Assembly (NCBI GenBank): GCA_028598975.1
Contig: JAQRMU010000055.1
Location: forward strand, 1 to 42,775
Reading direction: 5' to 3'
DNA: 42,775 bases
From: Gammaproteobacteria bacterium
GTDB lineage: Bacteria; Pseudomonadota; Gammaproteobacteria; Nitrosococcales; Methylophagaceae
The notes under the pieces: model-generated
The model's database searches: none
What the model was told of the DNA's origin: nothing
The model's input: the letters and a program-made list of their open reading frames with translations, nothing else
Part shown: positions 1-42,775 of the stretch, in pieces
Position numbering within the stretch: the first letter of the stretch is position 1
Layout: each line of letters opens with the position of its first letter
Translations under genes and position numbers: made by a program

Positions 1-617
1 ATGCGGTATTGTCAAAACGTGGCCCTGCGACCATTCCTTCTCATTTAAAAACAACAGATAAAATTATTGCGATAGGATCATCAACAGGTGGTACAGAGGC
101 CATAAAAGAGGTGTTGAGTCGATTGCCTGCAAACGCTCCAGGTATCGTTATTACTCAACATATTCCTGCTTCGTTTAGTGGGCCGTTTGCTGCAAGGGTC
201 AACGGTGTTTCAGCACTTGAAGTATGTGAAGCGGAAGATGGTCAGCAGATTCTTCCGGGCCATGCTTATATCGCTCCTGGCGATAAACATTTAATTGTTG
301 AGCGTAGTGGCGCACGGTTTTATTGCAAACTCAATGATGGACCTGCTGTGAGCCGACATAAACCTTCTGTTGATGTGTTATTTAGATCGGTTGCCCAAAA
401 TGTAGGTGCCAATGCGGTTGGTGTTATGTTGACAGGCATGGGGGATGATGGGGCTCAAGGTATGTTAGAAATGAAAGAAGCGGGCGCTTTTAATTTTGTG
501 CAAGATGAAAAAAGTTGTGTTGTGTGGGGAATGCCGATGCAAGCCATTAAAAATGGGGCGGCAGAGTTGCAAGTTCCTCTTACTAAAGTTGCAGAAAAGT
601 TAATGGCATTGGCATAG
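1..617 (+). CDS. cheB: Chemotaxis protein-glutamate methylesterase CheB, 3' part only
   Basis: This is the C-terminal catalytic domain of CheB, which removes methyl groups from (and deamidates) chemoreceptor glutamates during adaptation. The catalytic serine lies in GSSTGG (about residues 23-28 counted from the TTG at 9), the histidine in TQHIP (near 51), and the aspartate in GMGDDGA (near 147). The reading frame is open to the left edge, and no good start or ribosome site precedes the TTG. About 200 residues remain of a usual 340-370, so the N-terminal receiver domain almost certainly lies outside the window. I see no chemotaxis kinase gene here, so I cannot tell whether it serves flagellar chemotaxis or a pilus pathway. 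Family assignment is firm. Confidence 0.93.
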
Positions 618-899
618 CTTACTGAGGTATAGCTGAGTTTTAGCAAATCAGCCCCACATAGATTCATATCCTAACTCCATCAAGCCCTTTCGTTTGGAGT
701 GTAAGGCAGTTTTCCATTTTTAAATGGATTTGTAGCCATGCATGTCCCTCCCAAATGACACTCAAGTTGATTGTCTACATTATCTGTTATCGGATGTTTT
801 AGAGTATTGTGGGGTGGTTTTATGGATGGGGAACGATGAGGTTTCAACGTTTCAAAGTCAATAGGTTTAGCTAACATATTGATTAATCTATAAAAGAAA
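618..899. other. Intergenic stretch between cheB and tRNA-Cys
   Basis: There is no convincing gene in these 282 bases. A 65-codon open frame runs on the minus strand (877 to 680), but it has no clear ribosome site and resembles no family I know. A short A/T-rich palindrome (catttttaaatg, 715-726) is present. There is no clear U-tailed terminator after cheB. Confidence 0.4.
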
Positions 900-973
900 T
901 GGAGGCTGCGGTCGGAATCGAACCGGCGTTAACGGAGTTGCAGTCCGCTGCATGACCACTCTGCCACGCAGCC
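900..973 (-). tRNA. tRNA-Cys (anticodon GCA)
   Basis: Read on the minus strand, a full cloverleaf can be folded. The acceptor arm GGCTGCG pairs with CGCAGCC, the anticodon loop reads CTGCAAC with GCA at its centre, and the T-loop contains GGTTCGATTCC. The discriminator is U, as is usual for tRNA-Cys, and the terminal CCA is encoded (900-902). It stands alone, with no neighbouring tRNA genes. The 3' end abuts a gene-poor stretch, but I found no integrase or attachment repeat. Confidence 0.97.
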
Positions 974-992
974 TAAATTATCTTTCTTAGTT

Positions 993-1029
993 AGATATAA
1001 ATTCCTTAAATGAAGAAGGTTTTATATCT
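993..1029. repeat. AT-rich inverted repeat upstream of tRNA-Cys
   Basis: Perfect 9-base arms AGATATAAA (993-1001) and TTTATATCT (1021-1029) flank a 19-base loop. The similarity extends outward (TTAGTTA on the left, TAGTAACTA on the right). It lies 20 bases upstream of the mature 5' end of tRNA-Cys, where the tRNA promoter should be. It may simply be promoter-region DNA with chance symmetry, or a protein-binding site. Confidence 0.4.
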
Positions 1030-1142
1030 TAGTAACTAGGATGCCGCGGTAAATACGGGGTGAGCCTAGAACGTTTAATGCTGCGATATGATACCAGTAA
1101 GCCAAAGAATTGCAATAGAATTATACGGTGATCGCGCTTTGT

Positions 1143-1924
1143 TTAAGGTCTTATTTCAACAAGATCACGATATGCATGCCAAGTTGCATGACCTAGTAAT
1201 GGATAAATGATCACCATTCCTAGTAAAAGGCTGAAAAACCCGACTGCTACCAGCAGGACAATGAGGCTTGCCCAGACAACCATTACAGGAAGATTAGCTA
1301 CAACCACCCGAATACTAAGTAACATCGCATCTAATGCTGATGTGTCGCTATCTATAATTGCAGGAACTGCAACAACGGATAAAGCGAAGACAATACAGGC
1401 AAGAGCTCCTCCAACGACAAGGTATAATGTGATTTGCTGAAGGCTTACCATACTCATAAAATCACCCCATAATGAATCTTTTATGCTCGGTGCAATATCT
1501 CCAAATAATGCGAACAGAATCAAGCCTGATAAGACAAACCAGATCATGCTGATCACAAGCAAGGTGGTAGAAAAGTCTCTGAGGGGGACTTTGTTTGTTG
1601 TTAATGCGACTAATGACTCCTCAAAACTTATTGAGTTCCACGTTCTTGCTGGCGAGATAGTTCACACAGCCCTATTGATAGAAAAGGTCCTACGAGTAAG
1701 AAGCCTGAAATAGCGACTGCAAGCAGGTAAATATGGTTGCTTGCAAAAAGTAAGATCACAGCTCCCATCAGAGACACCATGACACCATAGGCAATGCTTG
1801 TTCTTGGATGTTGAACTAAATCTTGCCAGCCCTTATGAAGCCATAAAAATGGTTTCATCAATTGAAGGTTACGAACTTCCGCTTGAGTGTGCATCATGTT
1901 ATTAATATTACTTTGAATATTCAT
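1143..1924 (-). pseudogene. DUF2189 family membrane protein, frameshifted
   Basis: Two open frames together make one DUF2189-type integral membrane protein of unknown function. The N-terminal piece (1924-1628) carries the family's opening pattern: a cytosolic stretch ending in a KGWQDLVQHP-like motif, then two membrane helices and GFLLVGPFLSIGLCELSR. The C-terminal piece (to 1143) carries four more hydrophobic helices. The frames differ by one. Adding a single base near 1636-1641 (in the codons after RQQERG) joins them without a stop into about 260 residues, which is normal for the family. A good ribosome site (AAAGGGGAT) precedes the ATG at 1924. It is either a recent pseudogene or a base-call error. 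Confidence 0.8.
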
Positions 1925-1994
1925 CTTCTATCCCCTTTTAAAAAGGTTGCGATAAAATATAGACAATACAAATGCCATTAAATTACAACTTTAA

Positions 1995-2288
1995 TTATCG
2001 ATGCTGAACGGCAACCACCACATTTTTCCATTCATGCTGAACACGGCCTTTTAGCAAGTGTAATTCAGCCTCATTTTCAGGGTTGGGGAAAATAGTTAGT
2101 AACTGCTCTATGCCAATTGTCATGTAATTAGCACTTGTCATCAGTAGCAGTGACATTTCCCCCGTCTTTTGAGCAAAGGGGTTGATGCTAATAATTTCAT
2201 CGCTTTGCTCATCAAAAATAAGATCGGTTTCTATTGAATGTAGGGTGGAATGTACTGACTCACTTAAGAGTGGATTGTAATGGTTTAA
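1995..2288 (-). pseudogene. C-terminal remnant of an IS-interrupted signalling gene (probable HD-GYP-type)
   Basis: A stop-free minus-strand frame of about 98 codons runs from the left end of the IS element to a TAA at 1995-1997. It has no start codon of its own. It encodes sequence such as LIFDEQSDEIISINPFAQK and ends VVVAVQHR. Its composition looks coding, and it lies on the same strand as the start-bearing fragment at 3303-3712 on the far side of the IS, so I read the two as ends of one gene. Function comes only from the other fragment and is inferred. Confidence 0.6.
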
Positions 2289-3302
2289 TGATTCAGGACA
2301 CCAAGTTAGATATTATTATCAAAACTAACGAGGTGAAAAATGAGTTCAAGACGAACTTTTACAAGTGAATATAAACGTGAATGTGCTGAATTAGTCATAA
2401 AGCACGGCTATCAAGTCAAAGAAGCAGCGAAAGCCATGAATGTTGGATTATCATCGTTGCAAAAATGGCTAAGACAATATCGCAATGAAATGAAAGGTAT
2501 GACACCTAAGGCTACCGCGATTACAGCTGAACAAAAACGTATCCAAGAACTGGAAGCTCAGGTTAAACAGTTAAAACGGGATAAAGATCTATTAAAAAAA
2601 GCATCTGCCTTCTTCGCCATGGAAATGCACAGCACATCAAAGTAGCTGGACAGTTGAAGAAGGCAGGCTTTCAAGTGACTGAGATCTGTCGAGGCTTATC
2701 GCTCTCACGCAGTGTTTATTATGCAAGTAGACGACCTAAAGCGATTAATACTGAGGAAATCAGACTACGTGCAGCAATGAAGACGATTCATCATCAAATG
2801 GATGCCACCTATGGGACAAGGCGAATGCAAATTGAGTTAAATGAAATGGGTTATAAAATTGGTCGTTTTAAAGTTCGTCGCATGATGAAACAACTACACT
2901 TACTAGCTAAACGCCCCAAGCAACATCGTTATCCTATTGGTGGTAAACCTTCGGCTGTTGCAGATAACAGTCTGAACAGACAATTTAATCCTGAACAGCC
3001 AAATACGCATTGGGCTGGTGATATTACCTATATTCGAACTGAACAAGGGTGGTTGTACTTAGCTGTAGTTGTCGAGCTGTTCTCACGGAAGATTATTAGC
3101 TGGGCTTTTTCAGATAAACCTAACAGCGAATTAACAACCAGAGCCTTGCGATTAGCAATGAACAAGCGTGATCCAGTTGAAAATGTGTTGTTTCACTCAG
3201 ATCAAGGCGCACAATATACCAGTGAATCATTTCAACGATGTTTACGTGAACACGGTGTCATTTGTAGTATGAGTCGAAAAGGTAATTGTTTGGATAATGC
3301 AG
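2289..3302 (+). mobile_element. IS3-family insertion sequence, right end deleted
   Basis: The element contains the classic IS3 layout: orfA with a helix-turn-helix and coiled coil, then orfB with the DDE integrase core in the -1 frame. A run of seven A residues before GC (2594-2600) is positioned for programmed -1 frameshifting. The left tip probably begins at TGATTCAGGACACC (2289). The transposase frame stops resembling its family at about 3300-3303, and antisense host-gene sequence takes over, so the right tip and its inverted repeat are absent. About 1.0 kb remains of a usual 1.2-1.3 kb. The exact ends are estimates. Confidence 0.85.
2340..2645 (+). CDS. IS3-family transposase OrfA
   Basis: This 101-residue protein has an N-terminal helix-turn-helix (about residues 5-50, with YKRECAELV and AAKAMNVGLSSLQKW) and a C-terminal leucine-rich coiled coil (about 60-92). 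It is the DNA-binding subunit that recognises IS ends, and it can be fused to OrfB by -1 slippage at the A7 run (2594-2600). A good ribosome site (GAGGTG) precedes the ATG. The reading frame is intact, but with OrfB broken it can at most act as an inhibitor or titrate ends of related elements. Confidence 0.9.
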   Translation: MSSRRTFTSEYKRECAELVIKHGYQVKEAAKAMNVGLSSLQKWLRQYRNEMKGMTPKATAITAEQKRIQELEAQVKQLKRDKDLLKKASAFFAMEMHSTSK

Positions 3303-3382
3303 TCATAAATATCAGCTCTTTCAGATTTGGCAATAGAGAGCTTAAATGCAATGGTTGCAGGAAATTTATGGGAGCCTATTAA
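2654..3382 (+). pseudogene. IS3-family transposase OrfB, truncated
   Basis: The frame continues upstream without a stop to the slippage site near 2597, so it would normally be made as an OrfAB fusion. The HTH_21-like region (about residues 35-90) and the rve core are clear. The first catalytic Asp is in AGDITYI (near residue 121) and the second in FHSDQGAQY (near 180). After GNCLDNAV (near 217) the family normally continues with AESFF..LK.E, which holds the catalytic Glu. Here this is replaced by about 25 unrelated residues read antisense through the neighbouring host gene. Lacking the third catalytic residue, it should be inactive. Confidence 0.88.
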
Positions 3383-3712
3383 GCTATCTATACTCTCAGG
3401 TTCAACGAGATCATCAAATAGTTTTGTTAAGGAATGACTAGTAGAGATATATGCGTGAATGTCATTAATAACGGTAGTGATAGAAATAGGGTTTTCAATT
3501 TCTATATGCTCATCTATAGGCGTTTGTAATTTATGTTTTAGAAGCTGAGCAGTTATTTTTGCATCTATTTTTACCCCTTTACTAACCAGTTTTTGGCCTT
3601 GCTCGGAGTATATGTCACTAATTGTGCGGATGTTTTTCTTTTGTCCGGCGCTTGATACAAGCTTTTTATAATGAACATCATTTCCGATGTCATATCGCTG
3701 TAACTCAGCCAT
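3303..3712 (-). pseudogene. N-terminal remnant of a probable HD-GYP-type phosphodiesterase gene
   Basis: The start is the ATG at 3712, preceded by AAAAGG at good spacing. An upstream in-frame stretch is possible but has no such site. About 136 residues are host sequence, beginning MAELQRYDIG and reaching AKSERADIYD at the IS junction. The pattern (short N-terminal regulatory region, then a helix leading to a family-typical ERADIYDH-like HD entry) resembles HD-domain signalling proteins, many of which are cyclic-di-GMP phosphodiesterases. The HD catalytic core itself is missing. The matching C-terminal piece is at 1995-2288. The product should be non-functional. The HD identity is an inference from the flanks. 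Confidence 0.6.
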
Positions 3713-3819
3713 TAGAAAACCTTTTATTGATAAAGAATCGAGCAGGTAGATAAACGATACCATGACAAGATAAATAAGCAATTGTTAGGTATATTTTTAG
3801 CAAAGAAAGGTTAGAATTG

Positions 3820-3848
3820 TTCGTTCTTTTTAAGGTGTTCTGTATAAT
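3820..3848 (+). promoter_or_regulatory. Candidate sigma-70 promoter for htpX
   Basis: A perfect -10 hexamer TATAAT (3843-3848) lies 17 bases downstream of a weak -35 TTCGTT (3820-3825), about 33 bases ahead of the htpX start codon. HtpX is often heat-inducible in other bacteria; I see no clear heat-shock sigma consensus here. Confidence 0.45.
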
Positions 3849-3880
3849 TGCCACATATCTAAAATGAAGTGGAGCAAGAC

Positions 3881-4768
3881 ATGAAACGAATGATGTTATT
3901 TATTATGACCAATATCGCCATTATGGTGGTGTTGAGTATTACATTGAGGCTGCTAGGTGTTGATAGCATATTGGCTGAAAATGGCTCAGACCTTAATATT
4001 CAGGCATTGGTTATACTCTCTGGTGTTATTGGTTTTGGTGGTTCATTTATTTCATTGCTGATTTCGAAGTGGATGGCAAAACGTATGACCGGAGCGGTAG
4101 TCATTACCAACCCAACAACTAACATTGAGAAATGGTTAGTGAACACAGTTGAAAAACAGGCAAAAATTGTTGGCATAAAAATGCCAGAAGTCGCAATTTT
4201 CCCATCATCAGCAATGAATGCATTTGCTACAGGGGCAAGCAAGAATAATGCTCTGATGGCTGTGTCTCAAGGTTTATTGAATGAAATGTCACAAGGTGAA
4301 ATTGAAGCGGTAGTGGGTCATGAAATGAGTCATATCGCCAATGGTGACATGGTGACATTGGCATTAATTCAAGGCGTTGTTAATACCTTTGTGGTCTTTT
4401 TATCGCGAATCGTCGGGCATATTGTTGACCGTGTAATCTTAAAAAACAATCAGGGTCATGGCATTGGCTACTTCATCACCGTAATGGTGGCTCAAGTTAT
4501 TTTATCTATACTTGCATCAACCATCGTGATGTACTTTTCAAGAAAACGAGAATTTATTGCAGATACCGGTGGTGCGGACTTAGCTGGCCATCAAAACATG
4601 ATCAATGCACTTAAACGTCTTGGACAGGTAGAACCCGAAGCATTACCAGAGCAAATGGCTGCTTTTGGTATTAATGACAAAGGTGGCATCATGGCATTAT
4701 TTTCATCACACCCACCTATTGAAGCAAGAATAAGAGCTCTAGAAGAGCGAGCAAAGCGCCGTTCATAA
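3881..4768 (+). CDS. htpX: Membrane zinc metalloprotease HtpX
   Basis: HtpX is an inner-membrane M48 protease that degrades misfolded or damaged membrane proteins alongside FtsH. From the ATG at 3881 it is 295 residues, matching the usual 290-295. A GTG at 3869 is in frame, but the GGAG at 3871-3874 favours the ATG. Two N-terminal membrane helices occupy about residues 5-25 and 40-62. The zinc site HEMSH is at 147-151, with the third ligand probably E224 in KREFIADTGG. Further hydrophobic segments lie at about 160-180 and 197-218. The gene stands alone between the broken HD-type gene and a terminator shared with the convergent rio operon. Confidence 0.96.
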   Translation: MKRMMLFIMTNIAIMVVLSITLRLLGVDSILAENGSDLNIQALVILSGVIGFGGSFISLLISKWMAKRMTGAVVITNPTTNIEKWLVNTVEKQAKIVGIKMPEVAIFPSSAMNAFATGASKNNALMAVSQGLLNEMSQGEIEAVVGHEMSHIANGDMVTLALIQGVVNTFVVFLSRIVGHIVDRVILKNNQGHGIGYFITVMVAQVILSILASTIVMYFSRKREFIADTGGADLAGHQNMINALKRLGQVEPEALPEQMAAFGINDKGGIMALFSSHPPIEARIRALEERAKRRS

Positions 4769-4893
4769 AGTAGAGTTTGGTTCTCTTATTGACTAGTAGC
4801 TCAAACAAGGCGCGTGATTAATTGCAGCCTTGGTTATGATCTTATATTTTAAATGTCGCTATTACATCAGTGTTCGACGATGAACTACAAAAA

Positions 4894-4924
4894 AGCCCCA
4901 GCAGAATAAACTGCTGAGGCTTTC
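4894..4924. terminator. Bidirectional rho-independent terminator
   Basis: The stem AGCCCCAGCAG (4894-4904) pairs with CTGCTGAGGCT (4911-4921) around the loop AATAAA. It is followed by TTT on the plus strand and by a run of T on the minus strand (A-run at 4889-4894). It sits between convergent htpX and the RIO kinase gene. Confidence 0.85.
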
Positions 4925-4968
4925 ATATATGGTCTAGATTGTCAGAATAAAACTAAAGTCTGGGCGAC

Positions 4969-5820
4969 TCAACCATCCTCTTCACGCAAACGAATTTGCC
5001 GTGCTTGTTCTTCGGCTAAGATAGATTTAATTTCCAGCATGACGCCATCAACATCAGCGACTTGGGTATTTTCTGCAAAATAGCCAGTGAGCTTCGTATC
5101 TGGTTGTAATTTTCCATTTTCAAAAAGTGCCCATATTTCTTTGTCATATCGGCTGTTGAGTAGTTCTGGAGCGTATTGAGCATAGTAACGCGTTATATTT
5201 CGGACATCCCGCTCTAACATTGATTGAGCATTGTTATTCGCGGCGGCATTCACAGCTTGAGGAAGGTCAATAATCACAGGGCCATGTTCATCGACTAAGA
5301 CATTAAACTCTGACAAATCACCATGCACAATCCCTGCACATAGCATTTTCATCACAGAGTGCATCATGGTTGCATGGTCTTCCAGTGCGAGATCGGCTGA
5401 CATTGAGATATCATTGAGTCGCGGTGCGACTTGACCATCCTCACCGGTGATCAGCTCCATCAATAACACGCCATTTAGGCAGTCATAGGGTTGAGGGACT
5501 CGGACCCCTGCACCCGCGAGCAGGTAGAGTGCATCGACTTCAGCGTTTTGCCATGTTTCTTCTTGTTGCTTACGGCCAAATTTTGAGCCTTTTTCCATGG
5601 CTCGGCCTCGGCGGCTATTACGAACCTTTCGCCCTTCCTGATACTGTACCGCTTTTTTGAAACTACGCTTGACCGCATCTTTATAGACTTTGGCACAGCG
5701 TAGTTCAGAGCCACATCTTACAATATAGACATCGGCCTCTTTGCCACTCATTAACCGTCTGACAACGTCATCTACTAAGCCATCATCAATAAGAGGCTGT
5801 ATTTGTTTGGGTATTTTCAT
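4969..5820 (-). CDS. RIO1-type serine protein kinase
   Basis: This is a bacterial RIO-family atypical kinase (PA4780-like). The nucleotide-binding strand reads SGKEADVY (25-32) with K44 in the CAKVYK motif. The catalytic loop is HGDLSEFNVL (166-175, D168, N173), and the metal-binding Asp is D185 in IIDLPQAV. A basic stretch (about 48-85) sits where RIO kinases have a flexible loop. The length of 283 residues is normal. Bacterial members are widespread but their substrates are mostly unknown. It follows sspB by 19 bases on the same strand, so it is probably co-transcribed with sspA-sspB. A role in stress physiology is only suggested by that context. Confidence 0.9.
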   Translation of the reverse strand: MKIPKQIQPLIDDGLVDDVVRRLMSGKEADVYIVRCGSELRCAKVYKDAVKRSFKKAVQYQEGRKVRNSRRGRAMEKGSKFGRKQQEETWQNAEVDALYLLAGAGVRVPQPYDCLNGVLLMELITGEDGQVAPRLNDISMSADLALEDHATMMHSVMKMLCAGIVHGDLSEFNVLVDEHGPVIIDLPQAVNAAANNNAQSMLERDVRNITRYYAQYAPELLNSRYDKEIWALFENGKLQPDTKLTGYFAENTQVADVDGVMLEIKSILAEEQARQIRLREEDG

Positions 5821-5839
5821 TAGTATTTTGTTGCTAACG

Positions 5840-6229
5840 CTATTTTACTATCTTAAGTCCTGGGTGTTTCTTGGCTTTGTTTGTAGTTGATGGGGGTGAT
5901 GTTGGAGGTTCTGGCACATGTTCACCTTCAGGGAAAAACATGCCTTGATTATTTTCTTTACTGTAAATGGATTGCACAGCATGGATTGGAATGAAGAGTT
6001 CCATAGGCTTGCCTGAAAATCGTGCTGAGAAGCTTATCCACTCATTATCAGCATGATAATTACGTACGGCACTAGGATCGATATTCAGGACTATTTTCCC
6101 ATCATTAATAAAATCATGAGGAACTTGTACACCGTCAATTGTAGCATTGACTAATAGATAGGGCGTTAGACTATTGTCAACAATCCAGTCGTAAATTGCT
6201 CGAATTAGATAGGGTTTTTGTGATGTCAT
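5840..6229 (-). CDS. sspB: ClpXP adaptor protein SspB
   Basis: SspB delivers ssrA-tagged and some regulatory proteins to the ClpXP protease. The N-terminal substrate-binding domain covers about residues 5-105 (opening PYLIRAIYDWIVDN). It is followed by a flexible proline-rich linker and a C-terminal ClpX-binding tail, HPGLKIVK (122-129), matching the known XB motif. At 129 residues it is short compared with E. coli (165), with the difference in the linker. It lies 24 bases downstream of sspA, the usual arrangement. Confidence 0.96.
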   Translation of the reverse strand: MTSQKPYLIRAIYDWIVDNSLTPYLLVNATIDGVQVPHDFINDGKIVLNIDPSAVRNYHADNEWISFSARFSGKPMELFIPIHAVQSIYSKENNQGMFFPEGEHVPEPPTSPPSTTNKAKKHPGLKIVK

Positions 6230-6253
6230 TATGGTCTCAAATCAACTTAATAA

Positions 6254-6874
6254 TTAACGCATTTCTCGTTCAGCATCACTTAAGCTAGCTTGAAAACTAT
6301 CTCTTGCAAATATCCGTTGGGCATAGTCTTCAACCGCTTTTGCCTTTGGAGGTAGTTTTATTTTAAGTAGAGGTAAGCGCCAGAGTAATGGGGCAAGGCT
6401 ACAGTCTAGTAATGAGAATTCATTACTCATAAAAAACTCAAATTGTTCAAATAATGGCGCTAAGACGGTGAGATCTTCTTGAACCGTTTTTCTGGCTTTG
6501 CTCATTTTCCCTTTCTCGATGCCTAGTAGGGAGTTCCAAAGAGAATACCAGTCCTTATCGATGCGATGGAGCATTAAGCGGGCTTGAGCTCGAGAAGCAG
6601 GATCGGAAGGCATTAATGGTGGTTGGAGAAAGCGCTCATCAAAATAATTATTGATGATATTAGAATCAAATAATACGATATCTCGTTCAAATAATACGGG
6701 GCTAGTGCCGTAAGGTGTTGCTGCCGCCACATCTTCAGGCCATTGACCATCGATCACGTCTTCAATATTTGCCGTAATGTTTTTTTCATGCATTACGATG
6801 CGTGTTCGATGACTTAATGGGCATGAAGGATCTGAATAGATAGTCATCATTGAGCGTCGGTTACTGTTGGCCAT
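6254..6874 (-). CDS. sspA: Stringent starvation protein A (GST-fold)
   Basis: SspA is a glutathione-S-transferase-like protein that binds RNA polymerase and alters transcription in stationary phase and acid stress. The thioredoxin-like N-terminal domain (about residues 9-85) contains SDPSCPLSHRTRIVMHEK and the SPVLFERD segment, and an all-helical domain follows (about 95-200). The length of 206 residues is normal. A strong AGGAG site precedes the ATG. The order sspA-sspB after the cytochrome bc1 genes is widely conserved in beta- and gammaproteobacteria. Confidence 0.95.
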   Translation of the reverse strand: MANSNRRSMMTIYSDPSCPLSHRTRIVMHEKNITANIEDVIDGQWPEDVAAATPYGTSPVLFERDIVLFDSNIINNYFDERFLQPPLMPSDPASRAQARLMLHRIDKDWYSLWNSLLGIEKGKMSKARKTVQEDLTVLAPLFEQFEFFMSNEFSLLDCSLAPLLWRLPLLKIKLPPKAKAVEDYAQRIFARDSFQASLSDAEREMR

Positions 6875-6934
6875 TATCTTACTCCTGTGGATAGCTTAAT
6901 ATGCATCCATGGGCTTATTTATTACAAAAATGCA

Positions 6935-6960
6935 GAAAGGGAGCACGTAGGCTCCCTTTC
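6935..6960 (-). terminator. Terminator-like hairpin after petC
   Basis: A perfect 10-base stem GAAAGGGAGC (6935-6944) / GCTCCCTTTC (6951-6960) encloses a 6-base loop between petC and sspA. On the minus strand the downstream tail is only partly T-rich, so termination may be incomplete and could allow some read-through into sspA. Confidence 0.7.
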
Positions 6961-6983
6961 TTTAATTTGCTACTTAAATCATT

Positions 6984-7697
6984 TTAGTGAATATCTTTCC
7001 AGAACGCTTTCTTCATTGGGTAAACAACAAGGAATAATAAGAATAAATATAATAATACCCACTTCGCTAATTCTAAACGCTGGATTTTTGAAGGTTCACC
7101 GACATATGCAAGGAAATTTACTAAGTCAGCAATCATGACATTATAGTCATAGTTTGAGAGTTCACCTTCAGTAGCATGTTCTAAATGGCCTGTTTCTTCG
7201 TCATGTGACAAATAACCTTGCTGTTGCCATAAAACATGGGGCATGCCGACATCTTTAAATACTGTATTGTTCGTCCCCATCGTTTTTGCGTCATCTAAAT
7301 AAAATGAACGCAAATAGGTATTTAACCATGCTGTACCACGTGCACGTGAAATCACTGAAAGGTCAGGAGGTGTGACTCCAAACCACTTTTTAGCATCTTC
7401 AGCACGCATAGCAACAGTCATCGTGTCACCTACTTTATTGGAGGCAAACATTAAGTTTTCTTTTACTTGTGCATCCGTTAAGCCAATATCTTTTGCCATA
7501 CGGTTATAACGCATGTAAGAAGCTTCATGACAACTTAAACAGTAGTTTACAAATGTTTTAGCACCACGTTGTAGTGAGGCCTTATCAGATAAATCAAGCT
7601 CAACCGGATCAAGGTGAACGCCACCAGATGCCGCCATTGCTTGAATTGATGTGAGCGACATGAAGCCGATAAATAATGCAGAGATTAATGTTCTCAT
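6984..7697 (-). CDS. petC: Cytochrome c1, ubiquinol-cytochrome c reductase
   Basis: Cytochrome c1 passes electrons from the Rieske protein to a soluble c-type cytochrome or cupredoxin. A signal peptide (about residues 1-22, ending SIQAMAA) is followed by the haem c site CLSCH (53-57). A distal Met ligand is probably in the DVGMPHVLW segment. A C-terminal membrane anchor (about 208-230) ends in a basic FWKDIH tail. The length of 237 residues is typical for the bacterial family. Its ATG overlaps the petB stop by four bases (ATGA), indicating coupled translation. It acts on the periplasmic face of the inner membrane. Confidence 0.95.
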
Positions 7698-8911
7698 TTC
7701 ATTGTCACCCTTTCTGGCACAGGCTTGTCTTTATCTATGCTTGTGTAGAACGGCATTAGAATAAAGAATGCAAAATAAATAACTGAAAATACACGAGCTA
7801 AGTTTGTATACAACGTTGTTGCAGGCTGTGTACCTAGGTAACCAAGAGCAAGGAAACTGATGATAAACAGTGTCAAAGCTACACGGAAATATGGTCCACG
7901 ATAACGCCATGATTTTACAGGGCTGCGATCTAGCCATGGTAATAAGAACAATAAACCTTGTGCGCCACCCATTGCCATAACGCCCATTAATTTGTCAGGA
8001 ACGGCTCTTAAAATGGCATAAAAGGGTGTGAAATACCATAGAGGTACAATATGTTCTGGTGTTTTAAGAGGGTCAGCAGGCACAAAGTTATCTTTCTCTA
8101 AGAACCAGCCATCAAATTCTGGTGCATAGAACAGAATTAAAGAGAAGATAAATAAGAATACAACAACACCGACAATATCTTTAACAGAGTAATAAGGGTG
8201 GAATGGGATGCCATCAACAGGAATACCATTTTTATCTTTATTTTTCTTGATTTCTACGCCATCTGGGTTGTTTGAACCAACTTCATGCAATGCAATAATA
8301 TGGGCAACCACTAAGCCAAGAATAACAAGAGGAACAGCAATGACATGGAAAGCAAAGAAGCGGTTTAGCGTTGCATCTGCAACAACAAAGTCACCACGAA
8401 TCCATAAGGCCAAATCTTCACCAATAACAGGAAGAGCACCAAATAAAGAGATAATTACTTGAGCACCCCAGAATGACATTTGTCCCCAAGGTAACAAGTA
8501 ACCTAAGAAAGCTTCTGCCATTAACGCCATGTAAAGGAACATTCCAAATAGCCAAACTAACTCACGGGGTTGCTTGTATGAACCATAGATAAGCCCACGG
8601 AACATATGCAGGTAGATAACGATGAAAAAGGCTGATGCCCCAGTGGAGTGTAGATAACGAATGAGCCAGCCCCACTCGACATCACGCATAATGTATTCAA
8701 CCGATGCAAAGGCTAATGCTGCATCAGGTTTGTAGTTCATGGTTAGGAAAATACCAGTAACAATTTGAAGAACCAATACCAACATTGCTAAAGAACCAAA
8801 GAAGTACCAGAAGTTGAAATTCTTTGGCGCGTAATATTTGGAAAGGTGATCTTCCCACATTTTTGTTGCAGGGAAACGTGCGTCTACCCACCCCATTAGA
8901 TTAGCAAACAT
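7694..8911 (-). CDS. petB: Cytochrome b, ubiquinol-cytochrome c reductase
   Basis: This is the membrane core of the bc1 complex, with the quinol-oxidising (Qo) and quinone-reducing (Qi) sites. At 405 residues with about eight hydrophobic helices it is complete. Probable haem b ligands are H88 and H102 (13 residues between) and H189 and H204 (14 between). The Qo motif, PEWY in mitochondria, reads PLWY here (291-294, in EHIVPLWYF). The start overlaps the petA stop by one base (TAATG). The gene sits between petA and petC in a tight operon. Assignment is firm; the Qo variant is noted as a finding. Confidence 0.97.
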
Positions 8912-9510
8912 TATGCAGCTCCTTGTGCATCTTCACCGATGATGACGCGGCTATCACCTTGGAAGTAATAAGGGGGAACAACCAGATTAATTGGGGCAGG
9001 AACGCCTTTAAATACGCGACCAGCTAAATCAAACTTAGAACCATGACATGGGCAGAAAAAACCGCCTTTCCAGTCTGAACCTAAGTCTTCAGGTGCAAGT
9101 TCAGGACGATATGTTGGAGAACAGCCTAAATGAGTACAAATACCCACTAAGACCATCAAGTCTTCACGAATTGAACGGCCTTCATTTTTACAGTAATCAG
9201 GTTGTTGTCCCGTAACATCACTTTCAGGATCGCGAAGAACATCATCTTGGCTAGCAAGGTTTTCTAAAACCTCAGGTGAACGACGGTAAACCCAAACAGG
9301 TTTTCCGCGCCATTCAATAGTCATTAATTGACCGACTTCAAGCTTGCTGATATCGACTTCAACAGGAGCGCCAGCAGCTTGTGCTTTTGCGCTTGGTAAC
9401 ATAGACGAAACAAACGGAACGGCAACAGCCGTAGCGCCTGCACCACCAACGACAACACTAGCTGCCGTGGTTAGGAACCGTCGTTTACTGTTATCAACAG
9501 TGTTTGACAT
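8911..9510 (-). CDS. petA: Rieske iron-sulfur subunit of cytochrome bc1
   Basis: The Rieske protein carries the [2Fe-2S] cluster that takes the first electron from quinol at the Qo site. An N-terminal Tat-type signal-anchor (KRRFLTTAA then a hydrophobic segment, about residues 9-38) is followed by the soluble domain. Cluster ligands are C125 and H127 in CTHLGC and C153 and H156 in CPCHG, with C130-C155 as the structural disulfide. The length of 199 residues is normal. It is the first gene of petA-petB-petC and has a good candidate promoter upstream. Confidence 0.97.
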
Positions 9511-9566
9511 TAGATGGGATCTCCCAGCGATAAAGTATAAAAAATTCTTGAATTAGTGAGCCAGCA

Positions 9567-9595
9567 TTTAGAAGGCGCACATAAAAACCGGTCAA
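9567..9595 (-). promoter_or_regulatory. Candidate promoter of the petABC operon
   Basis: On the minus strand a -35 box TTGACC (plus coordinates 9590-9595) is followed after 17 bases by a -10 box TCTAAA (9567-9572). It lies roughly 55 bases before the petA start codon and downstream of the terminator at 9624-9654, as expected for an operon promoter. Confidence 0.5.
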
Positions 9596-9623
9596 TTTTA
9601 TCATATACGATGGGGTTTGGATC

Positions 9624-9654
9624 AAAAAAGCCCGCAAAGAATGCGGGCTTTTTT
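9624..9654. terminator. Strong bidirectional terminator after the cupredoxin gene
   Basis: The arms AAAAAAGCCCGCA (9624-9636) and TGCGGGCTTTTTT (9642-9654) are fully complementary around a 5-base loop. The T run makes it a textbook rho-independent terminator in either direction. It insulates the pseudoazurin-like gene from petABC. Confidence 0.93.
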
Positions 9655-9675
9655 GTTAAGCAATAATTATGAGAA

Positions 9676-10122
9676 TTATTTAAGTGCTTTTTTTGCTTTC
9701 TTAACTAGGCGTTTTAAAGCACCTTTTGGTTTTGTTGCTTGAATATCATCTAAGTTAGTTGGGGTACCTACGATGATTACGCCACCCATACCTGCGCCCC
9801 AATGTGGGTCACATTTGTAAAGGTAGATACCTTCAACAGTTAAAGGTTTTGTTGTCATATTTTCACCCATTCCAGATGTCCAGCCTTCAGCACCTGTTGG
9901 AATGTATTCTGTTGTACTTTTATCTTTATTCTTAAAAATAGTGTTAGAGATATGACCGTTCATATTTTCAAAAGAAACAGTATCTCCAGGTGCAATTTTA
10001 ATAACCATTGGTTTAAATGCTGTAACTGCCGCTGTTATTACGTGGTTTTCAGCCATAACCGCTGATGATAAAAGAACTGATGCGCCTAATACTGCACCAA
10101 TAAGTGATTTAGCGTATTTCAT
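9676..10122 (-). CDS. Pseudoazurin-like blue copper protein
   Basis: This is a periplasmic cupredoxin of 148 residues. The signal peptide ends at about residue 24 (SAVMA). The type 1 copper ligands are H57, C104, H107 and M112; the C-x2-H-x4-M spacing is that of pseudoazurin. The segment YIPTGAEGW also resembles that family, as does the helical lysine-rich tail (about 131-148). The chosen start is the ATG at 10122, preceded by GAGG; the frame extends to a TTG 15 bases upstream without such a site. Pseudoazurins carry electrons from cytochromes to nitrite, nitrous-oxide or other periplasmic reductases. No denitrification gene is in this window, but the nearby bc1 complex could feed it. The exact partner is unknown. 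Confidence 0.85.
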   Translation of the reverse strand: MKYAKSLIGAVLGASVLLSSAVMAENHVITAAVTAFKPMVIKIAPGDTVSFENMNGHISNTIFKNKDKSTTEYIPTGAEGWTSGMGENMTTKPLTVEGIYLYKCDPHWGAGMGGVIIVGTPTNLDDIQATKPKGALKRLVKKAKKALK

Positions 10123-10162
10123 TGTCTTACCTCTCAAAATTTAAGTTATTTGCCCTGATGCG

Positions 10163-10186
10163 ATTCTAGTTTGTCATAGTCAAACT
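10163..10186 (-). promoter_or_regulatory. Candidate -10 box and operator-like palindrome before the cupredoxin gene
   Basis: On the minus strand a TAGAAT hexamer (10163-10168) lies about 40 bases before the start codon. Immediately upstream, in the promoter spacer, is the inverted repeat AGTTTG (10168-10173) / CAAACT (10181-10186). The position would suit a repressor site. It is not a clean FNR or NsrR consensus, and six-base arms could be chance. Confidence 0.3.
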
Positions 10187-10315
10187 GAACCGAAGCTGAA
10201 CAGATTTGGTGTATCTTTTGTACACTTATGAATAACGGTTATGTCCGTGTTCGGGAAGCTATACTACCTTGCTAGAGGGGTAAAAGTCCAAATAAGGACG
10301 GCTTTTTGTGTCAAA

Positions 10316-10894
10316 TCACTTAAAAACAGTTTTATTAAGCGCCTCTTTTGCGCCATTTAGAGTAAATTCTGTTTGGGCTTTTTTACCATCAAGCAACGTG
10401 AATTTAAAAGTAATCTTTTTACCTTGGGATAGTGCTTCAAGCGTGCCAAGGTGTGGGCGAGACTCTCCTTGAAATATTGGGCATATCACACGTTCAGGTA
10501 GTCGTTCTGTCACAATGTGATTCACACTGAAGTCTTTTTCTGTAGATATTGTTTCTGAATCGCTGACAACAATCGCATTAATACCTTCATCTTCAGGAAC
10601 AATGGTGGCAACAAATCCACGAATCATTTGTACAGGTTTGTGGCTGTCTATTTGGAAGAGTGGAAGTTCATTTTGAGAGAGTTCGTCGAAATCATAATCT
10701 GACAGACTGAAATCCATCCAAACGACACCCTTGTTAGATTTGAATATTGCTAATTCAAACCCTTCTTCATTCCTAACCATGGCCGATTGTGATTCGGTAT
10801 TTGTTGCACTGTGGATAAATGTTTCGATTTTCCAGTCAGCAAATGAAGGTAGTGAAAGTAAGAGGGTGCTAAGAAATACGAGTGCTTTATACAT
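10316..10894 (-). CDS. Secreted protein of unknown function
   Basis: I do not recognise this family. From the ATG at 10894 it is 192 residues, with a clear Sec signal peptide (about 1-19, ending LLLSLPSFA before DWKIE). The mature part is rich in beta-prone and acidic segments, and has a single cysteine (VICPIF) in the mature region. No lipobox, membrane segment or catalytic motif is visible. A longer in-frame start would place the signal peptide internally, so I reject it. The gene begins 8 bases inside the end of the ABC exporter gene on the same strand, so the two are probably translated together. A weak hairpin (GTCC/GGAC, 10286-10299) follows it. Confidence 0.7.
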   Translation of the reverse strand: MYKALVFLSTLLLSLPSFADWKIETFIHSATNTESQSAMVRNEEGFELAIFKSNKGVVWMDFSLSDYDFDELSQNELPLFQIDSHKPVQMIRGFVATIVPEDEGINAIVVSDSETISTEKDFSVNHIVTERLPERVICPIFQGESRPHLGTLEALSQGKKITFKFTLLDGKKAQTEFTLNGAKEALNKTVFK

Positions 10895-12650
10895 GAAGAG
10901 ATCCTTCAGATTGTTGCAATGCCCACATGGCTGCATAGTGTCCATTCTTACTAAGTAATTGATTATGAGTGCCGCGCTCAATAATTTTTCCGTGATTTAA
11001 GACAAGAATAGTATCAGCATCGATGATAGTGGATAAGCGATGAGCAATAACTAAGGTTGTTTTATTTTGACTAATTGCCTGTAATTCTTTGTTAATCGCT
11101 TTTTCTGAGTGGCTATCTAGTGCGGAGGTTGCTTCATCAAAAATAAGAATATGAGGATTCTTTAATAAAGTGCGAGCAATGGCGACACGTTGTTTTTCTC
11201 CACCTGATAATTTTAAGCCTCGCTCCCCAACTAACGTGTCGTAGCCCTCTGGTAGTCTTTGGATAAAGTTATGAATGTGAGCTTGCTTGGCCGCTTCAAT
11301 AACGGCTGATTTATCAACAGCAGGGTTGCCGTATAAAATATTATGGTAAATAGTATTGTTGAAAAGGACTGTATCTTGAGGAACAACACCAATGGCTTGT
11401 CTTAAACTATGCTGTTGAACATCACTAATATTGGCACCATCAATGGTGATTGTTCCAGCTTGAAGATCGTAAAAACGGAATAATAGTCGGGCAAGTGTAG
11501 ACTTTCCTGAGCCACTAGCACCCACGATGGCTAGCTTCTTACCCGCCTCTATCGTGAAATCAATATCATGTAATATTTTACGATTGGAGTCGTAATGAAA
11601 ATCAACATGATTAAAACGAATTTCACCCTTGCTTACATCTAAGGCAGGCGCATCAGGTTTATCTAATGTTTCTTGTGATTCTTCGAGCAGTTTGAACATG
11701 CGTTCCATATCGGCAAGTGAATGACGAATTTCACGATAAACAAAACCAAGAAAACCTAAAGGTAGGTATAACTGAAGCAAAAAGGCATTAATTAGGACAA
11801 GGTCTCCTAATGATAATTCACCATCAACAACACCTTGTCCTGCAAGTAACATTAGAATGGTTAGCCCAGTAGCGATAATCGCACCTTGGCCCATATTGAG
11901 AAGAGAGAGGGAGGTTTGATTTTTTATCGCTGACTTTTCCCATGAAGCCAGTGTTAGGTCATAGCGGTTTAACTCATAGTTTTCATTGTTAAAATATTTA
12001 ACGGTTTCATAATTTAATAAACTATCAATCGCTTGGTTATTGGCTTTAGAGTCCATATCATTCATCACTCGACGAAAGCGCATACGCCATTCTGTAACAA
12101 CAAGGGTATAAGCAATATAGAGTAGAATAGTGCTTGTGGTGACAATGGCAAAAATACTGTCATATTGGGTCAGCAGAATGATGGTTACTAAAGCAATTTC
12201 TACCAGAGTTGGCAGAATATTAAAAATCATGAAGTTTAATAAAAAGCTGATGCCGCGAGAGCCGCGCTCTATATCACGCGAAATGCCGCCAGTTTGACGT
12301 TGCAAGTGAAAACGAAGCGAGAGGTTATGGAGGTGTTTGAAGATTGCCCCTGCGATACGGCGAACAGAGTTAAAAATGACTTTGGCAAATAAGGCATCAC
12401 GTAATTCGCTAAATAAGCTACTTGCTAAGCGCAATAAACCATAAGTAACTAACATTGCGATAGGTAAGAAGATAATGTCTTGCTGCTGAGGGTCGAGTGC
12501 ATCTACCGCACCTTTTAGCGCAATAGGAATACCTACATTGGCTAATTTTGCGAGGGTAAGTAAGCCTAAGGCTAGTACTACACGGCCTTTAAACTCCCAT
12601 ATGTAGGGCAAAAGGCTGCGGATAGCTTTCCAGTCGTGATGATCTTTCAT
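10887..12650 (-). CDS. Atm1-type ABC transporter (fused permease and ATPase)
   Basis: This is a 587-residue half-transporter that should act as a homodimer. The membrane domain spans about residues 20-310 and includes NYETVKYFNNE (213-223), a hallmark of the Atm1/HMT1 group. These export glutathione-linked sulfur or heavy-metal conjugates. The ATPase domain has Walker A GASGSGKST (377-385), signature LSGGEKQR (481-488), Walker B ILIFDEATSALD (501-512) and switch H537. The start ATG has only a weak ribosome site. It overlaps the secreted protein gene downstream. The substrate cannot be read from the sequence; glutathione conjugates are likely by family. Confidence 0.9.
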   Translation of the reverse strand: MKDHHDWKAIRSLLPYIWEFKGRVVLALGLLTLAKLANVGIPIALKGAVDALDPQQQDIIFLPIAMLVTYGLLRLASSLFSELRDALFAKVIFNSVRRIAGAIFKHLHNLSLRFHLQRQTGGISRDIERGSRGISFLLNFMIFNILPTLVEIALVTIILLTQYDSIFAIVTTSTILLYIAYTLVVTEWRMRFRRVMNDMDSKANNQAIDSLLNYETVKYFNNENYELNRYDLTLASWEKSAIKNQTSLSLLNMGQGAIIATGLTILMLLAGQGVVDGELSLGDLVLINAFLLQLYLPLGFLGFVYREIRHSLADMERMFKLLEESQETLDKPDAPALDVSKGEIRFNHVDFHYDSNRKILHDIDFTIEAGKKLAIVGASGSGKSTLARLLFRFYDLQAGTITIDGANISDVQQHSLRQAIGVVPQDTVLFNNTIYHNILYGNPAVDKSAVIEAAKQAHIHNFIQRLPEGYDTLVGERGLKLSGGEKQRVAIARTLLKNPHILIFDEATSALDSHSEKAINKELQAISQNKTTLVIAHRLSTIIDADTILVLNHGKIIERGTHNQLLSKNGHYAAMWALQQSEGSLHV

Positions 12651-12800
12651 TCGGCAGAGTTTAGCTGATTATTGCGGCGCAAGGGAAAGTCAAAAAGCCG
12701 AGATGGATATTTTTAGGTATAATCACGCGGTTATAAATTATTTAGAGTACGTAATCGTTAGAAATTGCGGCACTATGAAGACATAAGAGAGTAAGAGCAG

Positions 12801-13067
12801 ATGCCTTTATATGAATATCGTTGTGATGCCTGTGAACATGAGTTTGAAGCATTACAAAAAATGAGTGATGAGCCTTTGGTTCATTGTCCAGCGTGTGATG
12901 AAGCAACATTAAAAAAACTGGTTTCGGCTGCAGACTTTCGATTGAAAGGCGATGGTTGGTATGAAACTGATTTTAAAAGTGGGACTAAACGAAACCTTGC
13001 AGAGAGTGATTCCTCTGCAAAAAAGACTAAAGCCGCGGGATGCGGCACCAGCTGCGGCTGTCATTAA
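12801..13067 (+). CDS. FmdB-family zinc ribbon protein
   Basis: This 88-residue protein opens with MPLYEYRCDACEHEFE. A zinc ribbon is formed by C8, C11, C29 and C32, and family-typical KKLVSAADFRLKGDGWY follows (about 39-53). The C-terminal end CGTSCGCH (81-88) is cysteine-rich and may form a second metal site. FmdB-like proteins were first named near formamide/methylamine regulation genes, but their general role is unknown. Here it begins the conserved run fmdB-DUF502-aspS, 7 bases before the next gene, in the arrangement seen in many proteobacteria. Confidence 0.9.
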   Translation: MPLYEYRCDACEHEFEALQKMSDEPLVHCPACDEATLKKLVSAADFRLKGDGWYETDFKSGTKRNLAESDSSAKKTKAAGCGTSCGCH

Positions 13068-13074
13068 GGTTTAA

Positions 13075-13713
13075 ATGAAGATGAAAAAATATCTTATTGC
13101 AGGACTCTTAGTATGGATGCCATTAGGCATTACCTTTCTAGTGGTGCGTGCAATTGTTGGCTTTTTAGATCGCACATTATTATTGTTACCTGAAGCCTAT
13201 CAGCCTGATACGTTGTTGGGGATCCACATCCCTGGGCTAGGGGTGGTGTTGGCCGTAGTATTAGTTCTAGCAACAGGAATGATTGTTGCGAACTTCCTAG
13301 GCAAACGAATTGTTGTTGCGTGGGAAGGGGTGTTAGCTAGAATCCCGTTGGTTAGAACCTTATACGCGGGAATAAAACAAATTATGGAAGCGATACTAGC
13401 GACAGATGCCAAGTCGTTTAGTAAGGTGTTATTACTGGAATATCCACGTAAAGGTGTGTGGAGTTTTGCCTTTATGACGTCAGACAGCTTGGGTGAAGTA
13501 CAAGAAAAAACAACGGGAAAGGTCATTAGTGTATTTATTCCTACGACACCTAATCCCACTTCAGGCTTTGTATTAATGGTGCCTGCAGATGATGTAATTG
13601 AATTAGAAATGTCTGTAGAAGATGGCTTGAAAATGATTATCTCAATGGGGGTTGTTGTACCGCCTTGGGGAAAAGATAAATTGCTTGCAGAGAATAAAGC
13701 GAGCAAAGAATAA
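13075..13713 (+). CDS. DUF502 family membrane protein
   Basis: A 212-residue protein with two membrane helices (about residues 5-28 and 52-78) and a soluble C-terminal domain containing YAGIKQIMEAI and FIPTTPNPTSGF, the strongest DUF502 signatures. The family's function is not established. It is usually found just before aspS, as here. The start at 13075 has an AAGG at suitable distance; an alternative ATG lies two codons downstream. Confidence 0.9.
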   Translation: MKMKKYLIAGLLVWMPLGITFLVVRAIVGFLDRTLLLLPEAYQPDTLLGIHIPGLGVVLAVVLVLATGMIVANFLGKRIVVAWEGVLARIPLVRTLYAGIKQIMEAILATDAKSFSKVLLLEYPRKGVWSFAFMTSDSLGEVQEKTTGKVISVFIPTTPNPTSGFVLMVPADDVIELEMSVEDGLKMIISMGVVVPPWGKDKLLAENKASKE

Positions 13714-13719
13714 CGTAGC

Positions 13720-13739
13720 GTTGCATTTAACCATGCAAC
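13720..13739 (+). other. Hairpin in the aspS leader
   Basis: The perfect 7-base arms GTTGCAT (13720-13726) and ATGCAAC (13733-13739) enclose a 6-base loop, between DUF502 and aspS. No T run follows, so it is not a standard terminator. It could slow decay or partly separate the two genes. Confidence 0.4.
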
Positions 13740-13772
13740 ATAACTTAATATTTAGAAAAACTGGAAAGAATT

Positions 13773-15569
13773 ATGCGTAGCCATTATTGCGGCGATGTTA
13801 ACGAAACATTAGATGGACAAACTGTTACTGTTGCGGGCTGGATGCACCGTCGCCGTGACCATGGTGGTGTTATCTTTATCGATTTACGTGATCGTGAAGG
13901 TTTAGTTCAAATCGTATGTAACCCTGAAGATGCTGAAAGCTTTGCCATTGCAGAACGTGTACGTAGTGAATATGTTTTACAAATTGAAGGTGAAGTGCGT
14001 TTACGTCCAGAAGGTAGTGATAACGCTGATTTAAGCAGTGGTAAAATTGAAATCGTTGCTAAACGTGTGGATATTCTAAATAGTTCTGAAACACCACCGT
14101 TTCCATTAACAGAACAAGCTGAAGTCAGTGAGGATGTACGTTTACGTCATCGTTATATAGATTTACGTCGTCCTGAAATGCAGCAAAAAATGCGTTTCCG
14201 TTCGAAAATTACCACACAATTACGTCGATATTTAGATGATAATGGTTTCTTAGATATTGAAACACCTATTTTGACTAAGGCAACACCTGAAGGTGCGCGT
14301 GACTATTTAGTACCAAGCCGTACTCATCAAGGTGATTTCTTTGCTTTGCCTCAATCACCACAATTGTTTAAACAATTGTTAATGGTGTCAGGTATGGATC
14401 GTTATTACCAAATCGTGCGTTGTTTCCGTGATGAAGATTTGCGTGCAGATCGTCAACCAGAATTTACTCAAGTTGATATTGAAACTTCATTTGTTGAAGA
14501 AGAAGACTTGATGAATATGATGGAAGAAATGATTCGCAGCTTGTTCGCGAACGTTTTAGAACAACCTTTGCCGAACCCATTCCCTCGCATGACGTATGCT
14601 GAAGCAATGGCGCGTTATGGTAGCGATAAGCCTGATTTACGTATTGATCTTGAGTTAGTAGAAATTAGTGACTTGATGAAAGAAGTTGATTTTAAAGTAT
14701 TCTCAGGCCCTGCAAATGATGAAAAAGGTCGTGTTGCCGCTTTACGTGTACCAGGTGGTGCAAGCTTAAGTCGTAAGCAAATTGATGATTACACCAAATA
14801 TGTCAGTATTTATGGTGCTAAAGGTCTAGCTTATATTAAAGTGAACGATCTTGATGCCGGTCGTGAAGGTTTGCAATCGCCAATTCTAAAATTCATCCCT
14901 GATGATGTTGTTGATGCGATCATGAAGCGTACAGAAGCTCAAACGGGCGATTTAGTTTTCTTTGGTGCCGATAATGCGAATATTGTGAACGAAGCAATTG
15001 GTGCATTACGTATTAAAGTAGGCCATGATTTAGACCTAGTGAAACACGGTTGGCAACCTTTATGGGTTGTTGCATTCCCAATGTTTGAATGGGATGACAA
15101 ATCTGATCGTTGGATGGCATTACACCACCCATTCACAGCACCTCGTGAATCTGATCTTGGCTTATTGGAGACAGATCCTGGTAAGTGTCTATCTCGTGCT
15201 TACGATATGGTTCTAAATGGTACAGAGTTAGGTGGTGGTTCTATGCGTATCCATCAAGCCGATGTGCAAAGTAAAGTATTTGAACTATTGGGTATCTCTA
15301 AAGAAGAAGCGGATGATAAGTTTGGTTTCTTATTAGAAGCCTTGAAGTTTGGTTGTCCTCCGCATGGTGGTTTGGCATTTGGTCTTGATCGCCTTGCAAT
15401 GTTGATGACAGGTTCAGCTTCAATTCGTGATGTGATGGCTTTCCCTAAGACGCAATCAGCAAGTTGTTTGCTAACAGATGCACCGAGCTCTGTTAGTGAG
15501 CCACAATTGAAAGAGTTGAACATTCGTTTGCGTAAAGCACCTGTTATTGCAGAAACGAGCTCTGAGTAA
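13773..15569 (+). CDS. aspS: Aspartyl-tRNA synthetase
   Basis: AspRS charges tRNA-Asp. At 598 residues it matches the bacterial type (E. coli 590). It has an N-terminal OB-fold anticodon domain (about 1-105, with [21 protein letters not shown]), class II motif 1 around residues 125-175, motif 2 [16 protein letters not shown] (about 219-234), the bacterial GAD insertion (about 280-420), and motif 3 [13 protein letters not shown] near 535. I cannot tell from the sequence whether it is discriminating or also charges tRNA-Asn. It is the best-conserved gene of the fmdB-DUF502-aspS run. Confidence 0.98.
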
Positions 15570-15608
15570 AATTTAGGCGACATAAATAACGGCAAATTGG
15601 AGATTAAA

Positions 15609-15797
15609 ATGAGTGAAAATACATCATGTGCACAACAGCGATATGAAGTTCATTCCTCTGATTTGCCGTTAAGTTGTCCAATGCCTAATACAAGCCAATG
15701 GGATGCTCACCCAAAAGTCTATTTAGATATAGATACTAAGGGTGAGGTTGCCTGCCCATACTGTGGTGCTGTTTATACCCTAGTCGATAAAGATTAA
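15609..15797 (+). CDS. Small CHCC zinc-finger protein
   Basis: A 62-residue protein of the zf-CHCC family, related to the zinc-binding subunit of complex I. Predicted ligands are C23, H34, C49 and C52, with LSCPMP and ACPYCGAVYTL conserved. The bacterial role is unclear. The chosen start is the ATG at 15609, with GGAG four to eight bases further upstream; an in-frame TTG at 15597 would overlap that site. It precedes the Nudix gene by two bases. Confidence 0.85.
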   Translation: MSENTSCAQQRYEVHSSDLPLSCPMPNTSQWDAHPKVYLDIDTKGEVACPYCGAVYTLVDKD

Positions 15798-15799
15798 GG

Positions 15800-16192
15800 G
15801 TGACGATTCCTGTTCATGTAGCTGTTGCTGTTATTGTTAACGCTGAAAAGCAAGTGTTGTTGGCGTTGCGACATGCTCATCAACATCAAGGTAGCCTATG
15901 GGAGTTTCCTGGAGGAAAAGTGGAAGCAGGTGAGTCTGTGTTCGATGCCTTGGTTCGAGAAACTAAAGAAGAATTAGCTGTGACAATTTTAGCTGCCAAA
16001 CCACTGACAAAAATAGCCCATGATTATAGTGATAAATCCGTATTATTAGATGTGTGGACTGTCGATGAGTTTGTTGGAACTCCTCATGGTTGCGAAGGTC
16101 AGAGCTTACGTTGGTGCAATATTGCAGATTTAATTGATGATGATTTTCCCGCTGCAAATGCGGAGATTATCAAAGCCTTAAGACAAGAGTGA
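15800..16192 (+). CDS. mutT: MutT-type Nudix hydrolase
   Basis: A 130-residue Nudix enzyme close in size to E. coli MutT (129), which destroys 8-oxo-dGTP and so prevents transversions. The Nudix box runs from GGKVEAGES through RETKEELAV (about residues 38-61), with both catalytic Glu pairs present. The LWEFPGGK lead-in and the absence of any fused thiamine synthase domain suit MutT. The start is GTG at 15800 with a purine run directly against it, so initiation may depend on coupling to the gene before. Its stop overlaps the possible GTG start of nadA. Confidence 0.82.
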
Positions 16193-16197
16193 ATACT

Positions 16198-17274
16198 ATG
16201 AGTTTAGCTGAAACAATTCCCCATAAGTTACAGGCGAGCATTGATCATCTTATTGATAATGTTCAGCCAAGCCCATGGTTAACTGAAGCTGAAAAATCAG
16301 ACTATATAGTCAAAATAAAAGCACTCTTGAAAGAGAAAAATGCGGTACTCATTGCCCATTATTATGTTGATGATGAATTACAAGCGTTAGCAGAGCAAAC
16401 AGGTGGTTACGTATCTGATTCACTGGATATGGCTAACTTTGGTGCTCAACATAGTGCAAGTACATTAGTTGTAGCAGGCGTACGTTTTATGGGGGAAACC
16501 TCTAAAATTCTCAGCCCTGAAAAAACAGTGATCATGCCAACTTTGGAAGCTGAGTGCTCACTTGACCTTGGTTGCCCCATTGATGAGTTTAGTCAGTTTT
16601 GTGATCAGCATCCTGACCGAGAAGTCGTGGTCTATGCTAATACTAGCGTGGAAGTAAAAGCACGTGCAGACTGGATTGTAACGTCAAGTAATGCAATACA
16701 AATTGTTCAGCACTTGATGGCTGAAGGTAAAAAGATAGTGTGGGGGCCTGATCGACACTTAGGTCAATACATTAAGAATAAGACGGGTGCTGACATGATT
16801 ATGTGGCAAGGTAACTGTGTTGTTCATGATGAGTTCAAGCTTTATGAACTTGAAGAGTTAATGAATAAATATCCACAAGCTGAAGTATTAGTTCATCCAG
16901 AGTCACTAGAGTCGGTGATTGCAAAAGCAGACTTTGTTGGCTCAACGAAACAGATTATTGCTGCGGGTAAGAAATCGAAGGCAGATACTTTAATTATCGC
17001 AACTGATCATGGTTTGTTTTACAAAATGAGCCAAGAAGTGCCCGATAAACGACTTATTCCTGCGCCAACAGGCGGGAAAAGTGCGACCTGTAAGAGTTGT
17101 GCACATTGTCCCTGGATGGCAATGAATACCTTGGTTAACTTGTATGAAGCCTTGCGTGACGAAAAAAATACGATCGAAGTTGATGAAACTGTGCGTCAAA
17201 AAGCATTGATACCTCTAGAGCGGATGATCTCTTTTTCACAACAACAAGGTATCTTGACCGCGGGCGATGCTTAA
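16198..17274 (+). CDS. nadA: Quinolinate synthase NadA
   Basis: NadA condenses iminoaspartate with dihydroxyacetone phosphate to make quinolinate for NAD. The [4Fe-4S] ligands are the Cys in ECSLDLGC (near residue 120), QGNCVVH (near 207) and CKSCAHC (near 301), with E. coli-like spacing. From the ATG at 16198 it is 358 residues; a GTG at 16189 overlapping the mutT stop would add three and is equally plausible. It ends flush against the stop of convergent yacG, with no terminator in between. No nadB or nadC is in the window. Confidence 0.96.
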
Positions 17275-17475
17275 TTAATGATAATCCGATGGGTTATATT
17301 CATCGATATCAAATGATTCCGTTTGAACTGAATCACCGGCAATACGGTGGCCTTCGCTAGCCCATTCGCCTAAGTCTATTAATTTACAGCGTTCGCTACA
17401 GAATGGCTTCCATTGTTGGTCATCCTGCCAAGGAACATCTTTTTCACATTGAGGGCAGTGGACTATTTTAACCAT
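17275..17475 (-). CDS. yacG: DNA gyrase inhibitor YacG, zinc-binding
   Basis: YacG binds gyrase GyrB and blocks DNA binding. The 66-residue protein carries the zinc site C7, C10, C26, C30 (CPQC and FCSERC), followed by [14 protein letters not shown], a strong family signature. The start is the ATG at 17475; eight extra codons from a TTG would overlap the zapD stop. The acidic tail ends NPSDYH. It forms the coaE-zapD-yacG arrangement of E. coli. Confidence 0.94.
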
Positions 17476-17486
17476 AGAAAATACGC

Positions 17487-18257
17487 TTACATGGCGCAAC
17501 AGCTCAATGAAAATTCTATATCTTCACTGACTTGTTGAGCACGTTGGTTGATATCAAACTTCATAAGTCGAACGGTAAATCGATGTTTTCCGCCACTGAT
17601 CTCAGGAAAGTAGTTTGCATCATTGGGTACTTTGATACGGATTAACGGTGTCGATTGGTTATTGTCTAAACTGTGTTGATAAAAGCCAGATTGGGCGCTG
17701 ACTGTTGAAAAACCGGTGCTGCCACGGGTAAGTCTTAGCGTCATATCGATAGCCGCACGAGCATCAGAAAACTCTTCAGACCAGTCTAATAGTTGCTGTC
17801 TTTTGTCTGTATTGCTGGTGTGTTCTAACCAGTAATGGTAAGCAGGAAGATCAAAGTCACAGGTTCCACCTGGGATGCTTGAGCGTTGACGAATGCTGTA
17901 GAGGAAATCATTCTCACGTAGCTTTTGTCCAAACGCTGATTTCTTTAGATGGAGTGCATCAATAATTTTATCTAATTCTGCCAATAAATCCTCAAGTGCT
18001 TGTTTATCAACACCTGGACCATTTTCTAAGGCAGATAATGTTGTAATAAGGCGTTCTAATTCCTTAATTATTTCTTGCTTTAGATCACTGCGATCAAAAA
18101 CGGACAAAATACTCAGTAGGCCATTAAGAGCATCTCGACTTTGTAGTTCAGCGTCACTCTGTAAGGCAGAGTCAACACTCTTAAATAGGAATTCAAGCCG
18201 GAGGAAGGTGCGTATGCGCTCATTGAGCGGTTGTTCATAAATGATGTTATCAGGCAC
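17487..18257 (-). CDS. zapD: Cell division protein ZapD
   Basis: ZapD cross-links FtsZ filaments and stabilises the Z ring. The 256-residue length is typical. The N-terminal helical bundle begins [18 protein letters not shown], a strong family signature. A beta-rich C-terminal half contains [16 protein letters not shown] and [13 protein letters not shown]. It lies between coaE (33 bases upstream) and yacG (12 bases downstream). Confidence 0.95.
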
Positions 18258-18289
18258 AGTCGATTTGAATTAAATATCTTAAAAAAGGC

Positions 18290-18925
18290 TTATTGTCCAT
18301 GACTATCAGTATGCTGGCAACTACCAGTTTGGCAAAGGGCTAATTTACGGTATTTCTTGTCTAAATTTAAAACAAGGGTATGAAGAGTATCGATAGAACT
18401 GGTATTAATGATAATGTCATCTGCAAAGCTAAGGCGTTGTTCACGGCTACACTGACTATTAATAATTTGTTGGCCCTCTTCTGGAGAAGTACTATCTCGT
18501 TGGCAGAGCCGTTCTAGCTGTTGCTGCTTTGAAATATCAATGACCAATATGCGGTCAACACTCTTTTGTAGATTACTTTCAATAAGCAATGGAATTGCAA
18601 GAATACAATAGGTTGAGTTCTTCGCGTCACTTTGTAATTGTAATTGCTGACTGATTTTGGGGTGCAGAATAGATTCTAATCGTTTCTTTGCCTCAGGGTC
18701 TGAGAATATACGTTTCCGGAGTAACGAGCGGTTAATACTTCCATCTTCAAGAAGAACATTACCGCCAAAGTATTCCACTATTTCGGTGAAGGCGATTTGA
18801 TCTGGTTCAACTAATTGTCGTGCGATGATATCTGCATCAATAATGGGGATGCCAAGCTCTGCAAATAATTGGCAAATAGTTGATTTTCCACTAGCAATAC
18901 CACCTGTGAGGCCTATTTTTAACAT
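18290..18925 (-). CDS. coaE: Dephospho-CoA kinase
   Basis: CoaE phosphorylates the 3' hydroxyl of dephospho-CoA, the last step in coenzyme A synthesis. The P-loop GLTGGIASGKST is at residues 6-17. The CoA-domain segments IIDADIIARQLV (about 29-40) and LRKRIFSDPEAKKRLESILHP (split around residues 70-90) are conserved. At 211 residues it is normal length. The C-terminal tail (TGSCQHTDSHGQ) is a slightly unusual Cys/His-containing extension. It sits 13 bases downstream of pilD. Confidence 0.96.
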   Translation of the reverse strand: MLKIGLTGGIASGKSTICQLFAELGIPIIDADIIARQLVEPDQIAFTEIVEYFGGNVLLEDGSINRSLLRKRIFSDPEAKKRLESILHPKISQQLQLQSDAKNSTYCILAIPLLIESNLQKSVDRILVIDISKQQQLERLCQRDSTSPEEGQQIINSQCSREQRLSFADDIIINTSSIDTLHTLVLNLDKKYRKLALCQTGSCQHTDSHGQ

Positions 18926-18938
18926 TTGATATTACTGG

Positions 18939-19814
18939 CTACCCAGCTATCAAACCAAGGTATGCTGTGTTTATTTCATTACCCCAAATTAATGCTATCC
19001 AACCAGCCGTTGCTAGGTAGGGGCCAAAAGGAATAGGAATGTCTCGTTGATGTTGGCGAAAAGCAATAAGGCTTATACCAATGACCGCACCAACGAATGA
19101 TGATAATAAAACAATGGAAGGTAAGAAAGTCCAGCCTAACCACGCTCCTAATGCTGCTAGGAGTTTGAAATCACCATACCCCATACCTTCCTTGCCTGTA
19201 ACAAGTTTGAAGCCATGGAATATTAACCAAAGGGATAGGTAACCTGCAATAGCACCAATGACACTCGAGTAAAGGTCTGTATAGAGTGTAAATAGGTTGA
19301 AGAAGATCCCTAACCATATTAATGGCAAAGTAATGCTATCGGGTAATAATTGATGATCAACATCTATAAAAGTGAGCGCGACAAGAGACCAAGTTAATAG
19401 TAATGCACCTAAACATGCCCATTCAACACCAAAGTGCCAGGCGACGACTCCTGAGAGGAGGCCTGTTAATGCTTCTATAAGCGGATAGCGAATAGAAATC
19501 TTGGCATGGCATTGTCTACATTTTCCACCTAGAAAGAGATAACTAATAACAGGAATATTTTCTAAGGCACTGATTGCATGGTTGCAATGGGGGCACCGAG
19601 ATCGAGGGGTACTTAATGTGAAAGTCTCATCTTGAGGCCTTTCTACACCATTTAGCTCATCACACTGTGTTTTCCACTCCCGTTCCATCATCACGGGTAA
19701 GCGGTAGATTACAACGTTTAAAAAACTACCCACAAGCAAACCTAAGATGGAGACAAGTGTAATAAAGGCCGTAGGGGATGAGCTTAAAAGTACAAATAGT
19801 TCCGTAAATAACAC
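18939..19814 (-). CDS. pilD: Type IV prepilin peptidase and N-methyltransferase
   Basis: PilD cleaves and N-methylates type IV prepilins and type II secretion pseudopilins at the inner membrane. Two CxxC pairs (CPHC and CRQC, about residues 74-77 and 99-102) are present. The catalytic aspartates are in FIDVDHQLLPD (about 147-157) and GMGYGDFKL (about 210-218). There are eight or so hydrophobic segments in 291 residues. The GTG start overlaps the pilC stop in TAGTG, indicating coupled translation. Confidence 0.96.
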   Translation of the reverse strand: MLFTELFVLLSSSPTAFITLVSILGLLVGSFLNVVIYRLPVMMEREWKTQCDELNGVERPQDETFTLSTPRSRCPHCNHAISALENIPVISYLFLGGKCRQCHAKISIRYPLIEALTGLLSGVVAWHFGVEWACLGALLLTWSLVALTFIDVDHQLLPDSITLPLIWLGIFFNLFTLYTDLYSSVIGAIAGYLSLWLIFHGFKLVTGKEGMGYGDFKLLAALGAWLGWTFLPSIVLLSSFVGAVIGISLIAFRQHQRDIPIPFGPYLATAGWIALIWGNEINTAYLGLIAG

Positions 19815-21043
19815 TATACAACCGCACCCAATTTAAATATTGGTAAGTACATCGCAATAACGAGCGTACCGATAACTACCCCTAAAAAGGCCATGATCAT
19901 AGGCTCCATTAATGCTGTCATATTGTCTACGGCATCATCGACTTCAGCTTCATAAAAGTCAGCCACTTTTCCCAGCATTGTGTCGAGTGCTCCAGATTCT
20001 TCACCAATGGCAACCATTTGAATCACCATATTGGGAAATAATTCACTATTTCTCATTGCGACATTTAATTGTGTGCCGGTAGAAACCTCATCACGCATTT
20101 CCATTGTCGCTTCACTAAATACGATATTACCCGTGGCGCCTGCGACAGAGACCATGGCTTCAACTAAAGGTACACCAGCTTTAAACATGGTGGCAAAAGT
20201 ACGTGAAAATCGGGCAATGGCACCTTTTTCCATAATAATGCCGATAACAGGTACCTTTAAAAGCATACGGTCAAAAAAGTGCTGCACTTTTCGAGAGCGC
20301 CGTTTTGCTTCCATAATGCCGTAAACAGTACCAATAATTGAGCCAAAGATTAACCACCACCATTGTTGGAAAAACTGTGAAACACCAATGACAAACTGCG
20401 TTAATGCTGGCAGCTCTGCGCCAAAGCCTGAAAATAATGCTTCAAATTGAGGGATTACAAAAATCATCAAAATGGCTGTAACAACAAAGGCAACAACTAA
20501 AATAGAGATTGGGTAGACAAGCGCTTTCCTGATTTTAGCTTTTAATGCTTCTGTTTTTTCTTTATAGATAGCAATTTCATGCAAGAGTGTTTCTAAGGTA
20601 CCTGACTGCTCACCAGCATTGACTAGGTTTACAAATAAATCATCAAAGTGGAGAGGGTATTTCCCTAGTGATTCGGCTAAGCTTGTACCTGATTCAACAT
20701 CCGCTTTAATCGCTAGGATCATATCCTGCATACTGGCATTTTCATGACCTTCACCAATGATCTGCATCGATTGCATAAGAGGTACACCAGATGACATCAT
20801 GGTCGCTAGCATTCGGCTAAATACGGCAATGTCAGCAGGTTTTATCGGTGGTTTTTTTGCGGCAAAAAGGTCTTTGGGTTTTCTTTTGACCTTGATTGGA
20901 GTGATGCCTTGTCGACGAAGCAGAGCCTTAACAAGGTTGGCGTTAGCGCCAGACATTTGCCCTTTTGTCCGTTTTCCTTGTTTATCTGTTCCTTGCCACA
21001 GAAAGACGGGGTCAAGTTTTTGTTTTTTTTCTTGTGCCATCAT
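19814..21043 (-). CDS. pilC: Type IV pilus inner-membrane platform protein PilC
   Basis: PilC is the membrane platform on which the extension ATPase acts. The 409-residue protein carries two T2SSF domains (about residues 72-195 and 275-400), each with the GEESG/GEQSG pattern (NAGEQSGTLE and AIGEESGALD). Three membrane helices lie at about 172-195, 220-242 and 380-402. The start context GGAGTAAATGATG offers two adjacent ATG codons; the second has the better spacing. It follows pilB directly. Confidence 0.96.
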   Translation of the reverse strand: MMAQEKKQKLDPVFLWQGTDKQGKRTKGQMSGANANLVKALLRRQGITPIKVKRKPKDLFAAKKPPIKPADIAVFSRMLATMMSSGVPLMQSMQIIGEGHENASMQDMILAIKADVESGTSLAESLGKYPLHFDDLFVNLVNAGEQSGTLETLLHEIAIYKEKTEALKAKIRKALVYPISILVVAFVVTAILMIFVIPQFEALFSGFGAELPALTQFVIGVSQFFQQWWWLIFGSIIGTVYGIMEAKRRSRKVQHFFDRMLLKVPVIGIIMEKGAIARFSRTFATMFKAGVPLVEAMVSVAGATGNIVFSEATMEMRDEVSTGTQLNVAMRNSELFPNMVIQMVAIGEESGALDTMLGKVADFYEAEVDDAVDNMTALMEPMIMAFLGVVIGTLVIAMYLPIFKLGAVV

Positions 21044-22750
21044 TTACTCCTTGATTACACGGTTAAGCTCTTCGAGGCTTGTTAGCCCAGAGGCCACTTT
21101 TTTGAGCCCTGATTCTCTCAAATCTGCAATCCCTTCTGCTTTTGCTTGGTCACCCAGTTCCATGGAATTACCACCATCCATAATGATGCGTCCCATTGCT
21201 TCGGAAATAGGCATTACTTGATAGATACCTACCCGTCCTTTATAACCTTTTGTACAACTCTCACAACCAACGGCTTTGTAAATAGTTAATCCTGCATCTA
21301 TTGTAGCCTGACTGAACCCTTCTTCTAGCAATGTGTCGCCAGAAAGGTCTTCTCGGGTTTTACAGTTTCCACAGAGTCGACGACCTAGTCGTTGCGCGAT
21401 AATAAGTGATACCGCAGAAGCAATATTAAAAGGAGGAACACCCATATTTGCCAGACGGGTTAATGTTTGTGGGGCATCATTGGTATGGAGGGTAGAAAAT
21501 ACCATATGACCTGTTTGTGCCGCTTTAATAGATATTTCTGCGGTTTCTAAGTCACGAATCTCACCGACCATGATGATATCTGGATCTTGCCGTAAGAACG
21601 CTTTTAATGCCGCTGAGAATGTTAAGCCTACGGTTGGGTTAACATTAACCTGATTGATACCATCCAAACTAATTTCAGCGGGATCTTCTGCGGTGGAAAT
21701 ATTTCTATCATCAGTATTCAGAATATTTAGAGCGGTATACAGAGAAACCGTTTTACCACTACCGGTTGGACCCGTTACTAACACCATGCCATAAGGTTGG
21801 TGCATGATTTCCATGAAAATTTTCTTTTGATCTTCCTCATAGCCCAGTACGTCGATACCTAATTGGGCACTGGTTGGATCAAGAATACGTAATACAATCT
21901 TTTCGCCAAATAATGTTGGACAGGTATTTACACGAAAATCAATCGTTTTTGTTTTTGATAATTTAAGTCGCATTCGACCATCTTGCGGAACACGTCGTTC
22001 GGCAATATTCAAACGAGAGAGTACTTTTAAGCGGGCCGATATTCGGCCTGCAGTAGAAATCGGAGCTGTTTTAACCTCATGTAACATGCCATCGATACGG
22101 GTGCGAATGCGGTAGACTTTTTCATAAGGCTCAAAGTGAATATCTGAAGCTCCAGCTTTAATGGCTGTCGTTAAGATACCTTGGATAAAACGAACGATAG
22201 GTGTTTCATCAACATCCTTACCACTATCATTAACCTCATCTGGATCATCATCCGGCCCCATTTCAAGATCGTTAAACTCTTCATCTTCGAAGTCATCTAT
22301 TTGGTTGGCACTATTATCAAGCGCTTGTTCCATTGTTGTAGATAATTGGACTTCATCAACGAGAATAGGCTGGGTAGCTAAACTGGAGTTAAACTGAAAT
22401 GCATCCAGTGCTGATAAATTTGTTGGATCAGACATAGCGACATAAAGTCGACTACCATGTTGATATAGAGGCAATGCATTATGTTGCCTGATGAGCTTTT
22501 CATCAATGAGACTCGTTGCAGATAAATCCATATTCATCGTGCTGAGGTCAAAAAGAGGCACACCAAACTCTTGTGATGCCGAAGATGCAATATCTTTACT
22601 GTCTAAAATATTTTGATTAACGAGGTAACTGACAAAGGCTTGACTGCTTTCTTTTGCTTTTTGTTGTGCAGCCTTAGCAGTATCTTCACTTAGTAATCCA
22701 TCACTAATGAAGCGCCTCGCTAAACCACTAAGTCTAATTGGTGTTTCCAT
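21044..22750 (-). CDS. pilB: Type IV pilus extension ATPase PilB
   Basis: PilB powers pilus extension. It has an N-terminal MshEN/T2SSE_N-type domain (about 1-150), an acidic linker (about 150-182), and the secretion ATPase core with Walker A GPTGSGKT near residue 330. The Asp-box region (STAEDPAEISLDG), a Walker B region (DPDIIMVGEIRDLETA), and the zinc tetracysteine CGNC...CESC are also present. From the ATG at 22750 it is 568 residues. The in-frame TTG at 22774 adds eight residues and cannot be excluded. First gene of pilB-pilC-pilD; no pilin gene is adjacent. Confidence 0.95.
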   Translation of the reverse strand: METPIRLSGLARRFISDGLLSEDTAKAAQQKAKESSQAFVSYLVNQNILDSKDIASSASQEFGVPLFDLSTMNMDLSATSLIDEKLIRQHNALPLYQHGSRLYVAMSDPTNLSALDAFQFNSSLATQPILVDEVQLSTTMEQALDNSANQIDDFEDEEFNDLEMGPDDDPDEVNDSGKDVDETPIVRFIQGILTTAIKAGASDIHFEPYEKVYRIRTRIDGMLHEVKTAPISTAGRISARLKVLSRLNIAERRVPQDGRMRLKLSKTKTIDFRVNTCPTLFGEKIVLRILDPTSAQLGIDVLGYEEDQKKIFMEIMHQPYGMVLVTGPTGSGKTVSLYTALNILNTDDRNISTAEDPAEISLDGINQVNVNPTVGLTFSAALKAFLRQDPDIIMVGEIRDLETAEISIKAAQTGHMVFSTLHTNDAPQTLTRLANMGVPPFNIASAVSLIIAQRLGRRLCGNCKTREDLSGDTLLEEGFSQATIDAGLTIYKAVGCESCTKGYKGRVGIYQVMPISEAMGRIIMDGGNSMELGDQAKAEGIADLRESGLKKVASGLTSLEELNRVIKE

Positions 22751-22845
22751 ATCTGCAGTTGCTTCCTCGCCCAATGTTTTCTTTAAGGAATACCTTAATA
22801 AAAGCTTATCTTATGTAAGTTGGAAAATAAATTCTAGTTTGCTAG

Positions 22846-22875
22846 TTGAGACGAGCAACTTAGTTCCCGTATATA
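22846..22875 (+). promoter_or_regulatory. Candidate promoter for lptM-lysA-dapF
   Basis: A -35 box TTGAGA (22846-22851) is followed after 18 bases by TATATA (22870-22875), about 30 bases upstream of the lptM start. It lies in the divergent spacer shared with pilB. Confidence 0.4.
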
Positions 22876-22904
22876 CTGCTGTAAATTACGTGTTTTGAGG
22901 AAGA

Positions 22905-23039
22905 ATGAGAATGCAAAAAATAAGACATTGGAAACGGTTAGTCATAGTGTGTGCAACGCTGTCATTATTAGTGGCATGTGGACAGAAAGGTGATTTATAT
23001 TTACCAGAAGGTAATGCATTGATAAGTTGGATGGGCTAA
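22905..23039 (+). CDS. lptM: Small LPS-assembly lipoprotein LptM (YifL-type)
   Basis: A 44-codon gene begins at ATG 22905, or 42 codons from the ATG at 22911, which is better spaced from the GAGG at 22897-22900. The product has a short basic start, a hydrophobic signal and a lipobox LVAC. The mature protein opens CGQKGDLYLPEG, the family signature. LptM stabilises the LptD/LptE LPS translocon in E. coli. At about 20 mature residues it is very short compared with the E. coli protein. Position directly before lysA, five bases away, is the conserved one. Confidence 0.88.
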   Translation: MRMQKIRHWKRLVIVCATLSLLVACGQKGDLYLPEGNALISWMG

Positions 23040-23044
23040 TTTAA

Positions 23045-24295
23045 ATGGATCACTTTCAGTATAAAAAAGGTGAGTTATATGCCGAGAATGTCGCTGTAGC
23101 GACGATTGTTGAGCAATATGGCACTCCATCATACATCTACTCTCGCGCAACACTAGAGCGACATTGGCATGCATTCGATACCGCCTTTGATGGTTTAGCT
23201 CATTCTGTGTGTTATGCCGTAAAAGCAAATTCTAATCTTGCTGTATTAAATGTATTAGCACGATTAGGCTCAGGTTTTGATATTGTTTCTGCCGGTGAAT
23301 TAGCGCGCGTTATAGCCGCTGGAGGACAAGCTGAACGTTGTGTTTTTTCTGGCGTTGGTAAAACAGTTGCGGAAATTAAATATGCTTTGCAGCAAGGTGT
23401 TCGTTGTTTTAATGTTGAATCAATTGCGGAATTATCGCGTATTAATGATGTGGCAGGTCACTTATCAATGCGTGCACCGGTTTCAATTCGCGTTAACCCT
23501 GATGTTGATGCGCAAACACATCCTTATATTTCAACGGGTTTAAAAGAAAATAAGTTTGGTATTGCGATTGAACTGGCGGAAGCTGTTTATCTACAAGCAC
23601 ATGCTATGGCTAATTTGGATGTTGTAGGTATTGATTGTCATATCGGTTCACAACTGACCACCGTTTCACCGTTTGTCGATGCACTGGAGCGCGTTTTAGC
23701 ATTGATTGATGCATTGGCTGAGCAAGGCATATCACTTTCTCACCTAGATATTGGCGGTGGCTTAGGTATTACTTATCAAGATGAAACGCCCCCTAGCCCA
23801 GAAGAATATTCAGCAGCACTACGAGAACTATTGGATGGCCGCGACTTAGAGATTTTATTAGAGCCGGGTCGAGCCATTGCTGGTAATGCGGGAATCTTAG
23901 TAACTCAAGTTGAATATCTAAAACCAACAGAAGATCGTCATTTTGCTATTGTTGATGCAGCGATGAATGACTTGTTACGACCTGCCTTATATCAATCATG
24001 GCAAGAGATTCAGCCTGTTGTTGAAGAAAGTAATGCAGAAATACAGCAATACGATATTGTTGGCCCTATTTGCGAAACAGGAGATTTCTTAGGAAAAGAT
24101 CGGGCATTGGCTATTGAACAAGGAGACTTGCTGGCGATTCGTAGTGCAGGTGCCTATGGATTTACCATGAGCTCAAACTATAACTCTCGTCCAAGAACGG
24201 CCGAAATCATGGTTGATGGTGATACGATTCACCTTGTACGTGAACGAGAAAGTATAGAATCACTTTATGCTGGTGAGCACCTTTTACCTGAGTAG
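23045..24295 (+). CDS. lysA: Diaminopimelate decarboxylase
   Basis: LysA converts meso-diaminopimelate to lysine, using PLP. The PLP lysine is K60 in CYAVKANSN. The glycine-rich phosphate-binding loop is LDIGGGLGI (about residues 234-242), EPGRAI (about 275-280) follows, and the active-site Cys is in GPICETGDFLG near 340. The 416-residue length is normal. Part of the lptM-lysA-dapF run, so lysine synthesis and the previous epimerase step are encoded together. Confidence 0.97.
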   Translation: MDHFQYKKGELYAENVAVATIVEQYGTPSYIYSRATLERHWHAFDTAFDGLAHSVCYAVKANSNLAVLNVLARLGSGFDIVSAGELARVIAAGGQAERCVFSGVGKTVAEIKYALQQGVRCFNVESIAELSRINDVAGHLSMRAPVSIRVNPDVDAQTHPYISTGLKENKFGIAIELAEAVYLQAHAMANLDVVGIDCHIGSQLTTVSPFVDALERVLALIDALAEQGISLSHLDIGGGLGITYQDETPPSPEEYSAALRELLDGRDLEILLEPGRAIAGNAGILVTQVEYLKPTEDRHFAIVDAAMNDLLRPALYQSWQEIQPVVEESNAEIQQYDIVGPICETGDFLGKDRALAIEQGDLLAIRSAGAYGFTMSSNYNSRPRTAEIMVDGDTIHLVRERESIESLYAGEHLLPE

Positions 24296-24310
24296 TCAGT
24301 GGATATCATA

Positions 24311-25159
24311 ATGTTGAAATTTAGCAAAATGCACGGGCTTGGAAATGACTTTGTTGTGATTGATGCCATTAATCAGCAAGTCAATTTAACAGCGTCACAA
24401 GTTATATTCTTGGCGGATAGACGGCGAGGAATTGGTTGTGATCAGTTGCTATTAGTTGAAGAGTCAAAGCAAGAAGGTGTTGATTTTCGCTATCGTATTT
24501 TTAATGCTGATGGCAGTGAAGTCGCCCAGTGTGGCAATGGTGCACGGTGTTTTGCTAGATTTGTTCGTGATAAAAACCTGACAAAGAAAGATACTATTGC
24601 AGTGGAAACAGCATCAGGTGTAATTTATCCTAGTTTGCAAGAAAATAGCGAAGTCTCGGTCGATATGGGAGCCCCTCGTTTTAATCCTACGGATATCCCC
24701 TTTATTGCAGAGCAACAAGCCGACAGTTATGAGTTAACTTTGCTAAATGAACAAGTGGTAACGATAGGTGCTGTTTCAATGGGCAATCCACATGCTGTAG
24801 TGTTGGTGGATAATATTCATACTGCAGATGTTGAAACAATGGGGCCGATAATTGAAAGTCATGAGCAATTTCCTGAACGTGTCAATGTCGGCTTTATGGA
24901 AGTTGTCAGTAAAAATGAAGTTAACCTTCGGGTGTATGAGCGTGGTGCGGGTGAAACTGAAGCCTGTGGTACTGGCGCATGTGCAGCCGTTGTTATTGGT
25001 ATTCGACAAGGTGTGTTATCAAGTGAAGTAAAAGTAACATTACCCGGTGGCGACTTAATGATAGTGTGGGCTGGAGGCGATGATTCTGTATGGATGACTG
25101 GGCCAGCAACACACGTATTTGATGGAGAAATTGCGTGGCTAACACTGAACAAGCAATAA
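24311..25159 (+). CDS. dapF: Diaminopimelate epimerase
   Basis: DapF interconverts LL- and meso-diaminopimelate for lysine and peptidoglycan. The two catalytic cysteines are C74 in CGNGARC and C219 in EACGTGAC. The start is the ATG at 24311 ([14 protein letters not shown], the family's standard opening); a GTG four codons upstream lacks support. It overlaps the DUF484 gene by 25 bases. Confidence 0.97.
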
Positions 25160-25839
25160 CAGCTGAGCAGGTAAAAAAGTATTTAGCAGAACATGATGCG
25201 TTTTTTGTAGATCATCCTGATGCATTAGACGCTATTCAGCTAACAAATGTACCTGAAGGGACCATTTCTTTAGCGCAACGCCAGACAGAACGATTGCAAT
25301 CTAAAAATCAACAATTGCATCAACAGTTGAATATGCTGATTGAGAATGCGCGTCAAAATACGGCACTTCAATCTAGGGTTCATCAATTATGTTTACGTTT
25401 AATGGATGCCCCCTCTTTTGGTACATTATTGCCCATGTTAATGAAAGAACTGAAACATGAGTTTAATGCTGATGAAGTAGCACTTCGCTGGTTTTATGCG
25501 GGGGATGTTGAGCCTAAATTACCAGAAACGGGCGAAAATATTGTTCCACAGCATGCAGATGCAGATGACTTACGCATCTTTGATAAGTTATTGTCAAAAC
25601 AAAAGCCAGTGTGCGGTCGCCTGACAAAAGCCCAAAAAGAACTTTTGTTTGCCAATAAAGCTGATAATGTTAAATCCGTGGCTTGCTTACCGCTAGGGCA
25701 TGAGCCTTGTGCTGGCTTGTTAGCCATTGCCAGCCATGATGAAGACCGTTTTCATGCTGATATGGCAACAGATTATTTAAGCTTTTTGGGTGAAGTGACA
25801 ATGAGATTATTACGACCACATCATGACTACGGTAAGTAA
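25135..25839 (+). CDS. DUF484 family protein (GAF-like)
   Basis: A 234-residue protein with the DUF484 pattern: N-terminal [20 protein letters not shown], a coiled-coil stretch (about residues 45-80), and a GAF-like C-terminal domain (about 90-230) with SVACLPLG. Function is unknown; it is nearly always between dapF and xerC, as here. GTG start at 25135 lies inside dapF. It overlaps xerC by 17 bases, so the three genes are translated in a coupled run. Confidence 0.9.
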
Positions 25840-26731
25840 CCAGCAACACGATATTGATTCTTTCCTGCACTATTTGGCGCAGGAAAAACGAATGTCACCG
25901 CATACGGTAAAAAACTATCAACGTGATTTAAAACAGCTGTTACTTTTTTGTGATGAGCATGATCTGCAACAGTGGCGTGTTATAAAAAGTAGCCATATCC
26001 GCCAATTTATAGCGCAGTTACATAGAAATGAATTATCTGGACGTTCTATTCAACGACTTTTATCTGCAATCCGTAGTTTATATCGATTTTTGATTCGTGA
26101 AGGCTTGGTTGATAATAATCCTGCCCAAGCGGTGCAAGCACCTAAAGTCGAAAAGCGACTACCTGCAACACTTGATGTTGATCAAATGAGCGGCTTGTTG
26201 GATGGTGATATACCGAACACCATGATTGCTTGTCGAGATCATGCCATGATGGAATTATTTTATTCATCAGGCTTACGGTTAGCAGAGCTAGCAAGTCTCA
26301 ATATACGTGATGTCGATTTTGGCGACCAGTTAGTTTATGTCACCGGTAAAGGTAATAAGAGTCGCGTTATCCCTATTGGTAGTCAGGCTCTTACTGCATT
26401 AAAGCAATGGCTGAACAAGCGCGATGAACTTACTTTTTTTGAACAAACGGCATTATTTATTACGCAACAAGGTAATAGGCTCGGTGTACGTTCTATTCAG
26501 AAGCGGCTGAGTCATTGGGGCAAGGTGCAAGGGATCTCGGACAAGGTTTACCCTCATCGTTTACGTCATGCCTTTGCATCGCATATGTTAGAGGCAAGCG
26601 GAGACCTTCGATCAGTACAAGAGTTATTAGGTCATTCAGATATTTCAACAACCCAAATTTATACTCATGTTGATTTTCAACATCTTGCAAAGGTATATGA
26701 TTCGGCACATCCTCGTGCTAAAAAGAAATAA
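25823..26731 (+). CDS. xerC: Tyrosine recombinase XerC
   Basis: XerC acts with XerD at dif to resolve chromosome dimers. The N-terminal core-binding domain covers about residues 8-95. The catalytic residues are R152 (SSGLRLAEL), K176 (TGKGNKSR), H245 and R248 (PHRLRHAF), H271 (LGHSDISTTQIY) and Y280. The 302-residue length and the dapF-DUF484-xerC context separate it from XerD and from phage integrases. Confidence 0.96.
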   Translation: MTTVSNQQHDIDSFLHYLAQEKRMSPHTVKNYQRDLKQLLLFCDEHDLQQWRVIKSSHIRQFIAQLHRNELSGRSIQRLLSAIRSLYRFLIREGLVDNNPAQAVQAPKVEKRLPATLDVDQMSGLLDGDIPNTMIACRDHAMMELFYSSGLRLAELASLNIRDVDFGDQLVYVTGKGNKSRVIPIGSQALTALKQWLNKRDELTFFEQTALFITQQGNRLGVRSIQKRLSHWGKVQGISDKVYPHRLRHAFASHMLEASGDLRSVQELLGHSDISTTQIYTHVDFQHLAKVYDSAHPRAKKK

Positions 26732-26737
26732 GTTGTA

Positions 26738-26914
26738 TATACCCATAATCATTCAAATTGCGAATCTTAGAAACGCTGTCATCCTCGAGTGTTACCCAGT
26801 CAAGCTGAGCACAAGCTTTGTCGAGGATCTATTGTATCAAGTAGATCCCAGCTAAAAGCATGCTGGGATGACCAAATAAAAAATGTGCAGATTGAATGAT
26901 TACCGGTAATATAG
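26738..26914. repeat. Bipartite palindromic repeat, copy 1 (MITE/REPIN-like)
   Basis: A roughly 177-base element lies between xerC and the diguanylate cyclase gene. Outer inverted repeats TAATCATTCAAATTGC (26746-26761) and GCAGATTGAATGATTA (26887-26902) match at 14 of 16 positions. Inside are two hairpins in opposite orientation. The first is ATCCTCGA (26781-26788) / TCGAGGAT (26821-26828), preceded by GTC. The second has arms ATCCCAG (26845-26851) / CTGGGAT (26863-26869), followed by GAC. The plan GTCAT-hairpin-ATCT-spacer-AGAT-hairpin-ATGAC recurs in copy 2. Confidence 0.75.
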
Positions 26915-26944
26915 AGACTTCCACACTTGAAATGACAGGACCTC

Positions 26945-27877
26945 ATGAAAGTTTTATTGGCTGAAGATTCAAAAACTAATCAAATTCTTATTCGTGCTTA
27001 TATTGAAGAAGCGGGCCACGATATTGTGATTGTGAGTGATGGTCAGCAAGCGATTGAGCAATTTCAAAATGAGCGCCCCGATCTAGTATTGATGGATATC
27101 ATTATGCCGGTCAAGGATGGCATAGAAGCCGCAAAAGAAATCAGAGTACTGTGTGAACAAGATGGAGATTGGGTTCCTATCGTCTTTTTGTCGGCGATGA
27201 CAGAATCAAAAGATATTGTTCATGCAATTGATGCTGGTGGTGATGATTATCTAACGAAACCCGTTGAAGCCGTCGTATTGAATGCAAAACTGCGCGCGAT
27301 GGAACGTATTGCTGATATGCGTCAACAGTTAAAAAAAGCGAATCGTGAATTATTACGAATGACGGTGAGAGATGGCCTAACGGGTATTGCTAATAGACGT
27401 CATTTCGATGAAGTAATTTCAAGGGAAGTGAGGCGTGCAATACGAGCTGGCTCATCTGTTTCGTTAGTAATGTGTGATATTGATTATTTCAAACCTTATA
27501 ATGATAATTACGGCCACCAAGCGGGCGATGATTGTTTGAAATATGTTGCACGCACAATGGCAAAAGTATCAAAACGACCAGGTGATCTTGTTGCACGATA
27601 TGGCGGCGAAGAATTTGCCCTCATTTTGCCAGAAACAGAGCTTTCTGGTGCGCAAGCCATTGCAGAAAATGTCAGAGTAGCAGTGGATAAACTCGATTTA
27701 TCGCATCAATACTCATTAGTGAGCGACCATATTACATTGAGTTGTGGTGTTACCACAGTCAGCCCTACTAAGGGTGATGATGTTGCAGTAACAGTGAAGC
27801 AACTGATAAAAACAGCAGACAAAGGCTTGTACTTAGCAAAAGAGCAAGGGCGTAACCAAGTTGTCGTTATAACGTAA
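26945..27877 (+). CDS. Diguanylate cyclase with N-terminal receiver domain (PleD-like)
   Basis: This response regulator should make cyclic-di-GMP when phosphorylated. The receiver domain (about 1-122) has the acidic pair E7/D8, phosphoacceptor D51 and K105. A short coiled linker (about 122-138) leads to a GGDEF domain (about 140-308). The active site reads GGEEF (220-224), an active variant. RPGD (211-214), five residues before it, matches the RxxD product-inhibition site. Ribosome site AGGA precedes the ATG. No cognate kinase is adjacent. The gene is bracketed by two copies of a palindromic repeat and faces the chemoreceptor gene. A partner in signalling cannot be deduced. Confidence 0.94.
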   Translation: MKVLLAEDSKTNQILIRAYIEEAGHDIVIVSDGQQAIEQFQNERPDLVLMDIIMPVKDGIEAAKEIRVLCEQDGDWVPIVFLSAMTESKDIVHAIDAGGDDYLTKPVEAVVLNAKLRAMERIADMRQQLKKANRELLRMTVRDGLTGIANRRHFDEVISREVRRAIRAGSSVSLVMCDIDYFKPYNDNYGHQAGDDCLKYVARTMAKVSKRPGDLVARYGGEEFALILPETELSGAQAIAENVRVAVDKLDLSHQYSLVSDHITLSCGVTTVSPTKGDDVAVTVKQLIKTADKGLYLAKEQGRNQVVVIT

Positions 27878-27897
27878 GTCTTATTTTAGTGGCGACT

Positions 27898-28047
27898 TAT
27901 ACCCATGTTGCTTCAACCTGCATATTTTCTTATTCCGTCATCCCAGTATGCTTTTAGCTGGGATCTGCTTAATACTCTAGATTCCCGCTAAAAGCATGCG
28001 GGAATGACGAGTTTCTAAGTTCTGCATCTTCAAGTATCACGGGTATA
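27898..28047. repeat. Bipartite palindromic repeat, copy 2 (MITE/REPIN-like)
   Basis: This 150-base element fills the gap between the convergent diguanylate cyclase and chemoreceptor genes. Outer inverted repeats begin TATACCC and end GGGTATA (27898-27922 and 28023-28047; 19 of 25 positions match). Two inner hairpins, ATCCCAG/CTGGGAT (27940-27946, 27958-27964) and ATTCCCGC/GCGGGAAT (27981-27988, 27998-28005), lie in opposite orientation between GTCAT and ATGAC. It may also act as the terminator for both flanking genes. Confidence 0.8.
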
Positions 28048-28050
28048 GTC

Positions 28051-29529
28051 CTAAAACAAATCCACATCACCTACTGAATCACTAGATACGGATTCAAAAC
28101 GTTTTTTCTCATCAGCAAGTTGATCAACGAGTTTCACAAGTGCTGAGCTACCCTGTTCTGCCTGTTGGAAGTGAACAATAATTTGTTTCTGAAGTGTTTC
28201 GTTCTCAAGCCAATCTTGCTCTATGGCATGCATAACTTCATGTACATTAGTATGTACCTGACTATGCGGTTCGACAAGGCTAGAATAAACAGGCAAGTGA
28301 CTATATTGTGTTTGACCATCACCAGAATCATACCACTGACCAAAACGACAATTATGGTGATCAGCAGCAACGGCTGAAGCAGCCTCGCCATGAGGTTGAT
28401 TTGATTCAACAGCATAGTAAGCCCGTTGCATATAAATGATGTGGTCCACTTTGATTAATGCTGTATTACAGATGATTTGGGTATTTGATACCATTTCATA
28501 GGTTTTTTGAGCACCTGATGATAATCGATCAAAACTCACTTTAAATTCGTTAATTAGCTGCTGAGAATCTTCTGAAAGAGTGGCCATGGTATCTGTATCT
28601 TCAGACATGATTTTACTGGCAGATGAAAAACGGCCAATAATACGGGAAATTTGTTCTGCTGCATCTTTAGTCGTTCCTGCTAATTTCTTAACTTCATCTG
28701 CTACCACAGCAAAACCTCGACCATGCTCACCTGCACGCGCAGCTTCAATCGCAGCATTGAGGGCTAATAAATTGGTTTGCTCAGCAACACCCACAATCAT
28801 GGATACCATTTCTTTGATTTCTGAACTGCTTTCCGCTAATTCTTGTGAGCTAGAGCGCATTGCTGTTGATTTTTCAACAATGATATTGAGTCTATCGTGT
28901 AATGTGGAGACATTATTTTGATTGCCTGTCGCACTTTCTACCGATTCTTTAGCCAGATCTTCAACAAGGATCATATCGTGAGCAATTTCACCAAGATCGC
29001 GCTGAGTATGTGCAATATTTTCTAATAAGCTTTCTGATTTCTGTTTGCCCAAAATGGAGAACATTTCGTCTTGTTTTTGCATCCAATGAGCTTGAGCCAT
29101 TGAGTCAACAGATTTAGAGATATTAGCCAGTTGCGGGTGATAACCAGAGCTGATGCCTCTAGAAATAGGTTTTCGGTAATATTCATGCCATTCTGCAGCA
29201 GTGAATGATGATTCTGATTCACGCATAACGGCTTCAATTTGGTCAATCGCATTATTTAACAGCCAAGCGAGTCCATAAAACGGATCATCTTTAGGGATGT
29301 GAGTAATACGATATTCTAATTTACCCATACGAACTTCATGCAACATTTTCACGATATTTTGCATGGTCGGAGTGGCCAACGTTTGTTCACTCTTACTGAA
29401 GAATAATAAGGTAAAAGCTATTGCAATACTTAATAAGAACCATTGGCTTGCACCATAATGAAAGACTAGAGCCAAAGCCATACTAGTGACTAAGCCCGCT
29501 AAAAGAAGGCTGATTATTTTATTAGGCAT
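28051..29529 (-). CDS. Methyl-accepting chemotaxis protein with CZB zinc-binding tail
   Basis: From the ATG at 29529 (within the stop region of the PAS gene) it is 492 residues; a longer TTG start is possible. Two closely spaced membrane helices (about residues 5-24 and 28-46) leave almost no periplasmic domain. The cytoplasmic signalling hairpin has [19 protein letters not shown] at its tip (about 250-268). The C-terminal CZB domain has the 3His/1Cys pattern: probable ligands H363, C394, H422 and H426. CZB domains bind zinc and sense zinc or hypochlorite in known receptors. The overlap with the PAS gene suggests an Aer-like pair in which sensing and signalling are on separate proteins. Confidence 0.92.
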
Positions 29530-30058
29530 GAGAATAGATAAACTCTTTGTATTCCAATCCTTGTTGGGCAAGAAAATCAGTTAATACCTTGAATGATGCA
29601 TCCATGGCTTTCTCATTATTATTATGCTTGCCTTCTTCAGCAATCATTTGCTGATAAATGGGGCCTAATAGATCAATTATTTTGCGTGAAGGTTGTCTAC
29701 GAACAGAGTAGTAACCAATTAACTTACTGTTTTCATCAAAACTGGGCGTAACATTGGCATAAGTCCAATAATAGGCACCATTTTTAGATAGGTTTTTAAT
29801 GATGCCGAAGAACTCTTGTTTCGTCTGAAGAATTTTCCACATAAAACGATAAAGTGAACGAGGCATATCAGGGTGGCGAATCATATTATGGGGTTGAGTG
29901 ATAAGCTCAGACTCTTCATAACCTGAGAAACGAATAAAGATTTCGTTGCAATAGGTTATTTTGCCTTTTGGATCAGTTTTGGAGACGATAAAGTCTTCTT
30001 CTGCCATCCGAATTTCTTCAGATGTGGGCGTTATTTTTGTGCTCACAAGCGTACTCAT
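29522..30058 (-). CDS. Aer-like PAS domain sensor protein
   Basis: A 178-residue soluble protein with one PAS domain (about residues 22-128). The segments [31 protein letters not shown] and [10 protein letters not shown] match the FAD-binding PAS of the Aer redox/oxygen taxis receptor. A helical tail (about 130-178) follows. It has no membrane segment and no signalling domain of its own. Its stop codon overlaps the start of the membrane chemoreceptor gene by eight bases, so the two are probably made together and form a split Aer. FAD binding is inferred by family. Confidence 0.88.
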
Positions 30059-30143
30059 CCTTCCCTTATATGATGGTGAAAGATTAGCAATAAGAGTGCC
30101 AGCATGTAAAGCAAGGCTATGATTAGCCTAGGATGACTAGACA

Positions 30144-30176
30144 AAAAAATAGCGGCAATTGCTGCCGCTATTTTTT
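30144..30176. terminator. Strong bidirectional terminator
   Basis: Arms AAAAAATAGCGGCA (30144-30157) and TGCCGCTATTTTTT (30163-30176) pair perfectly around ATTGC. It lies just beyond the stop of the FadL-type gene and upstream of the PAS gene, and insulates them. Confidence 0.9.
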
Positions 30177-30197
30177 GTGATCAGCTTGAAATTATAC

Positions 30198-31485
30198 TTA
30201 GAATTGTAGTGCCCAACCGAGTTCGAGTTGGTATTGCTTCATTTCAATCTCAGCGATCTGAGTGGGATTAATTTGACCTATCACACTGTATGAAGGTGCG
30301 TACATCGCAGCAAAGTTAATTTCTTGACTGCCATTATCAAACTTTTTGCTAAAACCAGCTGTAAAATGCTGTTCGATTACACCGGGCGCTAAGATATTAA
30401 AGAATACTTCTGAATCTGGAATAGGCTGATTACCGTGGCTATAACCTGCACGCCATGTCCAATCATTTGTTGCTTCATATTGCACACCTAGTTTAACGGT
30501 TGTCATATCTTTCCAACCAAAACCAATACCGTTATCTCCACCTAGGCATGATGGATCTGAAGGGCCATTCATAAAACAGGTGGTGAATGCTGGCTGCATG
30601 TTGTTACCGATTGCATCAATTGAGCTATACCATGTTTTTTGAACGTCTAATGCAAGGGTGAGTTGCTCTGTTGCCTTCCATGCCAGACCAATGGTTGCTG
30701 ACTCAGGAATATCCATATCACCTTGCTCTGCAAATAGGCCTTTGTAGTCATCAAATTCAGTCATATAAACACGTGAACGATAACCGCCACCTAAAGTCAC
30801 TGTATTAGAAATAGGCAGGATAAAACCTAAGTTAATACCTGCACCGAAGGAATCATCATGGCCATTATTACTTAAGTGGGCAGGATCGTTTGACACGTTA
30901 GAACCAGCAGGACCGAAGCTACCGACACCTTCAATCTTAAAGCGTTGATAAGCCAAGATGGCAGAAATGCCGATGGCAGCATTATTATCAAAACGATAAG
31001 AAAAGGTAGGAGATAGAAATACTTGAGCTAAATCAACGCCCGTTGTTCCCGCACCAAATGTACCAATATCAAAAGGTGTTTCTGTAGCAGAGTAATCCGT
31101 ATTCATGCCACCATTGCCGAATAAAATGATACCAACAGATTTATGGTCATCTAACTGCCATGTTGCACCCATTTCAGGAAGAATAAAATACTTGCGTCCA
31201 CTGTTCACTTTCCCTGCAAATGGTGGTTGTGCAGATGCCCCTGTTACTTCATAGCTACGACGAGGACTAAATAAAGCCGCGCTGATATCGACACGGTTAC
31301 CAAGAAAGGCAATACCGGCAGGGTTGATTGCAGCACTGAGCGTTTCCTGAGGTAAGGCGACCCCCGCACCTGCCATACCACGAGATTTTATGCCGTAACC
31401 ATGTCCTAAGTAGCCATTGGTAGCAAATGCTGGAGAGATAAACGTAGCGTAAGCTTGCTAAGATAAGTTGACGTGAAAACTGCAT
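30198..31485 (-). pseudogene. FadL/OmpP1-type outer membrane porin, frameshift in signal peptide
   Basis: The mature part is a complete FadL-family beta-barrel, which passes long-chain fatty acids or other hydrophobic compounds through the outer membrane. It begins FATNGYLGHGYGIKSRGMAGAG, with the NPAGIAFLG motif of the family, and ends in a strand finishing LGWALQF (terminal Phe, as for BAM substrates). In the mature frame an in-frame TAG precedes residue AYATFISPAFA, and there is no start between. The other frame supplies MQFSRQLILAS from the ATG at 31485. Removing one base or adding two near 31449-31459 would give one continuous signal peptide. It is a pseudogene, a phase-off allele or a base-call error. 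Confidence 0.82.
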
Positions 31486-31586
31486 GAGAGTAAATGCCAA
31501 TTAAATGAATAAAGTGCGCAATTTTACCTGAAATACAGTTATATTAGTATTTAATTGTTAACACTAAGTGTCGGTTTAACAACAAT

Positions 31587-34325
31587 TTAATGTGCCTGTT
31601 CCCAGTTATCCCCTGTATCTATTCCAACTTCTAATGGCACATCAAGTTGTGCGGCATTCATCATAAACTGTTCAATTTTTTCTTTAGCAGCTTCAATTTC
31701 ATCTAAAGGCACTTCAAATACCAATTCATCATGTACTTGCATAATCATACGAATTGGAGAATTTTCCGATTGTAACCACTGATGAATATCAATCATGGCA
31801 CGCTTAATAATATCGGCAGCGGTTCCTTGCATTGGCGCATTGATCGCGGTGCGTTCGGCATATTGACGACGCATACCGTTACTAGATGTAATTTCAGGTA
31901 AGAATAGGCGACGGCCAAAGAGTGTTTCGACATAACCATCAAGTTTCGCTTGGTCACGCGTACTATCCATATACTGTTTTACACCTGGGTAGCGGTCAAA
32001 ATAGGTGGTCATATAGTCTGCCGCTTGATGACGTTCGATACCTAATTGTTTTGAGAGCCCGTGAGCAGACATGCCGTAAATTAAACCAAAATTGATCGCT
32101 TTAGCACTACGACGCTGATCACTTGTGACCTCATCCAGTGAGACATTAAAGATCTCCGATGCGGTATGGCGATGGATATCTTCACCAGCAGAAAAAGCGT
32201 TGAGTAAGCTGGCATCTTGTGACAAGTGCGCCATGATGCGTAATTCGATTTGAGAATAATCGGCAGCAAGTAATGTATAGCCTTGCGGTGCAACAAAGGC
32301 TTCACGAATGCGACGACCTTCTTCACTGCGAATAGGAATGTTTTGTAAGTTTGGATCAGAAGAGGATAAGCGACCTGTTGCTGTTACTGCTTGATGATAG
32401 GAGGTATGCACATGTCCTGTTGCTCGGTTGACCTGCTCTGGCAGGCGATCAGTATAGGTTGATTTGAGCTTGCTTAAGCTACGGTATTGCATGATCACTT
32501 GCGGCAGTTCATAGCCATCATCAGCCAGTTCTTGCAACACTGACTCGGCAGTTGATGGTTGACCTTTTGGTGTTTTCTTTAAAATAGGTAACTCAAGCTT
32601 TTCGAATAGAATTGCACCCAATTGTTTTGGCGAGCCAAGATTAAATTCTTCACCGGCAATATCAAAGGCTTGTTGTTCGAGCTTGTCGAGTTTATGGCCT
32701 AATTCATCACTTTGTTGTTGTAACATCCAAATATCAATATTAACGCCATTTCGCTCTAGATAGTTGATGGCGGGTAATAATGGCATTTCAAGTTCAGTGT
32801 AGACTTTTTCTAACTCTGGAACAGCCTGAAGTTGTGGCCATAATGTTTGGTGCAGTTGCAAGGTGATATCTGCATCTTCTGCGGCATACGGTGATGCTTG
32901 TTCGAGATCAATTTGATTGAAAGTCAGCTGTTTTTTTCCTTTGCCAGCAATATCTTCAAAATGAATGGTACTTCTACCAAGGTACTTCTCGGCTAATGAG
33001 TCCATATCATGGCGTGTTGCAGTACTATCTAAGACATAAGATTGCAACATTGTGTCATGCTGAATACCTTGCAGGTCAATGTCATGATTGAGCAAAATAT
33101 GACGGTCATATTTTAGGTTCTGTCCTACTTTATATTGCGATGGATCTTCTAGTAGAGGTTTGAATAAGGCGAGCACGTGATCGATATTTAATTGTTCAGG
33201 CGCGCCGATATAATCATGAGTCAGAGGAAGATAAGCAGCTTCACCTGCTTTGACTGCAAACGATAAACCAACAATACGAGCATCAAGATAATTGAGGCTG
33301 GTGGTTTCAGTATCAAAGGCAAAGAGATCAGACTGTTTTAACTCTGTTAACCAATGTTGTAGACGTTCTTCAGTCAGAATCGTTTCGTAATGTTGTTCTG
33401 TTGGGGCTACTGGTGGTGTAAATGTTGTTTGTTCAGCTTGAGACTGGATATCATTACTTGCCGTATCGCCTGCTTGAACTAATTCTTTGGTCCATGTTTT
33501 GAACTCAAGGTGTCTGAATAAATCTAATAGGGCAATATTGTCTTGCGGTTTTAATTGTAGGCTTGTTGGTGTGTCATCTAGTGCTACATCGAGTTTAATT
33601 GTAGCGAGTTGATATGACAGTGGCAGATCTGCGGCGGCATCGCGCAATTTTTCACCCATCTTGCCTTTAACGTCACCCGCATTCGCAATAACACCTTCTA
33701 AGGAATCATATTGCTGCAATAATTTGGTTGCAGTCTTAGGGCCCACACTCGGCACGCCGGGAATGTTATCCACTTTATCGCCCATTAATGCGAGGTAGTC
33801 AATGATGCGATTGGGTGCAATGCCGTATTTATCTTGTATAGCCTGAATATCGGTGGTGGTATTGCTCATGGTGTTAATTAAAGTTACATGTTCATTGACC
33901 AATTGCGCCATATCTTTATCTCCGGTGGAGATAACGGTCTCTATTTTTAATTCGGTCGCTTGATGGGCTAATGTGCCAATCACATCATCTGCTTCAACCC
34001 CATCAACCATCAATAGGGGAAACCCCATTGCTCGGACGACATCGTGTAATGGTTCTATCTGTTCGCGCAAATCATCTGGCATTGGTGGGCGTGTTGCTTT
34101 GTACTCAGGATACATATCATTGCGAAAAGTCTTACCTTTAGCATCAAAAACAACAGCAACGAGCTCTGGTTTGTAATCTCGTAATAACCGACGCAACATA
34201 TTAACAACACCATAGATAGCCCCAGTTGCTAACCCCTCGGCATTAGTCAATGGTGGCATGGCATGATAGGCGCGGTAGAGATAAGACGAGCCATCAACGA
34301 GGATAAACGGTGCAGTTGAATTCAT
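31587..34325 (-). CDS. polA: DNA polymerase I
   Basis: PolA removes RNA primers and fills repair gaps. All three domains are present in 912 residues: 5'-3' exonuclease (about 1-290, with VDGSSYLYRAYHA and GDKVDNIPGVPSVGPKTA), 3'-5' proofreading exonuclease (about 310-510, beginning FAFDTETTSL), and polymerase (about 530-912, motif A ADYSQIELR, motif B RRSAKAINFGLIYGMS, motif C MIMQVHDELVFE). Proofreading appears intact. It is divergent from the DUF2782-thrB pair, as in many gammaproteobacteria. Confidence 0.98.
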   Translation of the reverse strand: MNSTAPFILVDGSSYLYRAYHAMPPLTNAEGLATGAIYGVVNMLRRLLRDYKPELVAVVFDAKGKTFRNDMYPEYKATRPPMPDDLREQIEPLHDVVRAMGFPLLMVDGVEADDVIGTLAHQATELKIETVISTGDKDMAQLVNEHVTLINTMSNTTTDIQAIQDKYGIAPNRIIDYLALMGDKVDNIPGVPSVGPKTATKLLQQYDSLEGVIANAGDVKGKMGEKLRDAAADLPLSYQLATIKLDVALDDTPTSLQLKPQDNIALLDLFRHLEFKTWTKELVQAGDTASNDIQSQAEQTTFTPPVAPTEQHYETILTEERLQHWLTELKQSDLFAFDTETTSLNYLDARIVGLSFAVKAGEAAYLPLTHDYIGAPEQLNIDHVLALFKPLLEDPSQYKVGQNLKYDRHILLNHDIDLQGIQHDTMLQSYVLDSTATRHDMDSLAEKYLGRSTIHFEDIAGKGKKQLTFNQIDLEQASPYAAEDADITLQLHQTLWPQLQAVPELEKVYTELEMPLLPAINYLERNGVNIDIWMLQQQSDELGHKLDKLEQQAFDIAGEEFNLGSPKQLGAILFEKLELPILKKTPKGQPSTAESVLQELADDGYELPQVIMQYRSLSKLKSTYTDRLPEQVNRATGHVHTSYHQAVTATGRLSSSDPNLQNIPIRSEEGRRIREAFVAPQGYTLLAADYSQIELRIMAHLSQDASLLNAFSAGEDIHRHTASEIFNVSLDEVTSDQRRSAKAINFGLIYGMSAHGLSKQLGIERHQAADYMTTYFDRYPGVKQYMDSTRDQAKLDGYVETLFGRRLFLPEITSSNGMRRQYAERTAINAPMQGTAADIIKRAMIDIHQWLQSENSPIRMIMQVHDELVFEVPLDEIEAAKEKIEQFMMNAAQLDVPLEVGIDTGDNWEQAH

Positions 34326-34418
34326 AAGCGTGTTATTACATTAGTTAAGTATTAATTTGATGCTTTAATCATCGTATCGGAAATGCTATCTTTAGCGAAC
34401 TTATTTCGGAGTGCGATC

Positions 34419-34754
34419 ATGTTTTATAAAACACCTTTCTCATCTATTGTATGCGCTGTAGCATTAATTATGTCAGCTAATGTTTTTGCTGCTGGTGATA
34501 TTGCTCAACCACCCGTGCTTCCAGAGCCATTAATGGATGGTGAAAGTATTGAACCTGAAATCAATATCATTCAAAAAGAAGATCGTAAAATTGAAGAGTA
34601 TCGTGTTAATGGTCAGCTTTATATGATTAAAGTGACTCCGACAATTGGCGCACCATACTACTTTATGGATACCGATGGTGATGGATCATTAGAATCGCAA
34701 CAACATGAGCTTTCAGGTCACTTAGTGCCTAATTGGGTTTTGCTTGAGTGGTAA
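34419..34754 (+). CDS. DUF2782 family secreted protein
   Basis: A 111-residue protein with a signal peptide (about residues 1-24, ending ANVFAAG). The mature part contains EPEINIIQKEDRKIEEYRVNGQLYMIKVTP, of which the EYRVNG and IKVTP elements and YFMDTDGDG are family hallmarks. The function is unknown. Start is the ATG at 34419 with GGAG upstream; an earlier in-frame ATG would bury the signal peptide. It usually lies between polA and thrB, as here. Confidence 0.87.
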   Translation: MFYKTPFSSIVCAVALIMSANVFAAGDIAQPPVLPEPLMDGESIEPEINIIQKEDRKIEEYRVNGQLYMIKVTPTIGAPYYFMDTDGDGSLESQQHELSGHLVPNWVLLEW

Positions 34755-34780
34755 GCCCACACATTTAGGTTCAAGTTTAT

Positions 34781-35716
34781 ATGTCAGTTTATACAGAAGT
34801 CGGGCGCGATGAGTTAGTTGCGTTCTTAGGCGATTATGCCGTGGGTGAATTAGTGTCTTTTGAAGGCATTAGTGATGGTATCGAAAACACCAATTACTTT
34901 GTGAATACAGAGCAAGGCCAGTTTGTACTGACCTTATTTGAACAGCATGAGTTCGATGAGTTAGGTTATTTCCTCGATGTCATGACCTTTTTCTATCAAC
35001 ACGGTATTCCGTCAGCACACCCTGCTGAGGATAAAGAAGGACGATATCTTAAAACCTTATGTGGTCGTCCTGCAGCGCTTGTGATGCGTCTTTCTGGCCG
35101 AGGTGTTAATTCTGTTGCAACACTGGCACAGTGCCAAGAAATTGGTGAGGTGTTGGGAAAGATGCATCTCGCTGGACAGGCATTTAAATCTCAGCGAGCA
35201 ACACAGCGTGGACCTGATTGGCGTCAAAATATGGCGGCAACAGTATTGCCACTACTTGATGCTGAATCTGCTCAAGTATTACAAGATGAAATAGCATTCC
35301 AAGCGGCGTATTCAAGTTTAGACTTACCTTTCGGGGTTACGCATTCAGATTTATTCCGTGATAACGCCTTGTTTGAAGGTGATGAACTAAAGGGCATTAT
35401 TGATTTTTATTATGCTTGTGATGAATACCTGCTTTATGATTTAGCTGTTGCCATTAATGATTGGTGTGTCGATGACAGTGGCTTGATTGATTCGCAACGT
35501 TATCAACAGTTAATGTCAGCCTATAGCAAGCAACGTCCTCTTACGGATATCGAGCAAGACAGCTTTAATTTGGTGTTACGTGCTGCTGCATTGCGTTTTT
35601 GGTTATCACGTTTACAAGATAAGCTTTTCCCTCGTGAAGGTGAATTAACGCAAATTAAAAACCCTGATGCATTTTTGAAGATCTTATCTCAGCACCGAGC
35701 GCAGTCACTTAGCTAA
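34781..35716 (+). CDS. thrB: Homoserine kinase, ThrB2 (aminoglycoside phosphotransferase fold)
   Basis: This enzyme phosphorylates homoserine on the way to threonine. It belongs to the APH-like type, not the GHMP type of E. coli. The N-lobe contains EGISDGIENTNYFV (about residues 27-40). The catalytic loop HSDLFRDNALF (about 188-198) and the metal-binding IIDFYYA (about 206-212) are both present. The length of 311 is typical. Its stop TAA is followed at once by the waaC ATG, so the two may be co-translated. Confidence 0.95.
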   Translation: MSVYTEVGRDELVAFLGDYAVGELVSFEGISDGIENTNYFVNTEQGQFVLTLFEQHEFDELGYFLDVMTFFYQHGIPSAHPAEDKEGRYLKTLCGRPAALVMRLSGRGVNSVATLAQCQEIGEVLGKMHLAGQAFKSQRATQRGPDWRQNMAATVLPLLDAESAQVLQDEIAFQAAYSSLDLPFGVTHSDLFRDNALFEGDELKGIIDFYYACDEYLLYDLAVAINDWCVDDSGLIDSQRYQQLMSAYSKQRPLTDIEQDSFNLVLRAAALRFWLSRLQDKLFPREGELTQIKNPDAFLKILSQHRAQSLS

Positions 35717-36754
35717 ATGCGTGTTCTAATTATTAAGCTCACCTCTATGGGCGACTTAATGCATGCCTTGCCAGCCATTACTGATGCGGCAAATGCGATT
35801 CCAGACATTGAGTTTGATTGGGTTGTTGATCAGACTTTTTCTGACGTACCGCTATGGCATCCAAATGTAAAACGGGTGATTAAAACGGCTCACCGACAAT
35901 GGCGCAAAGAGCCGATTAAGGCGTGGAAAGATGGTCGCCTCCCTAATTTTTATCGCCAACTGAATGAACACGATTACGACGTTGTTATTGATCTACAAAG
36001 TAATTTAAAAAGTGCAGTGGTGTCATGGCTGTCTAAAGGGAAAGTGCACGGCCTAGATAAAGACAGTTGCCGTGAGAAGCCTGCACATTGGGCTTATGAT
36101 TATCGTTATACAGTGAATACCAAGCAACACTCGATAGAGAAAATACGTGAGTTAATGGCGCAGGCATTAAAGTATGACTTGCCAGATAAAATGGCTGATT
36201 ATGGTGTTGATTTAAGTACATATACCTTGCCACAACTTGATTTTGAGCTACCTGAAAAGTATTTATTATTTGTTCATAATGCAAGCTGGTTAACCAAACT
36301 TTGGCCTTTATTATCATGGCAAGCATTGGTTGAAAAGGTGGTGGAACAAGGCTATTCCGTAGTATTACCTTGTGGCAATGATGAAGAATTTCGACGTGCC
36401 CAAGAGATAGCGAATGTGAGTTCGCAGGCATTTGCACTGCCAAGACTTTCTTTGAATCATGTTGCCGCGATTACAGACAACGCAAAAGGTGCAGTATGTA
36501 GTGATACAGGCGTAGCTCATTTAGCGGCTGTTGCTGGCTTGCCCAGTGTCACACTCTATGGTGCAACCGATACAAAATTAATTGGCACTTATGGCAATAA
36601 GCAACAGCATATTGTGAGTGATTTTAAGTGTGCTCCTTGTTATAAGCGACAATGTCCATTAGAAAATTCGTTAAATGGTGAGCCCGTGTGTATGGATAAA
36701 ATTACTGCTCAAGCAGTGTGGGATAGACTAGAACCTCTTTTGCCCGCAAAATAA
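35717..36754 (+). CDS. waaC: LPS heptosyltransferase I
   Basis: WaaC transfers the first L-glycero-D-manno-heptose onto Kdo of the LPS inner core, using ADP-heptose, at the inner face of the inner membrane. The GT9-type start MRVLIIKLTSMGDLMHALPAI (residues 1-20 approximately) and the donor-binding segment CSDTGVAHLAAVAGLPSVTLYG (split around 268-290) are characteristic. CAPCYKRQCP is a C-terminal Cys cluster seen in some members. WaaF-type enzymes look similar; the KLTSMGDLMHALPA opening suits WaaC better. Adjacent hldE makes its donor. Confidence 0.9.
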   Translation: MRVLIIKLTSMGDLMHALPAITDAANAIPDIEFDWVVDQTFSDVPLWHPNVKRVIKTAHRQWRKEPIKAWKDGRLPNFYRQLNEHDYDVVIDLQSNLKSAVVSWLSKGKVHGLDKDSCREKPAHWAYDYRYTVNTKQHSIEKIRELMAQALKYDLPDKMADYGVDLSTYTLPQLDFELPEKYLLFVHNASWLTKLWPLLSWQALVEKVVEQGYSVVLPCGNDEEFRRAQEIANVSSQAFALPRLSLNHVAAITDNAKGAVCSDTGVAHLAAVAGLPSVTLYGATDTKLIGTYGNKQQHIVSDFKCAPCYKRQCPLENSLNGEPVCMDKITAQAVWDRLEPLLPAK

Positions 36755-36796
36755 CACCATTCTGAACCCTAAAATAAATAAAGTTGCCATAAAGCG

Positions 36797-38242
36797 ATGA
36801 AACAATCATTTCCAACATTCCATAATGCTCAGGTTTTAGTTATTGGCGATCTGATGCTTGATAGTTTTTATTACGGCAAAGCCAGCCGTATTTCACCCGA
36901 AGCACCAGTACCGGTCGTTAATGTTGAACGATTGGAAGATGTACCCGGCGGCGCGGCAAATGTTGCCATGAATATTGCGTCATTAGGCTCTACTTGCCAA
37001 ATTAGTGGCATCACAGGTCAGGATAGTGCCGCAGAAACATTACGACAACGATTAAACTCAGTGGGAGTTAGCTGTGCTTTTCACCAGTCAGCGACAGCCG
37101 GCACCATCATCAAGCAACGTGTTATTAGCAACCATCAGCAATTATTACGAATGGACTTTGAATCACCTTTTGCCAGTGACGAATGGACAGGGCTACAAGC
37201 TTTAGTTGAACCTACGATGGCTGAAACTTCAGTGATGGTTTTGTCAGATTATAATAAAGGCACACTTGCTGACCCTCAGTACTGGATTAACTTAGCAAAA
37301 CAGCATCAGATCCCGGTGTTGGTTGATCCGAAAGGGGACGATTTCACAAAATACCGTGGTGCCGATCTGTTGACGCCAAATATGACCGAGTTTGAAGTCG
37401 TTGTTGGCAAAGCAACATCAGAAGCAGATTTGAGAGAGAAAGCCTTGGTGCTTATTGATGAACTTGAATTGGGTGCAATTCTAATCACACGAAGTGAGCA
37501 CGGCATGTCGCTAATTCGTAAAGACCAACCAGAGTTTCACCTGCCAGCGATAGCGAAAGAAGTCGCTGATGTGACAGGGGCTGGAGATACGGTTATTTCA
37601 ACACTAGCAGCTACATTAGCTGCGGGTGAAAGCATGGAAAAAGCAGTGACCTTGGCTAATGTCGCAGCCAGTATTGTTGTGAGCAAGTTAGGCACGGCAA
37701 CAGTGAGTGGCCCTGAGTTACAAGTTGAATATGAACGTCATCAAGGGAGTAATAATACCGACCATAGTATTGCTGGCGTAGTCACTGTTGAGCAACTTAA
37801 ATTAGCGGTTGAACAAGCCAAGCAACGAGGCGAAAAAGTAGTCTTCACCAATGGTTGCTTTGATATTTTGCATGCAGGTCATGTGGCCTATTTAGAACAA
37901 GCAAGAGCGGAAGGTGATCGCCTTGTTTTAGCAATCAATACTGATGAATCTGTATCCAAATTAAAAGGCTCTGGTCGACCTATAAATACGGCTAGTCGCC
38001 GTTTGGCAGTATTGGCAGGATTAGCCTCTGTTGATTGGGTGACCTGTTTTGAGGGAGATACACCGGAAGCTTTATTGCGTGAGGTTCAGCCTGATATTTT
38101 AGTCAAAGGTGGTGACTATGATAAAAAAGGGGTTGTTGGTTGGGAGATCGTTGAGGGATATGGTGGGGAGGTTAGAGTCATGGGAATGACGGCTAATTGT
38201 TCTACTACGGCTATTGTTGAGAAGATTAGTAAGGGTACATAG
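36797..38242 (+). CDS. hldE: Bifunctional heptose kinase and ADP-heptose synthase HldE
   Basis: HldE phosphorylates D-glycero-beta-D-manno-heptose 7-phosphate at C1 and later adds AMP. The kinase domain (about residues 1-318, PfkB fold) contains VPGGAANVAMNIASLG and the anion hole TGAGDTVIS. The nucleotidyltransferase domain (about 345-481) opens FTNGCFDILHAGHVAYLEQA with the HxGH motif. The 481-residue length matches E. coli (477). It supplies waaC, while gmhA at the other side of the insertion supplies its substrate. gmhB is not seen here. Confidence 0.97.
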   Translation: MKQSFPTFHNAQVLVIGDLMLDSFYYGKASRISPEAPVPVVNVERLEDVPGGAANVAMNIASLGSTCQISGITGQDSAAETLRQRLNSVGVSCAFHQSATAGTIIKQRVISNHQQLLRMDFESPFASDEWTGLQALVEPTMAETSVMVLSDYNKGTLADPQYWINLAKQHQIPVLVDPKGDDFTKYRGADLLTPNMTEFEVVVGKATSEADLREKALVLIDELELGAILITRSEHGMSLIRKDQPEFHLPAIAKEVADVTGAGDTVISTLAATLAAGESMEKAVTLANVAASIVVSKLGTATVSGPELQVEYERHQGSNNTDHSIAGVVTVEQLKLAVEQAKQRGEKVVFTNGCFDILHAGHVAYLEQARAEGDRLVLAINTDESVSKLKGSGRPINTASRRLAVLAGLASVDWVTCFEGDTPEALLREVQPDILVKGGDYDKKGVVGWEIVEGYGGEVRVMGMTANCSTTAIVEKISKGT

Positions 38243-38273
38243 TTTCTATTTGGTTAATCACAAGGAAAAGTAA

Positions 38274-38981
38274 ATGGCAAAATTTTTAAATACGAGCGCT
38301 ACTAATTATTTTTTGGAAGATCTTATAAAATCGGCAAGAGATAGACTTATTTTAATCAGTCCATTTTTAAAGTTAAATGATCGAATCAAAGAGTTATTAG
38401 AGGATAAAAATAGGCTCAAAATTGATGTCAGAATTATTTATGGAAAAAGTGAACTCCAAAATGATGAAATTAGTTGGCTAAGCGAACTAAGTTATATTCG
38501 AACTAGTTTTTGTAAAAACCTTCATGCAAAGTGTTATATGAATGAAGAGAGCTGCATTGTAACGAGCTTAAATTTATACGAGTTTAGCCAAGTAAATAAT
38601 AATGAAATGGGCGTTGCCGTTTCTCGAATAGATGATCCTGAATTGTATCGAGATGCTTACGAAGAAGCTCAGAGAATTATTCGAATTAGCGATGAAGTGA
38701 GAATTTCAGTTGAAAAAGTAACTCCTGACTCTGGTAAAAAAGAGAAAGTTAGCTCAGAAAAAACAGAAGAAAACAGTAAACTTACCACATCAAGGTTGGC
38801 TAAAAAATTAGGAATAAAAACAGACCAATTGATGACTGAATTAGTATTGAAAGGACTTATAGAAATAAGCGATGGAAAAGAAGAACTGACAGATAAAGGT
38901 AAGAGCAGTGGTGGGGAAAGTAAAAAAAGCCGATATGGAAATGGAAGTTATTTTTTATGGGATAAAGACCTGTCTTTATAG
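38274..38981 (+). CDS. Phospholipase D-like protein with a possible winged-helix tail
   Basis: A 235-residue protein whose first ~140 residues form one PLD-like unit: DRLILISPFLKL early, then NLHAKCYMNEESCIVTSLNLYEF (H84, K86, S98, N100) and E111. The Asp of the classic HKD motif is replaced, as in some nuclease-like members. A charged linker (about 143-165) leads to a C-terminal helical part (LTTSRLAKKLGIKTDQLMTELV, then GLIEISDGKEELTDKG and GSYFLWD) that looks like a winged-helix DNA-binding domain. The sequence is AT-rich: two 60-base lines I counted have 14 and 17 G+C, against 27 in a hldE line. It is probably acquired and sits between two LPS genes and a repeat cluster. Function is unknown; DNA end processing is one guess. 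Confidence 0.75.
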   Translation: MAKFLNTSATNYFLEDLIKSARDRLILISPFLKLNDRIKELLEDKNRLKIDVRIIYGKSELQNDEISWLSELSYIRTSFCKNLHAKCYMNEESCIVTSLNLYEFSQVNNNEMGVAVSRIDDPELYRDAYEEAQRIIRISDEVRISVEKVTPDSGKKEKVSSEKTEENSKLTTSRLAKKLGIKTDQLMTELVLKGLIEISDGKEELTDKGKSSGGESKKSRYGNGSYFLWDKDLSL

Positions 38982-39009
38982 TGATGCTATCGCTACCGCT
39001 GGGCGTTCA

Positions 39010-39175
39010 TTTCTTTTGTGTACCCAAAAGAAACGAACCAAAGAAAAAGGTACTCGACATTATCGCTGGTCCTCGAAAACAGTCTATTTTGTGGCGCGGA
39101 TAAAAACTCGCTACGCTCAGACACTTATCCGCTTTTTCCACAAAAGAGACTCCTTTCAAGGGCGATAAAAACGAG
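39010..39175. repeat. Long imperfect palindrome after the PLD-like gene
   Basis: A short hairpin TTTCTTTTG/CAAAAGAAA (39010-39018, 39025-39033) precedes a ~123-base imperfect palindrome (39053-39175). Its nested arms are TTATCGC/GCGATAA (39060-39066, 39162-39168), AGTCT/AGACT (39081-39085, 39147-39151), TTTTGTGG/CCACAAAA (39087-39094, 39138-39145) and GCGGATAA/TTATCCGC (39096-39103, 39125-39132). Open frames here on both strands look like repeat by-products, not genes. It resembles dispersed intergenic repeats seen in many proteobacteria. Confidence 0.7.
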
Positions 39176-39217
39176 GCTTGGGAAAGTATTGAGTGTTGTG
39201 CATAAGCGATAAACTCC

Positions 39218-39247
39218 GTCATTCCCGCATGCTGTTAGCGGGAATCT
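39218..39247. repeat. Single half-unit of the GTCATTCCCGC repeat family (copy 3)
   Basis: GTC followed by ATTCCCGC (39221-39228) and GCGGGAAT (39238-39245), then CT, repeats the hairpin unit of copy 2 almost exactly in inverted orientation (ATTCCCGC...GCGGGAAT with ATGC in the loop). Only one unit is present, and no outer TATACCC repeat is visible. It lies just after the stop of the aldo/keto reductase gene. Confidence 0.75.
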
Positions 39248-39264
39248 ATGAACGACTCAAATAC

Positions 39265-40062
39265 CTAATCTTTATTCAAAGCAATACTTGCCTTGCGAAC
39301 ATTATCTTCAAGGTGTGCAGGGTTAATCGTACCGATGATAATGCTACTCACTGCTGGATTAGCATAAATAAGGTTAAAGTTATCCTGAGCATTATCAGGT
39401 GTTAGATGCCCACTAGCTAATGCTTTCTTAATGAATATCCCTTTATTATCCAGCTTCGCTTGGTCTAGCGCAGCCTGCTCTTGTTGATACTCTAAGTTAT
39501 GCATCACCATTGCTAGATCAGATTGTTGAAGCGCTAATAATCCACCTTCGACTGTTTTTGTAGACATGCCTGTTGCACGGATTAAACCTTGTTGTTTTAG
39601 GTCTGCTAATACTTCAAGTGCGCCTTGTTCTATGATGTGTTTGTCATTGCCATCCGAGTGAATAAGTACGATGTCTAGTACGTCACGGCGTAGGTTTTTT
39701 AGGCTTTGTTTGATGCTGTTGATGATAAATTCTGGGTTGAAGTTGTAGTGTGATTCACCTGTTCTGGCATCAAAGGTCTCACCTACTTTTGTGGCGATGA
39801 CAAATTCGTGCTGTTGTTTTGATAGCAATTCACCGAGACGTTGCTCGCTATTACCGTAAGCCGGAGCCGTATCGAGTAAGTTGATGCCTAAATCCCATGT
39901 TTGGGCGAGTAGGTTTTGTACTGTTTTGTCATCAGGTATTTTAAAGCTAGAAGGATATTTGACAGCGGTGTTTCGGCCAATTTTTACCGTGCCTAGACCG
40001 AGAGATGAAACGTGAACACCTGTCTCTGCGATATCTTTTCGCTGGTTTAAATAGGCGGTCAT
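39265..40062 (-). CDS. Aldo/keto reductase
   Basis: A 265-residue NAD(P)H-dependent oxidoreductase with a TIM barrel. The catalytic tetrad is present: D64 and Y69 (LLDTAPAYG), K92 (IATKVG) and H135 (VLIHSDG). It is shorter than most family members (300-330), with shortened loops near the C-terminus. The substrate is unknown. Its start overlaps the FAD oxidoreductase stop by four bases (ATGA), and both run toward the repeat cluster from gmhA. Co-transcription with gmhA is likely, so a link to sugar or envelope metabolism is possible but unproven. Confidence 0.87.
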   Translation of the reverse strand: MTAYLNQRKDIAETGVHVSSLGLGTVKIGRNTAVKYPSSFKIPDDKTVQNLLAQTWDLGINLLDTAPAYGNSEQRLGELLSKQQHEFVIATKVGETFDARTGESHYNFNPEFIINSIKQSLKNLRRDVLDIVLIHSDGNDKHIIEQGALEVLADLKQQGLIRATGMSTKTVEGGLLALQQSDLAMVMHNLEYQQEQAALDQAKLDNKGIFIKKALASGHLTPDNAQDNFNLIYANPAVSSIIIGTINPAHLEDNVRKASIALNKD

Positions 40063-41255
40063 TTGAATGCAGTATCCCAGAGTGCCTTGCCTATCTCTGC
40101 TTGAGGCAATGTTGGTGTTGGGTGTTTATGTGCAACTAGGTTTTTCTTGTTTAATGCATTGATAACACTGTCTGCTAAGTCAGGTGCTAATGCGAGCTTG
40201 GTTGGCCATGCGATGTGTATATTGCCTTTAGATTCAACAAAGGCTGTGTCGGGGCGTGATAGTGCTGATTGTTTGGGTTCGGCTCGGTTTATGGCATGGG
40301 TTGCCCATTCAAGTTCTGGCTGTTCAAACCACGGTAGAATCTCGTGCAATAAGGCTTCTGCTTCGCGTGTTAATTGTGCGAATGATTTGCCCACACCTTG
40401 TTCTGCAATATTGCCGCCAATATACCAAACAATATTGCCATCATCGTCTAAATGACTTGTTATAGTCGCGATTGGTGTCGAACCCGAACCTAGACTATGA
40501 GCATAAATTTGGGGAAGGGCATGGCGTTTGTCTTGGGCTTTACACATGACCATTTGTAGCGGTCTACGTTGCATGGCTGGTTTGTTAATGCCTAATGAAT
40601 CAAGTAATGGCTGATTACCTTCGCCTGCGGTGAGTACAAATTGCTGAGCTTTGATTTCAATATCATCATCAATTTGAATTGCCTGAATAGAATTTTTATC
40701 TTGTTGCCATGCGATGTCTGCATCAGCGGGTATTTGCAGTATGCGATCTTGCCAAGGTTTAGCTAAAGCATACAAGACGGTTGGAATATCTAATACGGGT
40801 TCTTCTAAGCGATATAGTGCACCTTTGAAATTGGGATCTTGAAACAATTCAGGTTGTGCTGATTTTTCGACTGTTTGCATGCGACTGCTGAGCGCTTTGC
40901 TGGCAAAAAAGGAGACAATTTTGGAGGAGAGTTGCTCTTTTGACCACATTAGCTGGTGGTCAGCTAAAACATTTACAGACGTTAAATCTACATCACCATT
41001 CCCCGCTAAGCAGTCTTTCCAACGGGCGGGCATATCACCGATGGCCTGTGTGGCTTTAGAGAGGATGCCATTGAGTGCATATTTAGCCCCACCATGGATA
41101 ATCCCTTGGGAGCTTAATGTCTGGGCGTTACCGATGGTATTATTTTCTAATAATAGAGCATGAAAGCCCATATTATTTAGACGATGATGTAGCCATAATC
41201 CAGCAATCCCAGCACCGACAATGACAACATCTGTTGTGATGATTTGTTTGGGCAT
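40059..41255 (-). CDS. FAD-dependent oxidoreductase, DAO family
   Basis: A 398-residue flavoprotein with the Rossmann FAD motif GAGIAG (14-19), an acidic LLLEN end to the next strand, and SSQGIIHGGAKYAL (about 48-61). That histidine-bearing segment is typical of the DAO fold, which includes glycerol-3-phosphate, L-2-hydroxyglutarate and amino-acid oxidoreductases. A C-terminal segment ALAPDLADSVI (about 355-365) closes the FAD site. There is no signal peptide. It lies 8 bases downstream of gmhA and overlaps the reductase gene. The exact substrate cannot be read from the sequence. Confidence 0.85.
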   Translation of the reverse strand: MPKQIITTDVVIVGAGIAGLWLHHRLNNMGFHALLLENNTIGNAQTLSSQGIIHGGAKYALNGILSKATQAIGDMPARWKDCLAGNGDVDLTSVNVLADHQLMWSKEQLSSKIVSFFASKALSSRMQTVEKSAQPELFQDPNFKGALYRLEEPVLDIPTVLYALAKPWQDRILQIPADADIAWQQDKNSIQAIQIDDDIEIKAQQFVLTAGEGNQPLLDSLGINKPAMQRRPLQMVMCKAQDKRHALPQIYAHSLGSGSTPIATITSHLDDDGNIVWYIGGNIAEQGVGKSFAQLTREAEALLHEILPWFEQPELEWATHAINRAEPKQSALSRPDTAFVESKGNIHIAWPTKLALAPDLADSVINALNKKNLVAHKHPTPTLPQAEIGKALWDTAFK

Positions 41256-41263
41256 TAACTTAG

Positions 41264-41821
41264 TTACCCGTGTTGTTCGTCTAAGGCTTCACATAGCCAA
41301 TGGCCGATAATGATATGGCCTTCTTGTACTCTGGCTGTTTCTTCACTCGGAATGCAGATGCATTGATCCGCAATATCAAGAAGCTGACCACCATGAGCGC
41401 CTGTGAATGCGATGCTTATACAGCCTGACTGTTGGGCCATTTTTAGACCATTAATCACATTGCCACTATTACCAGAGGTTGATAAACCAATTGCAATATC
41501 ACCCGGTTTAGCAAGGGCTTGAACCTGACGGTCAAAGAGTGTGTCGAAGCTATAATCATTGCCATGAGCGGTAAGAATGGATGTGTCGGTTGTCAGTGCA
41601 ATAGCTGCCAGTGGTGCACGTTGTTTGAAGTAACGGACAACAAATTCTGCGGCTAAATGTTGGGCATCTGATGCACTACCACCATTGCCAAAAAAGAGGA
41701 CTTTATTGCCCGAAGATAATGCGTCTCGAACTGTTTCAATGAGCGTTGTGACTTGAGACTCAAGTGCATACAAGCCTTCAACCATATCTTGATGGCGACT
41801 AAGGGTAGATTTGAATGACAC
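41264..41821 (-). CDS. gmhA: Phosphoheptose isomerase GmhA
   Basis: GmhA converts sedoheptulose 7-phosphate to D-glycero-D-manno-heptose 7-phosphate, the first step of ADP-heptose synthesis. The SIS domain contains FFGNGGSASDAQHLAAEFV (about residues 43-61) and LSTSGNSGNV (about 113-122). Family residues E58 (in AAEFV) and a Gln/His pair toward the end (EGHIIIGHWLCE) are present. 185 residues is close to the E. coli length (192). It provides substrate to HldE, encoded 3 kb away on the opposite strand. Confidence 0.93.
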   Translation of the reverse strand: MSFKSTLSRHQDMVEGLYALESQVTTLIETVRDALSSGNKVLFFGNGGSASDAQHLAAEFVVRYFKQRAPLAAIALTTDTSILTAHGNDYSFDTLFDRQVQALAKPGDIAIGLSTSGNSGNVINGLKMAQQSGCISIAFTGAHGGQLLDIADQCICIPSEETARVQEGHIIIGHWLCEALDEQHG

Positions 41822-41857
41822 GGCTTACCTCGTTTACGTTCTTAGGAATAAGAAAAT

Positions 41858-42775
41858 CTAGCTTTTATCAGCATAGAATAAAGGATTACCATCGGGTTGG
41901 GTTTTAAATCGCCGGTGGATCCATAAATATTGCTCAGGTGATTGTCGGATCTCTTGCTCAAGCCAATCATTAACCTGTTGCGCATCAGCAACATCATCAC
42001 CGCTAGGGAAGTTCTCAAAAGGCTTGCCTATGTCGATGGTGTAATGCCCTCGACTATCTCGTCTAGGAACAAATGGAACAACCGCCGCGCCACTTATTTT
42101 AGCTAAGCGTGCTGTCGCAGGAACAGAGGCCGCAGTGATATTGAAGAACTTGGCAAAAAGGTTTGTTTTGTGACCAAGATCTTGATCGGGTGCATACCAG
42201 ACAATTTTATTTTTACGTAAGGCGCGAATCATTGACTTGGGATCATCTCGCAAGACAATACCTTCACTATGGTGTGTTCGCGCTTTAAACATCACGGCAT
42301 TAAAAAGCAGATTATTCATTTTGCGAAACATAACATAGCAGGGATGTTTCAACATAATGAGTCGCCCGCCCATTTCCATGCTGGTGAAGTGTCCTGTTAG
42401 AAGGATAATGCCTTTGCCTTTTTCTAAGGCAGTATCAATATGTTCTAGACCAGTGTATGTCACTCTTTTTTCTAGTCGAGCATCACTTGCCCACCAACTT
42501 AATGCCGTTTCAAACAGCATAGTGCCAATAGCATGTTGATTTTTTTCAAGGAGTTGTTTTCGTTCTTTTGCTGATAGTTCTGGAAAGCAACGCTCTAAAT
42601 TTCGTTGAGCGATAAATCGTTTTTTACGAAGAATGGGTTGCATGATGGTGCTGGCGAGTCGGCCAAAGTAAACAAGGGCTTGGGCAGGTAAAAATATAGA
42701 CAGCCACATAAGGGCTAAACCGATAAAACTCAGCCAAAATCGAGGGTGTAGGAAATGCCAAGGAAAAGGAGTCAT
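41858..42775 (-). CDS. lpxL: Lipid A biosynthesis acyltransferase, LpxL/HtrB type
   Basis: This inner-membrane enzyme adds a secondary acyl chain to Kdo2-lipid IVA, or to a lipid A intermediate. The opening FLHPRFWLSFIGLALMWL (about residues 8-25) is a membrane anchor typical of the family. The HX4E catalytic motif is H129-FTSM-E134. It is followed by DQDLGHKTNLFAKFFN (about 195-210), a further family block. The 305-residue length is normal. The ATG is the last codon of the window, so extension upstream cannot be excluded, although the protein looks complete. LpxL and LpxM are hard to separate by eye. Confidence 0.88.
   Translation of the reverse strand: MTPFPWHFLHPRFWLSFIGLALMWLSIFLPAQALVYFGRLASTIMQPILRKKRFIAQRNLERCFPELSAKERKQLLEKNQHAIGTMLFETALSWWASDARLEKRVTYTGLEHIDTALEKGKGIILLTGHFTSMEMGGRLIMLKHPCYVMFRKMNNLLFNAVMFKARTHHSEGIVLRDDPKSMIRALRKNKIVWYAPDQDLGHKTNLFAKFFNITAASVPATARLAKISGAAVVPFVPRRDSRGHYTIDIGKPFENFPSGDDVADAQQVNDWLEQEIRQSPEQYLWIHRRFKTQPDGNPLFYADKS

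Follow-up and report, generated by a model that had tools for sequence, protein, structure and literature searches.

The described systems closest to the elements analyzed here are ERIC-like miniature elements, IS630 transposons, and dimers of REP hairpins. ERIC has been reported from Enterobacteriaceae and Vibrionaceae (review, PMC10969869), and the ERIC-like MITEPlu5 of Photorhabdus, for which a TA duplication is reported, has been linked to IS630 ends of the CCC type (PMC6267812). For REP sequences, GTAG is the tag linked to RAYTs, and the survey that defined the CGTC-tagged REPs left their mover open (PMC3733652). REP dimers nested in outer palindromes are remarked on in the same survey for GTAG-15 of Anabaena variabilis and CGTC-1 of Halothiobacillus neapolitanus (PMC3733652). 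Apart from these two remarks, REP dimers inside ERIC/IS630 ends are undescribed in the literature searched, in which subscription journals are mostly uncovered; the parts of the elements presented below are of known kinds, and their combination is without a description found there. From sequence comparison, we consider it likely that the elements are MITEs with ERIC/IS630-type ends and a CGTC-REP dimer interior, that they are moved by IS630, and that two of them inserted independently beside a resident gene.

The window, the whole stretch of 42,775 nucleotides that was analyzed, corresponds to contig C51 of G000, a 1.88-Mb genome in 94 contigs with 99.6% completeness. A sequence-only reading had described two repeats in it with a shared plan, TATACCC-type ends enclosing GTCAT-hairpin-ATCT and AGAT-hairpin-ATGAC, and both copies were recovered with this plan. 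Copy 1, comprising shell and REP dimer (26738..26914, plus strand), lies between xerC and a GGDEF gene. Its left terminal inverted repeat, TATACCCATAATCATTCAAATTGCG (26738..26762, plus strand), was identified by pattern match and a matrix score of 32.1, and is followed by a first REP unit of the form GTCAT...ATCT with a TGTC-type tag and a loop insert, TTACCCAGTCAAGCTGAGCACAAGC (26778..26830, plus strand), recognized from its sequence and from loop variants across copies. The second REP unit, GTCATCCCAGCATGCTTTTAGCTGGGATCT (26843..26872, minus strand), is a REP unit match, and the right terminal inverted repeat, GGTAATATA (26886..26910, minus strand), has a degenerate tip and a matrix score of 14.4. 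Copy 2 (27898..28047, minus strand) takes up the interval that separates the convergent GGDEF and chemoreceptor genes, 20 bp past the stop codon of one and 3 bp from that of the other. Its terminal inverted repeats, TATACCCATGTTGCTTCAACCTGCA (27898..27922, plus strand) and TATACCCGTGATACTTGAAGATGCA (28023..28047, minus strand), are supported by both pattern and matrix, and they enclose two REP unit matches, GTCATCCCAGTATGCTTTTAGCTGGGATCT (27937..27966, plus strand) and GTCATTCCCGCATGCTTTTAGCGGGAATCT (27979..28008, minus strand).

The two copies stand in opposite orientation and differ in their tags, which are TGTC and GGTC in copy 1 and CGTC on both sides in copy 2. The outer arms of copy 1 span 29 nt and are 76% complementary, and copy 2 forms a single long imperfect palindrome whose 69-nt arms are 71% complementary. 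When folded as single-stranded DNA and compared with shuffled sequences, copies 1 and 2 gave z scores of -4.1 and -6.0, respectively, and 0 of 200 shuffles equaled either. An Rfam scan of the window returned only a tRNA.

The outer shell consists of approximately 25-bp terminal inverted repeats of the form TATACCC...TGCA, like those of enterobacterial ERIC and IS630 transposons. Across whole genomes, the end motif, with no more than one mismatch allowed, has 66 occurrences in G000 and 105 in the sister species G008, and the reversed pattern has 0. A matrix built from the ends of these genomes (consensus TATACCCGTGATCATTCAAGCTGCA) found 243 matches at a score of at least 10 in 359 kb from G000 and G008, compared with a single match after the sequence was reversed; as this sample was gathered around matches, the whole-genome pattern count is the unbiased figure. 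Elements were defined by 87 inward-facing end pairs, a few of which are alternative pairings of nested elements. Their interiors are mainly REP dimers, but there are also three further families, one of 266 bp that has a relative of 162 bp, one of 163 bp, and one of 228-298 bp, besides single types of 181 and 264 bp and two bare end pairs of 46 bp. Automatic clustering had merged the 266- and 162-bp types with the REP group, and they were split from it by reading the sequences. Because unrelated cores lie within the same ends, it is the ends and not the hairpins that define the moving unit. Shell and core are separable in both directions, with shells that hold another core or none and REP dimers that stand without a shell. 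In the 46-bp elements, two terminal repeats stand back to back (G008:C46:45928-45973 and G008:C63:36903-36948), and these may be minimal elements or deletion products. Another hairpin core, CACCCTCATCCCAACCTTCTCCC...GGAGAGGGTTGGGGTGAGGAG, was seen within the same terminal repeats at G000:C6:16251-16478, C10:3898-4195, and C79:181-433.

Comparison with ERIC used a query consensus that gave full-length matches in E. coli genomes. On the matrix, the two ends of one E. coli ERIC copy reach scores of 21 and 28, and ERIC ends overall score 21-34. A full-length ERIC is also present in the sister species G004 (C76:8054-8181; L335:1055-1182), with 76% identity over 129 bp to the E. coli copy. Given these high matrix scores and the ERIC of G004, the shell can be assigned as ERIC type; the core is not that of ERIC.

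The core is formed by two CGTC-tagged REP hairpins that make up a head-to-head dimer, in which shell-enclosed units follow the plan GTCAY-stem-loop-stem-RTCT, carry a CGTC or TGTC tag, have a stem that starts with AT, and point their tags outward. It had been proposed from the two window copies that stem sequences differ while pairing is kept, and this extends to the family. In an alignment of 54 distinct 30-nt units, 97.5% of stem cells are paired, versus approximately 79% (78.8%) after shuffling and 20-49% with the partner slid; six of the eight stem pairs show changes on both sides, and the covariation score is 0.608 versus 0.250. For this alignment, 11 of 65 distinct units were excluded manually, being either evidently unlike REPs or near-duplicates, and with all 65 retained, pairing is 93.7% versus 32-48% when slid. 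REP units without a shell were looked for at 40 places (38 in G008 and 2 in G000) fetched for the absence of a strong end match nearby. At 32 of the 40 there is no end with a score of at least 6, and several of the 32 show visible partial ends; as the sample was chosen away from ends, it proves that shell-less units exist and does not give their frequency. A short-loop CGTC REP dimer was also noted between divergently or tandemly placed genes at G000:C47:44651-44728 (L249). An open reading frame that opens inside this dimer begins MDPRLREDDE, and the automatic start of the MFS gene there is probably misplaced.

DNA searches with each copy, followed by collection and side-by-side comparison of the places found, gave approximately 45 dispersed places in G000, so that the resemblance of the two window copies is not due to chance. 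Several of these copies contain runs of N or lie at contig ends. The usual full-length plan is a 25-bp end, a hairpin, a spacer of approximately 12 nt, an inverted hairpin, and an inverted 25-bp end, for a total of 145-180 bp. With terminal inverted repeats, no coding content, a length below approximately 300 bp, and many dispersed copies, the family has the properties of MITEs, and the suggestion that paired inverted REP units and a MITE plan are both present is borne out in the form of a MITE with a paired-REP core. Five G000 copies carry extra tandem half-hairpins, which stand to the left (CTGTCATCCTCGAGTGTTACATCC), to the right (GGTAATAAAAAAGCATGCTGGGATGAC), or on both sides (C2:14922-15148, C42:3664-3887, C53:3943-4170, C89:12618-12823, and C89:33326-33524), and their sequence looks like the result of slippage around hairpins. 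Some G000 copies, copy 1 among them, have a loop insert of approximately 23 nt. The insert TTACCCAGTCAAGCTGAGCACAAGCTT or its complement is found in the window at 26790-26820, in G000 on C47, C66, C36:37010, C88, and C23:31244, and in several G008 copies. It occurs in hairpins whose stems differ and in either half of the dimer, a pattern that looks like an exchange of loops and stems among copies.

The family is patchily distributed. BLAST with copy 1 detected the element in G008 and gave 0 matches in 11 other genus members. A more sensitive pattern count over 13 genus members gave 81 REP units in G000, 140 in G008, 7 in G001, 4 in G004, and 0 in the other nine; the corresponding counts for end motifs are 66, 105, 12, and 22, with 0-2 in the other nine. 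This distribution, drawn from one genus with few carriers, is suggestive, though not proof, of a dependence of the REPs on the shell. When 274 genomes of the class were scanned for exact ends, six were positive including G000, and in three of the other five, paired ends enclose cores that are not REPs.

The sequence-only reading had called for a search for a linked REP-associated or DDE transposase. No DDE_3 transposase was detected in G000, and DDE_3 matches were found twice in G008 and once in G001. All three frames stop inside a terminal repeat of the shell type, so that the ends are common to the elements and to IS630 transposase genes of these two sister species. NCBIfam assigns the G008 protein to IS630 at 171 bits (cut-off 100); its N-terminal part is missing. 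In G001, the repeat lies approximately 125 bp from many contig ends, some with transposase C-terminal sequence and others with a short frame that opens just inside the repeat, a pattern from which we infer a multicopy IS630 at whose copies the assembly broke. An intact IS630 having its two ends on a single contig was not recovered. At G008:C15:31861-32073, one element is inserted inside the spacer of another. Removal of TACCC...GGGTA and one TA from this place leaves GATCTATAGCTGTAACACTAGACTCC, equal in length to the uninterrupted spacer GATCTATGGCCGTAACACTAGACTCC of G008:C1:6109-6258, and this one nested insertion thereby fits a TA target duplication. Among 75 elements, duplications longer than TA were not above the shuffled expectation; the window copies show no clean target duplication, the right tip of copy 1 is degenerate, and no polymorphic insertion was seen.

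The bracketed gene, which encodes a response regulator receiver and a diguanylate cyclase (REC-GGDEF) according to Pfam (26945..27877, plus strand), is resident and not part of the mobile unit. That it might have been carried together with its flanking repeats was suggested by their arrangement as two related inverted repeats around one gene, as in a composite transposon. In six sister species (G002, G003, G004, G005, G008, and G010), in keeping with the proposed check of orthologous loci, REC-GGDEF directly follows xerC across approximately 65-90 bp of intergenic DNA with no element, and in G008 the chemoreceptor gene comes next as in the window, likewise without an element. The intergenic DNA of the sister species is too diverged for base-by-base alignment of exact empty sites. 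The copies most similar to copies 1 and 2 lie on C47 (92% over 177 bp) and C66 (85% over 173 bp), respectively, and the two window copies share with each other only 71 bp at 86%. With the gene in place in six repeat-free species and the closest relatives of both copies elsewhere, transport as a unit is unsupported; we regard it as extremely improbable and set it aside on the gene order of the sister species. The sequence comparison instead supports a history in which two elements inserted separately next to a resident gene. A different explanation would be that the repeats are REPINs or BIMEs moved by a RAYT, the TATACCC repeats being incidental flanks that REP dimers entered. The core is indeed made of paired inverted REPs, REP dimers exist outside shells, and Y1_Tnp genes are present in G000 and G008, one of which is similar to the NCBIfam RAYT model but scores below its cut-off. 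Against this, unrelated cores share the same ends, the tag is CGTC and not the GTAG linked to RAYTs (PMC3733652), and Y1_Tnp genes, in the seven genomes tested, are equally present in G006, G007, and G011, where REP units of this kind are absent. The Y1_Tnp gene on G000:C47 is, moreover, not flanked by REP units of the element, with the nearest dimer approximately 1.3 kb away. The REP-associated genes thus do not track the element, and a RAYT, which has the wrong tag, no linkage, and no co-distribution, is rejected as mobilizer; the explanation as a whole is improbable.

It is also conceivable that mobility explains only the origin of the elements and that selection keeps them at gene 3' ends as regulatory structures of RNA or DNA, in the role of mRNA stabilizers, destabilizers, or processing sites. 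The strong covariation of the stems and the proximity of copy 2 to two stop codons would fit such a role, as would the gene context in G000, where 41 classifiable places comprise 22 co-directional, 14 convergent, and 5 divergent ones by simple and approximate open reading frame calls. An effect of ERIC on mRNA is reported in Yersinia (PMC2229807), and by analogy an effect of the present elements on mRNA stability is possible. However, a bias toward convergent over divergent places is also expected from selection against promoter insertion, the same places in sister species are without elements, and the distribution is patchy, as seen in the 11 genus members without a BLAST match. The earlier idea that the elements are terminators for convergent genes found no support, as neither copy contains a terminator-like site (a GC-rich hairpin with a T run); across the region, terminators and promoters are no more frequent than in shuffles. 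Maintenance by regulatory selection is therefore rather improbable as an account of the family.

In the reading as IS630-moved MITEs, a transposase of this family would recognize the TATACCC...TGCA ends, move a segment of 150-180 bp, and insert it at a TA dinucleotide with duplication of the TA, and the REP hairpins would travel as passive cargo. Two such insertions, of different subfamilies and in opposite orientation, would have come to flank a REC-GGDEF gene already beside xerC and, if transcribed, would be expected to form stable hairpins close to the 3' ends of xerC, the GGDEF gene, and the chemoreceptor gene. Because such a transposase was undetected in G000, the copies in this genome are probably stranded. 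On the minus strand of the window, a PAS-domain open reading frame (29522-30058) overlaps the chemoreceptor frame (28051-29571; MCP signal and CZB domains) by approximately 50 bp in another frame, and the two are possibly one receptor gene (28051-30058) split by a frameshift.

Within one genome, a single set of transposon ends thus holds many cores, including several REP dimer types, together with bare end pairs, and true ERIC is present in a sister species. A tentative and somewhat doubtful extension would be that CGTC REP dimers, a kind without a known transposase, spread in the genus as cargo of IS630/ERIC-type shells and that shell-less dimers are relics with lost ends. The elements suggest a possible route of spread for one class of orphan hairpin repeats, and they offer a concrete test system, with one transposase, one end set, and interchangeable hairpin cargo. 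They also place ERIC-type ends and one true ERIC in this gammaproteobacterial genus.

When placed beside known systems, the elements resemble ERIC and RU-1 (MITEEc1, MITEPlu5) in their TATACCC...TGCA ends, similar length, palindromic structure, and mostly intergenic position. The ERIC core of approximately 75 nt (GTGAATCCCCAGGAGCTTACATAAGTAAGTGACTGGGGTGAGCG) is missing, however, with a CGTC-REP dimer in its place, so that in the strict sense, which includes the core, the copies are not ERIC. With the CCC type of IS630 (Photorhabdus ISPlu3/8/19; PMC6267812) they share the terminal CCC and, judging by one nested insertion, possibly the TA target, and IS630 genes of sister species end in the same repeats, but the elements themselves are without a gene. 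CGTC-tagged REP dimers, including dRS3 and RPE-4/6 (PMC3733652), are similar in the CGTC or TGTC tag, the 8-bp stem that starts with AT, the covarying stems, and the head-to-head pairing across a short spacer. Whereas CGTC-1 to 4 have a loop of 4-5 nt and a tail of CCA, the units here have a loop of approximately 9 nt and a tail that is mostly CTA, which sets them outside those groups, and the dimers of the element are in addition enclosed in transposon ends. A REP dimer nested in an outer inverted repeat is shared with A. variabilis and H. neapolitanus, and the A. variabilis palindrome also has TATA at both ends; the end sequences are nevertheless different, REP-free outer palindromes, common here, were not found there, and no transposase was linked there. 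Finally, REPINs and BIMEs with their RAYTs likewise have a pair of inverted REP units separated by a short spacer; the present family differs from them in a CGTC rather than GTAG tag, in the lack of a flanking RAYT gene, and in a moving unit that is set by the outer repeats.
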